From a virus, in the IMG/VR virus record IMGVR_UViG_3300009507_000044, positions 1 through 39,612 of that record: a stretch of 39,612 bases of DNA. One strand, 5' to 3'. The notes beneath the pieces are model-generated. The model did not search any database and was not told the DNA's origin. It worked only from the letters and a program-made list of their open reading frames with translations. Shown here piece after piece: positions 1 through 39,612 of this stretch (its first letter is position 1; the number at the start of each line of letters is the position of its first letter). The position numbers and the translations under genes are program-made.

Positions 1-1
1 T

Positions 2-1621
2 CCTATACAAATTGATATAAATGATAATGTATTTACAGTTCCTGTTTCTAGTTTAATGATTAGTACAGGAGTACCTGTAGAAGATGTAGTGTATTTCTTA
101 GGACAACCAGGAATAAAAAAAGCTATTGAGTTTGCACAGCTAAACGATTACACGCCTGGCAGTCTTACAAAAGCGGTTAACAAAATTATTACAGACGAAT
201 ACAAAGGTAAAATTCAGAAAAAAGGTAAATCACAAACTATGAGTTCTGAGGCTCTTAGAGATCTTAGTGGTGATAATGCAGCAGACCAAATAAAATACCT
301 AAATAACTTTAATAAATACTTTTTAGCAGGTAGAAATCTAACAAGTATATATAAAGTAATTACTCCTGACAACTTAGATAATGTAAATGAGATGTCAGCT
401 ATTGTAGCTTGGATAGATACTGAAAAGAGATACTTAAAAAGTGAAATGCCTTTAATAAGCGGAGCAGAAGATTTTACTAAAGGCGATACATACCCTATAG
501 CTGTAGCATACCGTGGCATATTTGATACATTGCTAGAAGGAGCTAAAGGAGTAGGATTTATAAATAATTCTGCAGCTTTTAATGGATTTAAAGATCTGTT
601 TAAAAACGGACTAAACAAATTTAGTTTGAGTTCAGAGCAACATAAATTTATAGATAGAGCTTTATTTTTAAAGCTTATGTCTATGGAAGGTAGTCCATTT
701 TCTGATGGAATGTCTAAAGTAGATCAAATGTACACAGATCCTAATAATAATATATCTACAAGGTTGTTAGAAGTGCAAAAAAATTATCCTAAACTATCTG
801 ATACATCTTTTGTACAAGCATTAGAGCCGGGGATAAATAATAACACAAAAGACACAAAAGTATACACTATAAAATTTGATAACTCTTTCCAGTTGTCTGC
901 GCATGATAAAAACGTTATGAGTTCTGAGTTATTAAAAATGCTACAAACTCCTGAAAAATATGCAAATAATCCTGAAAGCGCTAAAGATAAAAAAGTAGTT
1001 AGAGACTTTGCAAAATCACTTATATACAATCAACTAATGACTACAGGATTTAAACCTGGAGGCTATGCTGATATGATACCTACAGAAGTATTTACAACAC
1101 GTCTTTTGTTTGAAGACAAATCTGGTGTAACTCCTGTTGAGTATTTTTCTAATACATCTAAGCAATTAGAGTACAATAAAGATGTGTTTAATGAAGACTT
1201 TTTACACGATTTTGTAGCAAATTATGGACTATCTAAACCGGGCGGAACACCTTTGCTTCCTACTGTTAGATATAAAGGAGTAATAAAAAAACCTAATACT
1301 AAAGGAGAAGTGCTACTTGGCAAAGATCCTAAGATTTATGATGATACTTTGGGATATACTAAGTATTTTGTAACTTTCCCACCTGGAGGGTCTCCTAAAA
1401 TATTTACTAATGTAAGCGAAGGGCTTTACATAGAAATGCAACTTCATGGTGATGGGCCTGTACATGAGTTAGGTGTACCTTCTACAGAAAGTATGATAAA
1501 TACAACTAAAAGTGCTGTAATGCCTGGGCCAAACGTTCAGTATGCAAAGCCACTAGAAGATCAAGCAGCTGACGATGCTAACAACAGTCAGGAACAACCT
1601 CAAAAAGTATGTAAAATATAA
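2..1621 (+). CDS. C-terminal part of a large phage protein, probably virion-associated (5' end outside window)
   Basis: The reading frame is open from base 2 with no stop upstream of the first ATG at 56, so this is the end of a longer gene and the ATG at 56 is probably internal. About 539 residues are visible. They are mostly helical and polar, with no motif I recognise. The C terminus is Gln/Asp/Asn-rich and ends in VCKI. The stop overlaps the start of the next giant gene (TAATG), which suggests translational coupling. In crAss-like and related podoviruses the giant proteins encoded side by side are virion or co-injected proteins, including a virion RNA polymerase. I see no polymerase motif in this part. 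That it is a virion protein is inferred only from context. Confidence 0.8.
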   Translation, partial: PIQIDINDNVFTVPVSSLMISTGVPVEDVVYFLGQPGIKKAIEFAQLNDYTPGSLTKAVNKIITDEYKGKIQKKGKSQTMSSEALRDLSGDNAADQIKYLNNFNKYFLAGRNLTSIYKVITPDNLDNVNEMSAIVAWIDTEKRYLKSEMPLISGAEDFTKGDTYPIAVAYRGIFDTLLEGAKGVGFINNSAAFNGFKDLFKNGLNKFSLSSEQHKFIDRALFLKLMSMEGSPFSDGMSKVDQMYTDPNNNISTRLLEVQKNYPKLSDTSFVQALEPGINNNTKDTKVYTIKFDNSFQLSAHDKNVMSSELLKMLQTPEKYANNPESAKDKKVVRDFAKSLIYNQLMTTGFKPGGYADMIPTEVFTTRLLFEDKSGVTPVEYFSNTSKQLEYNKDVFNEDFLHDFVANYGLSKPGGTPLLPTVRYKGVIKKPNTKGEVLLGKDPKIYDDTLGYTKYFVTFPPGGSPKIFTNVSEGLYIEMQLHGDGPVHELGVPSTESMINTTKSAVMPGPNVQYAKPLEDQAADDANNSQEQPQKVCKI

Positions 1622-4600
1622 TGGCTTGTAAATACTATATAGACGGAAAAGAAAGTAGACTATACACTGATTTGTACGGGTACTTTGACAATACATCTCC
1701 TGAAAGAAAATCAGTAGAAGATGTATATAAAATACTAAAAGAACATAAAATAGCTACTCGTGTTAGAGGTGAGCTATTTGTTACACAAGGCAACAGTGTG
1801 CAGCCTAAGCTTACAGAAATTAATAGAATTAATCGTAAGTATCCTAATTTAATAGATACTACGTTTATAAAAATTACGCGTGCTACATCGTTTTCTCCAA
1901 AGAATAAATTGTACAGCATGTCTATTAACGAAGAGGTTCTTAAATCTATTCCTAATGAGGGTGCTACTAATTCAGACTTAGATTATAAAAATCAATATGA
2001 GTTAGAAGAATTTATGCGAAAAGATCAAGCTAAGCTTAGCGCATTTGAACAGGATTATTTATTAGATGAGCAAGCTTTATCTGAAAACACTAGCAATCAA
2101 AGTAGAATATCTGAAATGGCCAATGAAGACATGGCTATGGCAGAAAAGAAAGCAAACCACTTAAAAGATTCTTTTGCTGCTGCAGGAATAGATGTAGAAG
2201 TTATATTTGATGAAGATTTAGATGTTTTAGGTCAAGTTGATTCTAAAGAAGACGGCAAGTCTGCAGTTATAAGACTTAATCCTAATAACATAAAAGAGGA
2301 TACAACTATACATGAGTTTGGCCACATCTACATAGATCTATTAGGAGTGTCTGACCCTACAGTAGCTTCTGCTCTTAACGAATTACGTGATACTGATTTG
2401 TATGCAAAAGTAGCGCAAGCATACCCTGATTTAAAAGGTGAAGCGCTAGACAAAGAAGTTTTAGCTACTGCTATTGGTCAAGAAGGTGCAAAAATTGTAA
2501 GAAAAAATCCTACTAGATTACAAGCATTATTAAATAGAATATATAGAGCATTTGCAAAAATGTTAAATCGTGCAGGTATTGATGCTACTCCTAACAGTGC
2601 AGCAAAGCTAGCACAAGAAATGCTATCTGGGGATCTACGTACAGCGGACATGACTAAAAAAATTAGCCCATACTCTCAACAAAGTAGAGACATGGAAAAG
2701 CTTAATACTTTAGTAGATGAAGCTAGAACTAGAGTCCGCACAGAAATAGCAGAAATAAAAAAATTACCTGAAGCAGAGCAAGAGCTTAAATTAGACAGAT
2801 TAAACAGAGTAGAAGCTACACTTGCTAATGTAAAAAAAGTTGAAGATTTTTACGCATTTGTATCAAGTGCAGCAAGCGCAATGGACACTGCAAGAGCTGA
2901 CTATGATAGAATTATGGCACTGCCTGAAAATGAAAGAGCACAGCCTAAGAATATGAATGCTATGTACGAGGTTAAAAAAACTTTAGACAGTTTTGATACT
3001 ATAAAAAATATAAGAAACCTTTTAAAAGCAAAACAAAAATCTGGTAAAGTTTTGCAACCAGACATTCCTAGATTTGACACAATACAAGAACGTACTGCAG
3101 CTATACTAGACGATGCAACTTTTTTAGAAGAGCAATTTATGGAAGACCTTGTGCCTATTATGGCAGATGTAATGTTACCTTTTCATAACAAAGAATTAGA
3201 TCCTAAAATACAAGCGCTTATAGATAATGTACAAGAACATAAACGTCTTGCATTTAACTCTAAAGAACTTAAAAGAGATTCACAATACATAGCTCTTAAA
3301 AAAAGAAGAGATAACAAAGATATTACACAAGAGCAGTTTGAAACAGCGGCGTTAAAAAGAAATGTAGAGCTTCTTAAAAATAAACAAATACTAGGTAGAG
3401 ACGACATTATTAGAGCAATGCGTAACGCACACAAAGATAAATCTGCTGCGTCGTACTTGTTTGACCCTATTATGTATTCTAGTGAACCTTTAATACAAAT
3501 GTTTGCTAAGTCTGTAAAAGCTGCAGAGTTTAGAAAGAATGACATGACTCTTGAATTTAAATATGACCTTAAGCAAGAATACGATAAGTTTGCAGAAGGA
3601 ATGGACGAGTCAGATGTAGCGGCATTAAACGAGGACTTGCTGGAAGAGGTAGAAATGGATCAATTTAATTTTGAAACAAAAGAAAAAAGTGCAATAAAAA
3701 CTTTAAGTCTTACTCAACCTCTTCTTATAAATAAATACAATGAGAATCAAAAACAAATGTATGTTGAGTTAGGTAAAAAGTATAATAAACCTGCTCGTAA
3801 AGATTACAAAACTGATCAAGAACTTATTGCCGCAAAAAGAGAATGGAATAACAGTAACAGCAAAAGAAAGTACGACGCTGAAGTAAATGTTTGGCTACAG
3901 AAAAACACAGAGCCTATAGACGGGTGGAAAGATAAAATGTCTGAAATAAATAAACAATTATTTAAGGCTAAAAAATTAAAAATAGAAGCACAGCAAGCAG
4001 GGAAAGCAGAAGCTGCATCAATGCAAGATGTTAAGCTACAAAAACTTACAAAAAAATTAAGTTTTAATGTAATAACAGTTAATGGTAAAACTGTGCCTAG
4101 AGGAGAGTGGATTAGACCTAAGAAATCTGAGTATTCTAATCCTAAATATGAAGCAATACAAGCTGATCCTAAAAAGAAACGTTACTATGATTTCATGTTA
4201 AAAGAATTCCAGGCTGGTCAAAAAATGGTTGGGATAAACCGGTTTTCTAAAAACACTTGGGATGACTTTTCTTACATAATGCCTAGTATTAGAAAGCAAG
4301 AGTTTGATCGTGCTAGAGAGCAAGGCCTTATTAGCAGTACAAAAGATATGTTAAAAGAAGGGTTTTCTACACAAAGTACAGATACCCAATTTGGTTTATA
4401 TAATGAGAAGAGTGGAGAACTTAAAAAGTCAGTGCCTGTATATTACACAGGACTAGAAGGGTCTAAAAACGTATCTAGAGATATTGCTAGTAGTATATAC
4501 GGGTTTAGACATATGGCCCATAACTTTGTTGCTAAGTCTGATATAGTTGGACAGGTTATGTTGTTTAGAGATATTGTAAAAAACAGAGATACTATAAAAG

Positions 4601-6078
4601 TAGATGCTGCAGGTGTAGAGTATGTAAACAATATTGCAAAACAAATAGGCATAAAAATGCCAGTAAAAGAACCAGGTGATTCTTATACATACAAACATGT
4701 TGATGAGTTTATTGATATGATTATGTTTGGACAAAGCGAGTTTAAAGCTGATTTTAATATTGGAAATAAAAACTATTCTGCAAATAAAATAGCAGGTACG
4801 TTAAACTCTTACATGGCTCTTAATACTTTATCATTTAACTTCTTGCAAGGGGCCAATCAAGTAATACTTGATAACATGTCTATGGTAAATGAAGCAATTG
4901 CAGGTGAGTTTGATACTACAAAAGATATAGCATGGGCTAAAGCAGAGTACTGGAAAAATGGTGCAGCTATTTCTGATATAGGTAAGTTTGCTCCTGAAAG
5001 CAAAATGGGGAAAGCTTTAGAATTCTTTGATGGCATGACAGAGTTTACAGATACTGAAGGTAATAAGATTGTTGGAGGTAAAGCTCGTAAAGCTCTTAGC
5101 AAAGACAATTTAATGTTTGTACAGCAAGGTGCAGAACATGAACTGTCTGCTACAAGAATGTTAGCCCTTATGAAAAACTTAGAAGGGAAATTAAAAGATG
5201 CTGACGGTAACGTAATAATGAATGAAGAAGGCAGTCCTGCAAATTTATGGGACATGCTTATAGTAGATAAAAAAGGTAAAATGTCTGTAGACCCTAAAGT
5301 TAAAAACTTTAAAAAAGCAGATTTTATAAATCTTTTACAAGGGCTATCTAGAAGAACTAACCAAACAAAAGGTAATTTTGATAGATCTTTACTTAACAGA
5401 AGATGGTACGGTAAGTTAGCTATGTTGTTCCGTAACTGGATGATTCCTGGCATTCGTAGAAGATACGGACATGGAGGATTTACAGGTTCTACATTGCAAG
5501 TAGATGAAGAGCTTGGAGCAGTTACACAGGGTATGTATATATCTTTCTATAACATGCTAACAGAGTCATACCAAAAGAAACAGATTCCAATGACTACTTA
5601 CAGGACTATGACTGAGATGGAGAAACGTAATGTTAAACGTACTCTAGTAGAATTGTCTAGTTTAGTAGCATCTTTTGCAATAATAGCTGCTTTATCAAGT
5701 ATAGATGATGATGAAGAAACTTATGTTACTAATTTTATGTTGTATCAAGCAAAAAGATATAAGATGGAAATGCTACAATGGACTCCTCTTGTAGGAACTA
5801 AAGAAGCATTTAGAATTCTTAAGTCTCCAACAGCTACAGCTCGTCCTGTAGAACAAGGAATAGCTTTAATAGAACAAGTAATGTTTAGAGAACTCCCTCA
5901 TTTAGTAGGTATACCTGTAAATGAAAATAAAATATACTATCAACGTAAAAGCGGTAGATATAATAAAGGAGATAGAAAAATAAGAAAGAAACTTAATGAT
6001 TTAATCCCCGTGATAAGAGGTTTGCAAAAATCTCAAACTCCAGAAGAAGCAGCCAAATGGTTTGGAACTTTAGAGTAG
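1621..6078 (+). CDS. giant phage protein with N-terminal zincin metallopeptidase motif (1485 aa)
   Basis: This 1485-residue protein starts at the ATG overlapping the preceding stop. An HEFGH motif at residues 231-235, preceded by a hydrophobic strand ending DTTI, fits the HEXXH zinc site of zincin-like metallopeptidases. A possible third ligand lies further downstream but is not clear. Residues 340-1000 are long, charged and predicted helical, rich in Lys, Glu and Gln. Near residues 1342-1361 there is a hydrophobic stretch (LVELSSLVASFAIIAALSSI), followed by an acidic patch and a basic C-terminal part. Large proteins of this kind next to other giant genes are usually packaged in the virion and enter the cell with the DNA. 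A protease domain plus a late hydrophobic helix fits an internal virion or ejection protein. The zincin call rests on one motif; the ejection role is inference. Confidence 0.8.
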   Translation: MACKYYIDGKESRLYTDLYGYFDNTSPERKSVEDVYKILKEHKIATRVRGELFVTQGNSVQPKLTEINRINRKYPNLIDTTFIKITRATSFSPKNKLYSMSINEEVLKSIPNEGATNSDLDYKNQYELEEFMRKDQAKLSAFEQDYLLDEQALSENTSNQSRISEMANEDMAMAEKKANHLKDSFAAAGIDVEVIFDEDLDVLGQVDSKEDGKSAVIRLNPNNIKEDTTIHEFGHIYIDLLGVSDPTVASALNELRDTDLYAKVAQAYPDLKGEALDKEVLATAIGQEGAKIVRKNPTRLQALLNRIYRAFAKMLNRAGIDATPNSAAKLAQEMLSGDLRTADMTKKISPYSQQSRDMEKLNTLVDEARTRVRTEIAEIKKLPEAEQELKLDRLNRVEATLANVKKVEDFYAFVSSAASAMDTARADYDRIMALPENERAQPKNMNAMYEVKKTLDSFDTIKNIRNLLKAKQKSGKVLQPDIPRFDTIQERTAAILDDATFLEEQFMEDLVPIMADVMLPFHNKELDPKIQALIDNVQEHKRLAFNSKELKRDSQYIALKKRRDNKDITQEQFETAALKRNVELLKNKQILGRDDIIRAMRNAHKDKSAASYLFDPIMYSSEPLIQMFAKSVKAAEFRKNDMTLEFKYDLKQEYDKFAEGMDESDVAALNEDLLEEVEMDQFNFETKEKSAIKTLSLTQPLLINKYNENQKQMYVELGKKYNKPARKDYKTDQELIAAKREWNNSNSKRKYDAEVNVWLQKNTEPIDGWKDKMSEINKQLFKAKKLKIEAQQAGKAEAASMQDVKLQKLTKKLSFNVITVNGKTVPRGEWIRPKKSEYSNPKYEAIQADPKKKRYYDFMLKEFQAGQKMVGINRFSKNTWDDFSYIMPSIRKQEFDRAREQGLISSTKDMLKEGFSTQSTDTQFGLYNEKSGELKKSVPVYYTGLEGSKNVSRDIASSIYGFRHMAHNFVAKSDIVGQVMLFRDIVKNRDTIKVDAAGVEYVNNIAKQIGIKMPVKEPGDSYTYKHVDEFIDMIMFGQSEFKADFNIGNKNYSANKIAGTLNSYMALNTLSFNFLQGANQVILDNMSMVNEAIAGEFDTTKDIAWAKAEYWKNGAAISDIGKFAPESKMGKALEFFDGMTEFTDTEGNKIVGGKARKALSKDNLMFVQQGAEHELSATRMLALMKNLEGKLKDADGNVIMNEEGSPANLWDMLIVDKKGKMSVDPKVKNFKKADFINLLQGLSRRTNQTKGNFDRSLLNRRWYGKLAMLFRNWMIPGIRRRYGHGGFTGSTLQVDEELGAVTQGMYISFYNMLTESYQKKQIPMTTYRTMTEMEKRNVKRTLVELSSLVASFAIIAALSSIDDDEETYVTNFMLYQAKRYKMEMLQWTPLVGTKEAFRILKSPTATARPVEQGIALIEQVMFRELPHLVGIPVNENKIYYQRKSGRYNKGDRKIRKKLNDLIPVIRGLQKSQTPEEAAKWFGTLE

Positions 6079-6082
6079 CAAT

Positions 6083-6109
6083 AAAAAGGGGACGTCAGTC
6101 CCTTTTTTT
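6083..6109. terminator. bidirectional intrinsic terminator between convergent genes
   Basis: GGGAC (6089-6093) pairs with GTCCC (6098-6102) around a GTCA loop. The stem is extended by the A run 6083-6087 pairing with the T run 6104-6109, so a U tract follows the hairpin on either strand. It lies just after the plus-strand stop at 6078 and covers the stop codon of the minus-strand gene ending at 6095. It therefore ends both converging transcripts. Confidence 0.9.
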
Positions 6110-6850
6110 ATTAATATAAACATATGGATTAAAGATTTCTTCCTCTAGATTTATTATGCTATGTAACTCTGCAGCAACAGGTAATTTAACATTTAGTTGC
6201 TCCTCTAGTCTAAGTCTTCTGTTTTCTGATTTAAAAAGTATTTGCGCTAAGTCTCCTTGTAAGTTAAAGTTATGAAATTCTAATATCTTAGTTTTGTATG
6301 TTATGTCTAGCTCAGAGTATTTACCTTCTTTAAATTTTTTAAAATTCTGTATGTGGTCTTTAGGTATTCTAAAAACAAATACTACATATTCTGGGGAAGG
6401 ATCGTACGATTCTACAAATGTGCTAAACTGCGAAAGAGCTTGCTCAAATTTTAAAAACGTAGAATCTCCACAAAATCTGTAAAGTAAAACAATATGGTCT
6501 TTATGTTTTTTAGTACCTATAAAACAATTAATAAATAGCTCTTCAAACATAAATAGTCTTCTTTCACCTCCAAGCATTGGAAATACAAATAAAGAAGATT
6601 TATTTAAAGCTGCTGAAGAAACTTCGTAAGTTATTGTAGATCCTACAACTTTAGATTGTATGCTATTTACTTTGTAGTTTCTTTTCTTTACTGGAAAGAT
6701 TTGGCCTATATCTATAGAAAAAGTATCTGTAACTAAAGATATTATTTCTCCTAAAATAGTTATAGGCTTTATCTTACCGGTATTTCCAGAAATAACAAAA
6801 GTTCTAGGATTTTTAATTGATGTAATTAAATGTTTGTGTTTAACTTTCAT
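6095..6850 (-). CDS. conserved-looking phage protein of unknown function (251 aa)
   Basis: I do not recognise this family. The 251-residue protein is basic at both ends. Its centre has a run of alternating hydrophobic strands and helices (LLYRFCGD, then EYVVFVFRIP about 40 residues later), so it is probably a compact alpha/beta fold. No signal peptide or membrane segment is visible. Its start overlaps the end of the upstream 5'-3' exonuclease gene by 11 bases, so the two are probably translated together, which hints at a DNA-metabolism role. It is the last gene of the leftward block, and its stop codon lies inside the bidirectional terminator. Confidence 0.85.
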   Translation of the reverse strand: MKVKHKHLITSIKNPRTFVISGNTGKIKPITILGEIISLVTDTFSIDIGQIFPVKKRNYKVNSIQSKVVGSTITYEVSSAALNKSSLFVFPMLGGERRLFMFEELFINCFIGTKKHKDHIVLLYRFCGDSTFLKFEQALSQFSTFVESYDPSPEYVVFVFRIPKDHIQNFKKFKEGKYSELDITYKTKILEFHNFNLQGDLAQILFKSENRRLRLEEQLNVKLPVAAELHSIINLEEEIFNPYVYINKKRD

Positions 6851-7595
6851 GAAAGACAGAGTTAGAGTTATACAATACTAGCTCTGGTAAAGAAGATCCT
6901 GTGTATTTAAGCACCTCTTCAGGAGTTCTAAGCATGTATACAAGGTTAAATGTTTCTGTAAATTTGCAGATACCATCTTTAATTCCAAACTTTTCTATGT
7001 AAATCCTTAAAACTTCTTGATAATATTGAACAGTTTTTGTTTCTCTTATTATCTTTTCTGAGGTTTTAATACCCATTCCTGGAATTCCTGGTATACCATC
7101 TGTTGAATCTCCCATAAGAGTTTGCATCCACAAAAACTTATTAGCATCTTCATTAGAAGTATTTATCCATTCCATTTTTTGAAAATTAAAATGCCTTCCA
7201 GGCACTTGCTTAAGCACATCTTTATCTGGACTACATATTACATATGACTGACTTTTATTCTCTGCTATAACTGTAGAGTATATACTCACACAATCATCAG
7301 CTTCAAGTCTAGGTACATGTGTAAAGTTATGCGGAGCTTGTTGTAAGTATTCTTTAAGCGCATAAAATATAGGTGGTTTAGAACTAAGCTTTCTATTGTA
7401 TTTATAAGGCTTAGTCTTAGCTATATTGTACCTAAAACATTTACCAATTGTCAAAAATCCTGCGTATTTATGAGCACCTGTTTCGTTAAGAATTGTTCTA
7501 ATTCTATTATCTATCCCCTCAATCGCCTCTTCTAGGGTATCTTTACCCATTTCGTAATACAGAAGGCTGTCTGCGTCTATTAGTGCTACTTTCAT
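6840..7595 (-). CDS. 5'-3' exonuclease / flap endonuclease (PIN and H3TH domains)
   Basis: This 251-residue protein has the acidic residues of the FEN/5'-3' exonuclease family: D7 and D9 in VALIDAD near the N terminus, E98, D100 and D101 in LEADD, D124 and D126 in SPDKD, and D163 and D166 in GDSTDGIPGIPGMG. The last motif also begins the helix-three-turn-helix DNA-binding region. The length matches phage enzymes of the T5 D15, T4 RNase H and T7 gp6 type. It would remove RNA primers and 5' flaps and may degrade host DNA. Here it is separate from the family A polymerase, which lacks this domain. It sits behind the rIIB terminator with its own start, and overlaps the next gene. Confidence 0.92.
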   Translation of the reverse strand: MKVALIDADSLLYYEMGKDTLEEAIEGIDNRIRTILNETGAHKYAGFLTIGKCFRYNIAKTKPYKYNRKLSSKPPIFYALKEYLQQAPHNFTHVPRLEADDCVSIYSTVIAENKSQSYVICSPDKDVLKQVPGRHFNFQKMEWINTSNEDANKFLWMQTLMGDSTDGIPGIPGMGIKTSEKIIRETKTVQYYQEVLRIYIEKFGIKDGICKFTETFNLVYMLRTPEEVLKYTGSSLPELVLYNSNSVFHES

Positions 7596-7600
7596 AATGA

Positions 7601-7627
7601 AAAAATTATAGGGGCACTAAGGCCCCT
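7601..7627 (-). terminator. intrinsic terminator after rIIB-like gene
   Basis: On the minus strand AGGGGC, a CTTAGT loop and GCCCCT form a 6-bp GC-rich hairpin, followed by ATAATTTTTT. It lies directly after the stop of the rIIB-like gene (7634) and before the start of the exonuclease gene (7595). It therefore ends the long operon or attenuates read-through into the last two genes. Confidence 0.85.
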
Positions 7628-7633
7628 TAATTA

Positions 7634-8794
7634 TTATATAGCGTTAAGCTCTGCAACATCTTTGTCGCAAGATTCTTTACACTCTGAATACTCTGTTACT
7701 GCTTCATCTCGCATGTCTGCCCACTGCTCATCAGTCATAGCTGCATAAGTAGAGCTATGGTAGATTGAGCCGTTAACACCTGATAAAGAAGAGTGAACAA
7801 AATATTCTAAGCATCTAATAGCACCGTCTTGATCATCAGGCACAGCACCAACATGCATTGGGTCTACAAAGATATTGTGAATTTCACCACTGTAGAAAGA
7901 GATGTATTTAAGACCACCGAAGTGTAAACCTTTAACACAAGACTGGTTATCATTTGTATTTACATGGCTCCAATTAGGAAGTCTGTGTCTACAACCAACT
8001 TTAATAAAATGTTGAGGGTTATCATAACCATTAATACCTTCACAATAAAATGCATCACCGCCTGACCCCATAATCGCAGGCTCAAACAATCTTTCTTCTA
8101 CTGTTTCTGGTAATCCATTGCCGTCTATTTCTCCTGTGTCAGGATTAAATGTGCGTTTGTAACGATCAACTTGTTCACCAGTCTCTCTGTCAAACTTATG
8201 CATAACTTCTTTAGATACTTTGTAACCATTAAGAAGTCCCTCTGTGGTAATCTTCATTTGATACATAGTAGCTCTACGTTCTGCAATCTCTTCACTAAGA
8301 CCTTGCTCTTCCATTAACTCTTCTTTTAGTTTAGGATGCACATATTGCAGGTTAACAAAGTTAAAGAAACGATTAGAAAAATCTGAATCTATACCTTTCT
8401 TTCTAAGGATAGGGTTACGCAACCATCTAGTCCACATTTTTATAAGAGGAATCCACGACACTTCTTTATCCATAGACTCAAAGATTCTATCTACAAGAGG
8501 TTGAGGCATTGGATAGCTAGAAACTACACCGTTACTCTTAAGAAAGAACTGGCCTGTAGCCTTGTTCACGTGAATGTATTCACATTCTGTCTCAATTGTT
8601 TTTGTGTAGTCCTCTACAGCTAATAAAGCAAAATCAGAGAGTATTTCCTTATACTCTTCCATACTTACTACATCATCTGCCGCATCTTTAAGGGTTAGCA
8701 TGTCAGCGTACAGCTCTTTGCTGTATGTCACAGAGAAATTTTTGTCTCCGTATGATCCTGAAATCACGTCTTCAATTACGTTTAGTGTAATCAT
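7634..8794 (-). CDS. rIIB: rIIB-like protein
   Basis: This 386-residue protein matches the layout of T4 rIIB-like proteins. Near residues 83-130 there is a short hydrophobic segment followed by a helical part ending in WIPLIKMWTRWLRNP, which resembles the family block of a helix ending in an aromatic, Leu-Arg, Asn-Pro pattern. C286 begins SCVKGLHFGGLKYISF, the characteristic Cys-x-x-Gly-Leu-His block. The C terminus is acidic and Cys-containing. In T4, rIIA and rIIB protect against lambda RexAB exclusion and influence lysis, and their exact biochemistry is unknown. The rIIA-like gene lies upstream in the same leftward operon, with one SPL-like gene between them. No ATPase motif is expected or seen. 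Confidence 0.75.
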   Translation of the reverse strand: MITLNVIEDVISGSYGDKNFSVTYSKELYADMLTLKDAADDVVSMEEYKEILSDFALLAVEDYTKTIETECEYIHVNKATGQFFLKSNGVVSSYPMPQPLVDRIFESMDKEVSWIPLIKMWTRWLRNPILRKKGIDSDFSNRFFNFVNLQYVHPKLKEELMEEQGLSEEIAERRATMYQMKITTEGLLNGYKVSKEVMHKFDRETGEQVDRYKRTFNPDTGEIDGNGLPETVEERLFEPAIMGSGGDAFYCEGINGYDNPQHFIKVGCRHRLPNWSHVNTNDNQSCVKGLHFGGLKYISFYSGEIHNIFVDPMHVGAVPDDQDGAIRCLEYFVHSSLSGVNGSIYHSSTYAAMTDEQWADMRDEAVTEYSECKESCDKDVAELNAI

Positions 8795-8850
8795 AATTTA
8801 ATTGTTTATTTGGGTTACTAATTTACTACTTTTTAATGAATAATACAAGT

Positions 8851-9705
8851 TTAAAACATGTATCTTATTGTATTCCAAGGTATTATCTCATCATGCATTA
8901 TCTGAAATCCTTTCATAAATGCACTTTTAAGATGTCTGTTATACCTTATGTTTCTGCCTCCGTACTGAGAGATTTTAGGCTCTTGTATACTTGGCTTCCA
9001 TAAATCTACCTCTGTGTGAGGATGATTCTCTAAATTAGCTTTGTGTTTATTCTCATTATGTGTTAAGAATATTACCTCTGCTAAAACCTGCTTTTTGTAA
9101 TCTACATAGTCATTTAACATTTGAAACAAATATTTGTACTCTTCTAGCCAGCCGTCATATATAATAACTGGGCTAAAGTTTACATGAACATCATAGCCTG
9201 CATCTATAAATGCATCAATAGCTTTAATTCTATCAATAATTTTAGATGTATTAGGTTCATGAATATCCGATCTACTTTGTGGCATTAAGCTAAATCTAAT
9301 ACGTATTTTACCTTCAGGGTTAAACTTAATTAGCTCAGGGTTAACATACTTAGTAGCAAAACTACCCATTGCAATAGGGTGAGTTCTAAAAAACTCAAAG
9401 ATATTTTCCCAATCATGAAACTTAGCATGCAACGCAAAATCTTCGTTGCAACTAATATCATAAGTAGTAAAAATAGGATGAGTTTGATTAGGCTTTTGCT
9501 GATGTGTAAAATAAGCATGATTGTTTACCTCAGTAAGTATATCTCCTGTATTTGTAGCTATTGTTAGGCCGTCAGGCTTATGGCGTTTCATATAACAGTA
9601 TGAACAGTTATATAAGCAGCCATAACCAAACGAAGGAGTTATAAAGTCCGTCGATCTACCTGAAGGTCTAATCAATAAAGCTTTTCTAGTAACTTTAGTT
9701 ACCAT
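8851..9705 (-). CDS. radical SAM enzyme related to spore photoproduct lyase
   Basis: This 284-residue protein carries an N-terminal CxxxCxxC iron-sulfur motif: C30, C34 and C37 in GYGCLYNCSYCYMKRH. The following sequence (a TNTGDIL block, then FTTYDISCNEDFALH and the FSLMPQ strand) resembles the SPL/photolyase-like branch of the radical SAM family. In that family the cluster cleaves S-adenosylmethionine to start radical chemistry, for example repair of the thymine spore photoproduct. The substrate here cannot be read from sequence. DNA repair or base modification is plausible but inferred. The gene overlaps the rIIA-like gene by 7 bases and precedes rIIB, so it is embedded in the rII pair. 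Confidence 0.85.
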   Translation of the reverse strand: MVTKVTRKALLIRPSGRSTDFITPSFGYGCLYNCSYCYMKRHKPDGLTIATNTGDILTEVNNHAYFTHQQKPNQTHPIFTTYDISCNEDFALHAKFHDWENIFEFFRTHPIAMGSFATKYVNPELIKFNPEGKIRIRFSLMPQSRSDIHEPNTSKIIDRIKAIDAFIDAGYDVHVNFSPVIIYDGWLEEYKYLFQMLNDYVDYKKQVLAEVIFLTHNENKHKANLENHPHTEVDLWKPSIQEPKISQYGGRNIRYNRHLKSAFMKGFQIMHDEIIPWNTIRYMF

Positions 9706-12500
9706 TCAAGCCTGTCTTTAGCTTCTAAATAAACACTAATCTCTTTTTGCAGCTCTGGAGTAAGATCTGGAGCTGCATTAGGATGCACATCAAACTGGCC
9801 TATAGTAGATAGCATAGTCGATACCTCTTCGTTGTATTCTACCAACTCTTGGCAGTTAGCAACAAGTCTAGTATCATATGCACCTGCATTAGGCATGTCC
9901 AACACAAACAACTCTCTACTTTTAGCAGCAATCAAATCAGAATCTTTAACTTCCTCACAATAAGCTTGGAATTCAGCAATTCTCTGTACATTCTTCTTGA
10001 TCTCTGCAGCTGTAGAATCATCTTTATCATCTATATCAATCCAATTTCTAGATTTGTAAGTTACCATTTCTGCAGCGTCATAACATTCCTTGAACTTGCC
10101 AAATAGCTCAGGGTTAATATGTTTAAGTGCAGACAGGTGTCGCATTTTTTTAACGGCCTGGATCTTTTTACCAGTATACCATTTAATTAAGTGTGAATCC
10201 ATAGTGTATCCTCCATCTGAATTTAGTTGCAAAAAGAAATCATCAATGTGCTTACAATTAGCACCTTTTGCAATGTGTTTAATATAAGTTTCTCTAACTC
10301 TAATAAGCTGCGGCGTATCATGATTTTGATCTGCTTTATCAGGCCTAGCCCATACTACAGGATGGCCTTTCTCTTCACCATAAGTTGAATATACACGAAC
10401 AGGTGCTTGCTCATAATAAAACACAGGGCGAGATTGAACGTCATCCCAAGTGCTCCAGTTATTTTCAGGATAAACCTGTTTAAACGTAGGAGCATAGCAG
10501 CCAATAATATCTGCAGCGATCATAAACTTTTCTTCATCAGCAGTACTACCATAGTAGATAGTCTTTTGACTTTGCATAAGATCTTTAGCTTTAGGCTCGA
10601 TCTTATCCCAAGTGTAATGTTTCTTATCGCCACGTTTATCATCAAATCTAAGAGTGTATGCAACCATACGTTCTTCTATCTTACGACGTTCTTCTGGAGT
10701 TATGTTCTTAAATGTTGCAACTTGTTCAAGTGCTGTAGCCTCTTTTTTGTAATTTTGAATCCAGTCATCGCTAACCTCTATATCGTCATAAGATTTAACG
10801 TTAGATGATGATTCTAAATAACTAAAAACAGATTTACGTCTAGCTAATTCTTTGTTCCATAGGTTAAGAGCTTTTATTTTCTCATTTCCAGGAGGCATAA
10901 GACGTAGTGCTTTAGGCAAATCAGATTCTTCAGGCTCATTTATAACTATAATAGCAGATACAGAATTAGACTTGGTAGATTGTTCTATCAAATAAAAATC
11001 CTTGTATTTGTTAAACTGCTCAGCTTTCTTAATGTACAAATTACTAGAAGTAAGAGTGCTCCATCCTTCAAGATTTTCTCTAACAATACTATTTTTACCT
11101 AGTTTGTAGTCATGTTGTTTAGTAATCTTTTTAGCAGACATACTTTTAAACAAAACAGCAGGCGTAGTAAATTTAATGTTAGTAGAAGGTAAAAACTTAG
11201 GATTAAGATTTTGCTTATCAATAATGTTAGCAATTCTACCTAAAGCGGTACCACTAGTCTGTCTGCTAAGAATATCTCTACAAGAAAGCAACCAAGAAAT
11301 AAGATCAGTATCTTTCAACTCGTCTTGTACCATCTTAGTAGCTTCTACAGCAGCTTTCTTAATAACACCTTGAACATAAGCCTTAGTCGCGTCATTCCAT
11401 ATTACTTTCTCACGAGATGGTGTAACATCTACACCTTCCTGAAGTACTATGTCTTTACCTGTCTCAGGATCCCTCATAACTTGTCGAGCAGGACATTTAA
11501 AGGCAATTGGGCCCCACAATGTTTCCATCTCCAATTCACGAAAATCAATAAAACCATAATTAATACCAGTAGTAGCTTTACTATTTTTAACAACTACAAT
11601 ATGCGGTTTGTTAAATACGTAAGTATCAGATACAATAAGATTTTCAGAATTGTAAAGCACGTTAGCTTTAAAATGCTTTTCCACAGTATAAGTAGGACCA
11701 TCTTCACCTACATCAATAACATCAAACTTAACGTTATCAAGATACAGTAACTGTTCTTCTACAGAGTCTACAAACTTAGATCTGTTGTGGCGTTTAACAC
11801 CAAACGAAATCTTAGTATAGTTTTTTTCTTCTGAAGGTTCACAATAAACTACGCTACCATCAGACAAAGTAAAACTAGGATTAATAGTATTAGTTTTAAG
11901 ATTAAACTTTGAAGTAGTAAAGTCTGTTTTGTAGTTGTAACAATTAGCAGTAATCTTTTTACCGTTGTATACACTTTCAATAGTGTAGAAATCAACGCCC
12001 GTAGACAAAGGTACTTTAGCACCTAAGCCAAACGCACCAAAGTTCTCTGATGTGTTACGCTTAGTTGAGTAACCCAACTCTAAAACTCCTTCTAATCTAC
12101 GACCGCCAATACCTACACCATGATCCAAAACGCTGAATTTATCGCAATATCCAACGCCAGGATGTTTTTCATAACTAATGTAAATTTGGGTTTCTTCTGT
12201 ATTTAAATGCTTTGTATCATAGTAACTAGCATCAAAGTTACTGTCTTCATACTGCTCACCGTTACGGGTAATGTAGTAATCATTTTGCTGGGACTTTCCT
12301 GTAAGGATTTCTATAGCAATTTCTTTCTCACGTTGAGAGTCACAAGCATTAGTTGTAAGCTCACGAACTGTAGAAGGTATAGGTGTAGAGTACTGCGTTG
12401 ATTGAAGAATATCAAAGACCATCTTTTCAGCGCCTTTGTTAATTTTCTTTGCAAGGCCCTTACCTCCTATTATTTCTTTGTCAATTGTTTTAATAGCCAT
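9699..12500 (-). CDS. rIIA: rIIA-like protein with GHKL ATPase domain
   Basis: This 933-residue protein has a clear N-terminal GHKL (Hsp90/gyrase/MutL) ATP-binding domain. The N-box is E47-LTT-N51-ACD. The G1 box is DHGVG at residues 126-130, and the G2 box is NFGAFGLGAK at 153-162. The long remainder is charged and helical with no other motif I recognise. This architecture matches rIIA-like proteins of T4-like and other large phages, which act with rIIB in protection from exclusion by resident prophages and in membrane-linked takeover. It overlaps the upstream 106-residue gene by 11 bases and the downstream SPL-like gene by 7, so it belongs to one tight operon. Clusters of antisense ORFs on the plus strand here are shadows. 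Confidence 0.85.
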   Translation of the reverse strand: MAIKTIDKEIIGGKGLAKKINKGAEKMVFDILQSTQYSTPIPSTVRELTTNACDSQREKEIAIEILTGKSQQNDYYITRNGEQYEDSNFDASYYDTKHLNTEETQIYISYEKHPGVGYCDKFSVLDHGVGIGGRRLEGVLELGYSTKRNTSENFGAFGLGAKVPLSTGVDFYTIESVYNGKKITANCYNYKTDFTTSKFNLKTNTINPSFTLSDGSVVYCEPSEEKNYTKISFGVKRHNRSKFVDSVEEQLLYLDNVKFDVIDVGEDGPTYTVEKHFKANVLYNSENLIVSDTYVFNKPHIVVVKNSKATTGINYGFIDFRELEMETLWGPIAFKCPARQVMRDPETGKDIVLQEGVDVTPSREKVIWNDATKAYVQGVIKKAAVEATKMVQDELKDTDLISWLLSCRDILSRQTSGTALGRIANIIDKQNLNPKFLPSTNIKFTTPAVLFKSMSAKKITKQHDYKLGKNSIVRENLEGWSTLTSSNLYIKKAEQFNKYKDFYLIEQSTKSNSVSAIIVINEPEESDLPKALRLMPPGNEKIKALNLWNKELARRKSVFSYLESSSNVKSYDDIEVSDDWIQNYKKEATALEQVATFKNITPEERRKIEERMVAYTLRFDDKRGDKKHYTWDKIEPKAKDLMQSQKTIYYGSTADEEKFMIAADIIGCYAPTFKQVYPENNWSTWDDVQSRPVFYYEQAPVRVYSTYGEEKGHPVVWARPDKADQNHDTPQLIRVRETYIKHIAKGANCKHIDDFFLQLNSDGGYTMDSHLIKWYTGKKIQAVKKMRHLSALKHINPELFGKFKECYDAAEMVTYKSRNWIDIDDKDDSTAAEIKKNVQRIAEFQAYCEEVKDSDLIAAKSRELFVLDMPNAGAYDTRLVANCQELVEYNEEVSTMLSTIGQFDVHPNAAPDLTPELQKEISVYLEAKDRLEW

Positions 12501-12810
12501 GTAGTGTTTCTTTTAAGGCGTTATATATTTTTTTTTGATTTTTTGTTAGCAGTTCTACACTAACAGGGAATATTCTGTTTTCCGCATCTGTATTTATATA
12601 CGATTTGCGGGGTTTTGATTTTTGTATGTGTTCAACTTTCCAATCTGCTGTTTCGTCAGTACTAGAAGACCAGCATAAGTGATAAAAATGCATGCGATCG
12701 CCTTGTCTAAAACTATCGAAAAGTACGACGTCAAACCAGTTATTGTAACACACACCAACCAAATCCCCTTTAGATAAACTTTTTATCCAGGATTTAAATG
12801 GTGTTTCCAT
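12490..12810 (-). CDS. small phage protein of unknown function (106 aa)
   Basis: I do not recognise this family. The N-terminal half (GDLVGVCYNNWFDVVLFDSF, then MHFYHLCWSS) alternates hydrophobic and polar residues and looks like a small beta-barrel, perhaps SH3-like. The C-terminal part has basic and helical segments. It overlaps the start of the rIIA-like gene by 11 bases and follows the nuclease gene closely, so it is probably co-translated with rIIA. No membrane segment or cysteine cluster is visible. Confidence 0.8.
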   Translation of the reverse strand: METPFKSWIKSLSKGDLVGVCYNNWFDVVLFDSFRQGDRMHFYHLCWSSSTDETADWKVEHIQKSKPRKSYINTDAENRIFPVSVELLTKNQKKIYNALKETLHGY

Positions 12811-12823
12811 AATGTAATTTAAG

Positions 12824-13264
12824 TTATAGTGCTTTGATAAGTTCTATAGTTTCAAGCACCTGTTTTTGATTCTTGGGTAAAAAGAGTTTATACTCTAACC
12901 CATTCTGCACGATATGCTGTTTAAACATCTTCCATTTAACAGGAAAAACATCGTTAGCAAATCCTTTTACTTCTATAATCCACTGTCCTTGCGGGTCTAC
13001 AAAATCAGGAGTATATGTTATACTTCTAACTTTAGTAGTGTTGTCTACATACTCTTTATGAGTATTAGGTTCTACACATGTATGAGGAAAGTAAAAACCC
13101 TCTAAAAGTTCAAACCTTCTTTTCTCATACAGTGCAGTAATACCTGCTTCTTCAAGTTTTTTATATGTAAATAGTTCTAATTTTGATCTAAACTTTAATC
13201 CTTTGTACTCTGTTGCAGTTGCGTTTCTAACTTTTTTGTTTCCTTTGGTTCTTCGTGTTGCCAT
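12824..13264 (-). CDS. PD-(D/E)XK nuclease, DUF1064-type / phage endonuclease I-like
   Basis: This 146-residue protein shows a PD-(D/E)XK nuclease pattern. E30 lies in KFRSKLELFTYKKLEE, D87 in SITYTPDFVD, and E98 and K100 in WIIEVKGF. This matches small phage nucleases of the DUF1064 or T7 endonuclease I-like group, which cut branched DNA and help resolve replication and recombination intermediates. The N terminus is very basic. Its start lies 70 bases inside the end of the primase gene. The conserved block begins near residue 20 and no later Met precedes it, so the overlap appears real. It lies between primase and rII genes in the replication operon. Confidence 0.82.
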   Translation of the reverse strand: MATRRTKGNKKVRNATATEYKGLKFRSKLELFTYKKLEEAGITALYEKRRFELLEGFYFPHTCVEPNTHKEYVDNTTKVRSITYTPDFVDPQGQWIIEVKGFANDVFPVKWKMFKQHIVQNGLEYKLFLPKNQKQVLETIELIKAL

Positions 13265-14265
13265 GTCTTTATATTTGAAGTAGATTCTATTAAGGCTTGC
13301 ATGCCTCCAAAAGAATTAAACTTAGCTATATAATCTGACAAATCTTTACAGCAATATTCATCTGGAACAAATATGTTTGTAAAATAATACTTTTCTTTAA
13401 TCTTATTCGCCATGGTTTGACCAGGGTTGTTTGGATTAGTAAAGTCATTATCGTAGAATATGGCAATCTCTTTAAACCTAGACTTAAGGTGTGTTATAAG
13501 TTTTTCATCAGGCATAATCATCTCGCTTTGCAGCGCTATAGCTGGTATACCCATTTCATACAAACACATTACATCCTTAAGAGCAGAAGTAAGAATAAGC
13601 AAATTTCCTGTATTTGGAAGTTGTTTGTAACCTTGAACATGTTTGTTGGTAGTATTACTAGTCCATTTGTACTCCTCGTTGGGAGCATAGATCTTGTATT
13701 TCTTACCAATTTTGTATGCATAGGTTATTTCATTGCAAGTAAACCTATTTTCATTAATCCAATAATGTGAAATAGGCGATACATCAAATTTAAGTAAAGT
13801 CTTTTTAGTAATCAAATATCTTTCCCAAAATGACTTATCTAACTTAGACCAAGGCCTAGACTTCTTTTTAATAAGAGTTAACTTTTGAATTGTAGGTTTT
13901 TTATTCGTTATTCTACCTGCAAATCCCATTGTAAACGTCGTATTATTAACTTTAGAAGCCAATCCAAGGTTAAAATCATTGTCAATTATAGTCAAAGCTT
14001 CTACAAAATTGCAAGAATACTTAAACTTAACATAGTTAAAGCAGTCAAATGTATGATCAGGATGACCAAAATCCTTGTATAAGAGTTTACCTTTCCAGTA
14101 AACAATACTTACACCAGGCTTTTGGTCTTCCCTTAGATCACTACAAAACTTCTTACTAAGTTCTATGAAATTTGGGCAGTAGTATTTGAATATATCATAC
14201 TCGCTAATTTTAGAAAGTAATACATCCGTGTGAAGATGGTCTTCACTTCTTCTGCTCTTTATCAT
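13195..14265 (-). CDS. DnaG-type primase with toprim domain
   Basis: This 356-residue protein is a phage/mobile-element primase. Residues 1-100 (PNF..., KKFCSDLREDQKPGVSI, LLYKDFG, FNYVKFKYSCNFVEAL) match the degenerate CHC2-type DNA-binding domain common in Bacteroidota elements. A toprim domain follows: ILTSALKDVM at residues 224-233, AIALQSE ending at E248, the metal-binding DND at 272-274, and KDLSDYIA near 307-314. The usual toprim Glu before the Lys-Asp step is Ser (S227) here. The protein would make RNA primers for the family A polymerase and presumably partners with the DnaB-type helicase. The gene lies 11 bases downstream of the SSB candidate and overlaps the nuclease gene. Confidence 0.85.
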   Translation of the reverse strand: MIKSRRSEDHLHTDVLLSKISEYDIFKYYCPNFIELSKKFCSDLREDQKPGVSIVYWKGKLLYKDFGHPDHTFDCFNYVKFKYSCNFVEALTIIDNDFNLGLASKVNNTTFTMGFAGRITNKKPTIQKLTLIKKKSRPWSKLDKSFWERYLITKKTLLKFDVSPISHYWINENRFTCNEITYAYKIGKKYKIYAPNEEYKWTSNTTNKHVQGYKQLPNTGNLLILTSALKDVMCLYEMGIPAIALQSEMIMPDEKLITHLKSRFKEIAIFYDNDFTNPNNPGQTMANKIKEKYYFTNIFVPDEYCCKDLSDYIAKFNSFGGMQALIESTSNIKTWQHEEPKETKKLETQLQQSTKD

Positions 14266-14276
14266 AGTTTTTAGTA

Positions 14277-15023
14277 TTAAATCCAGCTATCGTTTTCAGA
14301 GACAGAGTCATCATCTGCAGTTACAACTGCTAGCTGCGGAGTAAATGTACCCCACACTAGATCAGAATTAAACTCTGCATTAAAGGATTTATACTCATCG
14401 TTAAGTGCTTTAACAAATAAGTCGTCTCTCTGTGGTTTAACTCTACCAAAGTTTTTAAGATAAACATTTTGGTATTTACCATCTTTAACTCCTACAAGCA
14501 GTCTAACTTGGTTGACAGAAAGCATACCAAGTAAAGCTTTAAGCTCTGTTACATCTCCTTGCACAATCTTTTCCATTGAATCAAATGTAACTTCATCACC
14601 ATAAGCAACATTAGCCCATGCTTTTACAAAGTTAATTAATGTTTCTTCTCCTACATATGCTTTACGAGAAGAGTCAGGGTTTTTCCACCAGTCATAAGTA
14701 GGAACGCCGTCAGCCCAAGTATCTTGGCCTACATTATTCATCCATTGGTTTTTACCTGACTGAGAAACTCTGTGCTCATTTTGCATTAAGATTTCCATAC
14801 GAGTAGTTAAGTCTTCATTCTTTACCCAGAATGTCAATTTAAAATACTCTTTACCACTAAATTCTACATAGTAGTTAGGTTCTGTTTTTACATTAATGCC
14901 AAGAGTGTGCAACTCTGCCATGTTAGGATTTATAGCAATTACATTAAAATTACTAAGGCCTGAGTATAATTTTATACCTCCACCTGATACTTCTTGTTCG
15001 CTTGAATTACTTTTAATAGCCAT
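14277..15023 (-). CDS. putative single-stranded DNA-binding protein
   Basis: This 248-residue protein is a good SSB candidate. It has a central part rich in Trp, Tyr and Phe (YYVEFSGKEYFKLTFWV, NQWMNN, TYDWWKN) and a flexible acidic C-terminal tail, DDDSVSENDSWI, resembling the acidic tips through which SSB proteins recruit partners. It sits between replication genes, directly before the primase in transcription order. It is longer than bacterial SSB, as phage SSBs often are, and I see no canonical OB-fold signature. The role is inferred from composition, tail and neighbourhood. Confidence 0.55.
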   Translation of the reverse strand: MAIKSNSSEQEVSGGGIKLYSGLSNFNVIAINPNMAELHTLGINVKTEPNYYVEFSGKEYFKLTFWVKNEDLTTRMEILMQNEHRVSQSGKNQWMNNVGQDTWADGVPTYDWWKNPDSSRKAYVGEETLINFVKAWANVAYGDEVTFDSMEKIVQGDVTELKALLGMLSVNQVRLLVGVKDGKYQNVYLKNFGRVKPQRDDLFVKALNDEYKSFNAEFNSDLVWGTFTPQLAVVTADDDSVSENDSWI

Positions 15024-15026
15024 CTG

Positions 15027-15524
15027 TTATGAATTTAAAGGGTTATTTGGTTGTTCTGCTTTTTCTTCGTTGTGATACACTTCATTAAGAGACATTTCTT
15101 TAGAGTACTCTTCTGAATTTAATTCTTCTACTTGTTCAGCAGTGTAACCTAAGACAGTCTCACCAGTATCTACAACAGTAGTATTTTCAATAGCATCTTG
15201 AGTTCTTAGATCTGCTCTATTATGAAAATCATCTGCAATAGTATTTTCCGTTGTAGGAATACTAGTTTGATTAGGATCTACATTTTGTGTAGTGTCATCT
15301 ACAAAGTTAAAAGACATTTTACGCTTTTTCTTAGCTTTCTTGCCTTTTAATACCGGGTGCTTAAACATCTCTGTTAATTCCCATCCTTCTAGATTGTACT
15401 TAGTTTGAATCCCTTTGCGGTCAATTCCATTTTCTAAGTCCTCTATAATCATAGAAGTTGTAATAATTTCTGGTGTATTCGCTTTTGGAGTAGCGTTCTC
15501 GCTCTGTGTTCTTGCTTCAATCAT
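15027..15524 (-). CDS. phage protein with small helix-turn-helix-like segment
   Basis: Two starts are possible: 15551, which overlaps the upstream ATPase gene, and 15524, preceded by AAATTTAAAAAC, a typical A-rich Bacteroidota start context. I prefer 15524, giving 165 residues beginning MIEARTQSEN. A helical stretch (TTSMIIEDLENGIDRKGIQ, then YNLEGWELTEMFKHP) looks like a small helix-turn-helix, followed by a basic cluster KGKKAKKKRKM. The C-terminal half is acidic and low in complexity. It lies between the ATPase and the SSB candidate, so a role in DNA binding or replication control is plausible. I do not recognise the family. Confidence 0.8.
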   Translation of the reverse strand: MIEARTQSENATPKANTPEIITTSMIIEDLENGIDRKGIQTKYNLEGWELTEMFKHPVLKGKKAKKKRKMSFNFVDDTTQNVDPNQTSIPTTENTIADDFHNRADLRTQDAIENTTVVDTGETVLGYTAEQVEELNSEEYSKEMSLNEVYHNEEKAEQPNNPLNS

Positions 15525-15543
15525 GTTTTTAAATTTAAAGCGG

Positions 15544-16242
15544 TTAATCAATAAAAATCTTTGACCAGTCTAAAGGCATGGTCTTACCTTTTAAGTGCTC
15601 GCATCTACTACCAGCAGTAATGTCATCCATAGAATCAAATGATACCATCGTTTTATCATTTTCTCTGTATAAATAACCTACCGCATCAGCGTTAGCGCAA
15701 GTAATTTGCTTAATTTTACCAGTTAAGTCGAGGTCTTTCACAGCCACTTCTTTACCTTTCTTTTCAAGCATTTTATCCTTTAGGTGCCCAACTAAGATCA
15801 CATGAGGTGCTAGAGTGTTCAGTCTGTCCATCCATTTTTTGTAGGCTATTCTTAAGTATAAGTAGCCAGCGCCGTTAGGCAGTGATAAGACTGAAGCTCC
15901 AGGATTCTTTGTATCAAAGTTTTTACCCATTGGAGTTTGCATATACAATACTTTAGCATCAGCTTCACACCATTCTTCTAGTTTAGAGATAGTGTCAATA
16001 GCTATGTATTTATATGGCTTTTTTGCCTCATGAATTGCTTTACCAGCTTCTGCAAGTTCTTTCAGGTTTCCCACTTTTACTTTTAGCGCGTCAACCATGT
16101 CAGATCCATCTTCCAAGTCAATAATTAAACAATCATCAAGCTCTGATAGTATAGTAGTTTTACCAATCTTTGGTGCACCGTATATTATCATATTCTTTGG
16201 CGACTTTCTAGACGCCTTTACTTTAGTTTTTGGTAATTCCAT
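15544..16242 (-). CDS. Sak4-like P-loop ATPase (RecA-fold recombinase candidate)
   Basis: This 232-residue protein has a Walker A motif GAPKIGKTT at residues 22-30 and a Walker B strand ending in D83 (YIAIDTIS). A further strand, ILVGHLKD, fits the RecA-like sensor region. Phage ATPases of this length and pattern (Sak4/AAA_24) are single-strand annealing or RecA-like proteins that work with SSB in phage recombination. The SSB candidate encoded two genes downstream supports this. It follows the DnaB-type helicase gene with a 1-base gap and is surely co-transcribed. A general replication ATPase role cannot be excluded. Confidence 0.82.
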   Translation of the reverse strand: MELPKTKVKASRKSPKNMIIYGAPKIGKTTILSELDDCLIIDLEDGSDMVDALKVKVGNLKELAEAGKAIHEAKKPYKYIAIDTISKLEEWCEADAKVLYMQTPMGKNFDTKNPGASVLSLPNGAGYLYLRIAYKKWMDRLNTLAPHVILVGHLKDKMLEKKGKEVAVKDLDLTGKIKQITCANADAVGYLYRENDKTMVSFDSMDDITAGSRCEHLKGKTMPLDWSKIFID

Positions 16243-16243
16243 T

Positions 16244-17197
16244 TTATTTTCTTTCTTTAATAGTGAATGTGCTTAATTCTGCTTCATATCCAATCATTCC
16301 TAACAAACCATCACGATTTTTTTCTAAATGACAGGCAAGAAGTCCTTTAGGATTTTCATTGCAGTAAGTATCTGTAATATTGTACAAATCGTATGGACGA
16401 TTAAGTATCATAACAACATGGGCATCTTGACCAATAGAATCACCACCAAACAAATCTGTTAGAAGAGGTTGGTACTGATTTTTAGCACGATGTTCTTGCT
16501 CTATGTTACGGTTAAGTTGAGACAGCAATATGTTAATAACACCAAACTCTGATTGCATCAGCATACAACCTTTTGATATAGTGTTAAGTTTTTTAAGCTC
16601 TGTCTCTTCGTTACCTCGTATCAATCTTGAGTGGTCAAATAAGTTTATTACAACTCTATCTGGATCGCTTTCATGTAAAGATCTGTTAGTATTTTGTATG
16701 TAATCCATTGTTCTAGGGATGTTGTTAAAGTATATAGGGTACTTTCCATATTTCTGCACTTTAGCAGCGTAGATTCTAAAATCCACATCTGACAAAGGAC
16801 TGTCTACAGATAGTAGTGCGCCTAGTTCTTTATTAACATCTTTAGATGCTGAACGCATGACCTGCTGGTAGCCAGGCATCTCGAATGTCCAATACAATAC
16901 TACAAGATTTTTATGTTTGTTAGTATCTAGTACGTCAAATATAAGTTGATTACTAAATGCTGATTTACCCACACCTGGGCGTCCTGCAATTACATATAGC
17001 TTACTTCTTTGTAGTCCACCTAAAAGATTTCTATTAAGACGAGGCCAAGATGTTGGAAATACCTCACGGTTACCAAGTTTAGCTTCTTTAACAATAGCAA
17101 TAGACTGATTAACAGCTTTATCTATCTTTTGAAATCCTCTAGATTTAAATACATCAAAGTTTTCTTGTAATTCGCTGTTCTGAGTCTTCTTTTCCAT
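16244..17197 (-). CDS. DnaB-type replicative helicase (RecA-like ATPase domain)
   Basis: This 317-residue protein corresponds to the C-terminal ATPase domain of DnaB-family helicases. A leading segment (PTSWPRLNRNLLGGLQRSKLYVI) runs into the Walker A motif GRPGVGKS at 72-79. A YWTFEMP block follows near 102-108 and Walker B ends in FDHS at 187-190. SQLNR is near 228, and there is a Gly-Asp-Ser block (FGGDSIGQDAHVVMIL) typical of DnaB motif 4. The DnaB N-terminal domain is reduced to about 45 residues. It would unwind the phage fork and pair with the toprim primase encoded downstream. Its start overlaps the upstream 183-residue gene by 44 bases. Confidence 0.88.
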   Translation of the reverse strand: MEKKTQNSELQENFDVFKSRGFQKIDKAVNQSIAIVKEAKLGNREVFPTSWPRLNRNLLGGLQRSKLYVIAGRPGVGKSAFSNQLIFDVLDTNKHKNLVVLYWTFEMPGYQQVMRSASKDVNKELGALLSVDSPLSDVDFRIYAAKVQKYGKYPIYFNNIPRTMDYIQNTNRSLHESDPDRVVINLFDHSRLIRGNEETELKKLNTISKGCMLMQSEFGVINILLSQLNRNIEQEHRAKNQYQPLLTDLFGGDSIGQDAHVVMILNRPYDLYNITDTYCNENPKGLLACHLEKNRDGLLGMIGYEAELSTFTIKERK

Positions 17198-17705
17198 TGT
17201 TGTCTTCTATGTCTACATACTTTTCCCAAGTATGATTATTAATCCAAACCTCTAAACTTTGCAAGTATTGAAGTCGTTCACGCTCTACTCTAAGCTGTGT
17301 ATCCAGTAAGTTTATAATACGGTCATGCACAAACTTTTTATTGCCTACAATTCTTCTGTACCTATCTTTAGCTTTTTTATTAGCTCTAGCGTTAGGGTCA
17401 GAAGCGTGTAGAACTCGCAAGCCTGTTGGAGTCCTAACTTTCATAGGGTACCTTAAAAGCAAAGAGTTAAACATTTGGTCAAAATCGCTAGAGAACAAGT
17501 CTATAAACTTTTGTCTAATAACATGTTGCTCTACCGTTTGACCTAACTTTACAAAGCCTTCTTTTTGTAAATTATCCCAATTAGGAGATAAATTTAGTGC
17601 ATTTAGTATTTTAAAACCTTTTCTGTAAATAGCATAGAGTGCCAAATAATCATCAGCACTTATTTTACTCTCAACTAAGAGATCAATATCTATTTCAATT
17701 TGCAT
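17154..17705 (-). CDS. phage protein of unknown function, possible helicase partner
   Basis: This 183-residue protein is mainly helical. A basic central stretch (RANKKAKDRYRRIVGNKK) is followed by a long predicted helix (RIINLLDTQLRVERERLQYL) that could form a coiled coil. No catalytic motif is visible. The N-terminal part (SADDYLALYAIYRKGFKILNAL, shortened here by quoting only its pattern of helices) resembles a winged-helix region. It overlaps the DnaB-like helicase gene by 44 bases and follows the SF2 helicase gene by 12. A helicase loader or replication initiation factor is possible, but this rests on position only. Confidence 0.78.
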   Translation of the reverse strand: MQIEIDIDLLVESKISADDYLALYAIYRKGFKILNALNLSPNWDNLQKEGFVKLGQTVEQHVIRQKFIDLFSSDFDQMFNSLLLRYPMKVRTPTGLRVLHASDPNARANKKAKDRYRRIVGNKKFVHDRIINLLDTQLRVERERLQYLQSLEVWINNHTWEKYVDIEDNNGKEDSEQRITRKL

Positions 17706-17717
17706 AATTAAGGTTAG

Positions 17718-18902
17718 TTAATGCCAAACGACATTTTTAAGAGTTTTAATACTATTATTTAGCCATTTCTCTTCTTGGCTATTTTCTACATATAAGATAA
17801 AAATTCTACCTATCTTATCTTCTTGAAATCTAATAAGCCTACCAACACGTTGAACCATTGATAAAGATTTACTAGTCAAGCCACAAATAACTCCTATACT
17901 CGCATCAGGAACATCAAATCCTTGATTAAGAGCTTTGGTACTACATAGTACAGGTTTAGTACCATCTTTAAAGTCATCTAAAGCTTGTTGTCGTTGCTTC
18001 TTAGTTTTACCACTATGGTACACAGTTGCTACATCATCATTAGCTTCTGCTAACTCGTTAGTAAAAGCATTAGCTCCTCCAAACACAATAATCTTTTCTC
18101 CAGGATTGTTACTTACAATTTTTTGAAGACCGTCTATTTTATTGTGCGCAAAATCAACTATTTTTTTACGTCCTCTGATGCAACTGTAAAACTGAGCAGC
18201 TGCTTGTTTCTTTTCTCCTGAAGCTGACTTATCTGCAAGAACTCTTTTAGCTTCATTAAAAGCGTCAAAGTTCCCTAGCTGATATTTCCAGTAGATAAAC
18301 TTGTTGTTAACCTTCTTGTAATCAGCTTGTTCACTATCCGTAAGACTTACAGGAACACAATGAATCTCATATGGAGAAACAAGACCTAAAGATACACATT
18401 TATCAAGTGTAATACTATAATTTACAGTTGCTATTTCCTGTAATTTTATTTTGTATTCTTCTTCTTCAGGCAATGTAGCTGTCATACACAATAATGAGTC
18501 ATACGTATTATTCTCAAAGAATTTACGATACTTAGGAGATAAACCAAGGTGCACCTCATCACATATAACAATATCAAAGTTTTCATCTACAAGTTTGTAA
18601 GCGCTTTGATAACACATAACCTCTACATGGTTTAAATATTTTGCCTTATCCCATTTCTCAAACTCTTCTTTAAATTGATCTTGCAGTTGCACCGTTGGTA
18701 CAAGTATAAGAGCTCGTGGCTCACGCTTAGTCTTGTTCTTATTTAAGCTATCTATAATGTGGCATACTGCAAGTACACCACATCTAGATTTACCAAAGCC
18801 GGTACCAGCGATAATACTACCGTTGTATCCTCCTTTAGCCCAAGCATTTAAAGCTTTCTTTTGCTCCCTATCTTTAATTTCATGCATTACGATGGTTTCC
18901 AT
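17718..18902 (-). CDS. SF2 DEAD/DEAH-box helicase (UvsW / restriction-helicase-like)
   Basis: This 394-residue protein has the helicase superfamily 2 motifs in order: Walker A GTGFGKS at 33-39, DEVH at 115-118 (motif II), MTATLP near 140-145 (motif III), a second RecA domain beginning near KIIVFGGANAF, and QRVGRLIRF (motif VI) towards the C terminus. The compact layout resembles phage UvsW-like and type III restriction-type helicases, which remodel forks and R-loops and promote branch migration. It sits in the replication block between a winged-helix gene, which it overlaps by 16 bases, and the genes preceding the DnaB-type helicase. Confidence 0.88.
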   Translation of the reverse strand: METIVMHEIKDREQKKALNAWAKGGYNGSIIAGTGFGKSRCGVLAVCHIIDSLNKNKTKREPRALILVPTVQLQDQFKEEFEKWDKAKYLNHVEVMCYQSAYKLVDENFDIVICDEVHLGLSPKYRKFFENNTYDSLLCMTATLPEEEEYKIKLQEIATVNYSITLDKCVSLGLVSPYEIHCVPVSLTDSEQADYKKVNNKFIYWKYQLGNFDAFNEAKRVLADKSASGEKKQAAAQFYSCIRGRKKIVDFAHNKIDGLQKIVSNNPGEKIIVFGGANAFTNELAEANDDVATVYHSGKTKKQRQQALDDFKDGTKPVLCSTKALNQGFDVPDASIGVICGLTSKSLSMVQRVGRLIRFQEDKIGRIFILYVENSQEEKWLNNSIKTLKNVVWH

Positions 18903-19147
18903 AAGTTTACAGTTCTGTTAGTTTCTTTATCTAAATAATCGCCAGCATATATTACTAGTCCTTTTTCTCGTAACTCTGTAACTCTACCAGTTACACGGTT
19001 AATATCCCAACCAAGTGCTTTAGCAATCATACGGTTAGTTCCAAACCCAAGTTCTTGCCTAAGTATTTGTAATACTTGCAATTGTCTTTGAGTTATATCA
19101 TTGTTTTCAAAGAGCTTTTCATAAGACTCTATAGATTTTTGATTCAT
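18887..19147 (-). CDS. small winged helix-turn-helix protein
   Basis: This 86-residue protein has a MarR-like winged-helix pattern: a helix ITQRQLQVLQILRQ, a recognition-type region TNRMIAKALGWDINRVTGRV, helix ELREKGLVIYAG and a short wing ending in RTVNLWKP. It is likely a DNA-binding regulator or accessory replication protein. It overlaps the helicase start by 16 bases and lies 2 bases after the preceding acidic gene, so it is expressed as part of the operon. The target is unknown; the tandem operator-like elements at 19985-20048 are one candidate. Confidence 0.8.
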   Translation of the reverse strand: MNQKSIESYEKLFENNDITQRQLQVLQILRQELGFGTNRMIAKALGWDINRVTGRVTELREKGLVIYAGDYLDKETNRTVNLWKPS

Positions 19148-19149
19148 AA

Positions 19150-19428
19150 TTAGCTATTTAAAAATTCTACGTGTTTCATAGTATGTTCGTATACAAAATC
19201 AGAATCGTCATTAACAATTTCTAATTCATCGTCTGTAAGATCTCTGTCAAACCAGGTAGCTCTAGATACAAAAGCGTCGCAATAATCAGGATGGTCTTTA
19301 GTGTCTATCCCTTCTATTTCGACGCCTGTAAGATTATGAAAATCATCAGAGCTAAATTCATTATGTGAGTTTTGATCTTCTTGGTTTGCAGGATGCCATG
19401 GTAAGTCATCCCACCAATCCTTACTCAT
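19150..19428 (-). CDS. small acidic phage protein (92 aa)
   Basis: I do not recognise this protein. It is strongly acidic, with many Asp and Glu, several Trp in the first 30 residues (DWWDDLPWHP) and a DLTDDELEIVNDDSD stretch. Such acidic, Trp-containing small phage proteins sometimes act as DNA mimics or inhibitors of host enzymes, but nothing here proves that. It overlaps the upstream 60-residue gene by 8 bases and precedes the winged-helix gene. Confidence 0.7.
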   Translation of the reverse strand: MSKDWWDDLPWHPANQEDQNSHNEFSSDDFHNLTGVEIEGIDTKDHPDYCDAFVSRATWFDRDLTDDELEIVNDDSDFVYEHTMKHVEFLNS

Positions 19429-19603
19429 TATTTGCAGAATTTACTGCGTCTCTAATAGCGCTTGATATTTCAAGTTTTTTAATTCTTTCGTTTAAAATTT
19501 CGCTAGCTTTAATTAAAGACTTTAATGTAGTAGTTTGATCTGCTAGTATGTTAGTTAGCAGTTGTACGTTTTCTTGTAATAATTCTTCGTTTGAAGTGCT
19601 CAT
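19421..19603 (-). CDS. small coiled-coil protein (60 aa)
   Basis: The 60-residue protein is almost entirely predicted helix with a heptad-like pattern of Leu and Ile (ENVQLLTNILADQTTTLKSL followed by ILNERIKKLEIS), consistent with a short coiled coil and oligomer formation. Function is unknown. It follows the 48-residue gene by 4 bases and overlaps the next gene by 8. Confidence 0.65.
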   Translation of the reverse strand: MSTSNEELLQENVQLLTNILADQTTTLKSLIKASEILNERIKKLEISSAIRDAVNSANNE

Positions 19604-19607
19604 TTGT

Positions 19608-19754
19608 TTATTTTTTTAGGTTTTTTACTCTATCGGCTAATACATCTACAGTTGTAGTGATTTTATGTTTTATTTTTAGGTATCTTCTGACTACGTTTAA
19701 GGTCATACCTTTCTTGATTGATGCTCTTAGAGCTTTTGTGATTATTCCACGCAT
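19608..19754 (-). CDS. small basic protein (48 aa)
   Basis: This short ORF begins MRGIITKALRASIKKG after an A-rich stretch (ATTAAAA) and ends LADRVKNLKK, 4 bases before the coiled-coil gene. It is very basic and probably helical, so it may bind nucleic acid. A competing frame (19663-19791, start overlapping the preceding stop as TGATG) would encode a different 42-residue peptide over the same bases. The basic protein is preferred for its start context and close spacing to the next gene. Confidence 0.5.
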   Translation of the reverse strand: MRGIITKALRASIKKGMTLNVVRRYLKIKHKITTTVDVLADRVKNLKK

Positions 19755-19790
19755 TTTTAATTGCTTTAATGATTAATGAAATATGCTGCA

Positions 19791-19874
19791 TCATTTATCT
19801 CGATTACTAAATGACTCTATTAATACAATTAAGCACAATATAGTCACGATTAAAATTATTACGTTTTGTATCAT
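19791..19874 (-). CDS. single-pass membrane micro-protein (27 aa)
   Basis: A 27-residue ORF, MIQNVIILIVTILCLIVLIE followed by SFSNRDK, is one hydrophobic helix with a short charged C-terminal end. It may be a phage membrane peptide. It lies just downstream of the tandem operator-like repeats. The call rests on composition and position within the gene-packed minus strand. Confidence 0.45.
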   Translation of the reverse strand: MIQNVIILIVTILCLIVLIESFSNRDK

Positions 19875-19984
19875 CTTTCTTGTTTTAGTTCTGAGCCAAT
19901 TAGTCTTCCTATTCGGCTCAATTTGTCTTGATTATGAGCTACATTCAGGACATTAATGAGCTTTATTCCATATTCTGATATGCG

Positions 19985-20048
19985 ATATTATACCCGTTAG
20001 GGTACATATACCCTTAATGTGTACCATTTTATACCTGTTCGGGTACAC
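19985..20048 (-). promoter_or_regulatory. tandem 20-bp elements with overlapping hairpins (operator, promoter or attenuator)
   Basis: Read on the minus strand, two copies of TACCCKAACRGGTATAAWAT (20026-20045 and 19985-20004) differ at 3 of 20 positions and start 41 bases apart, about four helical turns. Each contains a TACCC...GGGTA-type dyad and a TATAAT-like box. Further inverted repeats overlap: GTGTACC/GGTACAC at 20019-20025 and 20042-20048, and GGGTA/TACCC sharing arms with the second dyad. The element lies between the gene ending at 20048 and the micro-protein starting at 19874. It could be a two-site operator, a phage-specific promoter pair, or a switching RNA. The sequence does not decide which. 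Confidence 0.6.
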
Positions 20049-20368
20049 TATTGCCTCCATTCATTTTTAGGCAATCTTTTAAACTTTGTAGTTATTCCAA
20101 AGTAAGTTACATCGCATTGAGCAACCTCTTGCCAGAACTTAGATTTAGTCATGTCCCACCATTGATTATGCAGCCTGTCTTTAGATGATATAGAAAGCAG
20201 TTTCTTTTCAGCTTCTCTGATTTTTTTCCAATCTGCTTCTACTCGTAAGCGTTTCTTTTCTTTTGCTCCGTACCTATCTCTGTCATAAGTATACACTTTT
20301 GTTTGATCCTCAGATGTAAATCCAAATTGTAATTCAAACATAGTTCTAGTTTCCATCTTTTTTTTCAT
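20048..20368 (-). CDS. basic phage protein of unknown function (106 aa)
   Basis: The protein is rich in Lys, Arg and Glu with a long central helix (RLRVEADWKKIREAEKKLLS) and a Trp-containing C-terminal part (NQWWDMTKSKFWQEV). A charged, mostly helical small protein of this type could bind nucleic acid. I recognise no family. The two adjacent in-frame Met codons near the N terminus leave the exact start uncertain by four residues. It ends at the tandem operator-like repeats. Confidence 0.7.
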   Translation of the reverse strand: MKKKMETRTMFELQFGFTSEDQTKVYTYDRDRYGAKEKKRLRVEADWKKIREAEKKLLSISSKDRLHNQWWDMTKSKFWQEVAQCDVTYFGITTKFKRLPKNEWRQ

Positions 20369-20451
20369 TACGATAATTTACGTTCTATAATACTACCTAC
20401 GACTTGCACGCCAAGGTCCACTTCACCCTAGGGCAGATTAGACAGTAGTTT

Positions 20452-20727
20452 TTAAGATAAATGTCCGCTAAATTTAATGTAACTTTTTGTATCCATATTG
20501 ACATTAATATTTAATGTCCTAGTATGTGACCAAGCATTTATTTTATTACCAAACATAAGTATGTCTGTGCTTGCAGTTACATGTCCTTTTTCATTAGTGA
20601 TTGGAAAACTATGTCCTGACCCATTTTTAATGTATTTAATCTGTTTTGGGTTTTTAACTACTTGTTTTTTAGCTACTACCTTTTCTGTTTTCAGTAAAGG
20701 TGTGTAATCATGGTATCCTTTCTTCAT
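20452..20727 (-). CDS. phage protein of unknown function (91 aa)
   Basis: A Lys-rich N-terminal third (KTEKVVAKKQVVKNPKQIKY) is followed by a beta-like segment (GHVTASTDILMFG, then TLNINVNMDTKSYIKFSGH). Function is unknown. It overlaps the DnaA-like gene by 20 bases, so the two are probably co-expressed. The 83 bases after it (20369-20451) hold no gene but contain the palindrome CCCTAGGG inside CACCCTAGGGCAG, similar to elements in the divergent region near 26.7 kb. Confidence 0.7.
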   Translation of the reverse strand: MKKGYHDYTPLLKTEKVVAKKQVVKNPKQIKYIKNGSGHSFPITNEKGHVTASTDILMFGNKINAWSHTRTLNINVNMDTKSYIKFSGHLS

Positions 20728-21079
20728 GTATAGGTTGTTTACAGTGTTTGCAGATTTCTATTTTTACGATTTTATGTAAATTTTCTTTAAGATCTTTTTC
20801 TATATAGTTTCTAGCTATATTTAATCTTTTTGAACCTTTACAAAGTCCTCTCATATTTATATTGCTATAAACAACAGTTGAGTGGTTTCTTTTTATAGCA
20901 TCGCCTATTGCTGTAGTAGTTTCTTCAGTGTGCATACGAGCTAAATGACAAAACATTTGCCTTGCTTCAGATACATTTCTTCCTCTATCTCTACTAATAA
21001 TTTCAGACTTAGTTATTTGCATTTCTCTGCGTATAGCCTTAAATATTATATCAAAAGGTGTTAATATTATTTCTCCCAT
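20708..21079 (-). CDS. DnaA domain IV-like DNA-binding protein
   Basis: Residues 30-75 of this 123-residue protein match the DnaA C-terminal DNA-binding domain: RGRNVSEARQMFCHLAR, then TTTAIGDAIKRNHSTVVYS. The latter corresponds to the DnaA signature in which a Gly precedes a basic loop and a His-Ser-Thr-Val step contacts the DnaA box. No AAA+ domain is present. The C terminus carries C110, C113 and H118 (CKHCKQPIH), a possible partial zinc site. It overlaps the end of the DNA polymerase gene by 13 bases. It may bind the phage origin or mimic host DnaA. The domain call is from sequence; the origin role is inferred. Confidence 0.72.
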   Translation of the reverse strand: MGEIILTPFDIIFKAIRREMQITKSEIISRDRGRNVSEARQMFCHLARMHTEETTTAIGDAIKRNHSTVVYSNINMRGLCKGSKRLNIARNYIEKDLKENLHKIVKIEICKHCKQPIHEERIP

Positions 21080-22986
21080 GATTTACTGATGTTTGTATCT
21101 GCTTTAAGCAGACCATTTGTAACTACAGCTAATGCTGCCTTTTCCATAAGACTTGTCATGTCTGTAACCCATTTCTCTGCATAATCTATATGACATATAG
21201 TATCTATTTGATCGTGCACAGTCATTACCATTTTTACAGGAGCTTTAGTTTTTTTAAGATGCTCTCTAATCAAATGTAATGCAAGCTTAGTCATATCAGC
21301 TGACGCACCTTGAATAGGTGTGTTTTTACTTGCTCTTTCAATGCTTCCAAGTTCTCTTTTATCAGCCTTGCTATTCCAAATATTAGGATACCAAGTAGTA
21401 AACCATCGTCTTCTGTTATAAGGTGGGAACGTTTTAATGTATCCAAACTTTTTACCAAATGATGCTAGTTTATTTAAGAATCCTCCAATTGCAGGAAACG
21501 CTTCAAAGTACTTTTCAATTAAAAGGCTAGCTTCATCTACAGATATATCTAATGTATCAGCAAGCTTGTTAGGGCCCATACCATACGCTAAGCCAAAGTT
21601 AATAGTCTTTACGTTAGTACGTAGTTTCTTATGCTCTTTACAGTTACACTTAAGATGTGCACGTTCTGTACCGCCACCTAAGTTTGCATAAGCATAATAA
21701 GAACAACCTACATCAGCTGCATCTTTCCATTCTTGACCATAAACTAAATCAGCACACACACTGTGAAGATCTTTACCTTCTTCTAATGCTTTAATCCACA
21801 CAGGATCTTTGCTACCAAATGCAATTACGTTTAACTCTTGAGAGCTGTAATCACTTGAAACAAAGCACCAACCATCTGGAGCCGTAAAACAATTTCTAAA
21901 TGCATTATCTGCAGGTATTTGCTGCATGTTAGGTTTAGAACTACTCACACGTCCTGTATCTAAGATTTGATGAAAACTTGTGTGTATTTTATCATCAGCT
22001 GCTACGAACTTAAAGAACGCTGTTCCATAACTTGTAGCAATTTTCATCTTTTCTTTGTACTTGACATATTTATCTATAAGCGTAAACTTACGTCTATACT
22101 TATACATTTCTTTACCATTAACATTTTCTAACTCAGGCACTAGAGTTTTAAACACATCCAACACTTGTTTAGGTGATGTCCATTTTATGTTTATCTTTCT
22201 AATTTCTCCTTTCTCTATAAACAAGTTTCCTTGTATATAATTAGGGACAAATTCTTTTAACCTTTCATCAGTTAAAACTAAAGCGTCTAAGTCTGCATTT
22301 AGTTTAATTGCTTCTTTTTCATATATATCAGCTAAACCTGTCCATTTATCTTTATCTATATCTAAACCATTATACTCTATGTCTGCAAATCCTAATACAG
22401 CGTCATTTTCAAGCTGTACTACATTTTCTAGCTTGTAGCTTTCTATAATAGGCAATTGCTTTTCTCTAATTTGACATAAATACTCTACATCTTTAGCGCC
22501 GTATATAATTTGATCATCAGTATAAAGTTGAGTAGTTAATCCTATAAAATTACTTCTAACTGATTTATCTAAAGTTACACCTAAATATCGTTCACATACA
22601 TGCGCAAGACTGTATCTAATGTCTTTACCACAATTTATAACTTGCTCAGCTAAAAACGTATCATATACATTTTCACACTCTATATTAGCCCACTTTTTAA
22701 TAAACTTATAATCAAACTTTACGTTGTGAAATAGTTTAATAATTGTTTTGCTTTCTAATATATCACGTAACGGTTCTATGCTAACTTGTCTAGTATCAAT
22801 AATAAATTGATTTTCTTTATCACCTATCTGAAACATTATCATCTTTTTAGAAGTAAAGTCAAAGCCTTCAGTTTCAGTGTCTACACCAAGTACATCTTGT
22901 TTACTGCAATACTCTACTGCATCCTCTATAGATGCTAGCTTAAAACTTTTAGAGCTCGATGTTGTATTAGATATGAAGTATATCAT
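21067..22986 (-). CDS. polA: family A DNA polymerase with 3'-5' exonuclease
   Basis: The 639 residues contain a full proofreading domain: D36/E38 in GVDTETEG (Exo I), D92 in FHNVKFDYKF (Exo II) and Y162/D166 in YGAKD (Exo III). The family A polymerase motifs follow: A with D379 in SSDYSSQEL, B with R456, K460, F464 and Y468-G469 in RTNVKTINFGLAYG, TPIQGASAD near 556-564, and C with H591-D592 in TVHDQID. Motif C has Gln where Glu is common. Between A and B lies a Cys/His-containing insertion (HLKCNCKEH). There is no 5'-3' exonuclease domain; that activity is encoded separately at 6840-7595. It is the phage replicase. Its start overlaps the upstream 63-residue gene by 4 bases. Confidence 0.95.
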   Translation of the reverse strand: MIYFISNTTSSSKSFKLASIEDAVEYCSKQDVLGVDTETEGFDFTSKKMIMFQIGDKENQFIIDTRQVSIEPLRDILESKTIIKLFHNVKFDYKFIKKWANIECENVYDTFLAEQVINCGKDIRYSLAHVCERYLGVTLDKSVRSNFIGLTTQLYTDDQIIYGAKDVEYLCQIREKQLPIIESYKLENVVQLENDAVLGFADIEYNGLDIDKDKWTGLADIYEKEAIKLNADLDALVLTDERLKEFVPNYIQGNLFIEKGEIRKINIKWTSPKQVLDVFKTLVPELENVNGKEMYKYRRKFTLIDKYVKYKEKMKIATSYGTAFFKFVAADDKIHTSFHQILDTGRVSSSKPNMQQIPADNAFRNCFTAPDGWCFVSSDYSSQELNVIAFGSKDPVWIKALEEGKDLHSVCADLVYGQEWKDAADVGCSYYAYANLGGGTERAHLKCNCKEHKKLRTNVKTINFGLAYGMGPNKLADTLDISVDEASLLIEKYFEAFPAIGGFLNKLASFGKKFGYIKTFPPYNRRRWFTTWYPNIWNSKADKRELGSIERASKNTPIQGASADMTKLALHLIREHLKKTKAPVKMVMTVHDQIDTICHIDYAEKWVTDMTSLMEKAALAVVTNGLLKADTNISKSWEK

Positions 22987-23174
22987 TTCTTAAATACTTT
23001 AGTAGCATCTTTAACTAGCTCTTCTATACCTTTAGCTTGCATTATAGTTATTTCTTTGCCGTGAAACATCATTGTATCTTTTTCATCAGCTAATGCTTGA
23101 TGGTAAGGCTTAGTAAATTCTGTCTCAGTTGTACCTTTTTGGCACATTACGTAGATTTGTTTCATCCATCCCAT
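22983..23174 (-). CDS. small phage protein upstream of DNA polymerase (63 aa)
   Basis: This 63-residue protein (MGWMKQIYVMCQKGTTETEF...) has no family I recognise and ends in a basic helix (IEELVKDATKVFKK). Its stop overlaps the polymerase start (ATGA), so it probably leads the long replication operon. Upstream, TAACTTTA (23188-23195 on the minus strand) resembles the TAnnTTTG -7 box with one mismatch and may be its promoter. Confidence 0.75.
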   Translation of the reverse strand: MGWMKQIYVMCQKGTTETEFTKPYHQALADEKDTMMFHGKEITIMQAKGIEELVKDATKVFKK

Positions 23175-23194
23175 TTTCCTATGTTTTTAAAGTT

Positions 23195-23224
23195 AAAAAT
23201 AGGGAACAGATTTCTCTGCCCCCT
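23195..23224 (-). terminator. intrinsic terminator with GAAA tetraloop
   Basis: On the minus strand AGGGGGCAGA pairs with TCTGTTCCCT (ten pairs, two of them G-U) around a GAAA tetraloop, followed by ATTTTT. The two G-U pairs form only in minus-strand RNA, which supports the direction. It ends the AT-hook protein transcript just before the polymerase operon. Confidence 0.9.
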
Positions 23225-23251
23225 ATAATATAGATGCAATATTACTTTATT

Positions 23252-23479
23252 TTACAAAGTAATTTTTCTAGGCCGTCCAGCCTTTTTCTTGGTTGTTTTA
23301 GTAAGTTTTATTTTACTTACTTTCTTCTTGGTTTTTGATTTGGTTGTGGTTTTAGGCGTTTTAGTTAAGTTAAACCCAGTAACTAACTCAATAGTAATTG
23401 ATGTTTCTGATACAGTTACATTGTGTGCTGCTGTTACAGTTACAGTGCCTTTTCCGTTGTTTATAATGATATTCTTCAT
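23252..23479 (-). CDS. AT-hook DNA-binding protein (75 aa)
   Basis: The N-terminal 40 residues are beta-rich and repetitive (GKGTVTVTAAHNVTVSE). Residues 41-70 are a Lys/Thr-rich linker (TTTKSKTKKKVSK, LTKTTKKK), and the C terminus is AGRPRKITL, a classic AT-hook (Gly-Arg-Pro flanked by basic residues) that binds the minor groove of AT-rich DNA. The protein may coat or organise the AT-rich phage or host genome, or regulate transcription. It is a single-gene unit with strong terminators on both sides, which suggests its own promoter and perhaps high expression. Confidence 0.8.
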   Translation of the reverse strand: MKNIIINNGKGTVTVTAAHNVTVSETSITIELVTGFNLTKTPKTTTKSKTKKKVSKIKLTKTTKKKAGRPRKITL

Positions 23480-23520
23480 AACTTGTTTAAAAATAGTTTA
23501 TAATAGTTTGTAAATATAAA

Positions 23521-23553
23521 CAAAAAAAGCATACTATCAAATGATAGCATACT
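23521..23553 (-). terminator. long-stem intrinsic terminator
   Basis: On the minus strand AGTATGCTATCA pairs with TGATAGTATGCT (twelve pairs including two G-U pairs) around a tight TT loop, followed by TTTTTTTG. It ends the transcript of the 201-residue gene that stops at 23575. Confidence 0.92.
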
Positions 23554-23574
23554 AATTTTGTTTACGGGGGAAAT

Positions 23575-24180
23575 TTAGTTAAAGATTTCTCCTGTTAAGG
23601 AGTCAACTTGCACTGTGTCTGTTATTGTATTAACAAGACCAGTATCCGCCTTTAACCACACATCATTAGGCTCTTGCCCAATAACAATCGTTGAATTCGT
23701 AAAGACATAGTTTCCTTCATGTAAGATATAATCTCCATCACGGCCTTTACGTTTAGCTGAACGTTCTATGTTAGCTAATTGATACTCACTTCCTTCGTTA
23801 GTTTCTACAATTTGAACACGTATGTTATACGATTCTCCTTCGTAGATAGCTACAGGACTTAAAATGTTTAGGTCAAGAACTTCATGCCCTTTGTCATTTA
23901 CATACCAATCTTGGTCATCATTGCAAATTCCATTTAAGCCAAGTCTTGCCTCTACATCTGAGGGTTGACCAGCTTGCCATGCTCTTCTTGCTGATGTTGA
24001 ACTGAATCTAGAATCTGATTTGTTAAATAAAAAGACAGGGCTGATGCCCTTCGACGCTTCTTTAACTTCAGCAAATTCCATTTGTACTTTGCCACCACCA
24101 ATTTTTCTCAATTGAGTCAATAGTACTTGACCTTGTTTTAGGGCTTCTAATGAGCCACTGTCTAACACGTTTTTGTTCAT
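23575..24180 (-). CDS. phage protein of unknown function (201 aa)
   Basis: I do not recognise this protein. After a helical N terminus (SGSLEALKQGQVLLTQLRKI) it alternates beta-like segments (YEGESYNIRVQIVET, YILHEGNYVFTNSTIVIGQ) with charged loops, including RRAWQAG and a KRKGRDGD turn. No membrane segment is seen. It is a separate unit with a 12-bp terminator directly after the stop and no further gene, which is unusual in this compact genome and suggests independent, possibly strong expression. The upstream 70 bases contain a 7-bp inverted repeat (24211-24236) that may regulate it. Confidence 0.82.
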   Translation of the reverse strand: MNKNVLDSGSLEALKQGQVLLTQLRKIGGGKVQMEFAEVKEASKGISPVFLFNKSDSRFSSTSARRAWQAGQPSDVEARLGLNGICNDDQDWYVNDKGHEVLDLNILSPVAIYEGESYNIRVQIVETNEGSEYQLANIERSAKRKGRDGDYILHEGNYVFTNSTIVIGQEPNDVWLKADTGLVNTITDTVQVDSLTGEIFN

Positions 24181-24210
24181 GTCGTTTTATGTTTAATTAA
24201 TTAAGTTGGT

Positions 24211-24236
24211 GTCAGAATTGTTAGTAGGTTTCTGAC
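24211..24236. repeat. 7-bp inverted repeat upstream of the 201-aa gene
   Basis: GTCAGAA (24211-24217) and TTCTGAC (24230-24236) form a perfect dyad with a 12-base spacer, 31 to 56 bases upstream of the start at 24180. No U tract follows on either strand, so it is more likely an operator or leader hairpin than a terminator. Confidence 0.45.
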
Positions 24237-24251
24237 TTGGACCTGTTAGTT

Positions 24252-24392
24252 TTAAATAAGTATTGATATAACACAATCTTTCTTATCTGTTTTTACTTCT
24301 ATTTTAGGAAATATTTCCTTAAGAGTGTAGTATAATGCAAGAAGTTCATAATCTATGCTATTAGTTTCATAGTTATGAAAATACATTATCAT
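24252..24392 (-). CDS. small phage protein (46 aa)
   Basis: This ORF begins MIMYFHNYETNSIDYELLAL and ends CVISILI. Its start overlaps the stop of the preceding 52-residue gene (ATGA), which supports translation. It is probably a small folded alpha/beta peptide. No function can be assigned. Confidence 0.6.
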   Translation of the reverse strand: MIMYFHNYETNSIDYELLALYYTLKEIFPKIEVKTDKKDCVISILI

Positions 24393-24547
24393 TCGTATTG
24401 AACTTCTTCAGGATGGTCACGAGAGTCTATTGTTGGAGAATAAGTCTCTTCTATATGCTGTCCTGGTTCATACTTATCTCTTAATCTTTTTATTTCTTTC
24501 TGCAAATGTTTTATTTGCATGTGCATGTGTTCTGAATGTTCAGTCAT
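24389..24547 (-). CDS. small His-rich helical protein (52 aa)
   Basis: This ORF begins MTEHSEHMHMQIKHLQKEIK and continues with a charged helix (RLRDKYEPGQ) and an acidic tail (DHPEEVQYE). The first 15 residues contain four His, which could bind metal, and the helix may form a coiled coil. It lies 7 bases after the 110-residue gene and overlaps the next gene by 4 bases, so the three form a unit. Confidence 0.65.
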   Translation of the reverse strand: MTEHSEHMHMQIKHLQKEIKRLRDKYEPGQHIEETYSPTIDSRDHPEEVQYE

Positions 24548-24554
24548 GTTTTCT

Positions 24555-24887
24555 TTATTTATACTGGATTATTTTGTACTCTTTTATATTTTTAATATCT
24601 TCTTGCACTTTTTCAGAGTTAAGTCTCCAACCTGTTGCAAGAGCGTTATTTTTTACTTTTTCTAATTTCTTTATATCGATACATTGTAAAGCTATATTAT
24701 ACTTATCATTTAGCAGACCATATCTAGTTCCCCAATTATTTACTTGGGTGTCTACTCTAACGTATTCGTTCCTTCCGATACTCTTTCTTGTGCTTACATA
24801 CCAATCTTTTTCTTCAATAATTGTATAAAGTATGTCTATCATACCTTTAACTAGATTAATAAAAAATCTTTTGATTGCATATTTCAT
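24555..24887 (-). CDS. phage protein of unknown function (110 aa)
   Basis: An amphipathic, partly hydrophobic N-terminal helix (KYAIKRFFINLVKGMIDILY) is followed by a mixed domain containing DWYVSTRKSIG, VRVDTQVNNWG and a basic C-terminal helix (IKNIKEYKIIQYK). It might associate with membranes, but there is no clear transmembrane segment. It is the first gene of a three-gene unit, directly downstream of the tRNA-like element in transcription order. Confidence 0.75.
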   Translation of the reverse strand: MKYAIKRFFINLVKGMIDILYTIIEEKDWYVSTRKSIGRNEYVRVDTQVNNWGTRYGLLNDKYNIALQCIDIKKLEKVKNNALATGWRLNSEKVQEDIKNIKEYKIIQYK

Positions 24888-24915
24888 GTTTTTGTGTCTT
24901 TAATGTGAATAATAG

Positions 24916-25002
24916 TAAAGCATGCAGGAATCGAACCTGCACTTGTACCATATGCTTTATTTAAGAGCAATGCACTACTCTAATGTTAGATGCCAACCTA
25001 AC
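24916..25002 (-). tRNA. tRNA-like element, amino-acid identity not assignable
   Basis: On the minus strand a perfect T arm is present at 24924-24940: stem GCAGG/CCTGC with loop TTCGATT. The 3' acceptor strand ATGCTTT and discriminator A follow (24916-24923), with no encoded CCA. A D-arm-like hairpin (GTTAG, loop GTTGGCAT containing GG, CTAAC) lies at 24985-25002. Between them I cannot fold a standard anticodon arm. The exact complement of the acceptor strand, AAAGCAT, sits at 24952-24958, only 11 bases before the T stem, not at the expected 5' end. Options are a degenerate tRNA, a D-arm-less tRNA, or a tRNA mimic. The T half is certain; the rest is not. Confidence 0.5.
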
Positions 25003-25025
25003 TTTTATAGGGCTTGTTTTTGAAC

Positions 25026-25045
25026 ACACATTGTGCATAATGTGT
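25026..25045. repeat. 7-bp inverted repeat (hairpin)
   Basis: ACACATT (25026-25032) and AATGTGT (25039-25045) flank a GTGCAT loop. It lies upstream of the tRNA-like element in transcription order. There is no U tract, so it may be a processing or regulatory hairpin. Apart from this and the doubtful 46-residue ORF, I see nothing in 25003-25234. Confidence 0.4.
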
Positions 25046-25062
25046 TTAGGATTGAGTAACTA

Positions 25063-25203
25063 CTATTGTCTTTTATAGTCACTTTCACCTTTGCAGCTTC
25101 TTGTTGTAGAGGCGAAGTATCTGCAGCCTTCTGGTTTAACCCGTCTAGACAACCTCTCTGCTTTAATAGAAAGAGAAGTTTTACAGTTGCTATTGTTTTT
25201 CAT
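25063..25203 (-). CDS. possible small basic Cys-containing protein (46 aa)
   Basis: This ORF (MKNNSNCKTSLSIKAERLSR, then RVKPEGCRYFASTTRSCKGE) is basic with three Cys. Its start is AAAAACAATAG-poor, with no recognisable A-rich leader. It lies downstream of a terminator and upstream of the tRNA-like element. It may be real or chance coding in a non-coding RNA region. Confidence 0.3.
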   Translation of the reverse strand: MKNNSNCKTSLSIKAERLSRRVKPEGCRYFASTTRSCKGESDYKRQ

Positions 25204-25234
25204 GTGTAAGCAACTAACCGCACCTTTTATCTTG

Positions 25235-25254
25235 AAAAATCTCTCCTTGAGAGA
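25235..25254 (-). terminator. intrinsic terminator after small membrane-protein genes
   Basis: On the minus strand TCTCTC pairs with GAGAGA around an AAG loop, followed directly by TTTTT. It lies 25 bases after the 29-residue gene and ends the unit that starts at 25914. Confidence 0.82.
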
Positions 25255-25278
25255 AGTTGGCTGGGACCTTACTCTTTC

Positions 25279-25368
25279 TTATATTAAATACAAACCAAAG
25301 CGCAAGGCAAATGCACAAACAAGTGCAATGCCGAGACACAATAGTTCGTTTGGTTCTTTATCTGTCAT
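25279..25368 (-). CDS. membrane micro-protein (29 aa)
   Basis: MTDKEPNELLCLGIALVCAF followed by ALRFGLYLI is a short soluble N terminus plus one hydrophobic helix. The start lies inside the last codons of the upstream membrane gene (11-base overlap), and a terminator follows 25 bases later, so it closes a three-gene unit. It could partner the two-helix membrane protein. Function is unknown. Confidence 0.55.
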   Translation of the reverse strand: MTDKEPNELLCLGIALVCAFALRFGLYLI

Positions 25369-25561
25369 AATGTGTATCTTGTTTATGTGCAGGATCATCC
25401 ATCATTACAAAAAGCAATGTTACTGATGATACTGCACCTAACAATGACATCCAAAACAATATACCATCCGTTAAGGATAGCCCAAATAAAGAAATTATTC
25501 CTATAAGCAGTACAACTGCCCATAGGATCCAAAATGCTAGTATGTTAAGTATCTTTTTCAT
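25358..25561 (-). CDS. two-helix membrane protein (67 aa)
   Basis: Two strong transmembrane segments are seen: residues 5-27 (ILNILAFWILWAVVLLIGII) and about 32-54 (DGILFWMSLLGAVSSVTLLF). A hydrophilic His/Asp-containing tail follows (DDPAHKQDTHYDR). Size and topology would fit a holin, an immunity or superinfection protein, or another small phage membrane protein. No lysin is visible next to it, so holin is only a possibility. It overlaps both neighbours by 4 and 11 bases. Confidence 0.75.
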   Translation of the reverse strand: MKKILNILAFWILWAVVLLIGIISLFGLSLTDGILFWMSLLGAVSSVTLLFVMMDDPAHKQDTHYDR

Positions 25562-25914
25562 ATCTTATCTTTCATAAATTCATCAATACTTGTATCACCT
25601 AAGTTAAAAGGCTCAACTTCAAAGTTATCATTTATACGATTTTTAAAGTCAAGTAAATCCAATGTACTTTTCTTGTAGTTACGTGGATTAACTTTACCTG
25701 TTGGTTTACTGAACTGATCCTTTTGAATGACAACTTCATCATTAAAAAGTTTATCTTCATCTTCTTGTTTGAATATGGTGAAGAAGTCAATGAAACCTTT
25801 CTTATCTTTAGGAAGTGCATTTAATTGCTCTTCTGTATGAGTATCTAAGAACTGTCTAATTCTTTTGATAAACTCTAATTGTTTTTGGTCGCTTGATGTA
25901 ATTGTAATGCTCAT
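25558..25914 (-). CDS. phage protein of unknown function (118 aa)
   Basis: The open frame extends to 26031, but the first good start is the ATG at 25914 (MSITITSSDQKQLEFIKRIR), preceded by AAACATAAAG. The upstream part of the frame reads through strong inverted repeats and looks non-coding. The protein is charged and helical with an acidic C-terminal end (DTSIDEFMKDKI). It overlaps the membrane-protein gene by 4 bases. Its leader contains several hairpins (25947-25972, 25976-25989, and the rod-like element beyond). Confidence 0.72.
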   Translation of the reverse strand: MSITITSSDQKQLEFIKRIRQFLDTHTEEQLNALPKDKKGFIDFFTIFKQEDEDKLFNDEVVIQKDQFSKPTGKVNPRNYKKSTLDLLDFKNRINDNFEVEPFNLGDTSIDEFMKDKI

Positions 25915-25993
25915 CTTTATGTTTTTTAATGTTAAGTAAAGAGTAACCTCTAAGCTTGCGCTATCTTCGAGGCTTCTTATGTTTATAAGTAAT

Positions 25994-26097
25994 AATAAAG
26001 CTCTCCCCTGATACACTACGTTCCTGAGCATACAATCAACTAAAGTCGACTGTTGATTGTACTCTTGGGTGTATTTAACGGTTCAACGAGCTTTATT
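25994..26097. ncRNA. rod-like inverted-repeat element, probable structured RNA or leader
   Basis: Nested complementary segments fold this into one long rod. AATAAAGCTC (25994-26003) pairs with GAGCTTTATT (26088-26097). ATACAC (26011-26016) pairs with GTGTAT (26069-26074). CCtGAG (26023-26028) pairs with CTCttGG (26062-26068). TACAATCAAC (26031-26040) pairs with GTTGATTGTA (26052-26061). The apical loop is TAAAGTCGACT, itself containing the palindrome AGTCGACT. The strand is undecided. On the minus strand it would be the leader of the gene starting at 25914. The gene-free stretch 25915-26345 holds this element, the direct repeats at 26129-26167, a 10-bp stem at 26203-26245 and the small RNA candidate at 26261-26322. 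Confidence 0.55.
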
Positions 26098-26128
26098 TAA
26101 ATAATAGGTAAGGGTCTATGTTACATAA

Positions 26129-26167
26129 AGACTAATTGCTCTGCATTACTGCATCAGACTAATTGCT
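26129..26167. repeat. 12-bp direct repeat pair inside a closed stem domain
   Basis: AGACTAATTGCT occurs exactly at 26129-26140 and 26156-26167. The spacer between them contains CTGCAT twice. The pair is enclosed by ATAGGTA (26104-26110) and TACCTAT (26193-26199), which are complementary, and follows a hairpin GTCTATG/CATAAAGAC at 26114-26132. It could be a binding-site pair or a structured RNA domain. Confidence 0.6.
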
Positions 26168-26260
26168 TTAATACCTTTTATCACCGAAGTACTACCTATG
26201 TTCTACAGTTTATGTTATACAATCTAATGAATGGTAAATCTGTGGTTACAGTTAACAGTT

Positions 26261-26322
26261 AAAAAGAGATGAGATGTGCCTCCTACGCATACTCGCGATC
26301 TTCGGTGGTATCCCATTTCTGT
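26261..26322 (-). ncRNA. candidate ~60-nt small RNA ending in an intrinsic terminator
   Basis: On the minus strand AGAAATGGGAT (26310-26320) pairs with ATCTCATCTCT (26265-26275), with one mismatch and one G-U pair. Inside, CCaCC pairs with GGaGG, and a CGC/GCG mini-hairpin caps it. The outer stem is followed at once by TTTTT (26261-26265). A perfect TAATTTTG -7 box (26329-26336, minus) lies just upstream, so a transcript would begin at about 26320 and consist almost only of this hairpin. It could alternatively be a second terminator behind the 78-residue gene. Confidence 0.45.
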
Positions 26323-26328
26323 TTAAAA

Positions 26329-26336
26329 CAAAATTA
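26329..26336 (-). promoter_or_regulatory. TAnnTTTG -7 box for the small RNA candidate
   Basis: The minus strand reads TAATTTTG, an exact match to the Bacteroidota -7 consensus, 9 bases before the first paired base of the small RNA candidate. No TTTG -33 box is seen at the usual distance. It overlaps the U tract of the preceding terminator, so chance similarity in a T-rich run is possible. Confidence 0.4.
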
Positions 26337-26362
26337 AAAAAACAATTACAGAGTAAACTCTG
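26334..26362 (-). terminator. intrinsic terminator overlapping the end of the 78-aa gene
   Basis: On the minus strand CAGAG pairs with CTCTG around a TTTA loop (26349-26362), within the last codons of the gene. TAATTGTTTTTTTAA follows. The stop codon lies between stem and U tract. Confidence 0.78.
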
Positions 26363-26582
26363 CAACTGTTTCGTAATTGTTAACTGTAGCTATTACTACA
26401 CCATCGTCAGACACAACATAGTTGTAGTCCTTAATGTTTGTAGCGCCTTGGCTTTTCTTGCCGACAGGTATCGTGCCTGTTTCAGTTTCTGATTTCCAGC
26501 TTAGGAAGTCACCGTTAGGTCCGCTAACTATTGCTACTGATGTTGCGCCTAATTCTTTCAAGTGTGAGATGATTGTGTTCAT
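26346..26582 (-). CDS. small phage protein, first leftward gene after the divergent region (78 aa)
   Basis: This 78-residue protein (MNTIISHLKELGATSVAIVS...) has beta-rich segments (SVAIVSGPNGDFLSW, YNYVVSDDGVVIATVNNYE) and looks like a small compact domain. I do not recognise it. It is a one-gene unit closed by its own terminator, and the first gene leftward of the divergent region. Early-expressed host-takeover genes are often found in this position, which is a suggestion only. Confidence 0.72.
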   Translation of the reverse strand: MNTIISHLKELGATSVAIVSGPNGDFLSWKSETETGTIPVGKKSQGATNIKDYNYVVSDDGVVIATVNNYETVAEFTL

Positions 26583-26699
26583 TGGTTTGAGTTTAAGGGT
26601 GGGTTACTAAATTTCCGTAACATAGTGGGGGTCTTTGTAATAGTTGGTCTACGCGCTCAAAGATTTTCTACAAAAATTTTTTTTTTAGAATTTTATTTT

Positions 26700-26707
26700 T
26701 AACTTTG
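26700..26707 (+). promoter_or_regulatory. possible rightward promoter, TAnnTTTG box
   Basis: TAACTTTG matches the Bacteroidota -7 consensus and is followed within 1 base by the first CCCTAGAGG repeat. A transcript starting here would be untranslated for about 330 bases before the GroES-like gene. The upstream region is an A/T run with no TTTG -33 box, so support is limited. Confidence 0.35.
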
Positions 26708-26824
26708 CCCTAGAGGCACACCAAAAGTGTATCACCCTAGAGGACCGTAAGGGCAGTATAGGGTCAGACGTTGGATTGTAGTTCCTAAATAAGGAATAGA
26801 GTTTTCTCCAATAGCTTCTAAAAG

Positions 26825-26899
26825 AAAGGATATAGCGTTAGTTAGGATAAAATGCACACAGGTACGTGCGGTGAATTAACACCAGTTTTATTATCCTTT
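26825..26899 (+). ncRNA. branched RNA-like element with two competing closing stems
   Basis: Two hairpins lie side by side: GCAC/GTGC with loop ACAGGTAC (26854-26869) and GGTG/CACC with loop AATTAA (26870-26883). They are enclosed by AGGATA (26844-26849, plus AAA/TTT) pairing with TATCCT (26892-26897), giving a three-way junction. A second copy, AAAGGATA (26825-26832), can pair with the same 3' arm TATCCTTT (26892-26899) over 8 bp, so two closing stems compete. That layout resembles a switch or a branched leader RNA. Strand is assumed rightward. Confidence 0.45.
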
Positions 26900-26996
26900 G
26901 GTCTCATTTGAGAAGCACTGCTAAACGTAAAATTCCAATCGAAAAGATCAAATCTCAAGGGGGAACCTATATCTAATTGAAAAATCTTTTAAACAG

Positions 26997-27029
26997 TTTG
27001 GATTTGTAAGAAAATCTTTTATATCTTTG
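26997..27029 (+). promoter_or_regulatory. Bacteroidota-type promoter of the GroES-like operon
   Basis: TTTG at 26997-27000 and TATCTTTG at 27022-27029 match the -33 TTTG and -7 TAnnTTTG boxes, with 21 bases between. Transcription would start near 27035, only about 15 bases before the ATG at 27050. Confidence 0.75.
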
Positions 27030-27049
27030 TGAAAACAAAAACTAAAAGA

Positions 27050-27313
27050 ATGAACTTTAAACCAAACGGAAGCTGGGTGTTGTTACCTAACCCTGCTAAG
27101 AGAGAAACAAACAGCGGAATTATTTTAGATGACGCTACTGTAAACAAACTTAAAACTAACATTTTAAAAGTATTAGCCGCAGGGCCTAATTGTACGTTCT
27201 GTAAAGAAGGTGATACAGTTATGATTGATCCTAGAGGTGAAGGTGTTGTTACAGAAATAGAAGGTGTAGATTATGTAATGATAATGGAGCATCAAATTTT
27301 AGGGATAATGTAA
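27050..27313 (+). CDS. GroES-like co-chaperonin (87 aa)
   Basis: I place the start at the ATG at 27050 rather than the in-frame GTG at 27029, because the GTG lies within the promoter. The 87 residues follow the GroES pattern: VLLPNP near the N terminus, a mobile-loop region KRETNSGIILDD, ILKVLAAGPN, EGDTVMIDPRGEG, and a C-terminal strand DYVMIMEHQILGIM. Phage co-chaperonins such as T4 gp31 replace host GroES to let host GroEL fold the large capsid protein. Its place at the head of the rightward morphogenesis block fits that role. The stop overlaps the next start (TAATG). Confidence 0.85.
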   Translation: MNFKPNGSWVLLPNPAKRETNSGIILDDATVNKLKTNILKVLAAGPNCTFCKEGDTVMIDPRGEGVVTEIEGVDYVMIMEHQILGIM

Positions 27314-27504
27314 TGAAATTGTATTGCGAAAAGTGCGACAATAAAGTAGAGGTTACTAAGTTTACTATGAAGATAGTAAATGAAAAGCTAGTTAAGTCAG
27401 AATCTATATGCAATTGTGGAGAACAAATGCAAGATGTATCTGAGTATGAAGGTCTTGGTGGTATTATTAAGCGACCAGGTGGAACTGTTTCTAAAAAGTT
27501 TTAA
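27313..27504 (+). CDS. small zinc-ribbon protein (63 aa)
   Basis: C5 and C8 (YCEKCDN) and C33 and C35 (SICNCGEQM) form a two-knuckle arrangement expected to bind zinc, with beta-like residues between. The C terminus is Gly-rich and basic (GGIIKRPGGTVSKKF). Small zinc ribbons like this may modulate RNA polymerase or bind nucleic acid. It is translationally coupled to the GroES-like gene. Confidence 0.75.
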   Translation: MKLYCEKCDNKVEVTKFTMKIVNEKLVKSESICNCGEQMQDVSEYEGLGGIIKRPGGTVSKKF

Positions 27505-27505
27505 A

Positions 27506-27751
27506 ATGAAAGGTACAGTTACAATAAGTTTAGAGGATTATGATTCTCTTAAGAACTTAGAATCTACAACTAAAAATCTTGTTGAAAGTAATAAAACTGC
27601 AGCTAAAGAGCTACAAGTTTTTTTAAGCTTTCTTTGCTCTCGTACGTCTATTATTCCTTTTGTAGAAGAATTTAATAGACAGTCTACTGCAAGTAAAATT
27701 GTAATAGAAAATAACAGAGCAAAAATAGAGTTAAAAAATGATAAAAACTAA
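27506..27751 (+). CDS. phage protein of unknown function with helical centre (81 aa)
   Basis: The start is the ATG at 27506, 1 base after the preceding stop, in an A-rich context; the frame upstream of it is a shadow. The protein opens with KGTVTISLEDYDSLKN, has a helix of about 40 residues and ends with a beta-like KIVIENNRAKIELKN. It overlaps the next gene by 14 bases. Function is unknown. Confidence 0.7.
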   Translation: MKGTVTISLEDYDSLKNLESTTKNLVESNKTAAKELQVFLSFLCSRTSIIPFVEEFNRQSTASKIVIENNRAKIELKNDKN

Positions 27752-27944
27752 ATTTACTACTGAGAGCTTGAATGACTTAATAGAAATGATGTACGAATTT
27801 GAAGACAAACTAACAATTTGGTCAGAAAAAAACATCAGTTGTACGTGGGACGTAGAAGTACAGATAGGAAATTATGAATACTTTATAATAGTAACAGTAG
27901 AAAATGAAAAAAAAGATAACAATTCCGGTGAACTCGAACTTTAA
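27738..27944 (+). CDS. small phage protein (68 aa)
   Basis: The protein pairs a helix (ESLNDLIEMMYEFEDKLTIW) with beta-strands (CTWDVEVQIGNYEYFIIVTV) and ends acidic. Function is unknown. It overlaps the previous gene by 14 bases and the winged-helix gene by 41. Confidence 0.65.
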   Translation: MIKTKFTTESLNDLIEMMYEFEDKLTIWSEKNISCTWDVEVQIGNYEYFIIVTVENEKKDNNSGELEL

Positions 27945-28227
27945 ATACTTCCAATTTTGGAACGGTATATTTAATATGACTCCTAAAGAGCTTGAGATAC
28001 TTGTATTATTTTTAGATTGCGCAGATGATTATAGTAATCTATGTGCGTTAGAAACTAAAAAACAAGTAGCAATAGCTTTAGGAATTAAAGATAAAAATAC
28101 TCTTAATAATTATATTAAAAAATTAAAAGATAAGCGTGTATTTATACTTAAGAAAAATTGTTATACATTAAATAAAATTTTAAATCCTAATAATGGAAAT
28201 GTTCAAGTATCTTTATCATGGGTCTAA
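27904..28227 (+). CDS. winged-helix DNA-binding protein (107 aa)
   Basis: Residues 25-90 fit a winged helix: MTPKELEILVLFLD as the first helix, TKKQVAIALGIKDKNTLNNY as the turn and recognition helix, IKKLKDKRVFILKKNCYTLN as helix and wing. The pattern resembles phage and plasmid regulators. It is probably a transcription regulator of the rightward block. The start lies inside the previous gene, preceded by A-rich bases. Confidence 0.72.
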   Translation: MKKKITIPVNSNFKYFQFWNGIFNMTPKELEILVLFLDCADDYSNLCALETKKQVAIALGIKDKNTLNNYIKKLKDKRVFILKKNCYTLNKILNPNNGNVQVSLSWV

Positions 28228-28357
28228 CATTGATTTACTTACTTCAGGACTTGTTGTTACAGAGTACTTGCTTAATGCGCAGTACATTATGATTGTGCAA
28301 GATGAAAAAGGAGATGTTATAGAAATAGCCCACACAAATCTAAAAGAAGATGAGTAG
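28199..28357 (+). CDS. small phage protein (52 aa)
   Basis: MFKYLYHGSNIDLLTSGLVV continues with beta-like YIMIVQDEKGDVIEIAHTNL and an acidic end. It overlaps the winged-helix gene by 29 bases and the MazG-like gene by 8, filling what would otherwise be a gap. Function is unknown. Confidence 0.6.
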   Translation: MFKYLYHGSNIDLLTSGLVVTEYLLNAQYIMIVQDEKGDVIEIAHTNLKEDE

Positions 28358-28553
28358 TATAGAGTATAGAGTTTGCACTAAAATAACTCAACGAGCTAAT
28401 GTAGGTAAAAAAAAGTATGGCACTACAATGGACCGTAAAGATCTTACTAAATTAGAATGGCTAAAACATGCACAAGAAGAAGCAATGGACTTAGCTGTAT
28501 ATCTTGAAAAAATAATACAAGAAGAAGAAAATGACAGAAAAGAAAAAACCTAA
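28350..28553 (+). CDS. MazG-like / NTP-PPase-fold small protein (67 aa)
   Basis: KYGTTMDRKDLT followed by EWLKHAQEEAMDLAVYLEKI matches the short all-alpha NTP pyrophosphohydrolase-like proteins common in phages, where an EExxD-type helix (EEAMD here) binds magnesium. A full MazG enzyme is larger, so this is a minimal version that may act as a dimer or regulate nucleotide pools. It overlaps the following gene by 23 bases. Confidence 0.65.
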   Translation: MSSIEYRVCTKITQRANVGKKKYGTTMDRKDLTKLEWLKHAQEEAMDLAVYLEKIIQEEENDRKEKT

Positions 28554-28881
28554 TCTTCCTAGTTTTTTTACAATGGCTAAGAACTTTTCTAAAGATTTAG
28601 CTAAATATATAAAAGAAGGCGCTCCAAACGTAACTTCCAGAAGTTATTTAAAAAGATTAGAAACATGTAGCAGCTGCCCGCATTTACTAGAAGAAAAAAT
28701 GAGATGTGGTAAATGTGGATGTTTAGTTGAGCATAAAGCTAAGTGGAGAACAACTACATGCCCCGATAATAGATGGAATCCTGAAATAATACTTACTGAT
28801 TATGAGAAAGAAAGAAAGCCTGATTCAGAAACTGGCTACAGACCACCAAATGCCTCTAAGCAAAATAAAAGAAATAGTTGA
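28531..28881 (+). CDS. Cys-rich zinc-binding phage protein (116 aa)
   Basis: C46, C49, C59, C62, C64 and C77 (ETCSSCPHLL, MRCGKCGCLVEHK, TTTCPDNRW) form a compact zinc-binding centre like that of small conserved phage proteins, preceded by a helix containing FSKDLAKYIKEG. It may bind DNA or structural partners. Its C-terminal 27 codons overlap the HU/IHF-like gene in another frame. Confidence 0.75.
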   Translation: MTEKKKPNLPSFFTMAKNFSKDLAKYIKEGAPNVTSRSYLKRLETCSSCPHLLEEKMRCGKCGCLVEHKAKWRTTTCPDNRWNPEIILTDYEKERKPDSETGYRPPNASKQNKRNS

Positions 28882-29020
28882 ATATCAGTTTAAGTTTGCA
28901 TCTAAGATTATAAAAGAAGGAGAGTTTAAATGTGTAAGGCTTCCATATTTTGGAAAATTTTCTGCAAAAAAAGGAAGAATAAAACATATACAAAATGGAT
29001 CTATTAATAATAAGCGATAA
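28802..29020 (+). CDS. HU/IHF-like DNA-binding protein (72 aa)
   Basis: The N-terminal helices (SLIQKLATDHQMPLSKIKEI) align with the start of HU/IHF, so the start at 28802 is preferred over the internal Met at 28850. VRLPYFGKFSAKKGR corresponds to the conserved HU block ending in GxFxxxxR. The protein stops soon after, so the DNA-wrapping arm is shortened relative to the usual 90 residues. IHF-like genes near the head genes are typical of crAss-like phages. The 80-base overlap with the zinc protein gene is long. It would bend DNA during packaging or transcription. Confidence 0.72.
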   Translation: MRKKESLIQKLATDHQMPLSKIKEIVEYQFKFASKIIKEGEFKCVRLPYFGKFSAKKGRIKHIQNGSINNKR

Positions 29021-29513
29021 TAAAGTAATACCTTCTGCCTATACTCTTACTATAAAAGAGTTTGCAAAAATAGGTAGTAGAAAAAACGCAGCAAAAGAAT
29101 TGTCATATGTTTTTCATATGTGTGATCACAATTCTCCGTTTTCTGTATACGATGTAGATATTAGGCACGCAGAGGTAGCATCTAGTATATTTAATATAAA
29201 TTGGGAACCAGATGTGCATGTAAAAGCTGCTTGTACTAAATACTCAGAATTAAAAGAAACATCTGCAGTAAAATTACTAAAAGCAGCTAGATCTGCAGTT
29301 AATAAGTTAAAAACTTATTTTGAGATAATAGATTTAACTGCTATTGATGATAATGGTAGGCCAATCTACCACGCAAAGGATTTAGTTGCTAATTTATCTA
29401 AAATGGCAGATGTTGTTTCAGGTATATCTAAATTAGAAGAACAAGTTAAGAAAGATGAACAATCTAAATCTCCAAACAGAGGTGGAGTTATAGTTAATAA
29501 ATATAGCCAATAG
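28995..29513 (+). CDS. phage protein before terminase, small-terminase candidate (172 aa)
   Basis: This protein has an N-terminal helical region, a central part with DVDIRHAEVASSIF and WEPDVHVKAACTKYSE, and a C-terminal coiled-coil-like segment (MADVVSGISKLEEQVKKDEQ) with a basic tail. Two genes upstream of the large terminase, its size and its helical C terminus fit a small terminase subunit, but I see no clear helix-turn-helix. The role is inferred from position. It overlaps the HU-like gene by 26 bases. Confidence 0.7.
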   Translation: MDLLIISDNKVIPSAYTLTIKEFAKIGSRKNAAKELSYVFHMCDHNSPFSVYDVDIRHAEVASSIFNINWEPDVHVKAACTKYSELKETSAVKLLKAARSAVNKLKTYFEIIDLTAIDDNGRPIYHAKDLVANLSKMADVVSGISKLEEQVKKDEQSKSPNRGGVIVNKYSQ

Positions 29514-29755
29514 TGAAATTTATAGATGATTTAGAAGAGTTAAATACTACAATGCATAACGCATATCTAGTGGTAACAAAACAAAAAACACTAGATGAGT
29601 TGTATAAAGATTTAAAAACAGGTGATAAAGAGTATTTTTCACTTCCATTTGATTTTTCTAAATCAGATATAGTTATTGATGACCTTATAGAGCATTTTGG
29701 TAGAATAGAAGACTATGATAAATGCGAAGAACTATGCAATTTAAAAAATGCTTAA
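29513..29755 (+). CDS. small acidic phage protein with GTG start (80 aa)
   Basis: The previous stop TAG overlaps GTG (TAGTG at 29511-29515), and no ATG lies nearby, so GTG is the likely start. The protein is acidic and helical (IDDLIEHFGRIEDYDKCEEL). It overlaps the terminase gene by 8 bases. A packaging accessory role is possible but unproven. Confidence 0.65.
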   Translation: MKFIDDLEELNTTMHNAYLVVTKQKTLDELYKDLKTGDKEYFSLPFDFSKSDIVIDDLIEHFGRIEDYDKCEELCNLKNA

Positions 29756-31712
29756 AAATACTAAAGACTTTCAGCAGTCTGCTGCTAATTATATGCAAAA
29801 TGGGTACTACACCTCTGCTCTTCCAGGCACGCAAGCTTATTATGACTACTGGGATAGTGAAAAACGTAAATGCGTATACGGGCATGTTATAGATAATGTA
29901 GCTATTACAGGTAATCATTATTTTTATCTTAACTATTGTCCTATTGATAGGTCTGTAAAAGAAATATTACCTGACGGCACGGAGATAGCTAGACGTGATA
30001 GAAGTTTTCCTGCATTTTATGATGGAGATTGGAAATACTTTACAGCTGTAGATACATGCAGAAAACAAAACAAACATATGACTGTGTTAAAAGCACGTCG
30101 TAAAGGATATTCTTATAAGGCAGCAGCAATGCTTGCTCGTAACTACTTTTTTGTACGTAATAGTAAAAATTATGTGTTTGCAGGACAGAAAGAGTATATA
30201 ATAGGTGATGGTCTTTTATCTAAGGCTTGGGAAATACTATCTTTTGTAGATGACAATACAGCATGGACTCAGCCTAGGCTAAAAGATAGGGAAATGAATA
30301 AAATGTCTGGTTATAAAAAGAATGTTAATGGAGCAGACGTAGAACTTGGCATGAAATCGCAGATAATAGGTGTATCTCTAAAAGATAACCCTGATAAGGT
30401 AAGAGGGAAAGCAGGTGAGCTTATTTTCTTTGAAGAAGCCGGAGCATTTCCAGGATTATTAAAAGCTTGGGAAGTAGCAATGCCTACAATGCGTCAAGGT
30501 GCAAATACTCTTGGAACAATGATAGCATTTGGTACAGGCGGTACAGAAGGAGCTGATTTTGAAGGAATGGAAGAGTTATTTTACAATCCTGATTCTTATG
30601 ATTGTTTATCTTTTAGTAATGAGTGGGACGACGGAGCTTTAGGAACTAAATGTGGACATTTTGTACCTATTTATGAAAATTTAGAAGGATTTATTGATGA
30701 AAATGGAAATTCTTTAAAAGACGTAGCAATAGAGTTTGAAGAAAAGAACAGAATAAAAAAGAAAGGTACAAGTGACCCAAAAGCATTAGATCAATATATT
30801 GCAGAGCATCCTATGAATCCTAGAGAGGCTACATTACAAATATCTGCAAACTTATTTGACATAGCTTCTTTACAAGCTCATTATAATAATGTAAAAGTTA
30901 ATAAATTAAATAAAATAGGTACCGCAGGTAAGTTGTACTATGGAACAGGCAACAAAATAGAATTTAAATTAGATGGAGAGGCTAAACCTATTTTAAGGTA
31001 TCCTCACAGAAAAGAAGACGATTTAAATGGGGCTATTGTAATTTACGAATCTCCATATAAGAATGCAGAACAAAAAGTTCCTGCAAATTTATACATTATA
31101 TGTCATGATCCTTATGGGCAAAACAAATCTGCAGACTCATCATCTTTAGGAGCGGCTTATGTTTTAAAAAGGGTTAATAATATATCTAGGCCAGATGATA
31201 TGATTGTAGCTTCGTACATAGGTAGGCCTCACAGTCAAGATGAGTTTAATAGGAATATGTTTATGTTAGCAGATTACTATAATGCAAAGATAGGCTTTGA
31301 GAATGATCGTGGAGAAGTTATTGCATACGCTAGAAGGCATAGAAAATTGCATAGATTACAAGAAGAGTTTGAAATGCTTGATAAGAAAGATCTTAGAAGT
31401 AAAAAAGTAAAACGACAATACGGTATGCACACTACAGAGGCTAGAAAACGCCAAGGAGAGTTGTACATACGAGACTGGTTAAATACAGTAAGGAGTGTAG
31501 GCGAATCAGGAGAGCAAGTTTTAAATATGCATAAAATATACGATCTTGCATTGATTCAAGAGCTTATAAAGTTTAATCATTATGGAAACTTTGACCGTGT
31601 AATGGCTTTTATGGTAGGAATGTATCATACTAGAGAGCTATATAACTCAGAAGTTAGAGAAACTTTAGATGACAGAACAGTTGATAAATGGTTTGATCAA
31701 AACTATTATTAA
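29748..31712 (+). CDS. terL: terminase large subunit
   Basis: This 654-residue protein has the TerL ATPase and nuclease domains. The Walker A-like motif is KARRKGYSYK at 115-124. Walker B with catalytic Glu is LIFFEEAG at 225-232, and FGTGG near 261-265 fits the coupling motif. The RNase H-like nuclease has D454 in ICHDPYG, E518 or D520 in GFENDRG, and D616 in NFDRVMAF. It packages DNA into the prohead through the portal, which is encoded next. It lies at the start of the head-gene cluster; a stem-loop and a new promoter-like box follow it. Confidence 0.95.
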   Translation: MLKNTKDFQQSAANYMQNGYYTSALPGTQAYYDYWDSEKRKCVYGHVIDNVAITGNHYFYLNYCPIDRSVKEILPDGTEIARRDRSFPAFYDGDWKYFTAVDTCRKQNKHMTVLKARRKGYSYKAAAMLARNYFFVRNSKNYVFAGQKEYIIGDGLLSKAWEILSFVDDNTAWTQPRLKDREMNKMSGYKKNVNGADVELGMKSQIIGVSLKDNPDKVRGKAGELIFFEEAGAFPGLLKAWEVAMPTMRQGANTLGTMIAFGTGGTEGADFEGMEELFYNPDSYDCLSFSNEWDDGALGTKCGHFVPIYENLEGFIDENGNSLKDVAIEFEEKNRIKKKGTSDPKALDQYIAEHPMNPREATLQISANLFDIASLQAHYNNVKVNKLNKIGTAGKLYYGTGNKIEFKLDGEAKPILRYPHRKEDDLNGAIVIYESPYKNAEQKVPANLYIICHDPYGQNKSADSSSLGAAYVLKRVNNISRPDDMIVASYIGRPHSQDEFNRNMFMLADYYNAKIGFENDRGEVIAYARRHRKLHRLQEEFEMLDKKDLRSKKVKRQYGMHTTEARKRQGELYIRDWLNTVRSVGESGEQVLNMHKIYDLALIQELIKFNHYGNFDRVMAFMVGMYHTRELYNSEVRETLDDRTVDKWFDQNYY

Positions 31713-31728
31713 TGATATATTATAAAGC

Positions 31729-31754
31729 CTACCTTAAAATTAAATTTAAGGTAG
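31729..31754. repeat. 10-bp perfect inverted repeat between terminase and portal
   Basis: CTACCTTAAA (31729-31738) and TTTAAGGTAG (31745-31754) flank an ATTAAA loop. No U tract follows directly, so it may be an operator, an RNA-stabilising hairpin or a weak terminator before the portal promoter box. Confidence 0.6.
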
Positions 31755-31773
31755 TAGTAATAACTAAATTAAT

Positions 31774-31781
31774 TATTTTTG
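31774..31781 (+). promoter_or_regulatory. TAnnTTTG box 4 bases before the portal start
   Basis: TATTTTTG matches the -7 box, and the portal ATG follows at 31786. Transcription would begin at or near the start codon, making a leaderless or nearly leaderless mRNA. No -33 TTTG is seen, so a phage-modified or virion polymerase is possible. Confidence 0.4.
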
Positions 31782-31785
31782 TAGA

Positions 31786-34080
31786 ATGTACTTAGGAGGA
31801 GAAAAAATACCACAACAGAAATTACCATTATCTAAAAAAACTAAAAAGTGGAGAGAGGAGTGTGTAAAAGCATTTATCAATCTATCTAATAATGGTACTT
31901 CAGATAGACGCAGTCATCTTAAGTCTCTTTATGATTATTATAACGGTGTAATTGAAGACTCTGATTATAATTACGTTCTTAAGCCTTACGGTAAAACTCG
32001 TAAGAACTTCCCTTCTAAAATGCGTAATTACCCTATTATCAAACCTATAATTGATCTTCTTCTAGGCGAAAAATCAAAACGTCCGCTCAATTACACTGTT
32101 ACAGTACAAAATTCAAATGCTGTTACAGAAAAAGAAAATGCTAAGCAAGCTGCTATCTATAAAAATTTAGAAATGCATTTTTTAAAATCATTAGCTGAGC
32201 AAAGTCCTGAATTGTTTGAAGGCGGCCAAATGCCTGAAGAAATTCCAATGCCAGATCAAATAGCACAACAGTTTGATAATAACTATGTTGATAATAGGGC
32301 TATAAAAGGGCAATACGCATTAAATTATATAATGAAAGAACAAGAAGTGTATGATAAGATACAAAAAGCTTGGTTTCATTTTTTAGTATCAGGAGAAGTA
32401 TATACACACAGAGGCGTTAGAAGTAGCGAACCTTTTTATGAGGTTTTAAATCCTGTAGATATAGACTATGATAAAGATCCTGATTTAGAATTTGTAGAAG
32501 ACGGAGACTGGGCTTTAGTAAGAAAATACGTACATGCTTCTACAGTAATAGATCACTATCATGACTTTCTATCAGATCAACAAGTACTAGAATTAGAAGA
32601 TCCTCGACATGCAGAGCATGATAGTTATCTACTTTATAATCATCCAAGTACAAACTCAGACCCTAACACGTTTAGGTCAAGACTTATTGAAGTTGTAAGT
32701 GTGTATTGGAAATCTAGAAAACGTATAGGTTTTTTAGAGTACTTAGACCCTGAAACTCAGCAGTTAGAGACTATGGAGGTTGAAGATGGGTTTAAAATGC
32801 CAGCAGATATGAAAGAAGCTGGTGGTAAATTAAATTATTCTTGGGTTAACGAAGTATGGAAAGGTACCCGCGTTGATGGTAGATTTTTCTTAGACGTAAA
32901 TCCTATTGCAAATCAAAGATTGTCTTTAGATAACCCTTCTAAATGCAAGTTACCTATTAATGGTAGAAAATACTCTGATATAAATAGTAGTAATATATCG
33001 CTAGTATCTATGGGTATTCCTTACCAGTTAAACTACAATATTTATAAATACAGACTAGAGCTAGCAATAGCTAGAAGTAAAGATATTATTGCACAGTTTG
33101 ACATTAACATGATTCCAAAGAAATGGGACATGGATAAATTTATGTATTATGTAGAAGGTACAGGTATTGCTTGGGTTGATTACAACAAAGAAGGAATACA
33201 ACTTTCACCTCAGCATCAATCTGTATTAGATATGTCTATAAAGACAATACAACAATACATTATGCTTCTTGACTCTATTATGCAAGAGTGGGAAAAACTA
33301 TCTGGTGTATCTAGACAAAGACAAGGAGAGATAGGCGCGTATGAAGGTAAAGCTTCTAGCCAACAGGCTATATTACAGTCATCACATATTACAGAAGACA
33401 TATTCCGTAAGTTTGCAAGAATGGAGCAAAGAGATTTGCAAGCACTTGTAGATTATTCAAAAGAAGCGTGGCTTACAGGTAAACAAGCTATGTTTGTTAT
33501 GCCTGACGGTACAACTGACTTTTTAGATTTAGACTCTATGTCTCATATGGAGACTAATTATGGTATATTTGTTTCAGATGCAGGTAAAGATCAACAAAAA
33601 CTAGATCAAATTAAAGGACTTGCACAAGCTATGGTACAAAATGGTACTAAAGCTTCTATGGTAGCTGAGATGTTTGATTCAGACAGCTTTCCACAAATAA
33701 AAGCTAAGTTAAAGCAAGCAGAAAAAGCTGCAGAAGAGTTAGAAGCTGCACAACAGCAGGCGCAACAACAACAAGCACAGCAGCAAATGCAAATGGATCA
33801 AATGAAAGCTGAGCAAGAAACTTTAGATAAAGATAAAGACCGTCAAACTCAAATTGAAGTTGCTCTTATAAATGCAGAGGCTGGACAAACTCCTGAAGTA
33901 GATAGTCTTAATCTACAGAAAATGATAAAAGAGTTTGAAATAAAAGAAAAAGAATTAGCATTAAAAGAACAAGAACTTAGTATGAGAATGCAATCTGATT
34001 CTGACAAAACTTCTGTAGACAGAGAAAAAAATATGATACAACAAGAATCTAATCAAATTTCTAAAGATGCTAGACAATAG
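31786..34080 (+). CDS. portal protein (764 aa)
   Basis: The protein is the right size and position for a portal of the crAss-like type. The N-terminal half holds a clip/stem-like region (PIIKPIIDLLLGEKSKRPLN, then YIMKEQEVYDKIQKAW). A central block, LSGVSRQRQGEIGAYEGKAS, matches the conserved portal segment near the stem. The C-terminal 130 residues are Gln-rich, low-complexity and coiled-coil-forming (QQAQQQQAQQQMQMD and then charged helices). The portal ring connects capsid and tail and is the motor docking site for TerL. Its stop overlaps the next gene by 14 bases. Confidence 0.88.
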   Translation: MYLGGEKIPQQKLPLSKKTKKWREECVKAFINLSNNGTSDRRSHLKSLYDYYNGVIEDSDYNYVLKPYGKTRKNFPSKMRNYPIIKPIIDLLLGEKSKRPLNYTVTVQNSNAVTEKENAKQAAIYKNLEMHFLKSLAEQSPELFEGGQMPEEIPMPDQIAQQFDNNYVDNRAIKGQYALNYIMKEQEVYDKIQKAWFHFLVSGEVYTHRGVRSSEPFYEVLNPVDIDYDKDPDLEFVEDGDWALVRKYVHASTVIDHYHDFLSDQQVLELEDPRHAEHDSYLLYNHPSTNSDPNTFRSRLIEVVSVYWKSRKRIGFLEYLDPETQQLETMEVEDGFKMPADMKEAGGKLNYSWVNEVWKGTRVDGRFFLDVNPIANQRLSLDNPSKCKLPINGRKYSDINSSNISLVSMGIPYQLNYNIYKYRLELAIARSKDIIAQFDINMIPKKWDMDKFMYYVEGTGIAWVDYNKEGIQLSPQHQSVLDMSIKTIQQYIMLLDSIMQEWEKLSGVSRQRQGEIGAYEGKASSQQAILQSSHITEDIFRKFARMEQRDLQALVDYSKEAWLTGKQAMFVMPDGTTDFLDLDSMSHMETNYGIFVSDAGKDQQKLDQIKGLAQAMVQNGTKASMVAEMFDSDSFPQIKAKLKQAEKAAEELEAAQQQAQQQQAQQQMQMDQMKAEQETLDKDKDRQTQIEVALINAEAGQTPEVDSLNLQKMIKEFEIKEKELALKEQELSMRMQSDSDKTSVDREKNMIQQESNQISKDARQ

Positions 34081-34816
34081 GCAAAGACGAAATATATTAG
34101 ATACTGCAAAAGCTGCTGATTACCAAGGCAGTATTATAGATTTATTTAATCAAGCTTCACAAGGAGCAGATATATCACAGCTTATAAATCCCCCCCAGCA
34201 AGAAATGCTTACTGCGCAAACTCCACAAGAACAAGAAGTGGGGTTGCGTGAGCAGCATGCGCAAGGTAACACAGGAGCTTCTATGGAGTTTCCAAATGTA
34301 CCACCTAATGCGGCATTTAATACTAAAGGCATGAAAGTGCCTATAAATATTACTAAGTTTAACGATCAAGGGCATTTAGTTCAATCATTTAATAATGTAC
34401 CCCCTGGTATTGAGAGTTTACCTACAGGTCCTGAAAAAGGAACAATTATTGAAACTCCTTCTTATAAAAAAGGTGGGTATAAACAAAAATACCAAAGTGC
34501 AGGATTTAAAAAAAAATCTTACACAGATAAAGCTAGGCGATTTAGAGCTATGCGGCCTGCACAAGGGGAGTATTACGAAGGCCAAGTTGCTAATTCTCAT
34601 TCTACACATCTTGGAACTTACCATAGCACAGGTGATACATATACAGTTACACCTACTATCACAAATAAGAAAGCTCCTTATGCAGGGTATCGTCCTCAGT
34701 CTTTTAGACAAGCTATGGATGCTGGAGAAGGTATACCTTTTGATACAGAAAAAGAAGCTGCAGATTTTGCAAAGGGAAATTGGAAATTACCTAAGTATCC
34801 TAGACCTAAAAGATAA
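34067..34816 (+). CDS. phage structural protein downstream of portal (249 aa)
   Basis: The central segment (PINITKFNDQGHLVQSFNNV, then PPGIESLPTGPEKGTIIETP) matches a block I associate with Bacteroidota-phage structural proteins. It is followed by Lys/Gly/Tyr-rich, flexible sequence, and the C terminus is basic (KLPKYPRPKR). It is probably a minor head or tail-linked virion protein. No enzyme motif is visible. It overlaps the portal gene by 14 bases, so the two are made together. Confidence 0.75.
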   Translation: MLDNRQRRNILDTAKAADYQGSIIDLFNQASQGADISQLINPPQQEMLTAQTPQEQEVGLREQHAQGNTGASMEFPNVPPNAAFNTKGMKVPINITKFNDQGHLVQSFNNVPPGIESLPTGPEKGTIIETPSYKKGGYKQKYQSAGFKKKSYTDKARRFRAMRPAQGEYYEGQVANSHSTHLGTYHSTGDTYTVTPTITNKKAPYAGYRPQSFRQAMDAGEGIPFDTEKEAADFAKGNWKLPKYPRPKR

Positions 34817-34883
34817 ATAAGTGGTATATAATAAAGAGAAAGCTAAAATAAATATATAAGTAAAAACCATAACTTATTTTAAT

Positions 34884-34891
34884 TAAATTTG
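34884..34891 (+). promoter_or_regulatory. TAnnTTTG box before the scaffold-like gene
   Basis: TAAATTTG matches the -7 box and lies 15 bases before the ATG at 34907. A weak dyad ATAAGT/ACTTAT (34856-34877) precedes it. No -33 TTTG is visible. This would give the scaffold and capsid genes their own transcript. Confidence 0.4.
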
Positions 34892-34906
34892 TAAAAATCA
34901 ATAACT

Positions 34907-36007
34907 ATGAACCAACCAGACAAAAATGAAAACATTTCCCTAGATGATATATCGTTTGACGATATGCTAAGTGGAGGTGTAGAGGCAGAGCCAGAAATGG
35001 AAGTGCCAGAAATAGAAGAAGAGGCTATTATTAATGATGAATTAGATGCAGATGCAGATAATTTAAAAGTAGAAGACGAAGAAGAAGACATTGTAGAAGA
35101 GGAAGGCAAAGAACCTGAAGAAAAGGAAGAAGAAGAGGACAAAGAGGACTCAGAAGAAGGTGGCGAGCAAACTGTTGTTTCTGAAATTTTATCTAAATTA
35201 GGATATGATGCAGATAGTGAGTATGAAGATACTACTGACGGTCTTATAAAACTTACAGAAGATGTAGGAAAACAGATAGCAGAAGAACAGTTAGATGGAC
35301 TTTTTGAAAAATTTCCATTAGTTAAAAATCATTTAGAATACGTTTTAAATGGTGGAGACTCTCAGGTTTTTATGCAAGCTTATGATCCTAATTTGGATTA
35401 TAATAAAATAGAACTATCTGAAGATGACACTCGTAGTCAAAAAGCAATCTTATCTGATTACTTTTCTACAAAAGGTCATGATAAGGATTTTATAGACGAG
35501 CTGTTAGAAGACTATGAAGATACAGGTAAATTGTATCAGAAAGCAGAACACGCTAAAAAAGCTTTAGCTGGAGTACAAGCAAAAGAAAGACAAACGCTTG
35601 TAAAAGAACAAAAAGAGCAAAGAGAGCAGACAGCTAAACAACAAGAAGAATTTTGGGGTAACATCCAAGAAACTATAAAGACCTCCGACGAGCTTGCGGG
35701 ATTAAGTATCACGCAGCGAGATAAAGGTAAATTTTTTGAATATATTTCAAAACCTGTGTCTGAGAACGGACAGACACAAAGAGATCTAGATCACAATGAA
35801 GCAGAAGTAGAAGTGAAGCTAGCTATTGATTACTTAATGTATAAAGGTTTTAATCTTAATGACATTATAAGTAAAAAAGCTAGAACAAAGAGTGCTAGAT
35901 CCCTGAGAGATAAAATATCTAAAAACGAAGAAACAGTTAAAAGTGCTCGTAAAGCATATAAACGAAAATCTACGTTTGATATAGATGATTTAGATCTTAG
36001 TATTTAA
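34907..36007 (+). CDS. putative scaffolding protein (366 aa)
   Basis: The first 95 residues are extremely acidic, with many Glu and Asp (EDEEEDIVEEEGKEPEEKEE and similar). A folded middle domain follows, then a long charged helical region (KEQKEQREQTAKQQEEF) and a basic C terminus (RKAYKRKSTFDIDDLDLSI). An acidic, helical, low-complexity protein directly before the major capsid protein, with a basic end that could contact capsid subunits, is the usual picture of a scaffold. No protease motif is visible. The role is inferred from composition and position. Confidence 0.72.
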   Translation: MNQPDKNENISLDDISFDDMLSGGVEAEPEMEVPEIEEEAIINDELDADADNLKVEDEEEDIVEEEGKEPEEKEEEEDKEDSEEGGEQTVVSEILSKLGYDADSEYEDTTDGLIKLTEDVGKQIAEEQLDGLFEKFPLVKNHLEYVLNGGDSQVFMQAYDPNLDYNKIELSEDDTRSQKAILSDYFSTKGHDKDFIDELLEDYEDTGKLYQKAEHAKKALAGVQAKERQTLVKEQKEQREQTAKQQEEFWGNIQETIKTSDELAGLSITQRDKGKFFEYISKPVSENGQTQRDLDHNEAEVEVKLAIDYLMYKGFNLNDIISKKARTKSARSLRDKISKNEETVKSARKAYKRKSTFDIDDLDLSI

Positions 36008-36039
36008 TTAGGCAATTAGTGGAAACACGACTGCATATA

Positions 36040-36047
36040 TAACTTTT
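36040..36047 (+). promoter_or_regulatory. possible TAACTTTT promoter box before capsid gene
   Basis: TAACTTTT differs from TAnnTTTG only at the last base and lies 15 bases before the capsid ATG at 36063, the same distance as the box before the scaffold-like gene. The match is weak. Confidence 0.3.
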
Positions 36048-36062
36048 AAAAATAGATAAAAA

Positions 36063-37508
36063 ATGGCAAATGGAACAAATATAAGCGTTCAAAAAACGTT
36101 TTATAACGATTCGCAAATGACTGACATGAACAGTCTTGCAAATGCGTTGTTGTCTAAGCCTGCTGAATTATCTCCAATCATTACTCATTTATCAGGTAAA
36201 GATGACAAAAGGTTTCCACTATCTTTCTTAACTGAAGGTGTTGGAAACGTTAAGTCTATTGACCGTCTTGAGTATGAGTATCGTGTGGCAACACAACGAT
36301 TGAGAACAAGGCCAGTAGCAGCAACAAGCCCAACAGGAAGTAGTATTGGAGTAGGAGGAGCAACTTTTGAAGTTTCTTTCCCTGACAAACATTTTGTATT
36401 CCCATACGTATTAGTATCGCAATCAGGTGTACAAGCTCGAATTATGAAAGAGCCAATGTCAACAGGATCTGACTGGGTATATACTTTACAATTAGTTAAC
36501 CCATCAGCTACTGCAACTATGCCAGCAGCAGATGTGACTGCAGGAGCGTTATTTGCGCAAATGTATGCACCAGTAGGAGTTGATTTCTCTCGTGGAAATG
36601 CTTCTAATTGGGAAACTCCAGGTTTAGTTCGTAACAAATTAACTACAGTTCGTAAGTCTTACCACATGTCTGGTAATGCTAAAGATTTTGTAGCAGAATT
36701 CTCGTTACCAACTAAAGGTGGATCTACAACTAAATTGTGGATGGATTATGAAGAGTACTTACACATGCTTGACTTTAAAGAAGAGTGTGAAATGTACTAC
36801 TGGTATGGTCAGAAGTCTTACGACTCAAATGGACAAACATCAATGAAGGATGAAAATGGTCAGCCTGTAATTGTAGGTCCTGGTCTTTTAGAGCAAATCA
36901 CTAACACTGATACTTACTCTACAATGACTGAAACTAAATTGAAGAATATTATTGGTGACTTGTTCTACGGAATGACTGATGCTTCTAACAAGCAAGTTAC
37001 ATTATACACTGGTACCGGTGGTGCCCGTGAATTCGATGAAGCTCTTAAATCTCACTTTGGAGGAACAAACTCTTTCAAAGTGTCTAGTGGAGACAGTCGA
37101 TTTATTACTGGATCTGGTCGTAACTTAGGTTTAACTGGATACTTTAATTCGTATGAGCATGTAGATGGTCACGTAATCAACGTAGTTAAATTACCTATGT
37201 TTGATCACGGTGCTGTAGCACAAGCTCGTGCAAAACACCCAGTAACAGGGTACTCACTTGAATCTTACCGTATGGTATTTGTAGATCAGTCTAATTATGA
37301 CGGTCAAAATAACTTACAAATGATCTCTAAGAAAGGTCGTGAAATGATGAGATGGTGCGTAGCTGGTTCTGTAGTGCCTCGTGGGTTTGCTTCTACTGAT
37401 GCTAGAGCTTCTGACGTGGACGGTGCATCCGTACATATGTTGAAAACAGCAGGTATTGCGCTTAAGCGTTTTGATACTTCGCTTGACATCACGTGTGTGG
37501 CTTCGTAA
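36063..37508 (+). CDS. major capsid protein (481 aa)
   Basis: This 481-residue protein has the length and place of a major capsid protein: directly after the scaffold candidate, followed by a strong terminator. The sequence is beta-rich and evenly structured with few long helices, as in the HK97 fold. Notable blocks are FPLSFLTEGVGNVKSIDRLE, FPDKHFVFPYVLVSQSGVQ, ECEMYYWYGQKSY and VVKLPMFDHGAVAQARAKHP. Codon use in the gene is visibly richer in C-ending codons than its neighbours, as expected of a highly expressed gene. The pattern fits crAss-like capsid proteins to my eye. GroES-assisted folding is likely. Confidence 0.88.
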   Translation: MANGTNISVQKTFYNDSQMTDMNSLANALLSKPAELSPIITHLSGKDDKRFPLSFLTEGVGNVKSIDRLEYEYRVATQRLRTRPVAATSPTGSSIGVGGATFEVSFPDKHFVFPYVLVSQSGVQARIMKEPMSTGSDWVYTLQLVNPSATATMPAADVTAGALFAQMYAPVGVDFSRGNASNWETPGLVRNKLTTVRKSYHMSGNAKDFVAEFSLPTKGGSTTKLWMDYEEYLHMLDFKEECEMYYWYGQKSYDSNGQTSMKDENGQPVIVGPGLLEQITNTDTYSTMTETKLKNIIGDLFYGMTDASNKQVTLYTGTGGAREFDEALKSHFGGTNSFKVSSGDSRFITGSGRNLGLTGYFNSYEHVDGHVINVVKLPMFDHGAVAQARAKHPVTGYSLESYRMVFVDQSNYDGQNNLQMISKKGREMMRWCVAGSVVPRGFASTDARASDVDGASVHMLKTAGIALKRFDTSLDITCVAS

Positions 37509-37553
37509 CAGGCAATTCGTTGCGGTTCACATATATTGGTTTTTGGTTAGGTT

Positions 37554-37578
37554 GTGGGGGAGTGGTCCCCCACTTCTT
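37554..37578 (+). terminator. strong intrinsic terminator after capsid gene
   Basis: GTGGGGGA (37554-37561) pairs with TCCCCCAC (37566-37573) around a GTGG loop, followed by TTCTTT. It lies 46 bases after the capsid stop and would limit capsid mRNA or tune downstream expression. The remaining bases 37579-37645 hold AT-rich promoter-like sequence. Confidence 0.88.
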
Positions 37579-37645
37579 TAACTAAATAATTATAGGAAAG
37601 TTATACTTTACATCCAACTAATTAAAACTTTAAAAGTACTAGAGT

Positions 37646-38455
37646 ATGAGTAAAAAAGTGTTCTTAAGACGTAAAGAGGTTAATAACCATTTACCTAAAG
37701 CAGTACAAGCTGAGGCTGTAACAAAACTTAGTAGTGTCTTTGTAAATAGACAACCTTTAAAAGGAATAACTCCTAAAGAGGAAAAAGAATTAATGACAGA
37801 ATTATTAGATGTAAGCCCTGAGCATGTTGATTGGCCAAAGCATTCTAAAAGATTTTGGGCAGATATGACAATACCTGTAGGATTTACAGGAGTTGAATTA
37901 GAAGTTGGAGTGCATGAAGATAGCTCGCCAATTAGTATTATGGATTATCTTAAATATAAATTTGCAATTAAGCATCCCCATGTAGCTTTAACAAAAGAAG
38001 AAATGGAGAAAGATTTTAATAAAAGATTTTATATTCAAGATTTAAATAGAGAGGATAAAGTTAAAAATACGCAGATTCAATTTAAGAAAGATGCTGATAA
38101 AGAGTTTATTAAACTTTCAGCTAATGTTAAAAATATGAAACGAGTATTAAGACTTCTTTCTAATACAAATCCAGATAGAATGACTGATGAACAAGTGGAA
38201 AATGCACTTTATGAAATCAAAGATTCTAAAACTAAGCAATTCTTAAAAATTGCAAAAGATAAAAATTTAGAAATAAAAGCAGAAATTGAAGAAATGGTAA
38301 CAGCAAGTGTTCTTCGTAAAATTGGAAACCAAATCATCTTTATTGATGAAGTACTTGGTGATACATTAGAAGATACAGTGGTGTTCCTAAAAGATAAAAA
38401 GAATTCAGGAACTTTAACAATTCTTAGAGCAAAGCTTAAAGAGTTGTCAATCTAA
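37646..38455 (+). CDS. phage protein downstream of capsid, probably structural (269 aa)
   Basis: This protein starts MSKKVFLRRKEVNNHLPK and contains a folded N-terminal part (FWADMTIPVGFTGVELEVG) followed by mostly helical, Lys/Glu-rich sequence (LSANVKNMKRVLRLLSNTNP and later helices). I do not recognise a family. Position between capsid and the next structural-looking gene suggests a head-completion or tail-connector protein. It starts after the capsid terminator, so it probably has its own promoter. Confidence 0.75.
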   Translation: MSKKVFLRRKEVNNHLPKAVQAEAVTKLSSVFVNRQPLKGITPKEEKELMTELLDVSPEHVDWPKHSKRFWADMTIPVGFTGVELEVGVHEDSSPISIMDYLKYKFAIKHPHVALTKEEMEKDFNKRFYIQDLNREDKVKNTQIQFKKDADKEFIKLSANVKNMKRVLRLLSNTNPDRMTDEQVENALYEIKDSKTKQFLKIAKDKNLEIKAEIEEMVTASVLRKIGNQIIFIDEVLGDTLEDTVVFLKDKKNSGTLTILRAKLKELSI

Positions 38456-38470
38456 TAGAATAATAAATTA

Positions 38471-39612
38471 ATGGATATTCAAAATATGCATATAGCTGTT
38501 AGGCAAGGAGTGGATAAGATTAATTCACTCCAAGCCGACAGTCTTTTATCTGAAGAATTAGATCTTGAGCTTAATAAAAATATGCGAAGATTTATAAACC
38601 TTAAGTATGGTAAAAATAACCAATACAATAAAGGTTTTGAAGAATCTCAAAAAAGAATAGACGATTTAAGTACTCTTATTTCTGAACATAGAAATTTTGT
38701 AGGATTTAAAGATAGAGAAATGCTTGGATATTATTCTACTCCTACAAATTCTAAATATTTATTTAGAGAATTTTATAAATTGCCATACGACTACATGCAT
38801 CATATAGAAAGTAGTTGTAATGGAGTTCGATCTCTTAAAGCTGATGAGCAACAATTTAGATTAGAGTTATATAATGATAATGATTATGTTGTAGATGCTT
38901 CATATGAAACTGACTCTAAATATTTTGTATTTCCATATTCAAGTATGCATCCTTCAAACTCAGATGAAGCTAGTGCTACAATAATTGTTGAAAGAGGTTT
39001 TACAACAGGCAATCCTGATCCAGATTATGCAAATGATTTTGACGCTTCTACTACTGTTGCAGGAGCTGTGCTTACTGAAACTTTGTGGGAAATGACTAAT
39101 TCTAATTCTATATTAGAAGTAGAAGACTCAATTATACAACTTTCAGGAACATTAAAAGCTTATAAAGATTATATTATAGAGCATGTCTTAACAAATCATC
39201 ATGATGATGTTGTTATAAGATGGGAAAAAAGTGGAAATTTAATTCACAAAGATAGTTTTATAATAATTTTAAAACCAGACACATCTTTGTATGAGTGGGT
39301 TAGAACAGATGCAGAAGCAAGTTATGTAGTAGATGCTATAGGTTCTGGTGGGTATAATGCTTCAGGCGCGTATGTGGCTAGCAGTGCAGTATATAATAGT
39401 GCAGAACAATTTGCTAGTGTTGTATATTCTACTCCAACTATTAATGGAATAACATTTTCTAAGGCTAGCATTACTAATGCTGAAAATATAATAGGATATA
39501 AACGTAAGTTTACCTCTTCTTTAGGGCTTCCAAATCTTGAGTCATACAATAGTGGCACTGATCCTATTAACGTCTCTTACGAGGGCTTAAATGTGCCTAT
39601 TACATATGTACA
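38471..39612 (+). CDS. large structural-looking phage protein, 3' end outside window
   Basis: A frame begins at the ATG at 38471 (MDIQNMHIAVRQGVDKINSL), 15 bases after the previous stop, and stays open to the window end: 380 codons without a stop. After a helical N terminus (about residues 1-85) comes a beta-rich region (GYYSTPTNSKYLFREFYKLP, then FRLELYNDNDYVV) with many Ser, Thr and Asn. The pattern suits a virion, head-tail connector or tail-stub protein in this gene cluster. The antisense ORF at 39322-39558 is a shadow. Confidence 0.8.
   Translation, partial: MDIQNMHIAVRQGVDKINSLQADSLLSEELDLELNKNMRRFINLKYGKNNQYNKGFEESQKRIDDLSTLISEHRNFVGFKDREMLGYYSTPTNSKYLFREFYKLPYDYMHHIESSCNGVRSLKADEQQFRLELYNDNDYVVDASYETDSKYFVFPYSSMHPSNSDEASATIIVERGFTTGNPDPDYANDFDASTTVAGAVLTETLWEMTNSNSILEVEDSIIQLSGTLKAYKDYIIEHVLTNHHDDVVIRWEKSGNLIHKDSFIIILKPDTSLYEWVRTDAEASYVVDAIGSGGYNASGAYVASSAVYNSAEQFASVVYSTPTINGITFSKASITNAENIIGYKRKFTSSLGLPNLESYNSGTDPINVSYEGLNVPITYV

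Follow-up and report, generated by a model that had tools for sequence, protein, structure and literature searches.

Does a long hairpin in a gene-free stretch of a phage genome act as RNA, act as DNA, or represent chance pairing in filler? The hairpin, a 104-nt rod, lies in a marine crAss-like phage fragment of 39.6 kb, the whole stretch of DNA analysed here (hereafter the window). Its terminase was ~40% identical to Crassvirales terminases, and portal, major head protein, DNA polymerase, helicases, primase and a GroES-like protein were also encoded. Genes run leftward from ~6 to 26.6 kb, the replication genes among them, and rightward beyond 27.0 kb (terminase, portal and head); GC skew and gene direction flip at 26–27 kb, near the rod. 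As shown in Table 1, the leftward genes 26346–26582 and 25558–25914 flank the spacer that contains the rod, near the start of the DNA-replication operon. All comparisons with relatives rest on metagenomic contigs, in which gene boundaries are our own codon-score calls and some “spacers” may hide small genes.

Table 1. Positions of the rod, its surroundings and the other elements described in the text (window coordinates unless a locus is named)
Feature	Position	Strand	Description
Rod	25994..26097	- (strand of presumed transcript)	104 nt, self-folding
Rod, outer stem	25994-26003 / 26088-26097		10 bp, perfect; arms AATAAAGCTC/GAGCTTTATT
Rod, middle stem	26011-26016 / 26069-26074		6 bp; ATACAC / GTGTAT, between outer and inner arms
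Rod, fourth stem	around 26026-26028 / 26062-26064		weak; GAG / CTC
Rod, inner stem	26031-26040 / 26052-26061		10 bp, perfect; arms TACAATCAAC/GTTGATTGTA
Rod, apical loop	palindrome at 26044-26051		11 nt; palindrome AGTCGACT
First gene after the rod	25558..25914	-	encodes 118 aa of no known family; L002/L003 have a protein 88% identical
Spacer, rod to start codon	25915..25993	-	small CCTC/GAGG hairpin; AT-rich start region AACATTAAAAAACATAAAGATG
Promoter-like element	26200..26222	-	TTGTATAACATAAACTGTAGAAC; 3′ half of a conserved element of fixed length; upstream half degenerate
Interval, terminator to promoter-like element	26224..26338	-	hairpin TGGGAT...ATCTCA vs GGGAAA...TTTCCC around CACCGAAGAT...TATGC.TAGG
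Intrinsic terminator	26339..26372	-	15-pair stem and T run, after gene 26346-26582
Second, weaker rod (not claimed)	26104..26199		closing stem ATAGGTA/TACCTAT
Conserved non-coding block	26614..27029	+	just before the GroES-like gene
Candidate structured RNA	26766..26990	+	36-pair consensus structure
Bacteroidetes-type promoter	about 26998-27029		TTTGGA...TATATCTTTG-like, after the conserved block
tRNA-like minihelix	24915..24958	-	acceptor stem and T-arm only; AAAGCAT...GCAGGTTCGATTCCTGC...ATGCTTT
Conserved, probably non-coding stretch	25042..25164	-	AGAGAGGTTGTC...GGCTGCAGATACTTCGCCTCTA...AAAGGTGA
Rod family D	L083:4041-4151, L137:1255-1341, L152:3979-4101, L170:1169-1253		closing stem around an H-type pseudoknot
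Rod family B	L150:1941-2003, L153:3252-3320, L163, L166, L144, L146, L148, L149, L155, L162		AAAG(A/G)CT(C/G)A(C/T)(A/G)AA ... GATA ... closing arm; ~60-67 nt

The perfect 10-bp outer and inner arms and the 6-bp pair of the original prediction were all confirmed in the sequence, and the apical loop carried the palindrome that it had described. Four stems had been proposed: those of 10, 6 and 10 bp stood, but the 5-bp stem was weaker and formed only with a bulge or G-U pairs. Either strand of this structure-forming sequence folded into a single rod, with an energy modestly below shuffles (z -2.6 on the + strand and -2.9 on the - strand), and folding as DNA gave z -3.3. Many 124-nt windows of the AT-rich sequence and of its shuffles equalled the rod in energy, and fold energy was dropped as a weak measure of its significance. 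The rarity of the rod is that of its nested perfect arms, not of its energy: a nested perfect 10-bp arm pair within 110 nt occurred once in the window, and when the whole window was shuffled 300 times with dinucleotides preserved it appeared in just two of the shuffles, agreeing with the earlier remark that chance would seldom nest such arms.

The rod is not an intrinsic terminator, having no GC-rich short-loop stem followed directly by a T run (flanks ATTACTTATAA on the - strand and TAAATAATAG on the + strand); a terminator scan listed the upstream terminator of Table 1 and not the rod. Rfam covariance models at gathering score gave no match in the whole window, and none at E values up to 5 over the rod. 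The second rod of Table 1 folded at -14 kcal/mol and was lost in a longer fold.

The stretch had been called gene-free, and codon scores confirmed this for 25915–26345, where no frame was gene-like. Taken mechanically, an in-frame ATG at 26031 would make the 25914 gene reach into the rod; translation through the rod from this ATG was rejected on the codon scores and on an in-frame stop just before the 25914 equivalent in L008.

L008 (same contig as L002, L090 and L175) was the sole relative covering the rod site, and L003, from a second metagenome, was near-identical to it. Although ~86% identical to the window on both flanks, L008 carried between 25935 and 26213 an unrelated sequence with a 49-aa ORF on the same strand. 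The original prediction had asked whether relatives translate the region: the slot is translated in L008, but from unrelated replacement sequence, and the structure of the rod is not refuted thereby. A covariance model of the rod run over 140 related loci matched only the window itself, and BLAST and scans with the neighbouring genes found no copy of the rod. Viral contigs scanned for the exact outer-arm and inner-arm sequences gave only three unrelated chance loci, and no match to the locus was found in cultured phages by megablast or blastn. The rod thus appears to be lineage-specific, as far as the searched collections go.

Ahead of the first gene of the operon, relatives carry a promoter-like element whose length hardly varies (CCCACAATTTGACA, ~25 nt, TATAACA). 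It was found in about 30 related loci (e.g. L152:3243–3290), and in L083 and L152 it has the textbook form TTGACA-17-TATAAT. The window copy was near-identical to those of L017 and L022 over TTGTATAACATAAACTGTAGAAC, and was not reported by an HMM of the element. Because genes of the related loci commonly start 2–15 nt downstream of the element, very short leaders after it are suggested. In the interval between the terminator and the element, the window and L008 had a hairpin in common, with arms that were apparently compensating; L012, L017 and L022 carried other structured-looking sequences at the equivalent place.

With the previous gene closed off by the upstream terminator, the leader containing the rod would belong to a transcript of its own. 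Transcription would proceed on the - strand from the promoter-like element at about 26213–26222, and the rod would form part of the 5′ leader of the leftward operon leading to DNA polymerase, its end 79 nt ahead of the start codon at 25914. The suggestion that the rod is a leader RNA of this gene stands as a putative one: the - strand position after the promoter-like element agrees with it, and so does the tendency of related phages to carry closed rods in the same operon, as described below.

The non-coding slots of several relatives contained segments closed by perfect 9–17 bp stems around large interiors. Such closed rods, defined by a closing stem of K or more perfect base pairs, a span of 50–170 nt and a loop of at least 20 nt, were counted in 121 kb of non-redundant spacers of the clade, with five shuffles as controls. 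At K=10, 48 were observed against 6–16 (about 10) in shuffles, and at K=12, 19 against 0–3 (about 1). Their density per Mb in spacers exceeded that in coding DNA ~3-fold (K=10) to ~7-fold (K=12). They were concentrated in the replication operon, whose 55 kb of spacers contained 41, whereas the structural side had 3 in 26 kb, near the shuffle rate; about one in nine of the replication-operon rods is estimated to be due to chance. Many began only a few bases from a stop codon (16 of the 41 lay no more than 22 nt from a stop) and had at their other end a short A-rich run leading to a start codon. In the examined halves of the genomes of cultured crAss-like phages, phi14:2 had three rods with 10-bp stems and crAss001 had one.

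The window rod has the shape of this class (a 10-bp outer stem and a 104-nt span) and its location, a non-coding spacer of the replication operon; its membership is inferred from architecture and position. It begins ~116 nt past the promoter-like element, at a greater distance than most sister rods, and 248 nt past the upstream gene; closeness to a promoter element or stop codon is a frequent but not universal trait of the class. Strand asymmetry was considered as proof of RNA and left unused: the sense strand folded better by 31 to 6, but control spacers were similarly biased. For the window rod itself, the sense strand folded no better than the antisense.

Some rods recurred among relatives with conserved interiors, and two such families showed covariation, in four to five sequences each. 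In family D, a closing stem surrounds a pseudoknot core (GTAAAGTGGAG / ACCACATNTAAAAC / TGTAGTAAAC). All 24 pairs formed in every sequence with letters there, nine of them with changes on both sides, and the second helix of the pseudoknot covaried in 5 of 5 pairs; none of 500 shuffles gave pair support as good, and no slid register came close. The exact pattern of this core was not found in bacterial genome contigs. Family A (five sequences) had three double-changed closing pairs, one of them a G-C, G-U, A-U series. This covariation belongs to families A and D; no homologue of the window rod was found. Members of a further family, B, were often in tandem with another rod, and judged by eye their closing stem had changes on both sides.

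Other candidate RNAs were found near the rod. The block just before the GroES-like gene was highly conserved as non-coding sequence in 86 other loci of the clade and had no significant Rfam match. Within it, an alignment of 20 sequences yielded the consensus structure listed in Table 1, with compensating changes in 12 of its pairs, making this segment a strong candidate for a new structured RNA. On these alignments, its support as an RNA is far better than that of the rod, and it merits a study of its own. On the other side of the rod, the tRNA-like minihelix was ~29 nt longer in L008, with a compensating change in the acceptor stem, and was missing from L093. The conserved stretch at 25042–25164 was common to L008, L093 and L094; a small ORF over it in the window was not kept in L094, and the stretch is a candidate RNA.

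We favour, with about even confidence, the reading that the rod is a lineage-specific, cis-acting structured RNA of the closed-stem class, placed in a leader or between cistrons and likely to protect or process mRNA. It would be one lineage's example of the marine crAss-like closed-stem rods that lie after this promoter-like element and between genes of this operon. A stem at the 5′ end or between cistrons would protect or separate mRNA segments, by blocking exonuclease or by guiding cleavage. Since the class sits at 5′ ends and in stop-start gaps, protection or processing appears to be its most likely role.

The main rival to the cis leader reading is that the rod is a trans-acting small RNA, an accessory cargo of a hypervariable promoter-proximal slot, such as a decoy or antitoxin-mimicking RNA directed against host defence. 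We consider it unlikely. The cargo following the promoter-like element does vary among relatives (different small ORFs, a tRNA-Met in L094, non-coding stretches and other rods), as accessory early cargo would, and the conserved interior of some sister rods is elaborate, in one case with a covarying pseudoknot. However, the majority of the class is found between co-directional genes, frequently right against a stop codon, suggesting a cis role; on the - strand the window rod has no terminator directly at its end, and no match to known decoy RNA families was found. A broader and bolder version, which we hold to be more doubtful, would make the window rod one of an undescribed set of fast-exchanging closed-stem RNA cassettes, some pseudoknotted, that occupy an immediate-early slot in the replication operon of marine crAss-like phages and act in trans on the host; if true, these might be, for example, decoys or mimics against host defences.

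That the rod instead arose by chance, or is a neutral hairpin, in filler remaining from the loss or replacement of a small gene seems improbable. Two observations argue against it, namely the scarcity of nested arms in shuffled windows and the strong enrichment of such rods in exactly the replication operon. It would nevertheless fit the ORF at the rod site in L008, the uniqueness of the rod to the window genome, its unexceptional energy and the chance share expected among the operon rods. A DNA cruciform for replication or packaging, as also proposed originally, is very improbable: symmetric arms that fold on either strand, a palindromic loop and the nearby switch of gene direction and GC skew are in its favour, but the rod is missing from the closest relative L008 and from all 140 related loci, which makes a conserved cruciform origin unlikely, and the G-U pairs and pseudoknot of sister rods point to RNA.

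Taken by itself, the rod is a single unconserved hairpin; the comparison shows a marine crAss-like clade whose replication operon has spacers rich in closed-stem non-coding elements, and the rod looks like a member of a class of phage RNA elements not described before. The set provides concrete elements for tests of phage mRNA processing, early gene control and RNA-based counter-defence. The literature searched contained no relevant paper on crAss-like phage non-coding RNA or on hairpins of this kind in phages. Families A and D resemble Rfam-type candidate RNAs in being backed by covariation and a non-coding context. They differ, as does the rod, in matching no Rfam family (for A and D, in the loci carrying them), and the window rod has no homologues from which a model could be built.

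In bacterial mRNAs, stabilising 5′ stem-loops and intercistronic REP-like hairpins occur in polycistronic transcripts. The rods are like them in being paired elements that begin a polycistronic transcript or separate its genes, but are unlike them in their long perfect closing stems and large interiors, which in some rods include conserved cores and a pseudoknot. In phage T7, RNase III sites are non-coding hairpins between co-directional early genes, and the rod class is alike in consisting of non-coding hairpins among co-directional phage genes. T7 served as the positive control for rods of RNase III type, and its spacers differ in containing none that fits the present definition of a closed rod, even with 9-bp stems; cleavage of the window rod is hypothetical. 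Among known working systems, the closest analogues of the rod are the T7 RNase III sites and the stabilising 5′ stem-loops.
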